DNA of 42,407 bases, taken from positions 1 to 42,407 of IMG/VR virus record IMGVR_UViG_3300025110_000032. One strand, 5' to 3'. Below, piece after piece: positions 1-42,407 of this stretch (positions within the stretch are counted from its first letter, which is position 1; every line of letters begins with the position of its first letter). Made by a program: the position numbers and the translations under genes. The notes under the pieces were generated by a model. That model made no database searches. It was given only the letters and a program-made list of their open reading frames with translations, and had not been told where the DNA came from. Source of the stretch: a virus.

Positions 1-1
1 A

Positions 2-154
2 TATGAGCAAGGCGATCCTTTCAAAGGTAAGCCAGCAGAAGAAAAAGAGCCTGCTTGTGGTCTACCTCCAACTAAGCGAGATGATTACGGGGCGGACACT
101 GATATCGCGAGTGCTTCATCTAACAAAGATGAGATTGGCGACGACTGGAGCTGA
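2..154 (+). CDS. C-terminal end of a probable single-stranded DNA-binding protein (partial)
   Basis: The window opens inside a reading frame of 50 codons ending at TGA 152-154. The visible part is hydrophilic and ends in an acidic tail, DEIGDDWS. Acidic C-termini like this are typical of phage and bacterial single-strand-binding proteins, where they recruit partners. A recombination exonuclease lies 1.2 kb downstream on the same strand, which fits an SSB plus exonuclease module. The N-terminal OB fold would be outside the window, so the assignment is an inference from the tail and neighbours. A longer frame starting at position 3 is out of register with this tail and looks like a shadow. Confidence 0.5.
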   Translation, partial: YEQGDPFKGKPAEEKEPACGLPPTKRDDYGADTDIASASSNKDEIGDDWS

Positions 155-157
155 CCT

Positions 158-259
158 ATGTACCTTTTATACATACCAAATACAGGGGCTAGTATTGCTA
201 GTTCCTCTGTGTTATCTTCAGTTACCAGTTACGTGAGTCCTATCTCTCAAGGTAAGTAG
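158..259 (+). CDS. small ORF, 33 aa, unknown
   Basis: ATG lies 4 nt after the stop of the preceding gene and the TAG directly precedes the TTG start of the next gene. The product is Ser-rich (SASSSVLSSV type) with no recognisable domain. Tight spacing on both sides is the only support, so it may be a translated coupling peptide or nothing. Confidence 0.25.
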   Translation: MYLLYIPNTGASIASSSVLSSVTSYVSPISQGK

Positions 260-260
260 A

Positions 261-560
261 TTGAAAGAACAAAACAACTTACCTCCTGAGGCAGCGATTC
301 ACTTCAATCCTGATTGTCTGTACACCCTCCAGCAAACGCCCTTCTTTCCTTTGCCGGGCGATAGTCTTAAATGCAAAATTGTTGAACTTCCATATAAATA
401 TGCAGATAACTGCATTTCAATAGTTACATGGACGGAAGTTCTAGAAGAATTAAAAGAAGATCACACAATTATTTCTTATAAATTTTTACCAGAACAATTG
501 CCAACTTCTATCCTTGTCGAATACCCATCATCCAGTTCTTGCAGCGCTTCAATCGGCTAA
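261..560 (+). CDS. hypothetical protein, 99 aa
   Basis: This frame begins with TTG at 261, preceded by an AAGG-type ribosome site at 249-252. The product has a mixed alpha/beta composition (PFFPLPGDSLKCKIVELPYK) with a Ser-rich end. No family is recognised. It overlaps the next gene by 47 nt in another frame, as is common in compact phage operons. It sits between the SSB-like tail and the exonuclease, so it belongs to the early recombination/replication block by position only. Confidence 0.5.
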   Translation: MKEQNNLPPEAAIHFNPDCLYTLQQTPFFPLPGDSLKCKIVELPYKYADNCISIVTWTEVLEELKEDHTIISYKFLPEQLPTSILVEYPSSSSCSASIG

Positions 561-711
561 AACTAGTAAAGAAGTCAAAGGACTTCTAGATGCTTACGGA
601 CACCAAATATGTAATGCTGCATGGAAAGAACTGTCCGAAATTGATAAAGCATCTTTACTTTTAGCAAAAGAATTTAACGGAACTATTATTCATGACATCA
701 AAGAACAATGA
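514..711 (+). CDS. hypothetical protein, 65 aa
   Basis: TTG start at 514. The protein is predicted to be largely helical (LAALQSAKTSKEVKGLLDAYG), with a regular Lys/Glu pattern and no Cys-rich motif or membrane segment. It overlaps the upstream gene by 47 nt and the downstream gene by 20 nt, suggesting coupled translation. I do not recognise the family. The start is uncertain because no ATG is available near the N-terminus. Confidence 0.5.
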   Translation: MSNTHHPVLAALQSAKTSKEVKGLLDAYGHQICNAAWKELSEIDKASLLLAKEFNGTIIHDIKEQ

Positions 712-1057
712 TGATCCAAAGAATCAGTATTCCTTGCATCTGGAGCAGGTAAAACTGCAACGTGAGACTAACCAATTACTAAAAGAATTAGTAAACACAC
801 TGAATGGTTTCACAAATAGTGGAGCTAGCTTGCAAACTGTAGTGCCAGATAATGCATTCCTTGCATACTTAAGTGTCGTTGGCCCAGCACTTGCGAGACA
901 TTTGGATAACACGATTGGTGCAGAAGAAATTAAAAAAGGTGGAGTTCATTTAGGGCAAAGCCTAGTAGATGAGTTCTCCGCCTTCAGCTCCTGCCAAAAG
1001 CCAGAAGATCAGATTTATAAGTCCCTTGAATTCCTCAACAAAGGAACTGACGACTAA
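692..1057 (+). CDS. hypothetical protein, 121 aa
   Basis: ATG start at 692, overlapping the previous gene by 20 nt. The N-terminal third is a likely coiled coil (HLEQVKLQRETNQLLKELV). The middle contains a small hydrophobic stretch (FLAYLSVVGPALARHL) that is probably a buried helix rather than a membrane span. No catalytic motif or family was recognised. It is the last gene of the small early cluster and is followed by a 325-nt gap. Confidence 0.6.
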   Translation: MTSKNNDDPKNQYSLHLEQVKLQRETNQLLKELVNTLNGFTNSGASLQTVVPDNAFLAYLSVVGPALARHLDNTIGAEEIKKGGVHLGQSLVDEFSAFSSCQKPEDQIYKSLEFLNKGTDD

Positions 1058-1382
1058 CTTATTGGGCTTCCATTTATAGGGTTTGCATGGCCTAAACGTA
1101 TACCTGCCTTATCAGAATGCCTCCTTTAGATCCTTAGTTATTCGAACCGATAATTAAGCTCAGTCACATTAGCCGTTTCTAATGTTGATCGATTGGAGCC
1201 AAAGTATTTGTTGTTCTGATTTGTGTTCTGTTCGCGGATAGCAAGTGGTTTCAGGGTTGAGATCCCCATTAGGGGCTTGCTATAAGGATGCATTAAATGG
1301 AGTAAGTCCCAACTATTATTGACTACTAATCGTTACATTCTGTAAGAAAGCGTTACATTATATGTAACAATTGTCTTGCAAT
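1058..1382. promoter_or_regulatory. intergenic region with direct repeat and palindrome upstream of the exonuclease
   Basis: No convincing ORF was found in this gap. Near its right end CGTTACATT occurs at 1331-1339 and again at 1351-1359, exactly 20 bp apart (two helical turns). The second copy forms the perfect palindrome TTACATTATATGTAA (1353-1367). A TTGACT box lies at 1319-1324. This arrangement looks like an operator or activator site for the exonuclease gene. The 1058-1310 part shows no feature I can name. Confidence 0.4.
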
Positions 1383-2234
1383 ATGCCTGCTACACGCTTT
1401 GAGATTAATGGCGAACGGCATTATAGAACTGATAAAGCAGATAAAGCATATCCTTCGGTTACAACAATCCTTAGTAAATGCGCCACTGAAAGTAGCAAAA
1501 AAGCTTTAAAGAATTGGATACTTAAGAATCCTGGGGGTAGCGCAGCCGCAGCCAAGCGAGGTTCAGCGGTACACCAAGCCTGCGAGGACTATATTCGAGG
1601 GAAAGAAATAACAATAGAATCAGAATACCAACCATTTTGGAACGGAATTAGCCAACATTTAGATAAATACGATTCTTTTATTTGGAGTGAAATGCCACTG
1701 CGACCAGAGTGGTCTTATTGCACGGGAGAAGATGGAATTTCTAGAGTTTGGTCTCACAAGTATGGGTATTGTGGTTGCCCTGACTTGGTTGGAATTAGGA
1801 ATGGAACTTATATAATTGCTGACTTCAAAACTAGTAATCAACCCTATTCTCGGTATTATCCCAAAGCAAAAGCAGATCGTTCTAGGTTTACTGGTTGGAA
1901 TAAATTCAATAAATGTGCAATGCAATTAGCAGCATATGCACAAGCACTAGATGAAACTCTTGGTATCAATATTGACTGCGCTCAGATTATTGTTTCCACT
2001 CCAGAAATCGATCAAAGTTTTATTCTTACAAGAGAAGAATTAGATCGACATAGAACTAAGTGGTTGCAAAAAATTAGACGCTATCAAGAGATAAAAGAGG
2101 AAGAAGAACAAGCCAAACATATTCTTAAAGAACTAAAACAAGAGTTAGAAGATTCCGGGGATAATCTGCCCAGTAGTGAGGTAAGCACCGAGAAGGCCGA
2201 TAAAACCAATCATTGCCCAGCGACCGTTAGCTAA
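1383..2234 (+). CDS. PD-(D/E)XK exonuclease, Cas4/RecB-like
   Basis: The protein has the layout of phage Cas4/RecB-family nucleases: a PSVTTIL segment near the N-terminus, GSAVHQACE, the motif CPDLVG followed by IIADFKTS (catalytic D...DxK), and the QLAAYAQAL helix (Q-x3-Y motif). It probably degrades double-stranded DNA ends for phage recombination, working with the SSB-like protein upstream. An alternative TTG start lies at 1371; ATG 1383 is preferred because the domain begins right after it. The last 30 or so codons lie antisense to an hli gene (2145-2342), so the C-terminus has been formed by sequence whose sense strand encodes another conserved protein. The stop is therefore probably not ancestral. 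Confidence 0.8.
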   Translation: MPATRFEINGERHYRTDKADKAYPSVTTILSKCATESSKKALKNWILKNPGGSAAAAKRGSAVHQACEDYIRGKEITIESEYQPFWNGISQHLDKYDSFIWSEMPLRPEWSYCTGEDGISRVWSHKYGYCGCPDLVGIRNGTYIIADFKTSNQPYSRYYPKAKADRSRFTGWNKFNKCAMQLAAYAQALDETLGINIDCAQIIVSTPEIDQSFILTREELDRHRTKWLQKIRRYQEIKEEEEQAKHILKELKQELEDSGDNLPSSEVSTEKADKTNHCPATVS

Positions 2235-2342
2235 TTCAGCTTCCTTGATATAACCCTTGTACTCTTCCACTAGTTGTGGCTGAGTTTCTTTGCCAAATAT
2301 ATTTTGCTTGCCGTATTCAGTTGTAATGGAAGAGTCAGTCAT
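2145..2342 (-). CDS. hli: high-light-inducible protein (Hli), 65 aa
   Basis: The C-terminal half carries the single-helix chlorophyll a/b-binding motif: AELANGRWAMIGFIGLLGAY, followed by TTGQIIPGIF, the classic Hli ending. Hli proteins sit in the thylakoid membrane, bind chlorophyll and carotenoid, and protect photosystems from excess light. Cyanophages carry them to keep host photosynthesis running during infection. It is the last of three adjacent hli frames, its ATG overlapping the stop of the middle one (TAATG). Its 3' 90 nt overlap the exonuclease gene on the other strand. Confidence 0.93.
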   Translation of the reverse strand: MTDSSITTEYGKQNIFGKETQPQLVEEYKGYIKEAELANGRWAMIGFIGLLGAYLTTGQIIPGIF

Positions 2343-2461
2343 TAGAAAACACCAGGAACAAGTTGACCACTAAATACGTAAGAAGCTGTCAATATCCAGA
2401 AGATCATCATGGCAGCACGGCCATTAGAGCGTTGCCAGATTTCTATGTTTGTATCCTTCAT
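2342..2461 (-). CDS. hli: short Hli-like protein, 39 aa
   Basis: The product has the Hli core QRSNGRAAMM, a hydrophobic helix and the ending SGQLVPGVF. It lacks almost all of the N-terminal extension seen in the last gene of the cluster. ATG follows the stop of the upstream hli with no gap and its own TAA overlaps the next ATG, so the three are translated as a unit. The canonical Gly after the AAM motif is replaced (AAMMIF rather than AMLGF), so pigment binding may differ. Confidence 0.85.
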   Translation of the reverse strand: MKDTNIEIWQRSNGRAAMMIFWILTASYVFSGQLVPGVF

Positions 2462-2569
2462 TTAAAAAACTCCTGGGATAATTTGACCAGTAGTTACATA
2501 TGCTCCGAATGCTGCAACGATTCCAAGCATTGCGGCCCAACCATTAAACTTTTCTGCTTCAGGTGTCAT
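2462..2569 (-). CDS. hli: minimal Hli-like protein, 35 aa
   Basis: Among the shortest Hli-type frames: MTPEAEKFNGWAAMLG, one hydrophobic helix, then TTGQIIPGVF. The usual NGR is NGW here. It is the first gene of the cluster and has a good ribosome site (AAGGA about 10 nt upstream). Both short proteins are essentially one transmembrane helix, matching the minimal single-helix Hli type. Single-helix proteins of this class are expected to pair as dimers. Confidence 0.85.
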   Translation of the reverse strand: MTPEAEKFNGWAAMLGIVAAFGAYVTTGQIIPGVF

Positions 2570-2608
2570 TAGACCCATCCTTGAATAATTCCTTTTTATT
2601 GTAATAGG

Positions 2609-2636
2609 TATTTATACTGTGTCGTTAGTCTTGCAA
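2609..2636 (-). promoter_or_regulatory. candidate promoter of the hli operon
   Basis: On the minus strand TTGCAA (2631-2636) is followed after 16 nt by TAAATA (2609-2614), inside GTATAAATACC. The TTGCAAGA start resembles the repeated element found at 10961 and 19844. It lies about 40 nt upstream of the first hli start. Confidence 0.4.
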
Positions 2637-2687
2637 TGTGAAAGCCGAACTGTTTAATAGAATTAAATTGACATCCACACAGTATTA

Positions 2688-2864
2688 ATGGACAAGCCAA
2701 AGCTTCTATATACAACTGACAAAGGCGGAACTGTTCATACCTATCAACTCACAGGCGGCAAAAGCGATTTCAACCGTTACTTAAGTTGCTATCTAGGTAG
2801 TTGTAAATTCAATAACGACTTAGATGAGGCAGCTAAACATTTAAGCACCGTTGAACCTGAGTAG
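2688..2864 (+). CDS. hypothetical protein, 58 aa
   Basis: Small plus-strand frame, ATG 2688-2690 to TAG 2862-2864. The protein begins MDKPKLLYTTDKGG and contains a Cys pair (SCYLGSC) in a short alpha/beta-like sequence. It ends exactly one base before the stop of the convergent repressor gene. Codon use and the clean fit between the hli promoter and the repressor support it as a real gene. No family is recognised. Confidence 0.5.
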   Translation: MDKPKLLYTTDKGGTVHTYQLTGGKSDFNRYLSCYLGSCKFNNDLDEAAKHLSTVEPE

Positions 2865-3719
2865 TTACGAAGATATTTGGTTGTGTAATTGTCCAGTTAA
2901 TTTATAGCAAACGGAATTCTCGATTTTGTCTTGCAGTCCGACCAACTCATTAGGCATAGGTGTTTTACTCATTACTCTAAAAGTAGCAACTATGGGGCAT
3001 CTCCCATAAGCAGCGCCAAACTTTTCAACGATCTTTGCCGTTACAGGCATCTCTCCCGTGAGAATATCTTGTACATCATTAAGGTCATCCTGTTTGATAC
3101 CCTTCGCGTAATCTTGATCAGTAAATAATTGCCATACCTCTCTTGTGTTTAAGACCTCGTACTTACGTATAGCTTGAAAATGTTCTGCCAATAAAGAACC
3201 GAATTTCTTGAGTTCTTTCGCTGTAGGAACAGGTGGTGGAGTAACAACCTTCTCTTCTTCTTCTGATTCTTGCTTCTGGATATTCTTCTGACTAGCAGAC
3301 AATGCTGCAAGTATCCGAGGTAGATCTTTTGTTTCGCTTGTGCTCCTAATCCAACTCTCTACATCCTTAATAGTAAGAGTGTTTTTGTACTCACCAGTAT
3401 CGTAATAATCAAAAAGAGCATCAGGTGTTATTCCTAATAATCCAGCTAAGTTTCTTGTAATTCTTGTCCGTACATCAAAAGGATTAACTTCTCCTCTTAA
3501 ATATTTAGTAACAGTACCAATCGATACTCCCATTCTATCTCCAAGTTTTCTTTGTGAGATATCATGCATAACCATTGCTTGGTTAAGAGACTCAATAAAT
3601 CTTTGAACCTCTTTTGAGTGGTCTGGATTTATAAAGTTCGCATATTTATTTTTTGCTTTAGATATGCGTTCTTCTTGTTTATCCCCTTGGGGTGATTTTT
3701 TTACTTTTTTAGATTGCAT
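2865..3719 (-). CDS. XRE/Cro-CI family transcriptional repressor
   Basis: A helix-turn-helix of the XRE type spans roughly residues 45-95 (ISQRKLGDRMGVSIGTVTKY), preceded by a very basic N-terminus. A linker with an acidic/proline part (EEEEKVVTPPPVP) leads to a C-terminal region that may contain a second, weaker HTH-like unit (DDLNDVQDILTGEMPVTAKI). No Ser-Lys LexA-type protease motif is seen, so RecA-stimulated cleavage is not supported. It is divergent to the primase gene across a 405-nt spacer with repeated TGTAC motifs, so it probably controls early or lysogeny genes. With the integrase it argues for a temperate life style. Confidence 0.75.
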   Translation of the reverse strand: MQSKKVKKSPQGDKQEERISKAKNKYANFINPDHSKEVQRFIESLNQAMVMHDISQRKLGDRMGVSIGTVTKYLRGEVNPFDVRTRITRNLAGLLGITPDALFDYYDTGEYKNTLTIKDVESWIRSTSETKDLPRILAALSASQKNIQKQESEEEEKVVTPPPVPTAKELKKFGSLLAEHFQAIRKYEVLNTREVWQLFTDQDYAKGIKQDDLNDVQDILTGEMPVTAKIVEKFGAAYGRCPIVATFRVMSKTPMPNELVGLQDKIENSVCYKLTGQLHNQISS

Positions 3720-4124
3720 GATTAGAGAAAAAGAATGTGGTGGAAATTGTTCTCCTCAGGTCGAAGTTCACTCCGTAGAAGTGACAGTTGGAGTATGCAA
3801 TGTGCGACCTTCATGTACGAGCGTATAGCACCTGTACACTTTTGTACGATTTGCTACACACTATCTACATAAAGCAGTGTACGTGTTCAATAATACGGAA
3901 AAGCTAGTCATAGCGCTAGCCTAAGTGTGCAAAACTAGTAAATATTCTGTCATTAGTAAGAAAAATTTATATTTTAATGGTGTTTTCCACAGAAAAACCT
4001 TCAATATTAGCGATTTAACATGCGCGTTTATACTTAATTAGTCATAATCTGTTACTTATAACAGGTCTCAAAAAACCTTAATTTGTTCTTTTCACGTACC
4101 GAATACCATAGAAGGTGTTAAAAC
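3720..4124. promoter_or_regulatory. divergent regulatory spacer with TGTAC-type operator-like repeats
   Basis: This gap between repressor and primase contains no supported ORF. TGTACGA occurs at 3814-3820 and 3843-3849, with related TGTACA at 3833, TGTACG at 3878 and TGTGCGA at 3801. An inverted repeat GCTAG...CTAGC lies at about 3904-3921. The rest up to the primase is very AT-rich. A ribosome site GAAGG at about 4111 serves the primase gene. The repeats are candidate operators for the neighbouring repressor; this is inferred from position. Confidence 0.5.
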
Positions 4125-6524
4125 TTGTTGTACCTTTTTGACAACCAAGGCACACTAAGTATCCGTAGAGCATTGTTATCCGTGAGCGAAATCAGCTTCA
4201 GTATTCATCCTTCAATAAAAAATAAGCCGCAACATTGGGAAAGTAAATTTGCTTTTAACTGGCAAAGACAAACAGGAACATTAGAAGACTTACGTAAACA
4301 AGTAAGCAACGGATCTGCTTTTGTTGCAGCAGCAATGAAAGGGGATCATCGAACTAGTGCCGCATTTGAAGGAAGTTCTCTAGCTGTTGTTGACGTTGAT
4401 GACGGTCTAACTGTTGAGGGTTTTTTAGCTAAACCATTAGCAGAGAAAGCAGCTTGGCTCTATACAACAACCAGTCATGATCCTTCTAATAGCAAGGAAA
4501 GGTTTCGTGTCATTTTTCAACTTCCAGAATTTATAGAAGATCCCGACTTATATAAGGAGATAGTTACTTTACTTGTTGCTCAAACTGGAGCAGACAAGCA
4601 ATGCACTGATTGCTGTCGTACTTTCTATGGCAACGATCAAGCAACTGAACCTCTATTCAATCAAGATGCTGTCCTAGATAGCAGCATTATCGATGAAGCA
4701 AGGAAAGCATTAGTCATCAGACGTAATACATACGACCGCCGTAAAGAAGATATTGATGATCATTCAATTCAACTTGCTATCTACTGCTTAGAAAATGTCA
4801 TTGAACCAACTAATGACGGTGAACGTGATAAGTTCCTGCGAATCACAACTGCTGCTCGAGCTGGTGGTGATGAAGTATTTCCATATTGGTCTGACTGGGC
4901 AAGTCGAGGACACCATGGAAGAAAAAGAGGACAGACTAGTGAAAAGTTTTTCCGTGGATTCAGAGGTGATCATTTAGGAGCAATCTTTACTGCTGCTACC
5001 GAAAGTGATTCCGAATGGAGAAAAAACTTACCGCCTGAACTTAAAAGTGATGGCAGTAATTATTTGACCGGTGTCTACGGCAAATCTTTTGCAGGCTATG
5101 AACACTCTGCTTTCTTAGGACTAGATGAAGATGACGACTTCACTCCTGCCGATACTGCTACTCAAGGTTTATTTAGCGAACCTGCTTGGAGTCGGACAGC
5201 AGTTATCGAGACAGAGGAATCTAGTGAAGGAATGGATTCATTCTTCGAGAGTCAAGAAGAAGATCCAGATTCTTTCGATCCTCCAGATGCAGGTCGAGGT
5301 CGTCGAGGAGAAAACCAAGTTGATCGCATAAGAGAAGTAATCACTAGAAACTTCAATGGCTTAAGACTTAATGTCATGAACCAGCAGTTGGAGTTCGGAC
5401 CAAAAGGAAGTCCACGTCCAATCCATGACCCGACGTTGATGTATCTCAATGTCAGCAGGACAGAAGGAACAGTCTTCCCGAAAACATTAGTCTTTGATAT
5501 TGCTACTGAGATTGCTTACGAAAATAGATACCACCCAGTTAAGAAGTACCTAACTGCTTGTGCTTCTTCCACTGATCCTTGTCCTTACTTTGACCGCCTA
5601 GCAACTGAGATATTGGGAGTCTCTCCCGATCCAGTACAAAATCCACTCATGCCTTGTGGTACTCGATTAGCCGATCTCATTCTTAAACGATTCCTTATTG
5701 GTGCTGTTAGTCGAGTGATGTCTGAAGGCTGCCGTCATGACTGGATGCCAATTCTTATTGGTAGTCAGAACTGCGGTAAATCAACTTTCTTCCAATACTT
5801 AACTCCACCAAATCCTATGGACGGAACTTATCCATGGGTAACAACAATGCAGCAGTCGATCGAGTATCTAAGTTCTAGACCTCATGCTCTTCATGCTGGC
5901 TTTATTGTTGTCATGGATGAATTTGAAAGATATACCAAACGCAAATTCTCTGAGGAATTAAAGAACCTTATCTCTGTCAGTGTCGATAGATCTGCTCGTA
6001 AATATGAAAACGAAAAGTCTTATCCCAGAGCTTTCGTATTAGCTGGTGCTACTAATAGTCCTGACTTCCTCTCTGATCCAACAGGTAATAGAAGATTCCT
6101 TCCTATTCAGGTGCTTGGTAAGGTTGCTTCTAAAGAAGACCCCAATATTAAGATCATTGATTTAGATCGTCTCAAAAAAGATCGTGATGCTATTTGGCAT
6201 GCTGCTTACAAGCATTACCTAGATAAACCAGAGAATGTATTTACCAGTCACGAGTTAAGTCACATCTCTGAGTACACCGATTCATTTACTAAGGACAGTC
6301 CTGTTGAACTTGCTGTATCAAATGTACTAGCTAGGGAAACCAGTGGTTGGCATCAGGGCGCACCTTACGTAACTCTTGCTGACATGTTTAAACATTTAGA
6401 CGTTCCTGTTACTCAGCATGGTCAGATGACTCAACAAATTACCGATTGCATGAAAAGAATGAACTGCAAACCTAAAAGAATTAAGGAGAATGGCTCTCCA
6501 AAACGAGTTTGGATGAAGTCTTAG
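4125..6524 (+). CDS. primase-helicase: AEP prim-pol domain fused to VapE/VirE-type ATPase
   Basis: The N-terminal third looks like an archaeo-eukaryotic primase: VVDVDDG (DxD, around residues 88-93), TTTSHDP (SxH-type motif) and a later Asp/Cys region (GADKQCTDCCRTF). The C-terminal third is the virulence-associated-E ATPase: Walker A GSQNCGKST (about residues 545-553), Walker B FIVVMDEFE, and the sensor-like AGATNSPDFLSDPTGNRRF. Such proteins replicate temperate phages and satellites by priming and unwinding at their own origin. The TTG start is chosen from the GAAGG site 9 nt upstream; no ATG is nearby. The acidic linker between domains (about residues 335-390) is low-complexity. A hairpin terminator follows. 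Confidence 0.88.
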   Translation: MLYLFDNQGTLSIRRALLSVSEISFSIHPSIKNKPQHWESKFAFNWQRQTGTLEDLRKQVSNGSAFVAAAMKGDHRTSAAFEGSSLAVVDVDDGLTVEGFLAKPLAEKAAWLYTTTSHDPSNSKERFRVIFQLPEFIEDPDLYKEIVTLLVAQTGADKQCTDCCRTFYGNDQATEPLFNQDAVLDSSIIDEARKALVIRRNTYDRRKEDIDDHSIQLAIYCLENVIEPTNDGERDKFLRITTAARAGGDEVFPYWSDWASRGHHGRKRGQTSEKFFRGFRGDHLGAIFTAATESDSEWRKNLPPELKSDGSNYLTGVYGKSFAGYEHSAFLGLDEDDDFTPADTATQGLFSEPAWSRTAVIETEESSEGMDSFFESQEEDPDSFDPPDAGRGRRGENQVDRIREVITRNFNGLRLNVMNQQLEFGPKGSPRPIHDPTLMYLNVSRTEGTVFPKTLVFDIATEIAYENRYHPVKKYLTACASSTDPCPYFDRLATEILGVSPDPVQNPLMPCGTRLADLILKRFLIGAVSRVMSEGCRHDWMPILIGSQNCGKSTFFQYLTPPNPMDGTYPWVTTMQQSIEYLSSRPHALHAGFIVVMDEFERYTKRKFSEELKNLISVSVDRSARKYENEKSYPRAFVLAGATNSPDFLSDPTGNRRFLPIQVLGKVASKEDPNIKIIDLDRLKKDRDAIWHAAYKHYLDKPENVFTSHELSHISEYTDSFTKDSPVELAVSNVLARETSGWHQGAPYVTLADMFKHLDVPVTQHGQMTQQITDCMKRMNCKPKRIKENGSPKRVWMKS

Positions 6525-6561
6525 TCGTCCAATATCACTGAGTCCTAATATTGTTTGCTTT

Positions 6562-6590
6562 AAGACTGCTGTAATAGTGGTCTTTTTTAT
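6562..6590 (+). terminator. rho-independent terminator after the primase gene
   Basis: AAGAC (6562-6566) pairs with GTCTT (6580-6584) with additional weaker pairs inside, followed by a run of T. It lies 40 nt after the primase stop. Confidence 0.6.
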
Positions 6591-6596
6591 TGTCTC

Positions 6597-6849
6597 GGTA
6601 CCAGGCTTTTATCTTCAGGTACCACTATCGCCTCCTGAAAAGAGTTAATACAACATGAGTCTCGTTTAAGGTGCCAGAGTTCCAGACTTCTCTTAACCTT
6701 TATTAGGGAAATAAACAATCTGCTTTCTCTTTTTACCCTTTACAGATCCTCTATGATTAAAGAACAAATCGAACAGAAGGAATAAGAAAAGGAGAGGGAA
6801 TTACTCAGAAAGGTTAAGAAAAGCACGGTACCCCGGTTACCCTGGTACC
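6597..6849. repeat. GGTACC repeat cluster, possible replication origin
   Basis: GGTACC occurs four times in this gene-free stretch: 6597-6602, 6618-6623, 6827-6832 and 6844-6849. The last two enclose GGTTACC, giving a compact inverted-repeat array over 6827-6849. Between the two pairs is AT-rich sequence with no ORF over ten codons of note. Iterons beside a primase-helicase gene are a common origin layout, but origin function here is an inference. Positions 6525-6886 otherwise hold only the terminator and the element at 6864. Confidence 0.4.
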
Positions 6850-6863
6850 TTTTTAGACAAAAT

Positions 6864-6883
6864 GTAAGATATAGCACGCACTA
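6864..6883 (+). promoter_or_regulatory. copy A of the recurring GYAAGATANAGCNNNCACTA element
   Basis: The sequence GTAAGATATAGCACGCACTA matches the copies at 10961 and 19844 at 15 defined positions. It ends 3 nt before the ATG at 6887, leaving no room for a leader if it is a promoter for that start. Confidence 0.5.
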
Positions 6884-6886
6884 AAA

Positions 6887-7192
6887 ATGAATGGTTTGGC
6901 TTCTCATCCTATGCATCTTTACGATCGACCTCTTGTTGAGGAGATAGTTTCTAAAAGCCTCAAGGATTTAACCAAGCAGAATATCGTTGACCTAGCCAGA
7001 TTGCTCAATCGCTATAACCCAACGAACGATAATCTCAAAGATATCATCATTGCTTATTTGCACGAGAACCATAAAACACCAGAGCAGCTCCACATTAAAT
7101 CAAGGGAAATCTGGCAAAGCGGCTGGCGACCTACCTCGCTTGATTCTGACGAGGTTGGATCTGGTGCTGATGTAGAAGCCGGAGCTGGCTAA
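6887..7192 (+). CDS. hypothetical protein, 101 aa
   Basis: ATG start at 6887 immediately after the recurring 20-bp element; a second in-frame ATG at 6911 (before HLYDRP) is an alternative start. The first 80 residues look helical and globular (LVEEIVSKSLKDLTKQNIVD, LARLLNRYNP). The C-terminus is a Gly/Ala/Asp-rich tail (VGSGADVEAGAG). No catalytic motif is visible and the family is not recognised. It is convergent with, and overlaps by 4 nt, a small coiled-coil gene. Confidence 0.6.
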   Translation: MNGLASHPMHLYDRPLVEEIVSKSLKDLTKQNIVDLARLLNRYNPTNDNLKDIIIAYLHENHKTPEQLHIKSREIWQSGWRPTSLDSDEVGSGADVEAGAG

Positions 7193-7323
7193 TGTTTGTC
7201 TATTTCTAGAGGAGGTCCAAGAGATTTATATTCCAATTGCTTCTTTAGAAAACGTACTTCTTTTTCAAGTACATCATTCTCTTTCTCCAGCACATCAATG
7301 TGCTCTTGATAGATAATAATCAT
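7189..7323 (-). CDS. small coiled-coil protein, 44 aa
   Basis: Short frame from ATG 7321-7323 to TAG 7189-7191. Heptad spacing of Leu/Val (IDVLEKENDVLEKEVRFLKK) predicts a leucine-zipper-like coiled coil. It is the last of three minus-strand small genes (7189-7729). It may be a partner of the coiled-coil membrane protein at 7517-7729. Function unknown. Confidence 0.5.
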   Translation of the reverse strand: MIIIYQEHIDVLEKENDVLEKEVRFLKKQLEYKSLGPPLEIDKH

Positions 7324-7367
7324 GGACCTAGTCTACTAATTAGAAAAGGCCAAAATCTTTTCTTAAG

Positions 7368-7520
7368 CTATTTGGATTTCAGACTATAGATTTCGACGTA
7401 GGATTTGCAGCCTTCGCAAATCAATGTTGTATGTAAATTGAATTCTCCATCGGGAAAATCTTCGGCACAATTACTTTCTGCTTTCCAGATTAATTGCCCC
7501 TTGCAGTGATAACAGTTCAT
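7368..7520 (-). CDS. small zinc-ribbon protein, 50 aa
   Basis: Two CxxC pairs, MNCYHC at the N-terminus and CEGC near residue 35, make a zinc ribbon. The ATG overlaps the stop of the upstream membrane protein gene (ATGA), indicating coupled translation. It resembles the 48-aa protein at 13498-13644, which begins MNCWHC and carries CPNC at the same place, so the phage has two members of this family. Likely binds zinc; partner unknown. Confidence 0.6.
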   Translation of the reverse strand: MNCYHCKGQLIWKAESNCAEDFPDGEFNLHTTLICEGCKSYVEIYSLKSK

Positions 7521-7729
7521 CTTCTTTTAGTTTCTAGTTTTCTCAGCCTGACCTCGTGATCTCTTAATTCTTCTTTTACAATAACGATATCTTTTGCTAC
7601 TTCACTTCTTAGTAATTGAACCTCTCGAAGTATTGCCTCCATTCCTCTCTTCATACTTCCTTGCGTGAAAGCAATCCGCCAGAGAGCTCCAGCAGTGGCG
7701 ACACCAACAACAGCAATTACTTCAATCAT
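7517..7729 (-). CDS. small membrane protein with coiled coil, 70 aa
   Basis: An N-terminal hydrophobic segment (VIAVVGVATAGALWRIA) is followed by a charged coiled coil (LREVQLLRSEVAKDIVIVKE). The design is that of small phage membrane anchors, and it is the mirror of the XhlA-like protein at 19119-19328. It might take part in host membrane disruption, but nothing proves that. It is the first gene of a three-gene minus-strand unit and is divergent to the dCMP deaminase across 24 nt. Confidence 0.6.
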   Translation of the reverse strand: MIEVIAVVGVATAGALWRIAFTQGSMKRGMEAILREVQLLRSEVAKDIVIVKEELRDHEVRLRKLETKRR

Positions 7730-7753
7730 TAATTAACCTCCCATATATATTCT

Positions 7754-8251
7754 ATGTCAAACCTGAAGCCACCTAAAGCACCAGCTCATTGGGATCAACG
7801 ATTCCTTGTTCTTGCTTCCAATATTGCTGGTTGGAGTAAAGATCCAAGCACAAAAGTAGGAGCAGTTGCTGTTAGAGATCGCAGAATATTAGCCCAAGGT
7901 TTTAATGGATTACCAGTTGGAATTACCGATAGCAATGCTCGCTTACAGGACAGAGATACTAGGTTGCTAATGACAGTTCATGCAGAGATGAATTGTGTTG
8001 CTTTCGCTGCTAAATCTGGAGTATGCCTAGCAGGAGCAACAATGTATATTTGGCCTCTAATGACTTGCAGCAACTGCGCTGCTGTTTTAATCCAAGCCGA
8101 TATCAGCAAGATCGTTGTTCCTGATTTTGTAGAACCTCTTCGCTGGCAGGAATCATTCGATGCAGCTCGTGAAATGTTCATAGAAGCTGGTATTGCGGTA
8201 CATCGAATTCCTATTCGTGGCCCCTTAGAACCAGAGGAAGATAACGACTGA
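7754..8251 (+). CDS. dCMP deaminase family protein
   Basis: Zinc-dependent deaminase with HAE (residues 76-78) and PLMTCSNC (Cys 105 and 108), the catalytic triad of the cytidine/deoxycytidylate deaminase fold. The N-terminal GWSKDPSTKVGAVAV and FNGLPVGI are standard for dCMP deaminases. It turns dCMP into dUMP, feeding dTMP synthesis. A ThyX homologue lies 2.8 kb downstream, but that one lacks its signature motif. The protein is of normal length (165 aa) and complete. Marine cyanophages often carry nucleotide-scavenging genes of this kind. Confidence 0.88.
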   Translation: MSNLKPPKAPAHWDQRFLVLASNIAGWSKDPSTKVGAVAVRDRRILAQGFNGLPVGITDSNARLQDRDTRLLMTVHAEMNCVAFAAKSGVCLAGATMYIWPLMTCSNCAAVLIQADISKIVVPDFVEPLRWQESFDAAREMFIEAGIAVHRIPIRGPLEPEEDND

Positions 8252-8311
8252 TGCTTGCGAAATCTATTAGATTGCTTACTATATCTCGCAAGACGCAAGA
8301 TCAGCAATGCA

Positions 8312-8554
8312 ATGACAGACTTTAAGCTGGGGCATCGGGTTAAACATAAAGCAGATGGCCGCAGAGGAATGGTATTTGGACACCATGAAAGCACGGGTGT
8401 AAAAGATCTTTTATTTCCAGTTGCTTTAGAAGGTTCAACACGAAAAGAACTTTGGCCGATTGATCAAATCATTTTGATGCCAAAAGATCAGCAGCTAATT
8501 GCATTAGGTGGAAAATTTGATCCACCAAAAGGGTTTCCTCTCAACATTAAATAA
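8312..8554 (+). CDS. hypothetical protein, 80 aa, beta-rich
   Basis: The start at ATG 8312 is chosen because the residues before it in the longer frame (from 8255) look non-coding, and the globular part begins MTDFKLGHRVKHKADGRRGM. The GHRVKHKADGRRGMVFG pattern resembles a small SH3-like or KOW-type beta barrel. The gene sits in the plus-strand run between the deaminase and the HNH-like gene, 2 nt before the latter. Function unknown. Confidence 0.55.
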   Translation: MTDFKLGHRVKHKADGRRGMVFGHHESTGVKDLLFPVALEGSTRKELWPIDQIILMPKDQQLIALGGKFDPPKGFPLNIK

Positions 8555-8556
8555 CT

Positions 8557-9240
8557 ATGGCTCAATGGGCTCTGCCTCCTAATCTTCATTCGCATATTGA
8601 GGGTGGCCCATTATGTTTTCATTCCGATCACAACATCGGATCGAAAGATGGCAGAATTCCTCGCTATGCAGACAGTCATGCTTGCGTTAAATGTATTAGT
8701 GCATTAACTGAAGGACGACTAGCTCTAGATGTTCATCGCATTGAAAAACTATATAGAAGACGCTTCTTAGAATTCTGGTCTTTTGTTGAGATGGCTGGTC
8801 CTGACGAATGCTGGCCCTGGAGAGGTAAATATCATTCGCGTTGCAGGTCAAGTTACTTCTCAATCCCTAGACATTGGGGCTCTGGTCGTCAATATTCAGC
8901 AGCTCGTGTTGCCGCTTGGTTTACTTGGGGTGACCTCGGAAGACTTCCAATTAAAAATGTATGTGGAGATAACAACTGCTGTAATCCATTGCATATCCGC
9001 ATTAAAGGAGTACCTCATTATTTCCATAGGAGAACGATTGATTCAATTGATATTGACTTCAGTACACGTAAGTTAGAAAGCGAAACTCTATGTTTCCTCG
9101 AAACAACAGCCGATAAAGATCCAAGAACATTTGAACGATTAGAGAAGACAAATAAGATCTGGATCGATTGGCGGATGGGCAGCAACGAACCTGTTAACTC
9201 AATGATGGTTCCTAAATTTATGACTGAAAATAATTCCTAA
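8557..9240 (+). CDS. HNH-nuclease-like protein
   Basis: The centre has the features of a phage HNH family: FWSFVEMAGPDECWPWRGKY, then aromatic and basic residues (SAARVAAWFTWG), then CGDNNCCNPLHIRI, where NPLH supplies the N-H part of the motif. The usual first His before the Cys is a Gly here, so activity is not assured. A CxxC (CVKC) near residue 43 may bind structural zinc. The N-terminal 60 residues are unusual for the family and may be a separate DNA-binding part. It could be a homing or packaging-linked nuclease. Confidence 0.55.
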   Translation: MAQWALPPNLHSHIEGGPLCFHSDHNIGSKDGRIPRYADSHACVKCISALTEGRLALDVHRIEKLYRRRFLEFWSFVEMAGPDECWPWRGKYHSRCRSSYFSIPRHWGSGRQYSAARVAAWFTWGDLGRLPIKNVCGDNNCCNPLHIRIKGVPHYFHRRTIDSIDIDFSTRKLESETLCFLETTADKDPRTFERLEKTNKIWIDWRMGSNEPVNSMMVPKFMTENNS

Positions 9241-9271
9241 AATAAAACTATTACTGTTCAGTTCAAGTTAG

Positions 9272-10030
9272 ATGACGTTCACGAAAGACAATGAAGCATA
9301 TTTAAGAAGTAAAGGATATTCTGGCACAAGATTCGACTCCCCTAGAGATGGTGATTTAGTCGAAAAAAATAAACATTTATACGACTCAATCATCAAAGCC
9401 GCTGGCGATGACGGTCAGTTAACACAAGCAGAGTACGAGACTATTTACAACGACCGTGGTCCTTGGGGTAAATATGCATACAATCAAGATTCAGTAACAG
9501 ATGCTTTGGCTAGGGCAGCAGCAGATAAAGGCTTTAAAATTGACCAAAATACTTTAGATAGACATGACCTCGCTTATGACGGCGATGACATCATGGCAAA
9601 AATCGAAGCAGGTGATTTCGCACCTAGCATGCAGGACAAAGACAAATATTCCTACGAAAGAACAATTGAAGATGGTGATGATCCTTACAATGTTTTTAGA
9701 TATAAAGCACAAGAACAAGAAGAAGAAAAAGAAGATGAAAAACCTGTTGAACCAGAAGTTCCAGAACCAGCTTGCCCTTCTGGACAAGTAAGAGGCACAT
9801 CAGGAGCATGCATCGAAGACAAGGAATATGCAGATAATCCTTGGGAAGAACCAAGAAAGATTCCAAAAGCAATAGATGATTTAAGGAAAGAATTGGATTC
9901 GTATTCAGGTACTGGAAGTATTGACTACCTCACTCCACACATGAGCGATCAATACAAGCCTAAAGTTGGTAGCGGTAAGTTCTCAGGCTTCTTAAGAGCT
10001 AATCAATATCAGCAAGATCGATCTAACTAG
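9272..10030 (+). CDS. hypothetical acidic protein, possibly virion-associated
   Basis: 252 aa. The N-terminal half is globular (YLRSKGYSGTRFDS, DDGQLTQAEYETIYNDRGPW). A Glu/Lys/Pro-rich linker (about residues 148-170) leads to a Cys-containing segment (PACPSGQVRGTSGACIED) also seen in outline in the DUF4214 protein at 36129 (CPVGTQKNAAGNC). This shared CPxG...G.C motif and the neighbouring DUF4214 genes suggest a structural or accessory role. The family is not recognised. Confidence 0.55.
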   Translation: MTFTKDNEAYLRSKGYSGTRFDSPRDGDLVEKNKHLYDSIIKAAGDDGQLTQAEYETIYNDRGPWGKYAYNQDSVTDALARAAADKGFKIDQNTLDRHDLAYDGDDIMAKIEAGDFAPSMQDKDKYSYERTIEDGDDPYNVFRYKAQEQEEEKEDEKPVEPEVPEPACPSGQVRGTSGACIEDKEYADNPWEEPRKIPKAIDDLRKELDSYSGTGSIDYLTPHMSDQYKPKVGSGKFSGFLRANQYQQDRSN

Positions 10031-10065
10031 AATAAGAAAAAGTATTTAATTTCTGTAGATAAATA

Positions 10066-10716
10066 ATGTCAGCAATCAAGATAGACCCCGAAACCGAGAA
10101 GAAGTGGGCTAAAGAAAGAACCAAAACGTGGCTTCAAGAAACTTATAAAAACGAGCTTGGTCGCGATCTAGGTGATGAAGGAGAAAAATATTGGACAGCA
10201 GATATCCATGATCGAGGTCAAACAGAAGATCAAGTACTAGCAAATATCAGACGCAGTGATGAATACAAGGCATATCAAAGAGGCAAAGGAGAAGGAGATG
10301 CAACTCTTCCTGTAATTCCAGGTCCAATTATTGATGATCCAACAAAGCCAGTTCCAAAGCCAAAACCTCAAAAACCAAAATACGATTACACCCCTGACCC
10401 AGACAGGAAATACAACAAGTATTGGGATTCAATAGATGCAGCAGCAGACACTGGGAATCAGATGACTGATGATTATTATCGTCGCTTCCTGCCCCAGATG
10501 CGTAATGAAGTGCTTCTTGGAATTAATGAAATAGGCGCGGCTGATCGTTATCACGGAGATAGGTACGAGGGAAAACCTCCTACTTATTCAGATCCAAAGG
10601 AATTATTCGACTACTACAAAAGCAAAACAGGTGACTCCGACGACTCCAGCAACGATACAGTTAAAGAATTAGAAAAAAGAATTAAAGAGTTAGAGGATAA
10701 GTACACCATCAAGTAA
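10066..10716 (+). CDS. DUF4214-domain protein
   Basis: Residues about 22-70 form a DUF4214 unit (YKNELGRDLGDEGEKYWTAD ... LANIRRSDEY), a small helical domain related to phycobilisome-linker repeats. The match to a repeat in the 401-aa protein at 36129-37334 is close (ELGDEGRDYW, LANIRRSDEY). A proline/lysine-rich linker follows, then a charged helical part ending in a coiled coil (KELEKRIKELEDKY). The role is unknown. Because its homologue is in the virion operon, it may be a structural or assembly protein. Confidence 0.75.
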   Translation: MSAIKIDPETEKKWAKERTKTWLQETYKNELGRDLGDEGEKYWTADIHDRGQTEDQVLANIRRSDEYKAYQRGKGEGDATLPVIPGPIIDDPTKPVPKPKPQKPKYDYTPDPDRKYNKYWDSIDAAADTGNQMTDDYYRRFLPQMRNEVLLGINEIGAADRYHGDRYEGKPPTYSDPKELFDYYKSKTGDSDDSSNDTVKELEKRIKELEDKYTIK

Positions 10717-10755
10717 TAATCCTTGTTAAGGTTTATTAAGTATCTTGCGGAATGT

Positions 10756-10941
10756 ATGACTAAGCAGACAGTTTCGAATAAAGAATTTGTCACCGAATCA
10801 TATCGTAGTTTGCTGAATCGAGAGCCAGATTCTGAAGGATTGCAGTACTGGATTGATGATATAGAAAAGCGTGGGCAATCCCGAGACGATGTTGTTGCCA
10901 ATATCAAGCTCAGCGATGAATATCAAGCGATGGATTCTTAA
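10756..10941 (+). CDS. single DUF4214 domain protein, 61 aa
   Basis: The whole protein is one DUF4214 unit: FVTESYRSLLNREPDSEGLQ, then YW, GQSRDDVVANIKLSDEY. The ATG at 10756 is taken as start; an upstream in-frame TTG at 10723 adds 11 residues of poor coding character. It lies 40 nt after the other DUF4214 gene, so the pair may have arisen by duplication or by gene splitting. Confidence 0.7.
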   Translation: MTKQTVSNKEFVTESYRSLLNREPDSEGLQYWIDDIEKRGQSRDDVVANIKLSDEYQAMDS

Positions 10942-10960
10942 GGATCAATTTATCTAATTT

Positions 10961-10980
10961 GCAAGATACAGCTTGCACTA
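10961..10980 (+). promoter_or_regulatory. copy B of the recurring element, before the ThyX-like gene
   Basis: GCAAGATACAGCTTGCACTA. This copy also holds the inverted repeat TGCAAG...CTTGCA. Downstream similarity to copy C continues (CACTAG, then AAG-GGTC), making a conserved block of about 40 nt. The gene start is 48 nt further on. Confidence 0.55.
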
Positions 10981-11027
10981 GCTAACTAAGTGGTCTAACT
11001 TCCGCATAGAAGTTTAGGCTGTTCGTC

Positions 11028-11816
11028 GTGTCCTTCGATCAATTTGCTGTCCAAAGAATTGGTGGAGAAGAACAACCACAGAAGCTTTTATATTCAGTTT
11101 TTAAAACCTTAACCGATCGCACCCATAAACCAGTTGCAAATCTTCTTAAGGAAGATGACGAGACCTCCTTAGCAGAAGATGAAAGTGGTGATCTTTTTAT
11201 AAAGCAATGGGCACCAGCAATTAAAGAACAGACGAAAATAACCCAAGAAGCTTTTATCCCTTTCGATCATCCTCACTTAACTCTCCATATAAGAGGAGAT
11301 AGAACCACATTGTCTGATTTGAAAGAGATGTCTCAATCTCTATGTTTTAATTCCCAGTCGATATATGAGACTGCTGATAGCTATCGTAGACCTGTTAAAG
11401 ACTTCAACCATTGCCTCGAAGAATTTGTTTATTCAAGAGTGGTTGGTTTTTACTCGCCTGAAGATGAGGCTGATTTTAAATGGACTGAACAAGATAGAAA
11501 TGAACAATTAGCAGCCTCCTATTCACAATTAATTGACTTCAATGCCGCACGGGAGAAAGGGATTGCTAAAGAAGTCGCTCAGGAATCTTTGCCACAAAAT
11601 TTGTTAATTAACGCTACAGTAACTGCAAGTCTCGGCGATTGGCTACGTCTACTTGAGCGAGCAAGCTTGATGCGTAGCAGCTTCGAAATGAAGACGATCG
11701 TTGACAAAATTGCAGAAGAAATTCGCAAGTGGGTTCCCGAGATTTACAAGTGGTGGTATTCAGGATTTGAAAAGAAAAGAGCAAGGAAGAAGCAATCTAA
11801 ATCAATCGCAGCATGA
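11028..11816 (+). CDS. ThyX-like protein (flavin-dependent thymidylate synthase family) lacking the RHR signature
   Basis: The C-terminal half follows the ThyX pattern: GIAKEVAQESLPQNL (E-A-x-LP helix), ATVTASLGDWLRLLERA (where ThyX has TxxNLRxLxHFxxLR), and FEMKTIVDKIAEEI. FDHPHLTLHIRGDR matches the FEHxxFTFxIRGxSR strand. However, the stretch where RHRxxSxNxxSxR should be reads MSQSLCFNSQSIY, so the substrate- and flavin-binding arginines are missing. GTG is the start. It may be an inactive, repurposed homologue, or a partner subunit. The nearby dCMP deaminase fits a dTMP pathway. Confidence in the fold is moderate. Confidence 0.6.
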   Translation: MSFDQFAVQRIGGEEQPQKLLYSVFKTLTDRTHKPVANLLKEDDETSLAEDESGDLFIKQWAPAIKEQTKITQEAFIPFDHPHLTLHIRGDRTTLSDLKEMSQSLCFNSQSIYETADSYRRPVKDFNHCLEEFVYSRVVGFYSPEDEADFKWTEQDRNEQLAASYSQLIDFNAAREKGIAKEVAQESLPQNLLINATVTASLGDWLRLLERASLMRSSFEMKTIVDKIAEEIRKWVPEIYKWWYSGFEKKRARKKQSKSIAA

Positions 11817-11826
11817 GGCTTTCTCT

Positions 11827-12042
11827 ATGGAAAGCACCAACGATCTATTTGAATTACATTCATCCATCAGTTTATTAATTGATTCTTTTCTAGAAGATCC
11901 AAAATACAGGCAATACGTTCCCCTTCTAACCCAAGCGGAATACATAGCAGATCATTTGTTAGTTCAAACGCAGAACATGAATTTGCATGGCAAGACCGAA
12001 GCCTACAGAACTTTTAGTCAAGTTCTTTCCAGAACTCATTGA
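11827..12042 (+). CDS. hypothetical protein, 71 aa
   Basis: ATG at 11827 (MESTNDLFELHSSISLLIDS), 10 nt after the ThyX-like gene. It appears all helical (LLTQAEYIADHLLVQTQNMN). It overlaps the next gene by 56 nt in a different frame. Family not recognised. Confidence 0.55.
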   Translation: MESTNDLFELHSSISLLIDSFLEDPKYRQYVPLLTQAEYIADHLLVQTQNMNLHGKTEAYRTFSQVLSRTH

Positions 12043-12442
12043 CAAGTCTGTACCGACCAAGAATAAAGAAGCATCTAAAGAATTAAACGTCAGAGTCTGT
12101 GAAGCAATTATTTCTGATCTGATCGGGAAGTTTGATTCCTTATTTAGTTACATGGGCGAAGGGGCTTTGATCGTCAAGCTCGCTACTCGTCACGGCAAAG
12201 AAACCATTCAAACGCAAAACTATATCAACCGATTCTCACTTGAGAGAGATCTAGCAGAAGCAAAGAAAGCAGGCGATGCAACGGTTGAGGAGTTCTTAAA
12301 AGATGTCTTAGCGAAAGTCAAGAAGTGCAAATTTGACGATGAAATCTGCATCCTCCTACTAGACAACTCTGGAGGATCTGCTGCAATTCTGCCAAGAGAT
12401 AATCCGGCGAAACGAATACAAACAATGATTGATGAGCTGTAA
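11987..12442 (+). CDS. hypothetical protein, 151 aa
   Basis: ATG at 11987 inside the end of the previous gene. The product is basic at the N-terminus (MARPKPTELLVKFFPELIDK) and has a mixed, globular composition. Positively charged and helical parts alternate (LERDLAEAKKAGDATVEEFL). No known domain is seen. It ends 2 nt before the next gene, so it is in the same operon as the ThyX-like and methylase-like genes. Confidence 0.6.
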   Translation: MARPKPTELLVKFFPELIDKSVPTKNKEASKELNVRVCEAIISDLIGKFDSLFSYMGEGALIVKLATRHGKETIQTQNYINRFSLERDLAEAKKAGDATVEEFLKDVLAKVKKCKFDDEICILLLDNSGGSAAILPRDNPAKRIQTMIDEL

Positions 12443-12444
12443 TC

Positions 12445-13071
12445 ATGGCTCAGACAGAAAGACTTTATAAATGTGACTTAGCCCCACCAGCCCCAGTCAT
12501 TCAGGGAGCTCGTAGTGTTCTCGGCACGATTGATCTTGACCCCTACTCAACGAAAGACATTAATCGTTCAGTCATGGCTGCTCGATTCTTCGACCGAGAT
12601 AAAGAAACCTTAGAAAGCATTATCCATAAAACATGGGATACGCCCAATGAAGGAAGAGTCTTCGTTGGGGCTCCTACGGGTGCAGCCCTAACAAGAAGAC
12701 TCATCAATAAGACACTAGCTGAATATAGACAAGGTCGGATCAGTCATGCCGTGATTTGGATGGCTCATAACGAGGCAATCATTCGAGCGCCTTGGCTATG
12801 GGACTTTCCAATGTGCATCCCATTTAGAAGGCTTCGACCCCAGTGGTGGGATGACGAACTGGAAACATTCAGAGGGGTTTCTCCTTCTGATTGGTCCGCC
12901 ATCGCGTACCTACCACCGACTGATCCAAACAAATTTCATACTGCGCTATCGAGATTCCATAACGTCTTTAGCCCAATCGGCAGAGTTGTTTTCAACGAAT
13001 ACAGCGGTGAGGGTGACTGGGATGAGTCCTACAAAATTGCATTCGGGAAAAATTATGATTACCGAGGTTGA
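12445..13071 (+). CDS. possible phage Dam-like N6-adenine methyltransferase, degenerate
   Basis: The order of segments resembles phage N6-adenine methylases: an N-terminal region with IDLDPYSTKDINRSV (like LDVAA...N), RVFVGAPTGAALTRRLIN where the catalytic DPPY/NPPY should be, HAVIWMAHNEAIIRAPW, and RRLRPQWW near the site of the family's gRi element. The catalytic motif is not conserved (GAPTGA), so activity is doubtful. It may be a related but non-catalytic fold. The next gene starts inside its last codons. Confidence 0.35.
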   Translation: MAQTERLYKCDLAPPAPVIQGARSVLGTIDLDPYSTKDINRSVMAARFFDRDKETLESIIHKTWDTPNEGRVFVGAPTGAALTRRLINKTLAEYRQGRISHAVIWMAHNEAIIRAPWLWDFPMCIPFRRLRPQWWDDELETFRGVSPSDWSAIAYLPPTDPNKFHTALSRFHNVFSPIGRVVFNEYSGEGDWDESYKIAFGKNYDYRG

Positions 13072-13495
13072 TACAGACAGAACGGAAGTAGATAGTTTCC
13101 TTGCTCCAGACGGAAACACATACTTAACGATTCGATCTGTTGTTTACGATTCGTGGATTATCTGGCAAGACGCGATTCCTTTTGAAAAAGATTTGCGCTT
13201 GATGTTAACTCAAGAGATCTACGACAACATCGTTGAGCTTGGTACTCGTGTGCATAAACTACATCAATCGCTTCCTGGCTATAAGGCTCTAACAGAATCT
13301 CCATTCGACTTTGTCTTATGGTTCGATCCTCTAGACTCAGATCCAGATTGGAACGAAGGTAAGAAATGTAGATTTATGATTAAGGATTTCACAGCAGATG
13401 AACTCGTCTACTTCAACACGCTAAAGAAAGCAAATAAACTAGAAGTCAAGCCGATGACCAGTCGTCTGGTCGAAGCAAAGATCCCTGTCAAGTAA
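13055..13495 (+). CDS. hypothetical protein, 146 aa
   Basis: The start at ATG 13055 is favoured over the longer frame from 12851, which overlaps the methylase-like gene. The globular part begins MITEVDTDRTEVDSFLAPDG. The protein is acidic and aromatic-rich (YDSWIIWQDAIPFEKDL, FDFVLWFDPLDSDPDW). No motif or family was recognised. It is 2 nt from the following zinc-ribbon gene. Confidence 0.6.
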   Translation: MITEVDTDRTEVDSFLAPDGNTYLTIRSVVYDSWIIWQDAIPFEKDLRLMLTQEIYDNIVELGTRVHKLHQSLPGYKALTESPFDFVLWFDPLDSDPDWNEGKKCRFMIKDFTADELVYFNTLKKANKLEVKPMTSRLVEAKIPVK

Positions 13496-13497
13496 CT

Positions 13498-13644
13498 ATG
13501 AATTGCTGGCATTGCAATACGGAGCTGGTCTGGGGAAGTGATTCGGATCTTCCAATTCCAAGCGACGAATATGATTTCGTTACTTTTCTGTGGTGTCCAA
13601 ACTGTGAGTCAGACACTGAGGTTTATCACAAGAAACAGGCTTAA
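13498..13644 (+). CDS. small zinc-ribbon protein, 48 aa
   Basis: MNCWHC at the start and CPNC near residue 33 form a zinc ribbon. It is a paralogue in outline of the 50-aa protein at 7368-7520 (MNCYHC...CEGC). It follows the previous gene by 2 nt and converges with the minus-strand gene at 13645. It is shorter than typical gene-calling cut-offs and easily missed. Confidence 0.6.
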   Translation: MNCWHCNTELVWGSDSDLPIPSDEYDFVTFLWCPNCESDTEVYHKKQA

Positions 13645-13899
13645 TCAGGTTCCTAAATTTCCATACCTTGCTTCGAACAAGGCTTTTCTTGCGCCGTATT
13701 TCTCCAAGTCTTCTCTAAATAATTGATTATCTTCTCCTTGCTGAGCAGTTCGTTGATTCATAACTCGGATGCCACTTCCACCATCGAGAGATCTTCTTCC
13801 CCCAGTAGAACCTCCATAGTTCTGAGAGTCATGATTAAACTTCCTAGCCTTAGCCAGATGCCTTTTTACTAAAGCACTTTTTCTATTAGTCAATGCCAT
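13645..13899 (-). CDS. hypothetical basic protein, 84 aa
   Basis: Basic, low-hydrophobicity product (MALTNRKSALVKRHLAKARK) with a Gly/Ser/Arg-rich middle (GGSTGGRRSLDGGSGIR). It may bind nucleic acid or be a virion-internal protein; no family is known to me. Its start overlaps the end of the upstream membrane-protein gene by 14 nt. Confidence 0.55.
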   Translation of the reverse strand: MALTNRKSALVKRHLAKARKFNHDSQNYGGSTGGRRSLDGGSGIRVMNQRTAQQGEDNQLFREDLEKYGARKALFEARYGNLGT

Positions 13900-14134
13900 A
13901 TTCAGCTCCTAAAAGTAAAAGTTTTTCCGGCCATTGATCTCTGGGGATGTACTTGATCATTAAGTAGAAATGAAAGTTATGGATCAATGTGAACATAACA
14001 ATCACCAGCGTTGGATTAATCCCTCTTGATTCATTGAGAAGAGCATTGCATAACGCAAATCCCTCTAAGAGTTGACGCTCCATTACAGCAAGAGTCAGAA
14101 GCTTTTTCCTGTCTTTGTGATCTATGTCACTCAA
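13886..14134 (-). CDS. hypothetical protein with one hydrophobic segment, 82 aa
   Basis: TTG start. The N-terminal half is a charged helix (HKDRKKLLTLAVMERQLLEG). A hydrophobic stretch around residues 42-60 (TLVIVMFTLIHNFHFYLMIK) could be one membrane segment. It is divergent to the diphosphohydrolase gene across 57 nt, which must hold both promoters. Family not recognised. Confidence 0.55.
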   Translation of the reverse strand: MSDIDHKDRKKLLTLAVMERQLLEGFALCNALLNESRGINPTLVIVMFTLIHNFHFYLMIKYIPRDQWPEKLLLLGAEYGID

Positions 14135-14191
14135 TACGCTTGATCTGTCTTACACTTAACACTATCCTAGGCAGAATAGAAGAGGAACTAA

Positions 14192-14581
14192 GTGAAGACT
14201 CGTTTTGATCTTGTGCCTTGGGATGCTGTTGCAGACATCGCTGATGTCCTCCAGTATGGCGCTGCAAAGTATGGGGCGCATAATTGGTGCAGAGGTGCCC
14301 ACTGGAGCAGATACTTCTCGGCTCTATGCAGACATGTATTCGCATGGTGGAGAGGAGAAGACAGGGATAGAGAAACAGGGAAAAGCCACCTTGCCCACGC
14401 TGGATGCTGCTTGCTCTTTCTAATGGAATACCAGCGAAATAGTTGGGGCACAGATGATCGTTTTACTGGTCCAGATGATCAGATATTCAACAAAGATGAC
14501 GGCCTCTCGAAAGATACATTTAGCATGGAATTATACGAACAAATTAGCAAAGCTGATCCCATCGATTTAGGTTTGGAGTAA
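14192..14581 (+). CDS. dATP/dGTP diphosphohydrolase domain protein (DUF5664-like)
   Basis: The family pattern is clear: TRFDLVPWDAVADIADVLQY, GAAKYGAHNW, HWSRYFSALCRHVFAWWRGE, and HLAHAGCCLLFLMEY. Members hydrolyse dATP/dGTP to the monophosphate plus pyrophosphate in phages that edit the dNTP pool, including some with modified purines. GTG is the start. It is on the plus strand, divergent from the minus-strand gene at 14134. No PurZ-type gene is visible in this window, so purine replacement is not shown. A small Cys-rich gene follows after 2 nt. Confidence 0.8.
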   Translation: MKTRFDLVPWDAVADIADVLQYGAAKYGAHNWCRGAHWSRYFSALCRHVFAWWRGEDRDRETGKSHLAHAGCCLLFLMEYQRNSWGTDDRFTGPDDQIFNKDDGLSKDTFSMELYEQISKADPIDLGLE

Positions 14582-14583
14582 CC

Positions 14584-14748
14584 ATGAAATCAGATCATTC
14601 AAGCTGTCAATGTACACATTGCAAGGAGATTGTATGCCAACAAAAACGTATGGAGAACTGGCAATTAACTCGCAGAAAATTTAATTCATTCGTAGAAGAG
14701 AAGGCACTATCAGTAAGGCCAGATATTATTGCTCAGCTCTCTTCTTAG
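14584..14748 (+). CDS. small Cys-rich protein, 54 aa
   Basis: ATG 2 nt after the diphosphohydrolase stop. The N-terminus has SCQCTHCKEIVC, a cluster of four Cys and one His that could bind zinc; the rest is basic and helical (ENWQLTRRKFNSF). It ends inside the convergent gene at 14726. Co-transcription with the diphosphohydrolase is likely. Function unknown. Confidence 0.5.
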   Translation: MKSDHSSCQCTHCKEIVCQQKRMENWQLTRRKFNSFVEEKALSVRPDIIAQLSS

Positions 14749-14863
14749 AGAGTATTTGTATTTGTTTCCACCAATAATCTTTCTCGCCTTCTTCTATCCA
14801 GGGTGAATGGTACATCACGTATGCATTCTTTATCTGTTCGTAAATATTGGATTCTTCTTTCAC
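14726..14863 (-). CDS. small acidic/aromatic protein, 45 aa
   Basis: GTG start at 14863 overlapping the TGA of the upstream membrane-protein gene (GTGA), a sign of translational coupling. The product is hydrophilic and aromatic-rich (MYHSPWIEEGEKDYWWKQIQ). No family known. It overlaps the convergent Cys-rich gene by 23 nt. Confidence 0.45.
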   Translation of the reverse strand: MKEESNIYEQIKNAYVMYHSPWIEEGEKDYWWKQIQILSKKRAEQ

Positions 14864-15018
14864 TTCTTCTGCTTCCTAATCTCCACAGAAATTGGACTAT
14901 CTAATATATTGACGATTTTCATGTACGCATAGGCAGTAAATACCTGTGGAACGATGAAAGCAATCATTGCGATCACCCAAAACACGTAATAATAATTCTC
15001 CTTATTTTGTGTTCTCAA
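14860..15018 (-). CDS. small membrane protein, 52 aa
   Basis: TTG start at 15018, 6 nt after the stop of the upstream gene. One long hydrophobic segment (VFWVIAMIAFIVPQVFTAYA) with a basic C-terminus (EIRKQKK), so probably a single-pass inner-membrane protein with the C-terminus inside. Its TGA overlaps the next GTG. Could be holin-related, but size and charge alone do not establish it. Confidence 0.5.
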   Translation of the reverse strand: MRTQNKENYYYVFWVIAMIAFIVPQVFTAYAYMKIVNILDSPISVEIRKQKK

Positions 15019-15024
15019 TGTTAT

Positions 15025-15495
15025 TTACTGGCGAGGCTTTCTACTTCTAGGCTTCATTTGCTTCTGTAACGCCTCCATCTGGGGAAGACTCATCTGTGTC
15101 TGAGCTGGTTGCTGGATTGGAGAGGATGCTTCTTGTATACGTGCCTCTAGCTCTTTCATTTTTGCTACGTTCTGCCTGTTTAATTCTTCGTATGCTGGCG
15201 GCATTGGAGGCATCTGAGCAGGAGCTGGTGGCTGCTGAACAGGGATCTGTGCAGTTAACTGAGCAGCCATTGTTGTTAGTTCTGACTGAACTTGCTGAGC
15301 TACTAAAGGAGGAACTTTGTTAATGACATCTTGTACTTCAGTTCTAGAAATGTAATCAGGTAAAACCTTCTCAACTTTCTCTATCCTTCTAGCTAGTTCT
15401 GGATCTTGCGTTGATCCTTTAAGACCGATCGTGACGAATTGACCTGTTGCTAAGCCAACAACAACCGCTGCCGCACTGGCAATGAGTACTTCCAT
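15025..15495 (-). CDS. membrane-anchored protein with coiled coil and Pro/Gln-rich region
   Basis: 156 aa. The N-terminus is hydrophobic (MEVLIASAAAVVVGLATGQF) and would anchor it in the membrane. Then come a coiled-coil-like part (ELARRIEKVEKVLPDYIS), a Pro/Met/Gln-rich linker (PPAPAQMPPMPPAYEE) and a basic end (KPRSRKPRQ). It heads a three-gene minus unit running to 14726. TGCAAGACATAG just upstream (about 15500-15512) resembles the start of the recurring element. Function unknown, possibly envelope-related. Confidence 0.6.
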   Translation of the reverse strand: MEVLIASAAAVVVGLATGQFVTIGLKGSTQDPELARRIEKVEKVLPDYISRTEVQDVINKVPPLVAQQVQSELTTMAAQLTAQIPVQQPPAPAQMPPMPPAYEELNRQNVAKMKELEARIQEASSPIQQPAQTQMSLPQMEALQKQMKPRSRKPRQ

Positions 15496-15545
15496 AAACT
15501 ATGTCTTGCAGAATGTAATCTAATTGATACGCGCTCAAACTGCCA

Positions 15546-15878
15546 CTATTCGTCGTTTCCTAGGACAATCGCATCCATGTCTAGCTCAAAGTTGGTCGAA
15601 TCAATAATGTCCTGCAACGACTCTTCCTCTTCTTCACAGAAGGCTAAATCAGTATCATTATCTTCCATTATTCTTGACGGCAAGGAAGCTGTTCCTTCTG
15701 TAAATTTAAAAGCAAAACCAGCGTCCTTGCTAGCCATAAGAAAGACTTGCTTCTGTGTGAATCTCCCCTCCCAACAATCTAGTAATGCTGCGATCAAGTC
15801 TTCCCTCGAGTAGTCCCTGATCTCGATTGCAATCTTTTGAAGCAGGTATGCTTGCTCCATCGTTAGATCTGGGTTCAT
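15546..15878 (-). CDS. nblA: NblA-family phycobilisome degradation protein with C-terminal extension
   Basis: Residues 4-45 match NblA: LTMEQAYLLQK, then IRDYSREDLIAALL, close to the LxVEQxFxLQK...VRDISREDL pattern of cyanobacterial NblA. NblA adapts the Clp protease to phycobilisomes so that the antenna is broken down. The start at ATG 15876-15878 is chosen because AGGAG lies 9 nt upstream; a TTG at 15911 gives a longer version. At 110 aa it is nearly twice the usual NblA size, with an acidic C-terminal extension (AFCEEEEESLQDIID) of unknown purpose. Its first half overlaps an HNH gene in another frame. Phage NblA is known in some cyanophages. Confidence 0.75.
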   Translation of the reverse strand: MNPDLTMEQAYLLQKIAIEIRDYSREDLIAALLDCWEGRFTQKQVFLMASKDAGFAFKFTEGTASLPSRIMEDNDTDLAFCEEEEESLQDIIDSTNFELDMDAIVLGNDE

Positions 15879-16263
15879 AATGAATCGCTCCTGATAAACA
15901 CCATAGATCAAATAGATCGTTATTCAGAGGTGTAACCCATTCCTTAATTCTGTCTGCTTTTTCCGAGCAATAAAAAGTTTGCTCTTTATACCAGACCAAC
16001 CAATCACGTTGAGAACCTTTTGCTGAATTACATGGTAGACATGCTGGCACAAGATTAGTGCGTAGACTGCTACCACCAAAAGCTTTCGGTTTTAAATGAT
16101 CAATCGTTAAGTGAATTTTAGCCCCTTTACTATCTACCCCGTTTCCGCAATAAGCACAACAGCCCCATTCGTCTTTGATTGACTGTCTAAAACGTCTCAA
16201 AGCAGCACCTTTGGAGATCTCTACCAACCCGAAACGGTAGCTCTCCCAACGATCTGGTATCAA
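15730..16263 (-). CDS. HNH endonuclease
   Basis: Typical HNH domain: CAYC (Cys 36, 39), LTIDHLKPKAFGG (Asp 55, His 56), RTNLVPACLPCNSAKG (Asn 70, Cys 75 and 78, Asn 79). These make the zinc-bound beta-beta-alpha-metal nuclease. The domain is complete by about residue 115. The last 50 codons run through the nblA gene in a different frame, so the C-terminus is probably non-essential or recent. It may be a free-standing homing nuclease that landed before nblA. Confidence 0.8.
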   Translation of the reverse strand: MIPDRWESYRFGLVEISKGAALRRFRQSIKDEWGCCAYCGNGVDSKGAKIHLTIDHLKPKAFGGSSLRTNLVPACLPCNSAKGSQRDWLVWYKEQTFYCSEKADRIKEWVTPLNNDLFDLWCLSGAIHYEPRSNDGASIPASKDCNRDQGLLEGRLDRSITRLLGGEIHTEASLSYG

Positions 16264-16363
16264 GGAAAATATTCAGTTGATTCAACAATAACTAGTTTTA
16301 TACGTCTACTAATCGAGTTTAGATTTTAAAACACCTACAATTAAAAGTATCGCTCTAAATAGC

Positions 16364-16594
16364 ATGAAGGTTTTAAAGATCGTTGCTATCACTAGTATCG
16401 CCTTTAATATCTCAATTATTGGTGGAACTATTGGTGCATACTTTTACGTCAAGACACCAGCCGTTCAAGAAAAAATAAAGAAAGCATTAATCAAAAACTT
16501 AACGCCAAATATCGAAAGTCAAATTGGCAAAGCAATGCCAGTAATACCTGAGATTCCTGACTTTACTGGAGGGGTATCACCGCTTAAGTTCTAG
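16364..16594 (+). CDS. small membrane protein, cyanophage type, 76 aa
   Basis: N-terminal membrane helix (VLKIVAITSIAFNISIIGGTI) followed by an amphipathic basic part and a Pro/Ile tail (MPVIPEIPDF). From memory it resembles short proteins that precede a conserved proline-rich gene in marine T4-like cyanomyoviruses. It is followed by such a gene after 2 nt. Likely an envelope or virion-associated protein; exact role unknown. Confidence 0.6.
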   Translation: MKVLKIVAITSIAFNISIIGGTIGAYFYVKTPAVQEKIKKALIKNLTPNIESQIGKAMPVIPEIPDFTGGVSPLKF

Positions 16595-16596
16595 TC

Positions 16597-17382
16597 GTGT
16601 CTGAGATACGAGAGATAAAGCTTAGAGAAATTGACGTTCCTGAAATACCTAACTGGGCAATAAATGTACCGGAGAGCATTCCTGTCTTTTCGCCAATTAC
16701 TCAGCAGATTATTACAGGACAAATAGGTTTTCCTGTTATGGACGTTCCAGGCTGCGTAGAAGCCAGAGAGACGGCCAATAACGACAACCTAGTAATAGAT
16801 GCAGAGAATACAAATCTTTTAGTCTGTGATCCCGGTCAACAGCCATCGTTTAGTGCGATGAACTACAACCCTGACAGCACACCGCCAATCGGTAAGAACG
16901 TGATGCTGCCGCCCCCTCTAGATCAACCAAAGTCAGAGAGTAATCCAACTAATAGCAATACTTCTACCGGCGCTCCTGATCCATCTGGAGGACCACAATT
17001 ACCAGCACCTAGAACCCCCGAGCCATGTCCCCGCCCAGACGATCCTCCAGTAGGAAGTAAGGGGAAGTTTGGTACCGCTCGCGTTGAGTCCTATTACCGA
17101 GATGCTTCGGGAGAATGCAAAATAAAATGGACAGCAGAGAAGCCGCAGGACGTTGCTTTTACATATTTACCCCCACCGCCCGTCGCATTAACAACAGCAG
17201 CAATTGCAGCCACAGCAGTAACCAGTTCTGTGTTGATTAAGCCCCTATCGGATGCCTTGCTAAAGATCGTGAAACCCCTCACTAAAAAAGTAGTTAAAAA
17301 AGTGCTTAGTCGTCTAGGGAAGAAGCCCAAGGTGCTTTCCGTTCGTGAACGCCGATTAGAGCAGAAGGCTCTGAAGAAGTAG
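16597..17382 (+). CDS. proline-rich virion-associated protein, cyanophage type
   Basis: GTG start, 261 aa. It begins EIKLREIDVPEIPNW and has DVPGCVEAR and CDPGQQPSFSAMNYNPDS, patterns I recall in a gene conserved among marine T4-like cyanomyoviruses. A Pro/Ser/Asn-rich linker (about residues 105-150) separates it from a Cys-containing part (YYRDASGECKIKWTAEKP). The C-terminus holds a hydrophobic segment (LTTAAIAATAVTSSVL) and a very basic tail. Predicted to span or attach to the membrane. Function not established. Confidence 0.6.
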   Translation: MSEIREIKLREIDVPEIPNWAINVPESIPVFSPITQQIITGQIGFPVMDVPGCVEARETANNDNLVIDAENTNLLVCDPGQQPSFSAMNYNPDSTPPIGKNVMLPPPLDQPKSESNPTNSNTSTGAPDPSGGPQLPAPRTPEPCPRPDDPPVGSKGKFGTARVESYYRDASGECKIKWTAEKPQDVAFTYLPPPPVALTTAAIAATAVTSSVLIKPLSDALLKIVKPLTKKVVKKVLSRLGKKPKVLSVRERRLEQKALKK

Positions 17383-18109
17383 ATGCGTGTTGTTGTATCT
17401 CTGTATCTGGTTTGCTTGATTGGATTTGCTCTTGTCCTGTTATGGCTTCTCCTTTTTTGACATTGATTTTATGTGAATGATCTGGAACCGATGAAGGATA
17501 ATTAGCAACCTCAATATCCGAGCATACGGCAAAATATTGGGAATCTCTAGAATGAGATATCCCGCTCTGTTTCAGAGTTCCGCAGTGTTTGAGTCTTGAG
17601 ATTTCGTAGTCCAGTACCTTTAGATTCAGCTCTGCTTTACGAAGCGCAATCTCTGTACTGGCTGCTTCTTTGCACAGTCCTTGTAGCTTTGAATCTAAGG
17701 GCTTAGACCATTGAATTGTTAGACCATAGTTAAGTCCGTGATTATCTTTCTGCTGGGTTAATACATTTTTCTCGAATAAAATATTACCCGGATTATCTGG
17801 AGCACCGTCACCATCGATATCTCTCATGTCGTAGACAGGCTCTTTATACGATGTGACGTATGGTCTTTTAATGTTATGGCTTAGTCCTACATAGGGTGAC
17901 AATGTCATCGTTTCTGCTTGGCATACAACCCCGTTTTGACCAAACGTCGAGTTAATGAAATTTCCAGTCAACACTTGATATGCGTTCACAGTCGCTGACC
18001 CTGAACTGTTCGCGACAGGATTGGAAGTAGCAGACACGCCGCCTACATCTGCCAACGCATTTACAGGTAATAGGAATATACTGAGAAGCCCTGCGGCTAC
18101 TGACTGAAT
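17306..18109 (-). CDS. secreted protein, cyanophage type (start uncertain)
   Basis: After a signal peptide (QSVAAGLLSIFLLPVNALA) the mature part begins DVGGVSATSNPVANSSGS. It includes a Ca-site-like DIDGDGAPDNPG and a Cys-containing helical part (LCKEAASTEIALRKAELN, ISRLKHCGTLKQSGIS). I recall close relatives in marine T4-like cyanomyoviruses. No ATG, GTG or TTG fits the signal peptide; the nearest is ATT at 18107-18109, giving a 13-nt overlap with the upstream gene. The open frame continues to ATG 18268, but that would overlap the upstream gene by 172 nt. Export implies action in the periplasm or in the virion. Confidence 0.6.
   Translation of the reverse strand: MQSVAAGLLSIFLLPVNALADVGGVSATSNPVANSSGSATVNAYQVLTGNFINSTFGQNGVVCQAETMTLSPYVGLSHNIKRPYVTSYKEPVYDMRDIDGDGAPDNPGNILFEKNVLTQQKDNHGLNYGLTIQWSKPLDSKLQGLCKEAASTEIALRKAELNLKVLDYEISRLKHCGTLKQSGISHSRDSQYFAVCSDIEVANYPSSVPDHSHKINVKKGEAITGQEQIQSSKPDTEIQQHASTSSEPSALIGVHERKAPWASSLDD
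17383..17460 (+). CDS. 25-aa hydrophobic mini-protein
   Basis: ATG directly follows the stop of the previous gene. The product is one transmembrane helix (VSLYLVCLIGFALVLLWLLL). It lies entirely antisense to the 3' end of the gene at 17306-18109. Tight coupling argues for expression; size makes it tentative. Confidence 0.3.
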   Translation: MRVVVSLYLVCLIGFALVLLWLLLF

Positions 18110-18537
18110 ACGCTGCTTGAAACTATCGTGGTTTCTATTTCTTGTGACCTCGTGATGGTTGTGCGGTTCCGAAGTCCTGGTCCTTGATATGAACTCGTGT
18201 AAGTAAAGGTTCCGCCCGGTGTTGTTAGTGACCAATTTGGTGCCGTATCTAGATCTAAGCCTGTCCATGTGGACGTACCACCTGAAGTCGTCGTATGACT
18301 AATTGTAGTTAAACCCGTGGGATTAATGTGACCAGTACTTGGCTTAATACCTGTCCCTGAAACAGAGTGAACAAATCCAGAATTATAATCTTCTGAAACG
18401 ATCACCTCCGATATCACTTGGCGTTGAGTGGTCGTGCTATCTAATTTTCCAGATGTATAATTTGGGACCACAGGCACACTATGACTAGGATCTGCCCAGC
18501 TAAGCAATAGAAATATTAAACCAACTAAACGTCTCAC
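18097..18537 (-). CDS. secreted protein, cyanophage type, 146 aa
   Basis: Signal peptide at the N-terminus (MRRLVGLIFLLLSWADPSHS), then a Thr/Ser-rich beta sequence: VPVVPNYTSG, DYNSGFVHSVSGTGI, STWTGLDLDTAPNW, SSYQGPGLRNRTTI. I recall this pattern from a family conserved next to the two neighbouring secreted genes in marine T4-like cyanomyoviruses. It is 1 nt downstream of the gene at 18539. Role unknown; possibly decorates the virion or acts at the cell surface. Confidence 0.65.
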   Translation of the reverse strand: MRRLVGLIFLLLSWADPSHSVPVVPNYTSGKLDSTTTQRQVISEVIVSEDYNSGFVHSVSGTGIKPSTGHINPTGLTTISHTTTSGGTSTWTGLDLDTAPNWSLTTPGGTFTYTSSYQGPGLRNRTTITRSQEIETTIVSSSVFSQ

Positions 18538-18538
18538 C

Positions 18539-19063
18539 CTAACGTATTGTCAGCTCTTGAACGTGTTGAGCAATCGCAGTAGTACCCGCTCCACCACCTA
18601 CGATCGCTGTTGTACCCCCACCTACGCTGGTCAAAGTTCCAGCCAACGTAGATTTAGTTCCACCAGCAAAAGTCGTAGTCTGACCATATGAAGGAATTGA
18701 CTGCACCTGCCCAGTCGTTGTGCTTACCGTTGACCCTGCATTCAAGGTAGCTATAGGGTCACCCTGCAAATATGAATTACTAAAACTGAAACTTTGTCCG
18801 GCGGTGTGTATTCCATAATTTCCCATAATTCCTGTCGGTGCAGCAGTTGCGGAACCAACAGTTAGTCCTGAGAAGGTATCGTTATTTCCTGAACCCACTG
18901 TAATATTACTTCCACTTACGGATATCGTTGACGGCACCCGTGTCGCAACTGAACTAGCCCCATCCACAGTTAATTGAATACTCGATTGAATCCGATGATG
19001 AACTTCGGAATTAGCCGGTCCACATATCGACAACAACCCAACTAAAACAGCGAACCGTTTCAT
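18539..19063 (-). CDS. secreted Gly/Ser/Thr-rich protein, cyanophage type, 174 aa
   Basis: Signal peptide (MKRFAVLVGLLSICGPANS) followed by a beta-rich, low-complexity mature part (SIQLTVDGASSVATRVPSTI; TFAGGTKSTLAGTLTSVGGG). It heads the three-gene secreted cluster on the minus strand, with the next gene starting 1 nt after its stop. The same order of three secreted genes occurs, as I recall, in marine T4-like cyanophages. Function unknown. Confidence 0.65.
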   Translation of the reverse strand: MKRFAVLVGLLSICGPANSEVHHRIQSSIQLTVDGASSVATRVPSTISVSGSNITVGSGNNDTFSGLTVGSATAAPTGIMGNYGIHTAGQSFSFSNSYLQGDPIATLNAGSTVSTTTGQVQSIPSYGQTTTFAGGTKSTLAGTLTSVGGGTTAIVGGGAGTTAIAQHVQELTIR

Positions 19064-19118
19064 TACTTAAATACAACTCTCCCCTACACTTTAGAGAAAA
19101 ATATTTATCGAAAAATTT

Positions 19119-19328
19119 TTAGAGGTACGCTTTACTGATGTTAGTAGCAAATCCTACAACTGTGGTTCCAGCAGCAATAACAGCAGCAGCTCCAATTACC
19201 CACTTCTCTACGACCTTTAATCTCTCTCGAAGGTCTGCTTGCTTCTCCTCTAGACGCTCTATTTTTAGCTGCATCACTGTGATTTTGACCTCTTGTGAAG
19301 CATCAAGATTTAAACCAGAATCAGACAT
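19119..19328 (-). CDS. XhlA-like coiled-coil plus membrane-helix protein, 69 aa
   Basis: An N-terminal coiled coil (KITVMQLKIERLEEKQADLR) followed by one membrane helix (WVIGAAAVIAAGTTVVGFAT) near the C-terminus. This layout is that of XhlA/haemolysin-type phage proteins that work with holins. The gene overlaps the upstream gene by 8 nt. A lysis role is plausible, but no endolysin is seen in this window. Confidence 0.5.
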   Translation of the reverse strand: MSDSGLNLDASQEVKITVMQLKIERLEEKQADLRERLKVVEKWVIGAAAVIAAGTTVVGFATNISKAYL

Positions 19329-19800
19329 TATTTTCTTTAGTTGGCTTCTCTGATTTTACGAGTTCACCGCCAACGATGTGGATAGGTGTCTGCACACGAA
19401 TAACTTGTTCGTTACTGTTTTGCATGGCGAGGATTTTTAACAGTTTCTCTTCTGTTAAGCCTCCTCCACCGCCGTTATTCTTCTTCTGATTAGCAGCCTG
19501 AATGCCGAATCCAGCTAAAATCGAGCCCAGGAGCGAGGCCGGAAAAGTTGGATCAATATTTCCTTGCTCTGGGATTGGGATAATTGTCTGACCAAACGTC
19601 AACTTTTCAGGTAGACGAACGTAGGATAATGTCAACATGGTCATCGACCACCCAAGCACTAAGCATTTTATTGAGGCTGCCAAAAGATCATGCCATAGTG
19701 GCTCGTCTGCTTCTTCCTGTTTTCTCTTCTTAGCTTTAGCAGCTTCTGCCTTTTTCTTTTCTTTCTCAGATAGTTCCTTCTTTTCTTCGACTTCGGCCAT
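19321..19800 (-). CDS. membrane protein with charged N-terminus, 159 aa
   Basis: The first 35 residues are almost all Glu/Lys/Ala (EEKKELSEKEKKKAEAAKAK). Two hydrophobic segments follow (AASIKCLVLGWSMTMLTLSY; FPASLLGSILAGFGIQAA), then a Gly-rich hinge and a helical end. Two membrane spans and position next to an XhlA-like gene make a holin-type or envelope role possible. The family is not recognised. Its start is divergent from the excisionase-like gene across a region with the recurring DNA element. Confidence 0.5.
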   Translation of the reverse strand: MAEVEEKKELSEKEKKKAEAAKAKKRKQEEADEPLWHDLLAASIKCLVLGWSMTMLTLSYVRLPEKLTFGQTIIPIPEQGNIDPTFPASLLGSILAGFGIQAANQKKNNGGGGGLTEEKLLKILAMQNSNEQVIRVQTPIHIVGGELVKSEKPTKENNV

Positions 19801-19843
19801 TTTCAGTTTGCAAGATACTTATATATTAAGAAAGTTGCATTAT

Positions 19844-19863
19844 GCAAGATAAAGCATACACTA
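19844..19863 (+). promoter_or_regulatory. copy C of the recurring element, before the excisionase-like gene
   Basis: GCAAGATAAAGCATACACTA, followed by TAGATA and a ribosome-site-like AAGAGG. It overlaps the perfect palindrome TTGCATTATGCAA (19835-19847). A shorter relative, TTTGCAAGATAC, lies at 19807-19818. The gene start is 22 nt downstream. Confidence 0.55.
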
Positions 19864-19885
19864 GATAGACCAAGAGGTCGATTCA

Positions 19886-20122
19886 ATGGCAGAAGCTTGG
19901 ATAAGTAAAACGCAAGTATGCAAACATTTCGGAATTTCCGCGAAAACTCTAGAAAGGCGGTTTTACCCGATTGCATCCAAGGGAACTCATTACATCACGA
20001 AAGACCCTTTAAATGATGATTCTCAAAAGATCTGGAAATTATCAGAGGTTGAGCGTTTAGTTCGTCAATCGAGTGGCTCATTGCAAAGGCGCTTAGCTAA
20101 AAAGCAAGCGGCGGCAAGATGA
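19886..20122 (+). CDS. excisionase-like / MerR-type HTH protein, 78 aa
   Basis: Winged-helix DNA-binding start: AWISKTQVCKHFGISAKTLE, then a basic recognition part (RRFYPIASKGTHYITKDP) and KIWKLSEVERLVR. This resembles Xis/AlpA-like or MerR-like phage regulators that take part in excision or control. Position near the integrase supports an excision or regulatory role. The C-terminus is basic (LQRRLAKKQAAAR). A small gene overlaps its stop (ATGA). Confidence 0.6.
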   Translation: MAEAWISKTQVCKHFGISAKTLERRFYPIASKGTHYITKDPLNDDSQKIWKLSEVERLVRQSSGSLQRRLAKKQAAAR

Positions 20123-20286
20123 CCAGCTCTAACTTCGAGGATCACAAGCCAAACAAAAAACGCAAGAGGCAATTCTCGAAATCTGGAATCCCGCTTCACC
20201 AATTAGATGACATTCAATACATGGAATTTGCAATGGAATTCCCAGACGAGATCGTAGACCCAGAGGATGACAATGGAACTGCATGA
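20119..20286 (+). CDS. hypothetical protein, 55 aa
   Basis: ATG overlaps the TGA of the excisionase-like gene, so translation is probably coupled. It begins with a basic stretch (HKPNKKRKRQFSKSG) and ends acidic (FPDEIVDPEDDNGTA). No family recognised; it overlaps the next frame by 20 nt. Confidence 0.45.
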   Translation: MTSSNFEDHKPNKKRKRQFSKSGIPLHQLDDIQYMEFAMEFPDEIVDPEDDNGTA

Positions 20287-20512
20287 AGAATTTAGATTCT
20301 GGTCATTAATAAAAAAGGCCGAGAATATTAAAACCTTAATCAGAGATCAGCAGAATCCTTTGTTGAAGTTCCTCCTGAAGCTGTTTTACTACCGATCTTT
20401 TATGAATATTTGCCAAGCGATTCAAGATTGTTTCTGGTGTGGAGAGGAAGTAGCAGTATCCAAGCTTGATCAATTGCCCTCATTTATTCGCAGGGATTAT
20501 TTCTTTCATTAA
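20267..20512 (+). CDS. hypothetical protein, 81 aa
   Basis: ATG at 20267 (alternative ATG 20273). Helical, basic N-terminal half (FWSLIKKAENIKTLIRDQQN) and an aromatic middle (LLKLFYYRSFMNI). A Cys-containing CFWCGEE could be part of a metal site but lacks a second pair. Family not recognised. It belongs to the short plus-strand run begun by the excisionase-like gene. Confidence 0.45.
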   Translation: MTMELHEEFRFWSLIKKAENIKTLIRDQQNPLLKFLLKLFYYRSFMNICQAIQDCFWCGEEVAVSKLDQLPSFIRRDYFFH

Positions 20513-20521
20513 TTATTTGCA

Positions 20522-20767
20522 ATGCCAAACCACGAAATTAAATTCATCATCAAAGATGGAATTGTCACAGAAGAAGTTCTTGGAGCGTCTGGACATATTT
20601 GCCAACGAATCACTCAACCAATCGAAGAGGCATTGGGAGAAGTCGTGAACCGAAAGCACAATGCTGCTTATTTCATCACTGATTCGAATCCGAATGAAGA
20701 GAGGATTCAATTACTAGAAGAGGAAGACTGGAGAGGTTGCTGCGGAACCTTTAATTGTGCTCTTTAA
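20522..20767 (+). CDS. DUF2997-like small protein, 81 aa
   Basis: The pattern IKFIIKDGIVTEEVLGASGH, then ICQRITQPIEEALGEV, matches the DUF2997 family of cyanobacteria and plastid-related phages (dG-x-V-x-EV-x-G-x-x-G, then C-x-x-x-T-x-x-x-E-x-x-LG). It is small and likely a compact alpha/beta fold. The function of DUF2997 is unknown. It converges on the gene at 20764, overlapping by 4 nt. Confidence 0.5.
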   Translation: MPNHEIKFIIKDGIVTEEVLGASGHICQRITQPIEEALGEVVNRKHNAAYFITDSNPNEERIQLLEEEDWRGCCGTFNCAL

Positions 20768-20949
20768 GGAAGCTGCAATTTCACTTCAACTGTTCTGGAT
20801 TCATGGTCAATTTCTCCATGAGAAAGTGATTCGATTTTGATACCTAATGTGTTCAACGCCTTGAGATAAGTTTTCACCTCTCCCTCGAATTTAATCACAT
20901 CTAGTTGTTCGTACATCTCATTTACCACGAGATCTTGCATTTGCCGCAT
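20764..20949 (-). CDS. hypothetical protein, 61 aa
   Basis: Small alpha/beta protein (YEQLDVIKFEGEVKTYLKAL; GIKIESLSHGEIDH). It runs convergent to the DUF2997-like gene. No domain recognised. About 105 nt of gene-free sequence separates it from the integrase stop. Confidence 0.45.
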   Translation of the reverse strand: MRQMQDLVVNEMYEQLDVIKFEGEVKTYLKALNTLGIKIESLSHGEIDHESRTVEVKLQLP

Positions 20950-21054
20950 TGGTTTGCTTTTCGTAATGCTTTGAGCAGATTAGCGTCAGTTCGTGACAAT
21001 ATGAGCATTTTTAACACCATCTATGGTGTATACCCTGAATTTGAGTAAATATAC

Positions 21055-22392
21055 TTAGGCTGCATACGGGTGTTGATGGTTTCTGATCATCGCCTTTTTC
21101 TCATCTTCTTTATCTAGCCAAAGCAGATATTCTTGCTTGTGAACAGCTAAGCCATGCCCCATCGCTTCAGCGCATTCTTCGATTGTCTTCAATCTCTTAA
21201 AGGCTGGATCAGTATGCATAAAGACTGCCCATGTATGTCGAAGGTCGTATGGTCGAACCTCTATTTTCTTCCTTGACCTTTTGACTGGAGATTTAACTAG
21301 TAGTGGAGGCATTGAGCGTTCTGCTCTCCCTTTCTTTCCGTAAGAGGTAGGTCCAGTTTTTCCAAATCTTCCTTTCAGTGTTCCGTATCTAATGTTTTGA
21401 TGTTTTATTCCTAAAGTGTTGCGAGTTAAATATTCCCCTAGCTCGTCGTTGTTATCCCCTATCCCATCAAAATAAATATCCTCATCATCAATCGAATAAG
21501 TTCGAGTGAGTGGATTTGCAATGCTTTTGATACGTGGCTTTCTTTTCCAGCGTAAATAAAACTGATGCTCATCAAAATTTTTAAATAATCCATATCTCTC
21601 ATCCCACTCAGCAAATGCAGGCCAGACTATTCGATCTACGTTTGACTTAGTAAGTCGCCTCGGTACCTCAATAAAAAGATTTCCCAGCTTTTTGATGTAC
21701 CACAGTTCATGATTTCTAAGGCCGTAACACATCATCATTGCAATAGCCCAGCACTGCCATGGAAACTCTTTGTAGTGCTTGTCTAAATATTTTTCTGCTT
21801 CCTCTCTCGAAACGATTCCTCGAACTTGTCTCAAATCTTGCTTATCTAAATTCCTAGTCAATTCTTTACGTTGTTCTGCATGAAGATCTCGAATTGCTCG
21901 ATACTGTTCATCTGTAAACCAAGCAGGATTTCCATAGAACTTTTGAAGTTGTCTAATAAATTCCAATCGGGTCTGGAAAGGTTTTGTTCCACATTGTTTT
22001 TCTTTTAACCATTCTTTAATTGCTTTATGAGATTGTTTGATTTGTTTTTCTTTTAATTGTTTTAATAAAGAAAAATAATTTTTATTCGTAGATCCTTTAT
22101 TTCTCTTTTGTAAAAATCCTTTAATTGCTGCTTCGTCTTTTTGCCAAATATTAAGTTCTTCTTCTTGAATATCATCATCACTCCAAACACCTTGATCAAT
22201 AATTTTGATTTTGTTGCAAACCCATTCACAATCTTGATCGCTATCTATCCTTCTTGGTTTGAGCGAAATTCTTGTGTTTCGATTTCTATTATCTCTCACA
22301 TAAATATATTTACTGTCTCCACGAGTAAGCATGCTCCAGCGGTAATTGCATTCCTCTAAAAAAGCAATGTACTTTTTGATGGGTAAATTCAT
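21055..22392 (-). CDS. int: tyrosine-type site-specific integrase
   Basis: 445 aa with the catalytic set of tyrosine recombinases: Arg 226 in CYGLRNHEL, then YDLRHTW (Arg 385, with Tyr at the usual first His), MGHG (His 413) and the nucleophile in EYL (Tyr 422). The N-terminal part contains the arm-binding and core-binding domains (long basic helices). It sits right next to the att site with its start 7 nt from the first arm-type repeat. It integrates the phage into a host tRNA-Met gene and removes it with help from an excisionase. Confidence 0.92.
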   Translation of the reverse strand: MNLPIKKYIAFLEECNYRWSMLTRGDSKYIYVRDNRNRNTRISLKPRRIDSDQDCEWVCNKIKIIDQGVWSDDDIQEEELNIWQKDEAAIKGFLQKRNKGSTNKNYFSLLKQLKEKQIKQSHKAIKEWLKEKQCGTKPFQTRLEFIRQLQKFYGNPAWFTDEQYRAIRDLHAEQRKELTRNLDKQDLRQVRGIVSREEAEKYLDKHYKEFPWQCWAIAMMMCYGLRNHELWYIKKLGNLFIEVPRRLTKSNVDRIVWPAFAEWDERYGLFKNFDEHQFYLRWKRKPRIKSIANPLTRTYSIDDEDIYFDGIGDNNDELGEYLTRNTLGIKHQNIRYGTLKGRFGKTGPTSYGKKGRAERSMPPLLVKSPVKRSRKKIEVRPYDLRHTWAVFMHTDPAFKRLKTIEECAEAMGHGLAVHKQEYLLWLDKEDEKKAMIRNHQHPYAA

Positions 22393-22575
22393 ATCACGCG
22401 GCCCAGTTTTAGAGAATGAGCCCTACGGACTGGGCCAAAATCTGGGCAATTAGTGGGCCAACGGCCCAGTTTCTTGCAAAAAGTGGGCCAAAAAAGTCCC
22501 ATCAAGTACGACCTGAACTCATGAAGGCTTTGATCCATTTACATAAAATATTCCTTCAGATCCCTTTATAGCACT

Positions 22576-22602
22576 AAAAAAAGCCCAGCGCTAACTGGGC
22601 TT
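22576..22602 (-). terminator. strong rho-independent terminator downstream of the tRNA-like core
   Basis: Perfect 8-bp stem AAGCCCAG/CTGGGCTT (22581-22602) with loop CGCTAA, followed on the minus strand by seven T. In an integrated phage it would end tRNA transcription. In free DNA it would stop the virion operon before the integrase gene. Confidence 0.85.
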
Positions 22603-22608
22603 AATATT

Positions 22609-22657
22609 TGGTGGCGGGGGGAAGATTTGAACTTCCGACCTTCGGGTTATGAGCCCT
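22609..22657 (-). other. 3' part of tRNA-Met(CAU): integration core
   Basis: On the minus strand the sequence runs from an anticodon arm (GGGCTCATAACCC, anticodon CAU at 22649-22651) through a perfect T arm (GGAAG-TTCAAAT-CTTCC) to CCCCGCC-A-CCA. The 5' half (acceptor 5' strand and D arm) is absent and the sequence left of the anticodon stem does not pair. This is the usual form of a phage att core that restores a host tRNA after integration. It is not a functional tRNA on its own. Confidence 0.85.
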
Positions 22658-22776
22658 ATGGTTGCGGGGCAAGAACCCAGTCCACCACTCGCTACGAAAA
22701 ACGACTGGGCCGTAAAAGTGGGCCAAACTGAGACTGTAACAATTCATCGGATGCATAGTCCGAAGTTTAACTTATT

Positions 22777-22944
22777 TCAGGTTGGATACCAAGCAGGCTG
22801 AAGCATACCTCTATCGTCATCATCGTCATCATCGTTCCGAGTGTCATAGCCCAGAATAAATGTCACTAATGCCACGCAAATTAGGGGCAAAAACGGGAAG
22901 ATTATGGCTAATTGAAAAGCCTCTGGATCGCTGAAAAAGTTCAT
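22777..22944 (-). CDS. small membrane protein with Asp-rich tail, 55 aa
   Basis: Hydrophobic helix (FQLAIIFPFLPLICVALVTF) then GYDTRN, seven Asp in a row, and RGMLQPAWYPT. Single-pass membrane protein, probably with the acidic tail in the cytoplasm. It is the last gene of the minus-strand late operon before the att site. Its ATG overlaps the stop of the upstream small basic ORF (ATGA). Family not recognised; a holin or photosystem-linked role cannot be told apart. Confidence 0.55.
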   Translation of the reverse strand: MNFFSDPEAFQLAIIFPFLPLICVALVTFILGYDTRNDDDDDDDRGMLQPAWYPT

Positions 22945-23081
22945 TTAGTTAATTGTTTGGATTGGATTTTCTTTTGAGCTTTTAGTTCTTTCTTTAATAA
23001 TTTCTTAGCTTCTTTTCTGGATGTACAAGCTTGAGCCTTCAGACTAAGTTTAATTAATTTGCGTAATTGTTTTTCGATAAT
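22941..23081 (-). CDS. small Lys-rich coiled-coil ORF with non-standard start
   Basis: Open frame with strong Lys/Leu/Ala bias (IIEKQLRKLIKLSLKAQACT ... KKLLKKELKAQKK) ending in a TGA that overlaps the next ATG. No ATG, GTG or TTG is available; ATT at 23079-23081 could start it. Composition and overlap suggest it is expressed, but the start is unproven. Confidence 0.35.
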   Translation of the reverse strand: MIEKQLRKLIKLSLKAQACTSRKEAKKLLKKELKAQKKIQSKQLTK

Positions 23082-23083
23082 TG

Positions 23084-23854
23084 TTAACTTACGACTTGTG
23101 CTAATAATTCAGCAGCCGCTAATTTAGCTGCTTCATCTTCATCAATTGGAGCTGGCATTCGCTCTGCTTCGTTATCACTTAAAGCATCTGCTAATAGATA
23201 CAAACCACTAGTACCACCCAGTAAAGGCACGATATATTTTGCATATTTTCCTGCCATTTTTATACCCCCTTTAGACACAGGAGTTGGTGTTGTATCTTTT
23301 ACTTGCTGAAGCTTGGCCTGCAAATCTGGGCCAGCAGGTGTGTGTTGTTCAGGAGTAGTAATTTTTCCAATAATTCCACTGGCGTAAGTCTTTGCTTCTT
23401 CCTGACTTAGTCCTAATTTATTGACTCCATATACAAACGCATTATCAAAAACTTCATCAACTGTTTTTCCTACGCCCTTTTGATCTTTAAGAATATTTGA
23501 TAGGAATAGTTCTTCATCAGATAGTGACTGTTTGGGAAATTTTTGATAGAACTCTTCCTTACTTAATTGATTAACTTTTTTAGGAGTTACGTCATCAGTG
23601 TTAATTCTTCCCTGCATTTCATCTTCACTGACACCTGCCCGATCTGCTAATGCTTTGATCTCGGCCTGCTCAATTGCTTGATACATTTTTGGCCCAGTCA
23701 TTTCCTGCAATTTGTCTATATCTCTAGCTGCTTTACTCACTACACTTCTTGCAGTCACATCTCCGAGCTGAGCCGCTCTCATTATTCCTTCACCCGCACC
23801 TTGGGATTGCATTAACGAATCCAGCGCGGCCAAAATTTTATCTACGTCATTCAT
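23084..23854 (-). CDS. late-operon hypothetical protein, 256 aa
   Basis: Mostly helical and acidic (MNDVDKILAALDSLMQSQGA; GKTVDEVFDNAFVYG), with a hydrophobic segment near the C-terminus (YIVPLLGGTSGLYLLADALS) that may insert in a membrane. The composition fits an internal virion or ejection protein. One nt separates it from the upstream gene at 23856. Family not recognised. Confidence 0.55.
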   Translation of the reverse strand: MNDVDKILAALDSLMQSQGAGEGIMRAAQLGDVTARSVVSKAARDIDKLQEMTGPKMYQAIEQAEIKALADRAGVSEDEMQGRINTDDVTPKKVNQLSKEEFYQKFPKQSLSDEELFLSNILKDQKGVGKTVDEVFDNAFVYGVNKLGLSQEEAKTYASGIIGKITTPEQHTPAGPDLQAKLQQVKDTTPTPVSKGGIKMAGKYAKYIVPLLGGTSGLYLLADALSDNEAERMPAPIDEDEAAKLAAAELLAQVVS

Positions 23855-23855
23855 A

Positions 23856-24275
23856 TCAAGAAACCACCGGCTCCAGACCTAATTCTTGTCTTTTTCTTAA
23901 ATCTTGTTTCCAAAGCTGATCTCTTAACCATTGAGGAGCATTTTCATATCCTCCTTTTTCAATTCCAGTTCCTTCGTTCCAAGTTTCAGGAACTTCTGCT
24001 TTTTTAATAGGAACTAGAAAATCTTGAATATTAAAATCAGCAGGTGGTCCTCCTTCCCCAGGTTTCATTTCTTCTTCAAAATCTTTTCGACTTGGTGTCT
24101 GATAAGGAGAACCAGTATCTAACGAAGTATCAAATGGATCACCTACATCAAAACACTGAGGAGGATCTGATTGCAGGCAAATTTTATTTCGCTCTTGCAT
24201 AACTTCTGGTTGCCCAAGGTCGGGGCCAATTCCCAACAAAGGACCAACCTCTGATCTACTTCCAGCAAAGAGCAT
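23856..24275 (-). CDS. late-operon hypothetical protein, 139 aa
   Basis: Hydrophilic, Pro/Gly/Asp-rich product (SRSEVGPLLGIGPDLGQP; PSRKDFEEEMKPGEGGPP) with two Cys near residues 33 and 41. The C-terminal part is helical (LRDQLWKQDLRKRQELGL). Such low-complexity sequences are common in phage virion accessory proteins. It follows the BPSL0761-like gene by 34 nt. No recognised family. Confidence 0.5.
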   Translation of the reverse strand: MLFAGSRSEVGPLLGIGPDLGQPEVMQERNKICLQSDPPQCFDVGDPFDTSLDTGSPYQTPSRKDFEEEMKPGEGGPPADFNIQDFLVPIKKAEVPETWNEGTGIEKGGYENAPQWLRDQLWKQDLRKRQELGLEPVVS

Positions 24276-24309
24276 GGGAATATTTACTAATAGGCACTTA
24301 TTCCCTATT

Positions 24310-24516
24310 CTATATAAATTTATTTTCGAAAAGTTTATCTAATAGGGGTCTTAACTCATGTGCTGGTGGGTAATGTCTCATGATCGCCCTTGCCTCTCTT
24401 CTGACTTCTCGAGGAATCCTTGGTGTTTCCTTTGTATCAGTTAAACGAAGCAAGAACTCCCTAGCACCAACCATTGCTTCGATTTGTTGATTTGGCTGAC
24501 TAATTCTGAGTTTCAT
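24310..24516 (-). CDS. BPSL0761-like small protein, 68 aa
   Basis: The start at ATG 24516 overlaps the stop of the upstream gene. The central sequence REFLLRLTDTKETPRIPREV, then RREARAIMRHYP, closely follows the short BPSL0761-type family found in bacteria and phages (REFL...P.R.PRE.R..A...LRHYP). Function is unknown; basic helices suggest nucleic-acid or protein binding. Confidence 0.55.
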   Translation of the reverse strand: MKLRISQPNQQIEAMVGAREFLLRLTDTKETPRIPREVRREARAIMRHYPPAHELRPLLDKLFENKFI

Positions 24517-24790
24517 CTTGCTTAAAAACAATCTTCTTTGTGTTGTCTTTGAGCTTTAACCCATCCCTTACATTCTTAATGTGCCAATTATTGGACATAT
24601 CTTGCACAATTTCTCGACCCAACTCCAAAGCAAAGTCTTCTGCTAGCCCTGTAAAAACAGCATGGGGGTGTTGGCCTTTTGGTAAATCATGACGACCAGA
24701 GCGGTCATATAGATAATTAATAAAATCACAGCGGTTCTGCTGCTGTCTGACTTCTTGTTTTGCTTGCTCTCTTTGGTCAAGTAATGTCAT
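24500..24790 (-). CDS. hypothetical protein, 96 aa
   Basis: Helical, Gln/Arg-rich N-terminus (LLDQREQAKQEVRQQQNRCD) with a globular remainder (GQHPHAVFTGLAEDFALELG) and a basic end. It overlaps the following gene by 17 nt. It lies between the tail-fibre gene and the small late genes. No family recognised. Confidence 0.5.
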   Translation of the reverse strand: MTLLDQREQAKQEVRQQQNRCDFINYLYDRSGRHDLPKGQHPHAVFTGLAEDFALELGREIVQDMSNNWHIKNVRDGLKLKDNTKKIVFKQDETQN

Positions 24791-24844
24791 GCGAGACTTG
24801 GCTTACGTTATGTAAGCTTAGTCTTATTTTACTGATACTGCTAG

Positions 24845-27055
24845 TTATCCTTTGATTAATAGCTTAGTTGATGAAATAGCAACACCAGCTACCACGCTTG
24901 GGTCATCTGCTGCCATAGATACTGTGCCTGCCTTTTGAACATAGTATGTTTTAGAAGGAGTTAAACCAGATTGAGTTGTTGTATTACCAGTTACTGCTAC
25001 TGTCCCTGATGCTGAGTCTGAAATTGCAGCACTTGAAAAACCTATAAAACCGTCTGCTTTCAAGTTTGATACTGTAATTGCATGTTGCTTAAGCCTAGAT
25101 AAAACATCTGAATTATCTGATTTATCTACAGCAGTCAATAGCAAACCTTCCCCGCTACAAGCAAGAGCTTGTCCATGTTCTTCCTTATGACTAGCTATTT
25201 GTTCAGACGTAACACTAACCGTACCATTAGCATTAAAACTAATTGTTAGGAGTTTTGTATCTTGTTGTCCAGAAGTGTCGTCAGCAAACGTATAAAATGC
25301 TTTATTTAAACCTTTGTCATAGGCACTGAATCCCATATAATCTTGTCTTCCAGCAAACAAAGTTCCACTACCTCCACTAGATAAAGCTGTAACTCCAGCA
25401 TTCATTGTGGGAGTAGCATATTTCAGATCATTATTACCTGAATTACTTCTACCTACAATTAAGAATCTCAATTCAGTTGCGATATATTCAATATTAACGT
25501 TACTAACAGCGACACCAGATATTATGGTTGGAGGTGTACTAGCACTAGTTTCAGTAACTATTGTGCCTGACCTAGTAAAAATTGCATAATCTATATTATT
25601 GTTGAATATACAAATACTGACCCAAGCATCTTTAGTTGAGTCGTAACATAGTCTCGTCGTATTGTAGCTATTTGCAGTAGTGCGGCTATTAGCTACATTA
25701 AGATTAGTTCCAACCGATATTGCTCCAGCAGTAGTTACAGTTCCCGCTTTTACTTGCCATTGTTGACTAGTGTTCACCCAACAAAAAATGAACCCACCTT
25801 TATTATCTGATGCAATATCTATAGTGTTACATTGATCATCTAAATCATGACCTGTACCATTTACGGTGATTGTTGTTCCACTAACTGTCAGTCCTTTAAC
25901 ATAACCACCACTATCCAATCTATTGTAAGCAACAAGGACAACATCTAGTGAAGAATCGTAAGAAGCACTAACTCTATGTACTTCAGAATTTGTTGCTATC
26001 TCTATTCTGCTTCCATAAGTAATACTTGTTCCACTAGCGGTACCTACTGCTGCGTTTAGTTTATCGTTGTTATTATCCGCTATCCAGAATAATATAAATT
26101 TTGTACTTGAAATCCATACGGCAGCTTTAACTTTAGGATCATATTGATGTGGAATATCGGTATTGGAACCAGTAGCAGCACTAAGGTTAGAGTTTCCTAT
26201 TTCACTAATAGTGCCATCTTCGTTTACACGTACTGGTTTATTTGCTGCAATAGCTCCATCTGCCGTAGCTGTTATTTCTGGAGCAGCCGATATTGTTGTC
26301 CAACTAGGAGCCGCACCAGATCCTCCAGATGTAAGGACTTGTCCAGATGTTCCGTAAGCTCCACCAATACCTAGTTTTGCACTGTTGGTTATATCGACAT
26401 CTTTTCTGAAGTCAAACTTAGTATTAGTAAAAACTGCATTAGTTGTATTGCTTGCAGTACCTATTCTTAATTCATCTCCTTGAACATATCCATAAGTCCC
26501 GTCTGAATACAGGCGCATATCATCGCCAGCTCCAACTAATAACTTCTTGTTGTCTATTAAATGTATATGTTCTGAAGACGTCCACGCATCCGTAGCATTA
26601 ACCCAGTTAAATGTTTTTGTAGTAGAACCGAGTAAGCTCCAGCCTCCACCATCGGCGGTAGTATCTGAAGGACTGGCTACTTTGCCTATCTCAATATTTT
26701 TATCTTCTACCTGAAGTGTCGTCGTATTAATAGTTGTCGTTGTTCCATTAACAGTTAAATCTCCACTTAGTGTGAGATTTACTCCTGTTGCTGTTCCTGT
26801 AAATGCTGGATTAGCTTTAGGTGCATAAGTACTAGTAGCTGTTGCTGTTGTTAAATAATCTCCTAACTCTGTTTGAACGTACGCAGTAGATGCAGCCTTT
26901 GTAGTGTTGTCATTAGCACTAGCAGTTGGGACTGTTACCGTTCCTGTAAAAGTGGGACTAGCCTTCGTCGCTAAGTTGCTGAGAATAACTGTTATCTCAT
27001 TATTAGAGGCATCCTCGTAAATTAAATCTTGAACTTTTAGATTACCAAATGTCAT
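24845..27055 (-). CDS. tail fibre / adsorption protein, 736 aa
   Basis: The N-terminus has repeated APKANPAFTGTATGVNLTLS, NGTTTTINTTTLQVEDKNIE, then SSEHIHLIDNKKLLVGAG, a module shared with the proteins at 27116 and 32352. Much of the rest is beta-rich (propeller-like or fibre-like repeats, e.g. SSTKFILFWIADNNNDKL), ending in a small C-terminal domain with TPSKTYYVQKAGTVS also shared with 27116. This fits a fibre that binds the host surface. A run of related genes side by side may allow host-range switching. Confidence 0.75.
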   Translation of the reverse strand: MTFGNLKVQDLIYEDASNNEITVILSNLATKASPTFTGTVTVPTASANDNTTKAASTAYVQTELGDYLTTATATSTYAPKANPAFTGTATGVNLTLSGDLTVNGTTTTINTTTLQVEDKNIEIGKVASPSDTTADGGGWSLLGSTTKTFNWVNATDAWTSSEHIHLIDNKKLLVGAGDDMRLYSDGTYGYVQGDELRIGTASNTTNAVFTNTKFDFRKDVDITNSAKLGIGGAYGTSGQVLTSGGSGAAPSWTTISAAPEITATADGAIAANKPVRVNEDGTISEIGNSNLSAATGSNTDIPHQYDPKVKAAVWISSTKFILFWIADNNNDKLNAAVGTASGTSITYGSRIEIATNSEVHRVSASYDSSLDVVLVAYNRLDSGGYVKGLTVSGTTITVNGTGHDLDDQCNTIDIASDNKGGFIFCWVNTSQQWQVKAGTVTTAGAISVGTNLNVANSRTTANSYNTTRLCYDSTKDAWVSICIFNNNIDYAIFTRSGTIVTETSASTPPTIISGVAVSNVNIEYIATELRFLIVGRSNSGNNDLKYATPTMNAGVTALSSGGSGTLFAGRQDYMGFSAYDKGLNKAFYTFADDTSGQQDTKLLTISFNANGTVSVTSEQIASHKEEHGQALACSGEGLLLTAVDKSDNSDVLSRLKQHAITVSNLKADGFIGFSSAAISDSASGTVAVTGNTTTQSGLTPSKTYYVQKAGTVSMAADDPSVVAGVAISSTKLLIKG

Positions 27056-27115
27056 GAAGAGATCTCTTCTTTTCCCAATACCCTTATTTTAGTAGAAGTC
27101 GTTATGACTACTTGT

Positions 27116-29449
27116 TTAACCTTTGATTAGTAATTCAGTTGCGGACAATGAATAACCAGCTTCTACGCTTACTTGTCCCGCCGTAGTACCTATTGTGCCA
27201 TCCATTTGGACATAATATTTTAATCCAGCGGAAAGAGATGATTGATTGCTGTTTGTATTTCCTACAACTTGAACTGTTGCTGTAGCACCAGATGAAACGG
27301 CAGATCCAACAAAGCCTATATATTTATCGTTATTTGAACCAGCAATAGAGGATTTTATTTGAAGATCCTTAGTTGTGTAATTACTAGTAATACTACAAGA
27401 ACCATAAGAACCATTCCATGTTCCAACATAAACAGCAGCTCTTTGTGTCACAATACTTTGAGAATTTGTGTTTAAACCTACTTTCGTACCTGCACTCATA
27501 GTAGAACCACTAATCGTTAATGGACATACTGTTATTCGACCTGAGTTATTATTTTGATCTCGATAAATTGCAATGACTTTCTCTCCATTACTATCGTAAG
27601 CTAGTGCGTTTTGAGAAATATTAGTATCTACAGTTAAATCAGAACCATGACTAATGCTTGTATTACTTGGATCGTAAGTTATTACAGCCGCGTGTGCAGC
27701 ATTACCGCTGTGCCTCCACAAACTAACCCATTTATTATCTTTTGTATAAACTAAAGAACTATAACTTGTTTCACTAGACCTAAGATTTTCATTAGATCCG
27801 ACAAGAGTAATTGCAGATCCATTATAAGTAAATGCTTTAGCTACAAGGTTGGCATTTGTACTATAAGTAATTATTCCTGCATTGTTGTCATCGTTTATTC
27901 TTATGTTAATTACTTGATTTTCAGCATTTGTAGCAACAGTAACAGTCGATTCTGAGACTGTGGTACTACTTACACTTAATGCAAATGCATAAACTGTATC
28001 CCCTGAATGTTTTCTAACAACAGCAACAGCTTTATCTGTTCCTGCTGCATCTACATCTACTCTAGTGCATTCATTTGAAGTTACAAGATCAAGTTTAGTA
28101 CCAAGACTTACAGAAGGAGCATCATAATCAACAGTGACAACTCTTGCTGCGGCTCTGGTAGAACCTTCATTCCATACTAATAAGAATTTACCAGCAGAAC
28201 CTAACCAGCAAATTGAGTGCCCTTGAGGAGTAGTCGTATTTAAATTAGTAGTAATATCATCATTCCAAGTAAGTGTATCCCCACTACCTTTTGTTCCAAA
28301 CCATATTCTCAAATTACCTGAAGATGAACCTTTGTTTGGTACGGCTACTATCTTATCGCTCGTAGCATCATAAGCATTCTGAAGGTTATGCCATGCTTGG
28401 GTGGCATTAAGATCAGCCATTGAACCAGTCACAGGATCAACAAGAGTTGATTCGTTTTTTACTTTTTCTACTTGACCGTTTGTTTTAAGAGCTATAGCGT
28501 CACCTGCTGCTAAAGCTTCTGCCGCAGTAGCCGTTATAGTTGGAGCCGCCGATATAGCAGGAGAAAGTTTGGTAGAATCTAGAGTGCTATTAGATGTTAA
28601 AACTGAGTAGAAAGTCGTTCCATCAACACTAAATTTAAGATCGTCTTGAATCCTTAATTGTGAACCATCTTCAGAGTTATTAAGCTTTAAATAACCATCA
28701 GAAGACCAAGCAACTTCAGCTTTATTAGTAGATCCTTCTCTAAATTGAATATAAGGATTATTTGTGCCTTGAAGAGTTATTTTTGCATCATTATTATTAT
28801 CAATCTTTAATGGAAATGCACCAGCCATAGTCAGGTTCAATTGACCAGCCATTGAACTAGCGTTATCAGTTCTTACAAATTTATCTTTAGCATCTCCATC
28901 TAAAGTTGCAGCATCTACATTGGTTAAAGTTGAACCATTTCCAATAAAGGTTTTACCGCTAGCAACTTGAATATGTTCTGAAGATGTCCAAGCATCAGTA
29001 GCATTTAACCAATTAAATGTCTTATCGCTTGAGCCCTTTAAAGTTATACCCCCATTATTTGCAGTCGTATCACTAGGCGTTGACACCTTGCCCAGAGTGA
29101 TATTGATATCCTCGACATCAAGTGTCTGCGTATTAATCGTAGTTGTAGTCCCGTTAACTACTAAATTTCCGCTTAGTGTCAGGTTGACTCCTGTAGCTGA
29201 TCCTGTGAAAGCAGGTGCTGCTTTAGTTGCATAATACGAATCAACGAAAGCCGTGGATGCAGCTTTCGTACTTACATCAGAAGCAGGTGCTGTTGGAACA
29301 GTTACAGTTCCTGTGAATGTAGGATTAGCTTTCGGTGCAAAGTTAGTCGTGACATAGCTTTGAGTCGCTAATGTACTCAGGACTACTGTGTTATCTCCAG
29401 AGCCTGTATTCCATATTAAATTTCTTACCTTTAGGTCACCGTAAGCCAT
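27116..29449 (-). CDS. tail fibre / adsorption protein, 777 aa, paralogue of the previous
   Basis: The same N-terminal module is present (FAPKANPTFTGTVTVPTAPA; NGTTTTINTQTLDVEDINIT; SSEHIQVASGKTFIGNG), as is the C-terminal GLKYYVQMDGTIGTTAGQVS with ATELLIKG. The middle differs and includes WFGTKGSGDTLTWNDDITT-type beta repeats. High-sequence similarity at the ends with divergent middles is typical of fibre genes that recombine. Role: receptor binding or baseplate-attached fibre. Confidence 0.75.
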   Translation of the reverse strand: MAYGDLKVRNLIWNTGSGDNTVVLSTLATQSYVTTNFAPKANPTFTGTVTVPTAPASDVSTKAASTAFVDSYYATKAAPAFTGSATGVNLTLSGNLVVNGTTTTINTQTLDVEDINITLGKVSTPSDTTANNGGITLKGSSDKTFNWLNATDAWTSSEHIQVASGKTFIGNGSTLTNVDAATLDGDAKDKFVRTDNASSMAGQLNLTMAGAFPLKIDNNNDAKITLQGTNNPYIQFREGSTNKAEVAWSSDGYLKLNNSEDGSQLRIQDDLKFSVDGTTFYSVLTSNSTLDSTKLSPAISAAPTITATAAEALAAGDAIALKTNGQVEKVKNESTLVDPVTGSMADLNATQAWHNLQNAYDATSDKIVAVPNKGSSSGNLRIWFGTKGSGDTLTWNDDITTNLNTTTPQGHSICWLGSAGKFLLVWNEGSTRAAARVVTVDYDAPSVSLGTKLDLVTSNECTRVDVDAAGTDKAVAVVRKHSGDTVYAFALSVSSTTVSESTVTVATNAENQVINIRINDDNNAGIITYSTNANLVAKAFTYNGSAITLVGSNENLRSSETSYSSLVYTKDNKWVSLWRHSGNAAHAAVITYDPSNTSISHGSDLTVDTNISQNALAYDSNGEKVIAIYRDQNNNSGRITVCPLTISGSTMSAGTKVGLNTNSQSIVTQRAAVYVGTWNGSYGSCSITSNYTTKDLQIKSSIAGSNNDKYIGFVGSAVSSGATATVQVVGNTNSNQSSLSAGLKYYVQMDGTIGTTAGQVSVEAGYSLSATELLIKG

Positions 29450-29506
29450 GAATAGGTTTCTTCTATTTCCCTATCAGTAGTTTAATTGAACCGAAGAACC
29501 TAACGT

Positions 29507-29680
29507 CTACTCTGGAACAACTTCAGTAGGTGTTGCCTCTTCTAATGCATTTATTTCTTCCTGAGCAATTGCTGTCTTTAATTCATCCACGGCTTTATTA
29601 GCTTCTTGAAATTTAGCACCTACTTCTTGCTGCTCTTTGACTTTCTCTATAAGTTGACGTACTAGTTCCTGGTTTGCCAT
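29507..29680 (-). CDS. small coiled-coil protein, 57 aa
   Basis: Heptad-like helix through nearly the whole protein (ELVRQLIEKVKEQQEVGAKF; ANKAVDELKTAIAQEEINAL), ending in an acidic/Thr tail. It sits between two fibre genes, so it could be a fibre chaperone or joint. Short enough to be missed by many gene finders. Confidence 0.5.
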   Translation of the reverse strand: MANQELVRQLIEKVKEQQEVGAKFQEANKAVDELKTAIAQEEINALEEATPTEVVPE

Positions 29681-29752
29681 AACAATTAATTGACGTATTC
29701 AAATTATAGATTATTTAGATCCTGACTGCGTTTACTGGTTGCTATGCCGACT

Positions 29753-32350
29753 CTAGGCATGAGCATAATATATGTATTTACCATTTGATCCATTCAGAGC
29801 GCCATCTGTCGATACTATGTCAAATCCAGTAGAAGTAGGATCGATTATGTCATGGCCTGTTATTTGTGCTGCACTGCTATTAAGTTTCAGCATTGGATCA
29901 TTACCACTAGCTAGACCACGTAAAGTATCAAATACTGCCCAATAATCTGCTGCATCTGTTCTCTTTATTATGATATATCTTGGACTAAACCCAGTCGTCA
30001 CGCTGAATCCAGTAGATCCTGATCCTGTGTAATAACCAACCTTGCTGATACCTGAAACGCTGCTGAACAACATAGCCAAATAATTGAAAGTGGCTTGATT
30101 AACCATCCTATCGGTACCCAAAGTAAAATGAGTTGACGTAGGAGCAGTGTCTTGCCAAGCACCTACATTATCATCGTCCGCATTAGTATCTTGTAGTCTT
30201 ATACGATATTGTTCAGGATTAGTACCACCATTTAAACCCTTGTGATATACAGCCCAACCATTATTATCACCATAGGTTCTATTCTTCACCATTATCATTT
30301 CTGGGACAGCGTTCAAATTGTGCGGAACGGAAATTGAACCTACTCCTGTTGCGCTATAAGTCGATGGGACTCCTGCATAGGTCACCACATCAAAGCCCTT
30401 GTGGCGTTTCCACATAGCTGCAACCCAAACATCAGTATAATTTTTACCAATACCGTCGTTATAATCGGTAGTATTATTAGTTTCAGCACCTTCTGCACTA
30501 GTAGTGTCAGTTGCTAGATTTCTTTCTGCGGTAAGTCTTGAAAACACTCTCCAATCTAAAACAGCAGCAGGTTGTTTCATTATTGCAAAATCAACAGCAA
30601 AATTAGAATCAAATGCTGGTCCTGTAGAACTACTATTACCCGTATCTAGAGCGAATAGCTCAGTAGCCGTTTTTAGCTTGCCAACGTATCCATCAGGTCT
30701 TCTAATGGCACAATAAACGTACGTGCCTGAGCCGTTATATTCAGCATTAGAAGATGTAAGTTTAAATCCAGTCGAAGTTAGATCTATTCGGTCATCAAGT
30801 TGTGCCTCTGTACCATTACTGTCAGCTTGTAGTCTTGCATCATTTTCACCTGTAACAATGCCTCTCATAGAGTCTACAATAGCCCAACTTTCAGCAGAGG
30901 TGCTTCTCTTAATCATCACCCATTGAGGCTCGAATCCTAAGAAGATTTCATTTGAAGACGATGAACTTCCAAGATAACTACCGCACTTGATTATCCCTTC
31001 CTTATTGTCTCCAAAGTTAAACGCAGCAGGGTCATCGAAGGGGCTATCTGTTTTTGCTGTTACTGTTCCCCATGCTGTAAGTGATGGTCCGACAGTTTTA
31101 CCAGTAGTTGAAGAGTTATTGCAACATAACATTGTGGTGCCACTTATGTTTGCTAATGGCTCAGTTGGCGGTCTAAATGATGACGTATAAACTGCTGTTC
31201 CTTTTACTACTCTGAGATTAGATATTTTCCCATTAAAGGAATAATTACTTGAATTAGCATACGCCCCTACAGCTAGTGCTCTGTTTGCACTATAGTTAGT
31301 TGAATCAGTAGCTGAAACTACTGCAGTACCGTTTACATATAATGTTGTCGTATTGCTGTGTCTAACATATGCAACGTGATACCACTCACTTTCATTCATT
31401 TTGTAAGCTGAAGGTGCAGTGTATTGACCACTAACATTGCCAGCATACATTACCCAAATACTACCATTCCATGCAGCAGCTATACCATCTGTAGCACCTA
31501 TTCCAGTTCCAGTATCAATATTAAAGAAACCACCGTTATTATTTTCATTATCGTTCTTTACCCAGCATTCAATAGTGAAATCTCCAGTTCCAAATGCAAA
31601 ATCTGAAGTTGCAGGTGTATTCATCCAATCATCCGAACCATCAAAATCCACGCTAACTGCTTCGCTGGCTGTGGACTCACCTCCGGCGAATATGTACGCT
31701 ACATAATTTTTACTATTTGCATTTGATGAACTAGATGAATTAACAGTGAATTGGGTAGCAGTAGGGGAGGTATCATTCCAATAATTTGAACTCGTTGCTG
31801 CTGCTTGACTATCATTTAATAATAATATTTTTTCATTACCTACGTCTCGATGATAAACAGACCAATGAGCAGTATCAGTAAGATTCTTTATTAGAATTAG
31901 ACCTGGAACACTACCAAGAGAATGAGAAATATTCTGAGTACTACCTGAGCCTGTATAGGTAACAACATCAAAGAACCCAGGTGCCTTGCGGAAATTCCAT
32001 GAAACATAATCCCCAGAAGCGTCATTAATACCGTTATCGGTACCTAAAGTAAATCCATTCGAATTAAAAGCAGTAACTCTCTGTGCGTATGGTCCTCCAG
32101 ATAATTCTGGATTGGTAATATTTGGACCTACAGTTTTTCCAACACCTCTTACTGTGTCAGTGATCATGTGGTTATAACCTTGATTTCTAGATTTACACCA
32201 GACTGCACCTCCCTCACCATCGAAATCGATACCGTTATTTATAGATTGGGCACCTCCCGTTCCGTCGTACAGGTAGATGCTGAACACATCCTCCATATAC
32301 GTCTTCTTTGCACCACCTACGCCAAGAAAAATTTGCTGCATTGGTGACAT
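29753..32350 (-). CDS. LamG/DUF7483-like tail surface protein, 865 aa
   Basis: Contains a concanavalin/LamG-like domain around residues 230-410 (FAFGTGDFTIECWVKND; WYHVAYVRHSNTTTLYVNGT). The rest has repeats that begin WNFRKAPGFFDVVTYTGSGS, continue ISHSLGSVPGLILIKN and WSVYHRD, and recur near residues 480 and 670-830 (VPHNLNAVPEMIMVKN; FSPRYIIIKRTDAADYW). The N-terminal YLYDGTGGAQSINNGIDFDG marks the cyanophage surface-protein type. Likely carbohydrate-binding virion surface or fibre protein. Confidence 0.75.
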   Translation of the reverse strand: MSPMQQIFLGVGGAKKTYMEDVFSIYLYDGTGGAQSINNGIDFDGEGGAVWCKSRNQGYNHMITDTVRGVGKTVGPNITNPELSGGPYAQRVTAFNSNGFTLGTDNGINDASGDYVSWNFRKAPGFFDVVTYTGSGSTQNISHSLGSVPGLILIKNLTDTAHWSVYHRDVGNEKILLLNDSQAAATSSNYWNDTSPTATQFTVNSSSSSNANSKNYVAYIFAGGESTASEAVSVDFDGSDDWMNTPATSDFAFGTGDFTIECWVKNDNENNNGGFFNIDTGTGIGATDGIAAAWNGSIWVMYAGNVSGQYTAPSAYKMNESEWYHVAYVRHSNTTTLYVNGTAVVSATDSTNYSANRALAVGAYANSSNYSFNGKISNLRVVKGTAVYTSSFRPPTEPLANISGTTMLCCNNSSTTGKTVGPSLTAWGTVTAKTDSPFDDPAAFNFGDNKEGIIKCGSYLGSSSSSNEIFLGFEPQWVMIKRSTSAESWAIVDSMRGIVTGENDARLQADSNGTEAQLDDRIDLTSTGFKLTSSNAEYNGSGTYVYCAIRRPDGYVGKLKTATELFALDTGNSSSTGPAFDSNFAVDFAIMKQPAAVLDWRVFSRLTAERNLATDTTSAEGAETNNTTDYNDGIGKNYTDVWVAAMWKRHKGFDVVTYAGVPSTYSATGVGSISVPHNLNAVPEMIMVKNRTYGDNNGWAVYHKGLNGGTNPEQYRIRLQDTNADDDNVGAWQDTAPTSTHFTLGTDRMVNQATFNYLAMLFSSVSGISKVGYYTGSGSTGFSVTTGFSPRYIIIKRTDAADYWAVFDTLRGLASGNDPMLKLNSSAAQITGHDIIDPTSTGFDIVSTDGALNGSNGKYIYYAHA

Positions 32351-32351
32351 A

Positions 32352-33323
32352 TCAGCTCAACCCCGCGCCTGAGATATAACAGCTATTGGCATCTGTGAAT
32401 ATGATAGTTGCCATTCCTTTTCCAGCTAAGGTTCTATTCGCATTTGAACCATCAGCCGTATAGTACATATTTGTCGGTTTTATAATTGTTAAGTCAGAAG
32501 TCATATGATTGATAAATGTCACCATCTGTCCAGCAGAAAAGACACCGCCAGGCACCGTTATGTTGCCACCACTACCTTGCATGAGAACATATTTTCCTGC
32601 ATCAGAAGCAACAAGAGTATAAGCAGAACTTACAGTGGTGTTAGTTAATGATCTTAAATCGCCTTTGCTGTCTGATACCGTTCCAGTTACCGTAACGCCA
32701 GTCGCTGTGGTTTCTATTTTTTTCGTACCATTATGGTATATCTCTACGGCTCCGTCTTCTATAAGTTTTAGGAATGTCTCAGTATTGTCTTTTCTAAAAA
32801 CTACATTACCTACATAATTATCTAGATAAGTACTAGCTCCGTCATGAAAAACTCGGAAATCTTCTCCAGTCCCAAGTAATAACTTCTTATTATCTCCTAA
32901 ATGTATATGCTCACTAGATGTCCACGAATCAGTAGCGTTAACCCAAAGGAATGTCTTGTCTGTAGCGCCCTTTAATTTTATACCTCCCTGATCGGCAGTC
33001 GTATCACTGGGACTTGAAACCTTGCCAATCTCAATCTGCTTGTCCTCGACATCAAGTGTCTGAGTGTTGATTATTGTCTGAGTTCCGTTTACGGTGAGGT
33101 TACCGCTAAGAGTAAGATTAACTCCTGTTATCGTTCCAGTAAATGCGGGGCTCGCAGGTGCATACGTAAGTGCTACTAATGATGTACCTTCTTTGATATA
33201 TAGCTTGTCTTGATCCTCGGCATAGCTTATCTCCCCATCTTGTAGGTCAGAGACACTGCCATTCAAATTTGAATAAGAACCTCTTGCTATTCTTACTGGT
33301 GTTCTAGTGCTGGGGGTTGGCAT
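32352..33323 (-). CDS. tail fibre protein, 323 aa, shared N-terminal module
   Basis: Begins with TRTPVRIARGSYSNLNGSVS and ISYAEDQDKLYIKEG, then the shared module (ASPAFTGTITGVNLTLSGNL; IINTQTLDVEDKQIEIG; SSEHIHLGDNKKLLLGTGED). The C-terminus is beta-rich (GGVFSAGQMVTFINHMTSDL). It abuts the LamG-like gene by 1 nt. Probably a short fibre or a base for the longer ones. Confidence 0.7.
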   Translation of the reverse strand: MPTPSTRTPVRIARGSYSNLNGSVSDLQDGEISYAEDQDKLYIKEGTSLVALTYAPASPAFTGTITGVNLTLSGNLTVNGTQTIINTQTLDVEDKQIEIGKVSSPSDTTADQGGIKLKGATDKTFLWVNATDSWTSSEHIHLGDNKKLLLGTGEDFRVFHDGASTYLDNYVGNVVFRKDNTETFLKLIEDGAVEIYHNGTKKIETTATGVTVTGTVSDSKGDLRSLTNTTVSSAYTLVASDAGKYVLMQGSGGNITVPGGVFSAGQMVTFINHMTSDLTIIKPTNMYYTADGSNANRTLAGKGMATIIFTDANSCYISGAGLS

Positions 33324-33325
33324 AG

Positions 33326-33646
33326 TTAGCTACCGAAATCGCCTCCGTCAAATACTTCTGCTGTACTTATCGTAGACGTTCCGTTATTGAAGTTACCTCC
33401 ATCAATCATAATTAAAGTTCCACCTATCTCGCCCCAACTAGATGTATAACCTTCGAACTGGGAAAGGGTTGAGTTATACCTAAGCATCCCCGCCGCTGGA
33501 CTACCTGGCCTTTGAGCAGTTGTCCCAGCATTTAATTTCAAAGCTCCAGTATCAAAGACTTGGATATTACTTAAACCAAGAGTGACATCTGTACCTGAAT
33601 CGTTGTACAGGAACTCGTCAATTTTTAACTTTCCGTATTGTGGCAT
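33326..33646 (-). CDS. tail fibre-associated protein, 106 aa
   Basis: Small beta-type protein whose middle (LNAGTTAQRPGSPAAGMLRY; STLSQFEGYTSSWGEIGG) is the common phage fibre element of the RP...G.iryNs...feg yng.W type. Two nt from the next gene. It is likely part of a tail fibre network or an adapter. Confidence 0.7.
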   Translation of the reverse strand: MPQYGKLKIDEFLYNDSGTDVTLGLSNIQVFDTGALKLNAGTTAQRPGSPAAGMLRYNSTLSQFEGYTSSWGEIGGTLIMIDGGNFNNGTSTISTAEVFDGGDFGS

Positions 33647-34159
33647 TTAGAGGATCACCCATATTCTGTTAACTGGAACCGTGACAGTGGCTCCGTTTTG
33701 AATCGTCATTGGTCCGACAGAAACGGCGTTTTTGTCACCATCACCATCACCAATTGTGTATGAAGTCGTAACTGTGTATTGATTCTCAAGGAACGACTCA
33801 TCAGTTCCGCCACCAGAACCAGCTCCGCCTCCACCGCCTACAGCAGTCCAAGCGTTAATAGATCCAGCTAGATATATTTTAGTGCTTGAGTCAGTTGTGT
33901 TATGCCACCAATCACCCTCGTTCATTCCTGAACTAGGAGCTGATGTTTGGATATAAACTTTGCTGCCACCTACAGATTCCCATGCACTGCCATTCCACAT
34001 CTTGAGCAGACTGTTCGTGGTGTCGTACCACATATCTGCTGTCTGAGCAGTTGGAGCAGAACCAGCCCTGTAAATCCAAGGAGTATTTAAACGATCACTA
34101 GCAATATCCAATTCACTTGGATAGCCATTGATATAAATTATCGGTTTGCGTGTTGCCAT
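33647..34159 (-). CDS. tail fibre-associated protein, 170 aa
   Basis: Two repeats of the short domain with WYDTTNSLLKMWNGSAWESV and then WWHNTTDSSTKIYLAGSI. These motifs occur in phage fibre and carbohydrate-interacting repeats. A Gly-rich hinge (GGGGGAGSGGG) leads to a beta C-terminus (VTVPVNRIWVIL). Start directly follows the stop of the gene at 34160. Likely part of the adsorption apparatus. Confidence 0.65.
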   Translation of the reverse strand: MATRKPIIYINGYPSELDIASDRLNTPWIYRAGSAPTAQTADMWYDTTNSLLKMWNGSAWESVGGSKVYIQTSAPSSGMNEGDWWHNTTDSSTKIYLAGSINAWTAVGGGGGAGSGGGTDESFLENQYTVTTSYTIGDGDGDKNAVSVGPMTIQNGATVTVPVNRIWVIL

Positions 34160-34690
34160 TTACTTCAGTTGTACTGGGACATCAATGTTTAAAGCGAGAG
34201 TATTAGCATCCAGAGCTTCTCCCACCAGTACGACATAATGATTAGCGCTAGATGGAGGAGTAGCCGAGACTGCTCCTGATCCATTCAAAAAGTACCTGCT
34301 GCCTGGAGTTAAATTTCCTCCGCCCCAGCCTGTTAAATCAATTTTTCCAGCAAAAGATAATTTAGCAGTAGCGTTAGCTGAGACTGCTTCCATTACCATC
34401 CCCGCAACAGTTGCGATGTCTCTTGTTGAACTGTGGATTGCTTTTGCCAGTTTTCCATTGGCATCGATATAAACGACATCACCAATTGCTAAATTCTCTG
34501 CGGCTGTTAATTCAATCTCCAGAGCAGAGCCACCACCCATTCCAGCAATTGCAGTTTGCAATGCTATTAAGGCTTGTATTACGCCTCCCGTATTGCTGAG
34601 ATACTCTCCCGTCACTGTTCCTCCCGCTGCGACAATGCAAGCTTTAATGGCTGAAATAATGCCACCAGTATTTTCAGGGTAAGCCGCCAT
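34160..34690 (-). CDS. late structural protein, 176 aa
   Basis: The N-terminal half is helical (GGIISAIKACIVAAGGTVTG). The C-terminal half is a beta barrel-like pattern (ENLAIGDVVYIDANGKLAKA; MVMEAVSANATAKLSFAGKI; GSRYFLNGSGAVSATPP) resembling phage decoration or DUF2190-like proteins. It lies upstream of fibre genes in the operon. Role inferred: tail or capsid accessory. Confidence 0.55.
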   Translation of the reverse strand: MAAYPENTGGIISAIKACIVAAGGTVTGEYLSNTGGVIQALIALQTAIAGMGGGSALEIELTAAENLAIGDVVYIDANGKLAKAIHSSTRDIATVAGMVMEAVSANATAKLSFAGKIDLTGWGGGNLTPGSRYFLNGSGAVSATPPSSANHYVVLVGEALDANTLALNIDVPVQLK

Positions 34691-34710
34691 ACTCTTTATT
34701 CTAAAGACTT

Positions 34711-36129
34711 CTAAGGAATGATTATTGGAGCGGTGTTTGACCCTTCTTTTACTACTTCAATCATCGGGTAACTTACACCTCCAATTGTTACCGTGCTTTC
34801 GAATTGTTGTGTCGTTGAGTTGAAAATTCTGATCTCTTGCGTACCTCTTTTACACCACCAATCATTTTGTCTACACCAGCTCGCTTCTGGTTCTTCGTGG
34901 TCGTTCCAGAGCATTGGCCTGATGTCAGTCCTGATATTATTTCTTACGTCTGTACCAGGGAACAGTTCTAAACCTACGACTTCTGCTAATGCTAAAGCGT
35001 ATCTATCGTAGTTAACTCGATGTCTTGCATTGTATTCGTCATACACTTCATCACTAAATTCCCTTTCCATGCTTGAGTCTGTCAACAATCCACTAATGTT
35101 GTCACCGTAATATTGAGTCGGGAAATCGTTTGGTTCATACCACGGAATACCGCATTCCCATCTCATCGCATGCATGTGTTTACATTCGCGACGTTGGTCA
35201 ATTCGACTTTGCAAAGAACGCCACTGCCTGTAATAGCCAGCACCTTGTCTTTCCCAAGCAGCTCGAACAGTTCTACTGGCGTTTGGTAATGGGAACATAT
35301 CTTGATCTACTTCACCTTTTGGAAATTCAAGGTTTGCCAATGCACCACCTAGATGATCAGGACAGCAGCAAAACATCTTCGTTGAAGAGCAAAGATGACG
35401 AGTTCCATCCGTCTTCCAGATATTTGGAGCAGATGGATTGTAATCAAGTTTTTTCCAATAAATTGTATTGTTGTACTTAACTCGTCCATACGCTTTTGAG
35501 AGATCAAAAACCAAAGTCAGTGATCCTGAATTCGCAGCAATTAAAGTTAAAGCAACACTTCCTTCTGGTTTAGTGACAACGTCATCTGGATAATTAGGTC
35601 CAGATGCTGTGTCTTCAAATTGATCACCGATAAAAATAGAAAAAATACCAACTTGAGATGCAGTTAATACTCCGCTGACGTTATAAGTCAACGTATGATT
35701 TGCAGGATCAGGATCACTTGTATTCGTTGATATTTGCGACGATGCCAAAGCACTGGGAAGGATGATACTTCCTCTCGTTCTTTGTCCTACGTACCAAGTT
35801 CTCTCAGGACTAGTCTCACTTGGGAACATTGTGACAATGTCCTTCGATATGCCGCTAACAGCACCTGTTGTGAATCGACTATTACTGTATATCGATAAAT
35901 CATCCCAGCTTCTACCCGTACCAAAGTAATAGGCTTGACCTAGCTGCCATCTCTTGTAATCACTTTGACGATTATACGACTCAAGAATTGTAGGGAACTG
36001 AGCTGTTCCATAAAGACCTAATCCTTTACCTTTACTCGGGTATAAACCTTTTGCTTTGTTTAATCCAATTCCTTTTGTAACAGGTTGAAGCCCGAAACCT
36101 GTTCCTAGGTTCCCGAGACCTTTACCCAT
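34711..36129 (-). CDS. virion structural protein, 472 aa
   Basis: The N-terminus has Gly/Lys repeats (GKGLGNLGTGFG; GIGLNKAKGLYPSKGKG). The core is aromatic (SDYKRWQLGQAYYFGTGRSW) and the second half has several Cys (MFCCCPDHLGG; RRECKHMHAMRWECG; SWCRQNDWWCKRG) that may form disulfides or a metal site. The ATG overlaps the last codon of the DUF4214 gene (position 36129). No named family, but position and size fit a tail component. Confidence 0.6.
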   Translation of the reverse strand: MGKGLGNLGTGFGLQPVTKGIGLNKAKGLYPSKGKGLGLYGTAQFPTILESYNRQSDYKRWQLGQAYYFGTGRSWDDLSIYSNSRFTTGAVSGISKDIVTMFPSETSPERTWYVGQRTRGSIILPSALASSQISTNTSDPDPANHTLTYNVSGVLTASQVGIFSIFIGDQFEDTASGPNYPDDVVTKPEGSVALTLIAANSGSLTLVFDLSKAYGRVKYNNTIYWKKLDYNPSAPNIWKTDGTRHLCSSTKMFCCCPDHLGGALANLEFPKGEVDQDMFPLPNASRTVRAAWERQGAGYYRQWRSLQSRIDQRRECKHMHAMRWECGIPWYEPNDFPTQYYGDNISGLLTDSSMEREFSDEVYDEYNARHRVNYDRYALALAEVVGLELFPGTDVRNNIRTDIRPMLWNDHEEPEASWCRQNDWWCKRGTQEIRIFNSTTQQFESTVTIGGVSYPMIEVVKEGSNTAPIIIP

Positions 36130-37334
36130 TATCTAAAACTACTTGATGGATCGAAGTAAGTACTACCTCGCTCTTCTCCAGATCTTAATCCTGCTTTTGC
36201 ATATGGTCTGTCCTCTCTCACTCTTGGACCAGCAGTGATTCTGCTTCTTTTCCTTGAGCGATCAGAGGTTGCAGTTGCTCCTGAAGTTAGATCACCTCTT
36301 CTTCTCCCTGGGAAGCTTCCGACACTGAACCCCCTTGTCAACTGTGATGTCTCGTCAGCACGTTGAGCATTGATATAAGAATCTGCTTCTCTTCTTGCGT
36401 CGTCGTAATCAGATTGTAGTTGTTCATATTTTTCTTTATTCTCATTGAGTGCATCGTCGTACTCAATTTGAGTACCGCCGTCATCTGAATCGTCTGGATC
36501 TGGATCAGGATCTGGACCTGGGCCTGGACCTGGACCTGGGCCTGGACCTGGACCTGGGATTCCTACGCAATTCCCTGCGGCATTTTTCTGTGTACCAACA
36601 GGGCACAGATCGTCATCATTGTCAGAGCCAGTATTGCAATTAGAACCATCCCAACTACCGCCAGACTGAGCACATGCATACTCATCGCTTCGTCTGATAT
36701 TTGCCAGTACATCCTCCCTAGTCTGACCTCCTTTGATATCTTTTAACCAATAATCTCTACCCTCGTCTCCTAGTTCACGATAAAGCTCATCTTGATAAAC
36801 ATCTCGTAACCATTTCTCGTTACTGAGCTTGATATTTGATTCAACTTCTTCACGAGTGGCACCTCTTCCTAAGTCTCCTAGCCAATATTCTCGACCTTCA
36901 TCTCCAAGATCACGATTTAAAACTGTTTGATAAGTACTCTCTAACCACTCCTCATCATTTTGACCAGCACCTTCTGTGTCATTAATATTTTGATATTCAT
37001 TACTACGTCTGAAATTGTCTACAACTTCTTGCTGCGTTTGTGCCCCACTATTGATTTGTTCAGCCCAGTAATTAGCTCCTGCGGTGTCCGGCTCTCGATC
37101 TAATTCAATCTCGTATGTATCTTCAATAAATTGCCGGGTTTCTTCTTCCTTGTCTTCTTTGATTTGTTTTGCCTCGTCAGAAGCATCAAACAATTCTGCA
37201 ACTCGATCTACTGACGTTTTCCCAGAATCTATTTCTGCTTGCCAATAAGCCTTACCTGCCGCGTCAGGTGCTCTACCAAATTTCTCTTGGTAAAGCTGAT
37301 CTAAATATGCGCCTGTATCAGCAAGTGATGCCAT
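36129..37334 (-). CDS. virion protein with four DUF4214 repeats, 401 aa
   Basis: Four DUF4214 units lie in the first 220 residues, e.g. LYQEKFGRAPDAAGKAYWQA, YEIELDREPDTAGANYWAEQ, YQTVLNRDLGDEGREYWLGD and YQDELYRELGDEGRDYWLKD. Then come a Cys part (CPVGTQKNAAGNC), a long Gly-Pro repeat (about residues 260-280), a helical part and an Arg/Ser-rich end. DUF4214 occurs in phycobilisome-linker-like and surface proteins and may mediate protein assembly. The repeated domain links it with the proteins at 10066 and 10756. Confidence 0.75.
   Translation of the reverse strand: MASLADTGAYLDQLYQEKFGRAPDAAGKAYWQAEIDSGKTSVDRVAELFDASDEAKQIKEDKEEETRQFIEDTYEIELDREPDTAGANYWAEQINSGAQTQQEVVDNFRRSNEYQNINDTEGAGQNDEEWLESTYQTVLNRDLGDEGREYWLGDLGRGATREEVESNIKLSNEKWLRDVYQDELYRELGDEGRDYWLKDIKGGQTREDVLANIRRSDEYACAQSGGSWDGSNCNTGSDNDDDLCPVGTQKNAAGNCVGIPGPGPGPGPGPGPGPDPDPDPDDSDDGGTQIEYDDALNENKEKYEQLQSDYDDARREADSYINAQRADETSQLTRGFSVGSFPGRRRGDLTSGATATSDRSRKRSRITAGPRVREDRPYAKAGLRSGEERGSTYFDPSSSFR
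36494..36558 (-). repeat. short tandem repeat coding for Gly-Pro and Asp-Pro runs
   Basis: Units of six bases (GGTCCA/GGCCCA on the coding strand) repeat about ten times, giving GPGPGP then DPDPDP. This kind of tract is prone to length change by slippage, which would vary the linker length. Confidence 0.7.
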
Positions 37335-37337
37335 GAC

Positions 37338-37874
37338 TTAGAAGAAGCCTCCTTGAGCGAAAACGTGAACTCTTGTATTTGCGCTAGGAGCAGCAATAGC
37401 TGTATCAACTCCTACATAAAGCAATGCACTAGATGGAACATATAAACCTGTATTTTTCTTATCAGTTTCAGTTGGATATGCTGCCATGGTCGCTGCTGGG
37501 CTCGCCAAGTTAGGCACAGGAACACTCAATGGAGGTAAAGGAATATTTGTCCTAGTACCAACAGCCGAGGAAGCAATTGCTGCTCCTCCTACATATGCTG
37601 AGTTTGCTGTCGTTATAGATGTCGCAGTTGTCGCCGTGCTCAAGAAAACTAAAACATTCCTAGCAGTGGTATTAGCTTCTAACGCAACGATGGACAAACT
37701 ATCAACTACAGCTCCATCGTTTCCAGAACAATCGACCAGAACAGTAAAACCTGCTGGTGCTGGCGTATTGAAATTGGTTGCTGCTGTCAGTGCAGCAGTG
37801 CCACCAATTGTTGCGAATGAATGCAGAGGTCTATCGACCAACAGAGGCATTTTGTTTGAACTACTCGTTGCCAT
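37338..37874 (-). CDS. structural protein, 178 aa
   Basis: Ala/Thr/Val-rich, beta-like (AALTAATNFNTPAPAGFTVL; LSIVALEANTTARNVLVFLS). Such composition is common in phage decoration or tail-tube-type proteins. It is 3 nt from the DUF4214 gene. The antisense strand has an open frame of 130 codons over the same span, which I regard as a shadow. Confidence 0.6.
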   Translation of the reverse strand: MATSSSNKMPLLVDRPLHSFATIGGTAALTAATNFNTPAPAGFTVLVDCSGNDGAVVDSLSIVALEANTTARNVLVFLSTATTATSITTANSAYVGGAAIASSAVGTRTNIPLPPLSVPVPNLASPAATMAAYPTETDKKNTGLYVPSSALLYVGVDTAIAAPSANTRVHVFAQGGFF

Positions 37875-37928
37875 TTAATTAACCATCTATAGAAAGTTTA
37901 CTGAGAAATCAATACCGGAAGATCTCAA

Positions 37929-38366
37929 TTAGACAGGAGAGATATCCCTGAGAGGTCCGCTATTCATTAGACCTAATGATGTACTCATACCTCTTTTCTG
38001 TGCCTTCTCTTTGACAGGCTTAACCTTGCCAGCTCTTTCGATTGGAACTGGAGGAGGGTCAAACGATGAACCCCTCTGATTAGGTCTCGTTAATGTAGGT
38101 GTTTCATTGTTTATGATCTGTTCACCGTCACCATATGGATTTCTTCTGATTACCTGATCTCCTTGCATAGAACCAGCGGGGTCTGCTGGGGCTGGTACTG
38201 GCTGGAATGATTTTATATTCTGAGGATTATTAGGAACCCCACCTTTAGATCCAGCTAAGTAGTTGTTAACTTCTCTTTCTTCCTGCCTATTGATGTACCA
38301 CTCATTTGGTCGGAAAGATCTTTTAGCACCTTCTTTATACTTCATGTGCTCGGCTTTTCTGGTCAT
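37929..38366 (-). CDS. late-operon hypothetical protein, 145 aa
   Basis: Basic and Pro-rich (MTRKAEHMKYKEGAKRSFRP; PPPVPIERAGKVKPVKEK). Low hydrophobicity suggests a disordered internal virion protein. Its ATG overlaps the stop of the gene upstream. No family recognised. Confidence 0.5.
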   Translation of the reverse strand: MTRKAEHMKYKEGAKRSFRPNEWYINRQEEREVNNYLAGSKGGVPNNPQNIKSFQPVPAPADPAGSMQGDQVIRRNPYGDGEQIINNETPTLTRPNQRGSSFDPPPVPIERAGKVKPVKEKAQKRGMSTSLGLMNSGPLRDISPV

Positions 38367-39256
38367 GCCACAGATCCTCCGCCTAGAGCTTGGAATACAT
38401 AATTAGGAACTCTTCCTTTTGTAAATGATGTAACTAACTCGTCTGCTGGATTAGGAACATTTCCGGGTTGTCCTCCAGGGGCAGGTAATTCTAATCCTGA
38501 TTCTCCGCCAACTTGTGGTTGCATGTTGGAGTTAAAGGCAGGATTGAAATCATTCTCGGTTGTTGTTTTATATGACTGAGCTAGTAACGTAACGGGATCA
38601 GCAAAAGCATTCGCTCTATTTGCACTTGCATCAGTCAGGCTTGGAGCAAATTCCAACCCACCTGATTCAGGATCTATACCAGAAATATCCGCTTTCTTTT
38701 CATAGACTGCTTCACTTTGGCTAGGTACCTCATCTCTGCGTAACTGAGGTGCTGGCTGTATTACTTGCTCATTCCCTGGCTGATTTATGGGCTGAGTGCC
38801 TTCTATTGCCTGACTTGCATCAAATGGCTTATTTCCTCTTGGCAAGTTAATTGTATTTGACCTTGCTAATAAAAAACCAGCACCTGCTCCTAACGCTGTC
38901 GGTAAAAGTTTTCCCCCACTTGCAAGCATTCCCAAGCCTGCACCCATAACAGCACCACCAGCAGGATCAAGTAAAACCTTCCCATGCTGCTGAAGCATTT
39001 GATTCATCTGACTCTGACGATTTCTTTCTGTCTGAGCACCAGCGTTGTAAGTAGGTAATACTTCTGTTTCTTCACTACCTCCACCTTTGGAAGCACCTTC
39101 AATATTCTGCTTTACCTGATCTATATCAACAATTTGTTTGTCATCGAAATACCCAGTCTCTTTAAGGACATCTAATGCTCTATTTTCTTTCCCTTCCCTA
39201 TTGCGATCTCGGTAATGCCTGTAAAGGCTTCCATGCCCTCTGATTTGAGTGTCCAT
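38363..39256 (-). CDS. late-operon protein with hydrophobic Gly/Ala segment, 297 aa
   Basis: Charged N-terminus (GSLYRHYRDRNREGKENRAL), a hydrophobic Gly/Ala part at about residues 100-130 (GGAVMGAGLGMLASGGKLLP; ALGAGAGFLLA), and a Gln/Pro/Glu-rich end. Glycine-zipper segments of this type are found in phage ejection or internal core proteins that cross the host membrane. The assignment as an ejection-type protein is an inference. Confidence 0.5.
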   Translation of the reverse strand: MDTQIRGHGSLYRHYRDRNREGKENRALDVLKETGYFDDKQIVDIDQVKQNIEGASKGGGSEETEVLPTYNAGAQTERNRQSQMNQMLQQHGKVLLDPAGGAVMGAGLGMLASGGKLLPTALGAGAGFLLARSNTINLPRGNKPFDASQAIEGTQPINQPGNEQVIQPAPQLRRDEVPSQSEAVYEKKADISGIDPESGGLEFAPSLTDASANRANAFADPVTLLAQSYKTTTENDFNPAFNSNMQPQVGGESGLELPAPGGQPGNVPNPADELVTSFTKGRVPNYVFQALGGGSVA

Positions 39257-39265
39257 TTTGAGTAA

Positions 39266-39751
39266 TTACCTCCAGTTTTGTGATCCAACGGCTTGTGCAA
39301 TTCTTGTTCCAACCGCTGTATCAGCCGGACCTTTAATTGCCATGATGTATTCAGATCCAGATCGATCGAATGCGTATCTCCTTACCTCGTCTCGTCGATA
39401 GTTAGCCACATACAGAGTTTCAGCTAAACGATCAACTTCTCTGAGGTAAACCTCTCGATAGGTCTTATCTGCCTTAATAGGATCTGACTGCATTATCTGC
39501 CTGTCAGTATCCCCAGTAATCCGTTGGACCATATTGGGCTGTGGAGCACTCTCAGTCTTGAAGATCTGAGAAAGCCTGTAGACCTTATCGCAACGATTTA
39601 GATGCTCAATGATTCGCTCATAGAAATAACTATCAGGAACCCGAGCCATTGCTTCTTCTAAACGAGCAATATCACCGGCAGGCAAATTCGCTCCGGTGTT
39701 ATAGCCAAGATGGAACCTTGTACGGCTTTTGTCGTAGTCGTTAAGTTCCAA
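39266..39751 (-). CDS. possible head-tail connector protein, 161 aa
   Basis: All-helical and charged (ARLEEAMARVPDSYFYERII; KTYREVYLREVDRLAETLYV; YRRDEVRRYAFDRSGSEYIM). Length and position after the HhH and decoration genes suit a connector or adaptor. No motif is specific enough to name the family. Confidence 0.45.
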   Translation of the reverse strand: MELNDYDKSRTRFHLGYNTGANLPAGDIARLEEAMARVPDSYFYERIIEHLNRCDKVYRLSQIFKTESAPQPNMVQRITGDTDRQIMQSDPIKADKTYREVYLREVDRLAETLYVANYRRDEVRRYAFDRSGSEYIMAIKGPADTAVGTRIAQAVGSQNWR

Positions 39752-39780
39752 CCGTAAATAAAAGCGACTTTCGCTTTATT

Positions 39781-40209
39781 CTAGGCAATGTAGATAAGGT
39801 CTTCTTTAAATACCTCTTCCCAGTCAACTCTTGCGATCTTTTTAAGCTGATCTAATTTTGAGAATCTTTCTCCGGGCAAAGATAGTCTTAGTTCAATAAT
39901 CTTTTTCGCAGTTGCGTATCCAATCCCTTTAACTTGCTTTGCTAATGATTCTGCTGTAGCAACATTCACATTAAGCCTTGTATCTAGTGGGATTACAGCT
40001 TCTGGAATCTTATCCTCATCCTTCTCCTCCATGACAACTGGTTCAACCTTTTGACCTGTTCGACCTTTGTTCGCTTCGTAAGAAACAAGATCATCTAAGG
40101 CAACATATTGAACTACGCCTGTTGCATTCTTGACCATTGCCCAGTCTTTGTCGTGATGTCCAATGAACTCGACGACCTGACCGTTCCTTTGATTTTGATA
40201 TAACGCCAT
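39781..40209 (-). CDS. structural-operon protein with helix-hairpin-helix domain, 142 aa
   Basis: N-terminal short beta part (QRNGQVVEFIGHHDKDWAMV), then a HhH region: LNVNVATAESLAKQVKGIGY, ATAKKIIELRLSLPGERFSK, LDQLKKIARVDWEEVFKEDL. HhH binds DNA or helps proteins join; similar ones occur in head-neck proteins and ComEA-like proteins. It follows the terminator after the capsid and decoration genes. Confidence 0.65.
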   Translation of the reverse strand: MALYQNQRNGQVVEFIGHHDKDWAMVKNATGVVQYVALDDLVSYEANKGRTGQKVEPVVMEEKDEDKIPEAVIPLDTRLNVNVATAESLAKQVKGIGYATAKKIIELRLSLPGERFSKLDQLKKIARVDWEEVFKEDLIYIA

Positions 40210-40212
40210 AAA

Positions 40213-40244
40213 TAAAAAAAGAGCACCCCGTTGGAGATGCTCTT
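40213..40244 (-). terminator. rho-independent terminator after the capsid and decoration genes
   Basis: Stem AAGAGCA/TGCTCTT (40219-40225 with 40238-40244), followed on the minus strand by TTTTTTT. It likely makes transcription stop partly after the two most abundant capsid genes. Confidence 0.8.
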
Positions 40245-40268
40245 ATTGTAGTGAGAAAACCTAGTAAT

Positions 40269-40904
40269 TTAGGTCTCTGTGATGAATGGGATGTATGTAT
40301 CATCCAATCCAGCAACTTCATCGTCTATGAAGTATGAGACTTCAACGATGATTGGTGTACCACCAGTTTGTGTAGAAGATAAAGCACTTCCAGCGCCGTT
40401 ACCTGCTGCATTACGAACATAGACCTTAAGAGTCTCTGCTCCTGCAAGAACTGCTGCGGTTACGATTCCTTTCTTTGCAGATGCTGGTGCAATAGTTGTA
40501 CTAGCAACTGCGATAGTTGGGGATGAAACAACAGAAGTTGAGATGGTGGCAGCCGCTGAACCAGCAGCATCCTTAACAGCAATTGTGTCTGAGTTAGTAC
40601 CAACTAGACCAGAAGCAGCAGTGCCGACTCCTAGATCTTTACGCATATCAGGAACACGAATACCAACGTGGTATACACTTGCTCCTGCTGGAACTGTTAG
40701 TCCTGTGATGTTGGCACGAACTTTGTCGTCGCCACGCATGTCAGGGCTAGGGATGGTAATTGCAAATTCAGTAGCTCCTGTAGAAGTTACTAATGCATAA
40801 CCAACCTGATGGTAATAAACACGACCTGGGCAAGCCACAACTGGCTGGCCTTGGTAACTACTTAAGTTTGTGACCCAGTTACCGGGGTATATCTTTTTAG
40901 CCAT
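40269..40904 (-). CDS. capsid-associated (decoration-type) structural protein, 211 aa
   Basis: Follows the capsid gene by 14 nt, with a strong ribosome site (GGAGGTAAC). Beta-rich (PSPDMRGDDKVRANITGLTV; PAGASVYHVGIRVPDMRKDL) with an Ala/Ser/Thr-rich centre. In phages the gene after the major capsid gene is often a head-decoration or minor capsid protein. Role inferred from position. The terminator follows after 25 nt. Confidence 0.6.
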   Translation of the reverse strand: MAKKIYPGNWVTNLSSYQGQPVVACPGRVYYHQVGYALVTSTGATEFAITIPSPDMRGDDKVRANITGLTVPAGASVYHVGIRVPDMRKDLGVGTAASGLVGTNSDTIAVKDAAGSAAATISTSVVSSPTIAVASTTIAPASAKKGIVTAAVLAGAETLKVYVRNAAGNGAGSALSSTQTGGTPIIVEVSYFIDDEVAGLDDTYIPFITET

Positions 40905-40918
40905 TATTAGTTACCTCC

Positions 40919-42309
40919 TCAATATACGAATGAGTAAGCAACGGTTATGAAGTCCTTATTAAGAATTTCAAAACCAGCAAAGAGACTCCAAATCATAATG
41001 ATGAATCTTGAAAAATCATCATTGTTATTAAGAAGAATCTGTGCGTTGTTACCACCAATACCTACACCAACTGCCTGTGGTCCGAAGAACAACATTGGAG
41101 CAATTGTATAGTTAGCAGCACCAGCAGCGGCAACAGTTACTGTCGCGTTGATGGTTTTCTCAGGTAGGTTGGTTGATTCGAACCATCTTACGCCCTCGAA
41201 CAAAAATCCCGTCGGCATGACAGGCTGTCCGGCAACGAAGCCAGCTTGTCCATAAGCTGGACCCATACCTTGGAAGAAGTTCGCATTAGGAGCCTCGGAT
41301 GGGTTCATGGGGTTAACCATGCCATTACCGGCATACCTTGCGATCTCTCTGAATGCGTCGTTCTGGCGAAGATGCATCATTGCTGTTGGATCAGCAATAC
41401 ATCTGTAGTAGCCATCGCTGAACGTAGGTACGTTCCGCTTACGCATATCCTTGACGACCTGAAGCAGGTCAGTCTTTACGTCGAACTTAGCTGAAACGCC
41501 TGCAGCGTATGTGAAAACAGGGTTACCTGCTGCTTTTGCAGCTCCACCAGGGAAGTAATAGCCACCCTGACTTGAAGATGAAAGACCGTTAGCCTCTGCT
41601 TTAAATAGTTCGTCTGCAAATACTCTATCTCTCCAACGTCTGTAGTCATCTAGAAGGGTAAGACTACCTATGCTCTGATGAAAAACGTTGAGATTACCAG
41701 TGTCTAATAAAAGACGCTGTGCTGTTAAGAGAGTCTCACGTGCAACCTTGAATGTTGAAGGAGTAGTTGGAGCTGCTGGATCAGCAGGACCGGTGTACTC
41801 TTTTAGGTTGACGAGGACTTTGTCCTTAACAATATTTCTACTTGAAGCCGTGCCAAGAGTCTGATCAGCAGTACGCTCTCTGGAATCCTTATTACCAGGA
41901 TTACCCCAGAAGCGATATCTGTCTAACTGAACAGTTTGACCAGGTTGTTTCGAACAAAAGTTGACGATGTAGCTCTTTATCTACATCCACAAGATTAAGG
42001 ACTCTTGTGATCGGACTATATCTTCACCCTTTAGCAGGGGTTGGGCGCTCGTGGACGAATTACCGAGTTTCCTCTCGTCGTCTAGTCTCTGAACCTTCCA
42101 GATTGTCGTCTGGCTTGGCTGCTGATTAACCTTCTTTTCAGATCCGGTCTTCCAGCAATTCACCCAATTTTTCAAACAACTTACGTTGTATGGACTCCAT
42201 TGAAGTCGTGAACAACCACAGGCTCTACAGCCATCTCGATTATATAACCGGGATGCGGGCGGTAGAGTTCGGCCCCGAGTAGTTTTGGAAAATCATTATC
42301 AATCCACAT
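40919..42309 (-). CDS. major capsid protein, N4gp56-like, split by a group I intron
   Basis: Exon 1 (42203-42309) starts at ATG 42307-42309 with GGAG 11 nt upstream and encodes MWIDNDFPKLLGAELYRPHP and ends with HDF. Exon 2 (40919-41954) continues SKQPGQTVQLDRYRFWGNPG. Joined length is 1143 nt, 380 aa. The C-terminal part (KTDLLQVVKDMRKRNVPTFS, then DGYYRCIADPTAMMHL) follows the N4gp56-type capsid pattern. A standard caller would report only the last 175 aa from ATG 41446. In frame but upstream of exon 1 is a stop, so the start is firm unless another intron lies there. Highly abundant head shell subunit. Confidence 0.8.
41955..42202 (-). ncRNA. group I self-splicing intron in the capsid gene, about 248 nt
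   Basis: On the minus strand the core elements appear in order: P4 5' strand AATTGCTGGAA, P4 3' strand with AATCAGCAGCCAAG, P7 5' strand GGTTCAGAGACTAGAC, P8 region, and P7 3' strand AAGATATAGTCC. P9 (CACAAGA/TCTTGTG) and P9.1 (ATGTAG/CTACAT) hairpins follow. P1 forms between exon end GACTT and intron GAGTC, with the expected U-G pair at the 5' splice site. The intron ends in G at 41955. The splice restores the capsid frame. No homing endonuclease lies inside. Confidence 0.88.
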
Positions 42310-42407
42310 TGGGATTTATAACTCCGAAACTTATAGGGAACAAATACACACCTATTGTGTGTTGTCTATATCATAAGTACATCTCATAGGGTAAAACTTT
42401 TGGAGGC

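Follow-up and report, generated by a model that had tools for sequence, protein, structure and literature searches.

The analysed stretch of DNA (the window; 42,407 nucleotides, positions 1 to 42,407 of the IMG/VR virus record IMGVR_UViG_3300025110_000032) contains a gene for an NblA-like protein with an acidic C-terminal extension, which belongs to a conserved family of phage proteins and overlaps an HNH endonuclease gene. On balance, we lean towards reading the protein as a diverged, extended phage NblA, i.e., a proteolysis adaptor acting on the host Clp protease, with the phycobilisome as its probable substrate. Confidence in this function is moderate only, since the substrate end of NblA is unrecognisable here and is replaced by an invariant-rich stretch and an acidic tail. 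The locus includes the following features:

15546–15878, minus strand: nblA-like gene encoding 110 aa, with the ATG at 15878 and the stop codon at 15546–15548, identified by its translation, homologues and codon-position pattern
15714–15878, minus strand: predicted NblA-like helix-loop-helix part (residues 1–55), with Pfam, NCBIfam, PDB and hhalign matches and a mean pLDDT of 84 in the model
15549–15713, minus strand: acidic C-terminal extension (residues 56–110), of low confidence in the model, with its length and charge kept in the family
15561–15593, minus strand: C-terminal motif NFELDMDAIVL, with LDM and IV invariant in a 19-sequence alignment
15888–15892, minus strand: Shine-Dalgarno-like AGGAG, 9 nt 5' of the ATG
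15730–16263, minus strand: HNH endonuclease gene, open frame from TTG (putative start), matching Pfam HNH (E 9.5e-10) and PHROG 2214 (E 1.3e-20)

The encoded protein begins MNPDLTMEQAYLLQKIAIEIRDYSREDLIAALLDCWEGRF... and has a net charge of −3 over residues 1–55 and −15 over residues 56–110. The coordinates given in a preliminary description of this DNA (15546–15878) are correct, and the gene lies there on the minus strand; the plus strand at these positions is not open and contains many stops. Homologues are full length down to ~43% identity, and a purine-rich counterpart of AGGAG was found in most of them. Changes at the third codon position of the nblA-like frame accumulate from the ATG on, and upstream of the ATG this pattern is found in the HNH frame instead. 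Because the full-length homologues, the third-position pattern and the AGGAG site are all present, this is not a chance frame, and there is good support for both the gene and its start. The nblA-like gene is real.

Homologues of the 110-aa protein with 99–43% identity were found in IMG/VR, and 29 unique core sequences of the family were gathered, mostly from S-EIV1-related phages. The family spans phages of 40–64% G+C. Its proteins are 107–116 aa long and have an acidic second half (tail net charge of −14 to −17, computed on a set of 14 sequences) and the C-terminal motif LDM(D/E)xIV. Residues E8, Q9, L13, L28, L32, K43, F46, A53, G54 and F57 are invariant in all 29 unique sequences; in the N-terminal LTxEQ signature, T6 is kept in 28 of the 29, with E8 and Q9 in all. 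The NblA likeness, the double length and the acidic C-terminus had been recognised in the preliminary description and stand; the minus strand, the HNH overlap, the lost likeness at the substrate end of NblA and the large family had all been overlooked. A scan of genome contigs for relatives in cyanobacterial chromosomes, whose reach is limited to close relatives, gave only one more family member, on a contig of a marine MAG; this contig carries the label Flavobacteriales and resembles a mis-binned cyanophage contig. Note that the MAG MED638, named Flavobacteriales, contains cyanophage-looking contigs with two nblA-like genes, the first belonging to the window family and the second to the cyanopodovirus type. 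A close search of the window protein against annotated phage records gave no match, nor did a search of the S. elongatus NblA against plasmids.

The window protein matched the Pfam NblA family (PF04485) with an E-value of 0.033 (15.1 bits; cut-off 25 bits) and the NCBIfam NblA family (NF045916) with an E-value of 0.052 (13.7 bits; cut-off 100), in both cases below the cut-off. When all of Pfam was searched, PF04485 was matched by 16 of the 19 homologues (best E 2.7e-5), and no family member reached the cut-off of 25 bits, the best score being 24.9 bits. A phage-only profile, in which no NblA was included, was compared with 177,635 PDB sequences and ranked 3cs5 first (E 0.0079) and 1ojh second (E 0.12). 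The hhalign comparison of the family with ten reference NblAs of cyanobacteria and phages gave a probability of 92–94% and a score of 40–41, while the best of 300 column shuffles scored 21. An HMM built from the ten reference NblAs matched the family at 29 of its 33 loci, with a best E-value of 3.2e-7. The curated cut-offs for the NblA family are not reached; profile homology beyond chance is present. A profile match to NblA therefore exists, and the NblA pattern noted earlier in the N-terminal part is weak for the single protein and firm for the family, as indicated by the 16 of 19 Pfam matches, the PDB ranking and hhalign. Judging from these comparisons, we conclude that the family is homologous to NblA, most strongly in its N-terminal half; at the level of sequence, the NblA match of the window protein is genuine yet partial.

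The partial character of the match is clear from its extent. Residues 4–46 of the window protein match residues 9–51 of 3cs5 without gaps, and the Pfam match spans profile positions 1 to ~32–37 of 50; therefore, the ClpC-side half appears to be kept and the phycobilisome-binding substrate side is not recognisable. The substrate-side stretch is replaced by the invariant-rich QK.F......AG..F, followed by the acidic tail. L51 and K53 of the Anabaena NblA are presumably phycobilisome-binding positions, with mutation data for L51. By ungapped extension into a region where the alignment is uncertain, L51 corresponds to A49 here (mostly A/S/T in the family, L in 3 of 29) and K53 corresponds to K51 (K/R in 22 of 29).

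Modeling of the first 59 residues as a monomer predicted a helix at 7–20, a loop and a helix at 25–52, with a pLDDT of ~84. The layout of NblA has been published as helix-loop-helix (PMC7966870), and the predicted N-terminal part of the window protein agrees with it. The pLDDT of the C-terminal half is mostly below 55, and for this reason no fold is claimed for it. Searches with Foldseek and VIA-align, using both the full model and residues 1–59, returned only low-scoring unrelated chains and no NblA. Small two-helix folds score poorly with these tools, so this absence was not counted against the NblA identity.

A comparison with known NblAs revealed both likenesses and differences. The cyanobacterial proteins (PF04485; 3cs5 of S. 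elongatus and 1ojh of Anabaena) share the N-terminal signature LTxEQ...F/Y..L and the predicted helix-loop-helix with the window protein, but the latter is 110 aa long versus ~60, carries the acidic LDM(D/E)xIV extension and has a diverged substrate-binding end. The NblAs of the marine and estuarine cyanopodoviruses S-RIP2, S-TIP37 and MedDCM-OCT-S28-C3, from the group treated by Nadel 2019, and of the reservoir isolate S-SRP01 are likewise phage-borne, 79–83 aa long with tails, and gave hhalign probabilities of 85–90% with the window family. However, they have a proline-rich beginning, adjoin an exonuclease gene and are without the acidic LDM tail or an HNH partner. The NblAs of the freshwater cyanophages Ma-LMM01 and PaV-LD, which are phage copies of the host adaptor and belong to the ten-NblA reference set, differ in their near-standard length and in scoring above the Pfam cut-off (52 and 45.4 bits, respectively). 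The published nblA of S-SCSM1 (QFG06501, 8452–8616) showed no Pfam NblA match and an hhalign probability of less than 1% with the reference NblA set, and its NblA assignment merits a second look. This protein was considered as a bridge between the window family and NblA and was left out, the hhalign probability being below 1% with either set.

The idea of a phage nblA is not new: activity has already been shown for the NblA of a marine cyanophage, and many marine cyanophages are reported to carry nblA (Nadel 2019, as described in PMC9602691). The same description lists nblA in freshwater cyanophages, 14 cyanopodoviruses and S-TIM5, and describes phycobilin loss when a marine viral nblA was expressed in S. 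elongatus (PMC9602691). What appears to be new, in the searchable literature, is the extended NblA family, its S-EIV1-related lineage and the HNH coupling. The earlier assertion that marine picocyanobacterial hosts lack their own NblA is not supported as written; the absence of nblA has been published for Prochlorococcus (PMC7439483).

A sister protein is encoded by the cultured phage S-EIV1 (KJ410740.1, 73902–74222), whose annotated host is a Synechococcus. The protein AHV82245 (106 aa), annotated as hypothetical, is NblA-like with an acidic tail and has at least 30 relatives in IMG/VR. Together with these relatives, it gave hhalign probabilities of 93% with NblA, on an alignment of 56 columns, and 94% with the window family, with shuffled controls scoring 22 or less. 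The A6 profile matches S-EIV1-type proteins in 5 of 8 records (E 1e-4 to 6e-3). AHV82245 shares with the window family the NblA-like first half, the acidic tail and a phage lineage defined by the major head protein, but it aligns with NblA over ~56 columns, and its tail ends in a D/E run and not in LDM(D/E)xIV. The gene before it encodes a lysozyme and not an HNH nuclease, and no HNH neighbour is recorded; thus, the wider family can do without the HNH link. For the S-EIV1 group, a genome survey listed hli and ptoX, and not nblA, and in the same survey this genus-level group made up ~3.3% of the recruited marine cyanophage content (PMC5332604).

In the window family itself, the pairing with the HNH gene is almost constant. 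The last 149 nt of the HNH gene (15730–15878) overlap the nblA-like gene in a different frame. A search with the HNH protein gave 36 loci; all 33 with a full-length relative have an nblA-like gene at the same overlapping position (~150 nt), and the remaining three are short generic HNH matches. Among the relatives read, which reach down to ~45% identity, the HNH frame is open throughout the overlap. Because the nblA-like frame carries the constraint there, the HNH tail looks mostly passive in the overlap. To our knowledge, this pairing has no parallel among known NblAs. Translational coupling may account for it, as may a mobile HNH cassette or a joint function of the two proteins, and its near constancy hints at another role for the nblA-like protein.

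The genomic context of the locus is that of a cyanophage with photosynthesis-related genes:

2145–2342, minus strand: hli gene 1 (65 aa), PHROG 178, E 4e-23
2345–2461 (stop codon excluded), minus strand: hli gene 2 (39 aa), PHROG 178, E 7.9e-10
2465–2578 (stop codon excluded), minus strand: hli gene 3 (38 aa), PHROG 178, E 3.1e-19
2865–3719, minus strand: phage repressor-like transcription regulator, PHROG 8 (E 4.2e-9) and PHROG 3 (E 1.3e-7)
21055–22392, minus strand: tyrosine-recombinase-type integrase, tblastn E 3e-7 to the annotated phage integrase of cyanophage P-SS2
40919–41446, minus strand: major head protein (part) of the S-EIV1 type, PHROG 1357, E 1.1e-15, 63% identical to S-EIV1

The matches to PHROG 178 confirm the three hli genes proposed earlier. 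The S-EIV1-type major head protein occurs in 12 of the 16 IMG/VR records with the HNH/nblA-like gene pair. The integrase had no Pfam or PHROG match, and a P-SS2-like integrase was found in only 3 of these 16 records, which may be fragments; it was accordingly not taken as characteristic of the family as a whole. Another marine cyanophage with an integrase is reported to have an NblA as well and a split DNA polymerase, whereas the window contains a VapE-like primase and the S-EIV1-type head protein. The description of the phage as temperate finds support in the integrase and the repressor-like gene of the window; with an integrase in only 3 of 16 related records, the term fits a subset. An integrase alone is no proof of lysogeny (PMC8776855).

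Several other observations were made in the window. Its early half (1–21821) is 84–89% identical in DNA, over most of its length, to positions 33312–55620 of a 56-kb relative, and the structural half from ~23 kb on has no DNA match to that relative, which places a mosaic junction near the integrase. A DUF3288 protein (6887–7192; Pfam E 2.2e-7) is encoded in the early region and is ~95% identical in the 56-kb relative. The region 14192–14581 encodes a dATP/dGTP diphosphohydrolase-like domain (PF18909, E 9.6e-31), and the VapE-like primase (4125–6524) is similar to the primase-polymerase of cyanophage S-2L; a modified-base genome, suggested by these two, is only a thought. Proteins encoded on opposite strands at 10066–10941 and 36129–37334 share a repeated short module, L.R.....G..YW, and DNA similarity was observed between the copies of this module in relatives.

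Under the favoured reading, a phage-made helix-loop-helix adaptor would send a host protein to the Clp protease. In NblA, a motif close to the N-terminus is reported to bind ClpC, and one close to the C-terminus to bind phycobiliproteins (PMC4103541). The conserved N-terminal half (LTxEQ...SREEL) would fold as NblA and dock on the host ClpC, a step that we infer from this conservation. The substrate side would consist of the remodelled end of helix 2 (RQKQxFLxxSxxAGFxF) and the acidic tail ending in LDM(D/E)xIV, and the substrate would most likely still be host phycobilisome proteins. Their degradation would remove the antenna, release amino acids and reduce photodamage to the benefit of the phage, while the hli proteins would protect the photosystems. 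Translation of the nblA-like protein would begin from a Shine-Dalgarno site of its own, located within the last part of the HNH gene, and we therefore propose that the two genes are expressed together. The adaptor reading draws on the conserved, putatively ClpC-binding N-terminal part, on the NblA-aligned sister protein of the Synechococcus phage S-EIV1 and, by analogy, on active phage NblAs, including a marine one (PMC9602691). Against the antenna reading, the host could be a Prochlorococcus, a group without phycobilisomes.

The missing likeness at the substrate end and the HNH companion also suit other explanations. The protein might be a repurposed ClpC adaptor, whose NblA-derived N-terminal half acts on ClpC and whose acidic tail picks another substrate without bleaching; we consider this the main alternative, possible but rather unlikely. 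Strong conservation in the ClpC-side half combined with a wholly new C-terminal module would fit it, as would the unrecognisable state of the published phycobilisome-binding C-terminal end (PMC4103541) and the overlapping HNH companion at 33 of 36 loci in phages of such different G+C content. Candidate substrates would be the HNH nuclease encoded alongside, the repressor of the phage or a host protein that acts in defence or regulation. However, another substrate is conjecture, the S-EIV1 sister spans the full NblA length with no recorded HNH neighbour, and other phage NblAs have diverged at the substrate end too, one of them being active. If true, the phage protein, co-translated with the overlapping HNH nuclease, would lead the host Clp protease to a target other than phycobilisomes, and the virus would have turned the host antenna-disposal adaptor into a general tool of targeted proteolysis.

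The tight overlapping pairing, the strongly acidic tail and a translation start that falls within the HNH gene in all members read could also point to a protein that serves mainly the HNH nuclease, as its inhibitor, antidote or specificity factor and with the acidic tail as a DNA mimic; the NblA likeness would then be fold ancestry only. We judge this improbable: in the T4-like cyanophages S-SRM01 and ACG-2014f, similar HNH genes are not directly followed by any annotated small acidic gene, the S-EIV1-type relatives have no annotated HNH neighbour, and the NblA N-terminal signature, unneeded for such a role, is kept. We consider it very improbable that short amphipathic helices resemble NblA by chance and that the protein is an unrelated phage regulator, for which a weak AcrIIA4-like or Nif11-like match would be equally meaningful. 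The weak single-protein E-values, the Foldseek and VIA-align results for either model and the weak AcrIIA4 matches in some members (best E 9.4e-4) are in line with such a chance likeness; but NblA ranked first PDB-wide and Pfam-wide for most of the family, shuffled controls were much weaker and the phage has cyanobacterial photosynthesis genes. An AcrIIA4-like identity was set aside, as these matches cover only ~30 residues in a few members and in no case hold up as a stretch of their own.

Few ways are known in which a virus dismantles the light harvesting of its host; phage NblA is among them and is now extended to the S-EIV1-related lineage. With its ClpC-side half conserved and its substrate side new, the extended form makes it possible to test directly which part of NblA selects the target. 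The cultured S-EIV1 and the prophage of S. elongatus UTEX 3055, which is most similar to S-EIV1 (PMC9239245), could make this testable. Thus, the viruses of this family probably steer the protein-destruction machinery of their hosts, with antenna breakdown as the likely role suggested by the sequence of the nblA-like protein.

Follow-up and report, generated by a model that had tools for sequence, protein, structure and literature searches.

Prophages have been reported missing from isolates of marine picocyanobacteria, whose phages may or may not lysogenise. T7-like cyanophages integrate without stable lysogeny (PMC8776855), so that an integrase and an attP alone do not prove a phage 'temperate'. 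For phage P-SS2 (NC_013021) a putative attP has been proposed, corresponding to the same tRNA-Met as that treated here and to its ansA locus (PMC2784084). In mycobacteriophages of clusters K and F (CrimD, Pixie and Tweety), pairs of arm sites flank a tRNA or tmRNA core, a terminator separates the core from the arms, and phages with a common attB can have different arm words (PMC3203893). These precedents reduce novelty, since this kind of attP is already known, and with P-SS2 on record the idea that such a system would be unprecedented in marine picocyanobacterial phages has to be given up.

We analysed a 42,407-nt stretch of viral DNA (IMG/VR record IMGVR_UViG_3300025110_000032, positions 1 to 42,407; hereafter the window). 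Upstream of its integrase lies what is very probably the intact attP of a tailed Prochlorococcus phage of the S-EIV1 lineage, which the adjoining integrase would recombine with the host's initiator-type tRNA-Met gene. The original prediction placed seven copies of A[CG]TGGGCC[AG] around a tRNA-Met core beside the integrase, and all were found: a pattern scan of the whole window for ASTGGGCCR located seven at 22399-22725, plus an eighth, unrelated copy at 23690, whereas dinucleotide shuffles of the whole window averaged 0.40 copies and did not exceed 3. The core (22609-22656, minus strand; minus-strand reading GGGCTCATAACCCGAAGGTCGGAAGTTCAAATCTTCCCCCCGCCACCA) is, as predicted, the 3' part of a tRNA-Met(CAU), running from the anticodon stem to CCA and carrying initiator features, and its length is 48 nt instead of the predicted 49. 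ARAGORN detected no complete tRNA in the window, as expected for an attP. An intrinsic-terminator-like hairpin follows the core (22581-22602, minus strand), placed to end the restored tRNA gene, and a hairpin after the tRNA is also present in most host tRNA-Met genes.

Five of the arm words lie between the core and the integrase, in mixed orientation, and two lie beyond the core. Counted from the middle of the anticodon, the P sites are at about -58 (22704-22712, plus strand) and -71 (22717-22725, plus), and the P' sites at about +164 (22482-22490, plus), +185 (22462-22470, minus, inverted), +194 (22452-22460, plus), +217 (22429-22437, plus) and +248 (22399-22407, minus, inverted). The last of these precedes the integrase ATG by 6 nt, so that the integrase may be autoregulatory. 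A core identical to the host site, with arm repeats to either side of it, is the layout of a lambda-type attP. The anticodon loop is a frequent crossover place of tyrosine integrases; considering this general habit, and because identity between phage and host begins at the anticodon stem, crossover is predicted in a 7-bp overlap region formed by the loop CTCATAA between GGG and CCC (22647-22653, minus strand). Two further features were observed in the surroundings. Thirteen nucleotides among the P' arms nearly repeat the anticodon region (22416-22428 and 22649-22661; ATGAGCCCTACGG and ATGAGCCCTATGG), and this near copy is altered in the related contig L003. The minus strand at 22777-22944 encodes a protein of 55 aa that combines a membrane-like segment with a tail rich in Asp (DDDDDDDDRGMLQPAWYPT); its matches to phrog_7843 and phrog_905 are weak, and L003, L004, L028 and L029 have kept it immediately outside the P arm.

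Searching genomes for the exact 48-nt core returned 22 contigs, every one titled Prochlorococcus, and in all 22 ARAGORN found a complete 77-nt tRNA-Met(CAT) at the position of the core. The host gene reads CGCGGGG...TCGGG-CTCATAA-CCCGA...CCCCGCC-ACCA, with a C1:C72 mismatch and three G:C pairs (GGG:CCC) adjoining the anticodon loop, a combination which we take to mark it as the initiator. A variant T-arm stem (GCAAG/CTTGC for GGAAG/CTTCC) is shared by L004, L028, L029 and one host genome, G031. The expectation that the core would be recovered at tRNA-Met genes of picocyanobacteria was therefore borne out, and neither of the two observations named beforehand as contrary to it (host genes beside an arm together with the full tRNA; absence of the core from picocyanobacterial tRNA genes) appeared.

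The adjoining gene (21055-22392, minus strand) encodes a protein of 445 aa which, from alignments and a structure model, is identified as a tyrosine recombinase. R226, K249, R385, H413 and Y422 are invariant in eight sequences (the window integrase and seven relatives), and in all eight a tyrosine, Tyr382, stands where the second catalytic histidine, that of the HxxR motif, is usual. This position varies among tyrosine recombinases, and a tyrosine there does not exclude membership of the family. The model (mean pLDDT 74.7, pTM 0.49; some of the catalytic part falls below 70) opens with an N-terminal H-E-E-E-H unit, followed by a helical and then a catalytic domain, which points to an arm-binding, a core-binding and a catalytic domain. 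Its top Foldseek match is Cre (E 7e-4); with VIA-align, XerA, Tn1549 Int, Cre and lambda Int score Z 10-11, and the alignment with lambda Int structures (Z about 10) covers residues 1-432 of the model. Overall rmsd values are large, so the relative placement of domains is not reliable; the catalytic domains by themselves superpose at 3.6-4.2 A. No match to the integrase was found in Pfam, PHROGs and NCBIfam, nor among 50,697 phage records, and a sequence-only search of the PDB gave nothing useful. Judged from its modelled fold and most of the catalytic residues, the protein is a lambda-Int-like tyrosine recombinase.

The split versions of the site that the original prediction called for were found in relatives. 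In Prochlorococcus AG-424-E20 (L019) an asparaginase-like gene and a complete tRNA-Met are followed by an integrase 59% identical to that of the window, with a TGCCCC pair at +162/+175; on sequence this arrangement is attL-like, and the asparaginase agrees with the tRNA-Met and ansA locus reported for P-SS2. Beyond the L019 integrase the genes have no similarity to the window phage or to other host flanks and belong to no Pfam family, and its short contig carries no phage structural genes. In G447 a distance of 14.7 kb separates a complete tRNA from a partial repeat (CTGATAACCCGAAGG...), words of the GTGTAACA type are present at either end, and judging by these sequences it is a 14.7-kb island bounded by attL and attR. 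More distant integrases, about 28-31% identical where measured, adjoin tRNA-Met in other Cyanobiaceae; within one genus an integrase match occurs in 14 of 266 genomes, beside an initiator-type tRNA in 12 of the 14. Concerning the capsid, no homologue was found in 400 sampled Cyanobiaceae genomes, which are often incomplete, nor in the 22 core-bearing genomes, with a working positive control; thus no prophage of the S-EIV1-type lineage was seen.

The assignment of the phage is based on its major capsid protein (40919-41980, minus strand; open frame of 353 aa; phrog_1357), which is 69% identical to that of S-EIV1, and on the structural genes neighbouring it, which follow the S-EIV1 order. For a further protein of the window, relatives were found in 424 phage records, almost all from cyanophages. 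The capsid frame has 353 open codons without an ATG near the start and most relatives match only from residue 3, so translation may begin further upstream or at a shifted position. Between 24845 and 33323 (minus strand) lie several tail-fibre-like genes, whose DUF7483, laminin-G-like and shared repeat domains suggest a variable host-recognition module, and adjoining them is a 401-aa protein with four DUF4214 repeats (36129-37334, minus). A capsid scan of one collection gave at least 598 capsid-bearing stretches; among 45 capsid contigs checked, many of them fragments, the integrase was present in one (G048, 85 kb), so the integrase-bearing branch looks like a minority. Regarding accessory genes, a 78-aa helix-turn-helix protein (19886-20122, plus) is a weak candidate excisionase (phrog_66, E 0.006; Xis_Gifsy, E 0.004), and a similar ORF is found near the integrase in G087, G048 and the island G447. 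To speak of a complete att system, as the original prediction did, is thus an overstatement, since such a system would also require a directionality factor, for which there is at most this weak candidate, and demonstrated recombination. A helix-turn-helix regulator, possibly a repressor, is encoded at 2865-3719 (minus; phrog_8, phrog_3 and HTH_3), and its structure model (pLDDT 44) is uninformative.

Five related contigs (L027, L032, L030, L028 and G048) likewise carry the site unsplit and flanked to either side by homologues of window genes; in L029 such homologues lie on one side only, since that contig ends. As phage genes flank the site to left and right, in the window and in these five contigs, we conclude from gene context that the window attP is unsplit and comes from unintegrated DNA. 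The suggestion of a free or circular form is in this way upheld for the unintegrated state and not for the circle, as neither the window nor G048 has a terminal repeat and the window is not classed as closed in IMG/VR. Gene orders in G048 (integrase, capsid, portal-like, terminase-like) and in G087 (portal-like, terminase-like, helicase, integrase) suggest a circular gene order, and summing their distances gives a probable genome of about 84 kb, of which the window would be about half. G087 (IMGVR_UViG_2716884763_000001, 56,206 bases) begins with a stop codon and stops at the ATG of the integrase; as both ends thus fall on gene boundaries and the record takes its name from an IMG genome number, it may represent a provirus trimmed out of a cellular genome.

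Other explanations of the locus were considered. Its metagenomic origin could suggest a chimaeric assembly joining a host tRNA fragment to phage DNA, but the same arrangement recurs, with phage genes on both sides, in five other contigs, which are 79-99% identical or have diverged further, and it is at the anticodon stem, not at a gene border, that the core starts; the probability of this explanation, already refuted by the independent contigs, is negligible. That the element is a genomic island or tycheposon-like, and not a phage, is suggested by related integrases beside tRNA-Met in many Prochlorococcus genomes, one of them bounding the 14.7-kb island, and by the presence of tRNA-Met among reported tycheposon sites (PMC10872708). 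However, a tycheposon is a cargo element without virion genes of its own, while the window has capsid and tail-fibre genes and structural synteny with S-EIV1, and a relative carries terminase- and portal-like genes, which makes an island very improbable.

More weight must be given to the possibility that integrase and attP work and that integration may be a transient side reaction of a lytic phage, not leading to stable lysogeny. S-TIP37 integrates and yet no lysogens form (PMC8776855), and the capsid search, in which the positive control worked, revealed no capsid-bearing prophage in the sampled Cyanobiaceae genomes. On the other hand, the window has the helix-turn-helix regulator and the weak Xis candidate, whereas T7-like cyanophages are reported to be without repressor homologues, and G087, ending exactly at gene boundaries, could be a trimmed provirus. 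On balance we consider a transient reaction a real possibility, given a little less than even credence. Stable lysogeny is consequently less certain than integration, because T7-like cyanophages integrate without lysogens and no capsid homologue was found in the sampled host genomes.

Returning to a working attP as the preferred reading, its support at sequence level comes from the words, the identity of the core, the unsplit context, the fold, most of the catalytic residues, the arm geometry and the attL and attR forms in relatives, and the points against it are Tyr382 in place of the usual histidine, the missing capsid prophage, the lack of structural genes in L019 and the window not being closed. 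In the mechanism that we propose, the integrase would contact the seven arm words through its N-terminal domain and the anticodon-stem core through its core-binding and catalytic domains, and strand exchange with the host tRNA-Met gene would take place in the anticodon loop. Because the phage would bring a terminator along with the 3' part of the tRNA, the host gene would stay whole after integration; the products would be an attL with the complete tRNA, the P' arms and int, and an attR with the P arms and a partial tRNA repeat. Both this restoration of the tRNA and the lifestyle of the phage are inferred.

When the related elements are compared, each repeated word is absent, or nearly so, from the other elements: GGCCCA in the window and L003, CGGGGC in L004, TGGACA in L028, CGGACA in L029, ATTCCC in G048, ATCAAC in L048, GTTACA in G447 and GTCAAC in G350. 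Words were picked as the commonest 6-mers, and the L004 word used for positions was picked by eye. The upstream pair at -58/-71 in the window corresponds to -58/-73 in L004 and G048, -58/-72 in L028, -59/-71 in L048, -58/-70 in G447 and -57/-69 in G350, and fits in part in L029 (-59/-82) and P-SS2 (-72 only). For eight elements, leaving out the window and L003, 14 of 16 expected upstream positions are occupied, a result reached in 0 of 200,000 draws of uniform random positions, with tolerances set after the window was seen and with some elements of common ancestry. Position tests on single elements are weak for several of them (L004, p 0.08; L048; P-SS2; G447), and only the joint upstream test is strong. 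Downstream, phage sites recur near +165, +178, +195, +218 and +246, and several islands have a 12-nt pair near +168 to +184; no clear arm words stand out in P-SS2, in G031 or in several of the attL-only islands. In L028, L029, L048 and L140 the interval separating the P arms from the core holds a further conserved stretch, (G)TCATACCAA or TTATACCAA, at about 40-50 nt upstream of the core; it is absent from the window and is possibly the site of an accessory protein.

N-terminal domains are less conserved than catalytic ones (window against L004: 47% and 71% identity, respectively), and more similar N-termini go with more similar words (L004/L019, 56%; L028/L029, 51%), a correlation in few sequences. 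We tentatively put forward, as a proposal that we ourselves find somewhat doubtful, that integrases of phages and islands directed at the Prochlorococcus initiator-type tRNA-Met may keep the arm geometry while the word is swapped at all sites together with the N-terminal domain. If true, this swap would keep rival elements at one chromosomal site off each other's attL, attR and attP. In the open literature, most subscription papers being outside it, we found no description of arm-site structure in a marine cyanophage, nor of phages and host islands that share one geometry while their words are exchanged.

The attP ties an S-EIV1-type ocean phage lineage to one exact host gene, and through this link lysogeny becomes testable at the predicted attL and attR junctions. 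Moreover, related sites with constant spacing and different words offer a natural data set on how the arm specificity of integrases evolves. Among the known systems, S-EIV1 (KJ410740, a Synechococcus phage) shares the capsid and the order of neighbouring structural genes, but no homologue of the window integrase was found in it. Another tyrosine recombinase family of marine picocyanobacteria missed by PHROGs (PMC10187409) is described near tRNA-Phe/Cys, targets other than that of the window. Lambda has the same three-domain Int fold and arm repeats on both sides of the core, but its Int is only 11-13% identical, and the window differs in Tyr382 at the usual second histidine and in its tRNA core. 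The mycobacteriophages have an unrelated host, and a constant geometry across different words did not appear in the passages of PMC3203893 consulted. In P-SS2 a similar core (94-96% over 46-47 nt) precedes the integrase gp101 by about 200 bp, but gp101 is only 23% identical to the window integrase and its gene surroundings are different; the P-SS2 arm words are only weakly visible here, and the passages of PMC2784084 consulted yielded no description of them. Compared with all these systems, what appears to be new is that arm words differ wholly between related elements while the upstream pair stays near -58/-71 in nearly all of them.

Follow-up and report, generated by a model that had tools for sequence, protein, structure and literature searches.

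How does this phage encode its major capsid protein, when the unspliced capsid region has stops in all three frames? Standard ORF calling of the window, by which we mean the whole 42,407-nt stretch of viral DNA analyzed here, retains just 40919–41446 of the gene, or 175 of 380 residues. The original prediction, which correctly saw that the gene would be hidden from ordinary annotation, explained the break by a group I intron, with splicing at 42203/41954 yielding a 380-residue product.

A scan with the Rfam model RF00028 (curated cut-off 50 bits) revealed a group I intron of 248 nt at 41955–42202 on the minus strand, with a score of 74.5 bits (E = 3.1e-17). The match spans 42212–41988 and model positions 1–253 of 253, covering the whole catalytic core, and the same scan found no second group I match anywhere in the window. 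Once the 248 nt are removed, 42309–42203 joined to 41954–40919 forms a gap-free 380-residue frame. A purpose-written spliced aligner, to which the boundaries were not supplied, recovered identical intron ends, and the predicted boundaries and product were thus correct to the base. The last base of exon 1 is U (42203) and the last base of the intron is G (41955). In the predicted spliced mRNA, ...CACGACTT is joined directly to TTCGAAAC..., and the predicted capsid protein includes ...VVVHDFSKQPGQ.... An ORF check of 41955–42202 found no endonuclease reading frame, again as predicted.

Most of the best 80 IMG/VR relatives align continuously across the junction (L003, for instance, at 94.7% identity), and the exon 1 start region is the same in the intron-free relatives L003, L007 and L015. 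In these homologs the segment is missing and is not read as part of the protein, which favors an intron. We put the probability that 41955–42202 is a group I intron inside the major capsid gene at about 95%; splicing in the cell would be expected from the sequence. The features of the locus are collected in Table 1.

Table 1 Coordinates of the capsid gene exons, the intron and its helices in the window
Feature	Position	Strand	Description
Exon 1, capsid gene	42203..42309	−	Start ATG at 42309; codons 1–35 plus two bases of codon 36
Group I intron, without endonuclease ORF	41955..42202	−	RF00028 and spliced alignment
Exon 2, capsid gene, including stop codon	40919..41954	−	Splice join and IMG/VR relatives
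P1	42193..42207	−	Exon GACUU (42207–42203) / IGS GAGUC (42197–42193); U·G at splice site
P2 hairpin	42176..42189	−	ACAAC-GUAA-GUUGU; 5/5 pairs covary among relatives
P3 5′ strand UUGGGUG	42161..42167	−	Pairs with CGCCCAA 42047–42041
P4–P5 domain	42119..42158	−	UUGCUG/CAGCAG closes P5
P6 hairpin	42098..42113	−	CCAGA/UCUGG
P7	42014..42087	−	GACUA 42087–42083 / UAGUC 42018–42014; encloses P7.1/P7.2 and P8
P9 and P9.1 hairpins	41966..42009	−	P9 CACAAGA/UCUUGUG; P9.1 AUGUAG/CUACAU

The joined protein matches the "major head protein" family phrog_1357 (E = 3.1e-21, residues 34–377), so its identification as a major capsid protein stands. Its description as N4gp56-type holds only distantly: the NCBIfam model TIGR04387 (N4-gp56) gave weak matches in 17 of 27 relatives (best E = 9.3e-6), and its threshold was not reached, member 1 scoring 21.7 bits against a cut-off of 60. 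The match to Pfam Phage_capsid_3 was weak and below its cut-off, a PDB sequence search found no relative of the capsid protein, and the best PDB matches of an AlphaFold model, itself poor (pLDDT 48.6), were phage capsids with E ≥ 0.045.

The sole related record in the phage collection is Synechococcus phage S-EIV1 (KJ410740), whose capsid protein, encoded by an uninterrupted gene, is 71% identical and which shares with the window three genes downstream of the capsid gene in identical order. By its capsid and gene order, the window phage can be classed as S-EIV1-like. S-EIV1 infects cyanobacteria (Synechococcus). It differs from the window in that its genome gave zero RF00028 matches. A terminase gene was not identified within the window. 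The intron conceals the window's capsid gene from ordinary annotation, and the uninterrupted S-EIV1 gene is mis-annotated too: the intact gene (KJ410740.1 60859–61989; L082:8001–9131), which seems to start at GTG, has been entered as a pair of hypothetical proteins, one of them assigned to the wrong strand. The phage capsid gene is also present in contigs L083–L091, which had been assigned to archaeal, planctomycete and other genomes; these contigs are therefore probably phage DNA placed in the wrong bins. Elsewhere in the window, 24845–32350 (−) holds three long genes resembling those for tail fibers or virion structure, two of which share phrog_30158, and a tRNA-like Rfam match at 22612–22686 (−) lies barely over its cut-off (31.5 bits), where ARAGORN reported none.

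Fold and covariation of the intron RNA

The core motifs quoted in the original prediction are all present, in P3, P4, P7 and the P9 region, and its P1 with a U·G splice pair and its P9 and P9.1 hairpins were likewise seen in the window intron. The fold energy of the window intron has a z of −2.7 relative to dinucleotide shuffles. The P7.1/P7.2 insert between P7 and P3 places the intron in subgroup IA, of which hairpins at this position are the mark. The P10 pairing in the window intron appears weak (UU:AA).

For the structure test, 26 introns from different sites were aligned, and 58 pairs taken from the structure of the window intron were scored. Pairing was found in 82.6% of cells, compared to 64.6% in shuffles and 25–47% when strands were slid, and the covariation score reached 0.435, a value attained by 0 of 500 shuffles (mean 0.139). 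Covariation was lost when the proposed pairs were slid or shuffled. In the 26-intron alignment, P3 is paired in 98.4% of cells with two-sided changes at 5 of 7 pairs, while P4 is 98.1% paired, its changes including G-C to C-G and C-G to A-U. P7 is 100% paired, P7.1 covaries at all five of its pairs and P8 is 96% paired; the outer pairs of P6 are paired in 61%. The inner pairs of P9.1 are 98.7% paired where alignable, and P9 is variable and not alignable across sites. Exon–IGS pairing across sites was better for cognate than for non-cognate combinations, with 0 of 10000 permutations equally good. One third of the non-cognate exon–guide pairs score ≥4.

In the mechanism that we propose, the RNA would fold after transcription, P7 would bind guanosine, and a cut after U 42203 would be followed by ligation of exon 1 to exon 2, releasing an intron that ends in G 41955 and leaving the mRNA for the 380-residue capsid protein.

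Intron sites in the capsid genes of relatives

Relatives were surveyed by Rfam and spliced alignment. The 216 distinct capsid regions of the lineage contain 101 resolved group I introns at 23 positions, plus two more. Single genes hold up to six introns (six in L300, five in L097, four in several others), a multiplicity that the original prediction missed. Across 128 viral records including the window (3.2 Mb), the placed above-threshold RF00028 matches all lie in the capsid gene. About 80 further viral contigs (among L292–L400, without a capsid match) have introns that share this P4 core, possibly in other genes. Because some loci were fetched by intron sequence and others by capsid homology, intron frequencies calculated from the complete set of loci are biased. 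When two scans relied on homology alone, each listing the best 80 relatives, introns were present in 10 of 80 and in 12 of 80, three of the latter 12 being cut short by a contig end. Near relatives differ in their sets, with site 35 in the window, sites 6, 35 and 283 in L102, sites 17, 48 and 132 in L320, and sites 35, 48, 132, 232 and 283 in L097. With at least 23 occupied positions, the lineage's capsid gene is, judged from these records, an apparent intron hot spot and the window no one-off case.

Intron positions are more conserved in the protein than random ones (0.938 versus 0.848; 0/10000), and the introns cluster by site, the nearest neighbor from another contig being a same-site intron in 74 of 80 cases. 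Sister families at different sites share a target and guide: s35 and s349 (CGACTT, GAGTC), s17 and s48 (ACCGT, GCGGT), and also s6a and s6b. In freshwater relatives, just four codons (GTG TTY ATT GAT) precede the intron, which makes almost the whole gene dependent on splicing. An additional group I match lies upstream of codon 4 in L356, the first exon of which was not found.

At site 35, an intron occupies the identical base in 17 distinct capsid genes from many different metagenomes. An exact search pattern for the window 5′ junction found nothing, because the other alleles carry G in place of the window's A; relaxing the pattern brought up 11 contigs. Each of the 17 alleles is bare, at 239–323 nt, and no endonuclease-bearing allele was found among them. 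At least two distinct intron lineages occupy the site, the L365 intron there being closest to one from site 132. The distribution at this fixed site is patchy, and at least eight state changes are needed on the capsid tree, which may be losses as well as gains. Together, the shared guides and the two lineages at site 35 suggest that introns have moved between sites within one gene.

Among the carriers checked, exons are intact in all but two. In one, L396, the start of the contig truncates an intron, and the aligner ran on into its sequence. The other, L399, has a fused intron (594–916) that runs from site 35 to site 48, with loss of the 12 intervening codons (SKQPGQTVQLDR in the window); it looks as if two neighboring introns recombined and deleted an exon, in a single contig that is possibly an assembly error.

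Most introns of the lineage measure 206–371 nt and hold no endonuclease ORF. LAGLIDADG genes are present in sense at s18, s88 and s107 and in antisense at s30 (L314) and s283 (L359), and an antisense HNH gene is found in the freshwater introns at s4 (821–823 nt; L252, L222, L240, L264, L281 and L287). L383 is among the LAGLIDADG carriers. Thus, the endonuclease is of the LAGLIDADG type at five of six bearing sites and HNH at the other. Bare and endonuclease-bearing alleles are both present at s4 (bare, 273–274 nt, in L236, L272 and L275), s30, s88 and s283, a coexistence expected from the known cycle in which endonucleases are gained and later lost.

These comparisons bear on whether the window insert is functional or even real. 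A dead, non-splicing insert would mean that the window's capsid gene is broken, which is highly improbable given a full core with compensatory changes, exons that are intact in every carrier checked other than L396 and L399, and persistence of the intron across many genomes. That the contig is metagenomic would allow an assembly artefact, yet the intron recurs at an identical base in contigs of many metagenomes and is precisely absent from the same gene elsewhere, which makes this almost inconceivable. Two further candidates were rejected: a pseudogene is at odds with the intact exons of independent carriers, and we reasoned that a 248-nt segment with a complete ribozyme core does not suggest translational bypass.

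Capsid introns in other phages

The original prediction overstated how unusual a capsid intron is, and the window intron joins a known kind. The major capsid gene of mycobacteriophage LittleE has an intron of ~819 bp, most likely group I, whose spliced product was proven by RT-PCR and protein sequencing, and a capsid intron of Tuc2009 is cited in the same paper (PMC3706429). As in the window, the LittleE intron lies in the major capsid gene, follows a U and ends in G, and its opposite-strand LAGLIDADG-like gene recalls those at s30 in L314 and s283 in L359. It differs in being a single ~819 bp intron in an unrelated phage, whereas the window intron is 248 nt, has no endonuclease and is predicted to splice. 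In the Zeta-group crAss-like phage OLRF01000054, the MCP gene is in five fragments with several insertions, and MCP introns occur in Delta-group crAss phages as well (PMC7886860). The crAss-like phages carry introns and inteins across many core genes (PMC7886860), whereas in the present lineage the placed matches are all in the capsid gene, at up to six per gene and mostly endonuclease-free.

Bastillevirinae have group I introns with a mean of 802 bases and up to three per gene (PMC11878797); as here, one gene can hold several, although the genes are those for polymerase, terminase, thymidylate synthase and reductase. Jug phages carry short group I introns of ~206 nt, on average 18.5 per genome, and metatranscriptome reads support 37 of 76 that were examined (PMC12363816). 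Those introns are spread over many genes, unlike the capsid-confined matches of the present lineage. In the open-access papers searched, we found no account of a phage lineage with introns confined to the capsid gene at such density.

Routes of intron acquisition and spread

The introns could have spread by endonuclease, by reverse splicing or by plain recombination, and we would put homing and subsequent loss of the endonuclease ahead of reverse splicing, our second choice. The window site was probably colonized by homing, with the endonuclease lost afterwards. Under this history, the window intron would most likely be the remnant of a mobile element whose ancestor had a homing endonuclease gene; the bare ribozyme would be kept because splicing renders it harmless, and it may move between co-infecting relatives by recombination across the highly conserved capsid gene.

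Reverse splicing, in which free intron RNA would insert into capsid mRNA at sites that match its guide and the cDNA would recombine back, is possible but doubtful. It would account for the ORF-free introns, their capsid-only occurrence and the recurrent use of sites. The absence of an endonuclease from most introns, the target motif and guide shared within each pair of sister families, the colonization of site 35 by at least two different lineages and the restriction of the placed RF00028 matches to one gene all point in its direction; the capsid mRNA presumably exceeds all other late transcripts in abundance. However, the route requires a reverse transcriptase, there are few sister sites, short guides can match by chance, and introns of the same family with endonucleases exist, making DNA homing available. 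In reviews, reverse splicing is still only a proposed pathway of spread (PMC3984707). That the capsid gene serves as a reservoir of introns copying between its own sites by guide-directed reverse splicing is, on this balance, a tentative idea that we would not favor.

Collaborative homing, in which a free-standing endonuclease acts in trans, is known for other phages, and the original prediction suggested that a nearby HNH gene plays this role. The window does encode an HNH endonuclease (PF01844) at 15730–16263 (−) and a weaker endonuclease-like gene at 8557–9240 (+). These genes are distant from the capsid gene and bear no informative resemblance to the HNH genes inside the freshwater s4 introns, and the predominant endonuclease within the capsid introns is LAGLIDADG, which together make this route unlikely.

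Homing followed by endonuclease loss is thus the reading that we prefer. If true, guide-directed copying would explain how up to six mostly endonuclease-free introns came to lie in the capsid gene alone. With its 23 sites, its bare and endonuclease-bearing alleles and its shifting intron sets, the capsid gene of this lineage offers a natural series in which the spread of bare introns could be tested.
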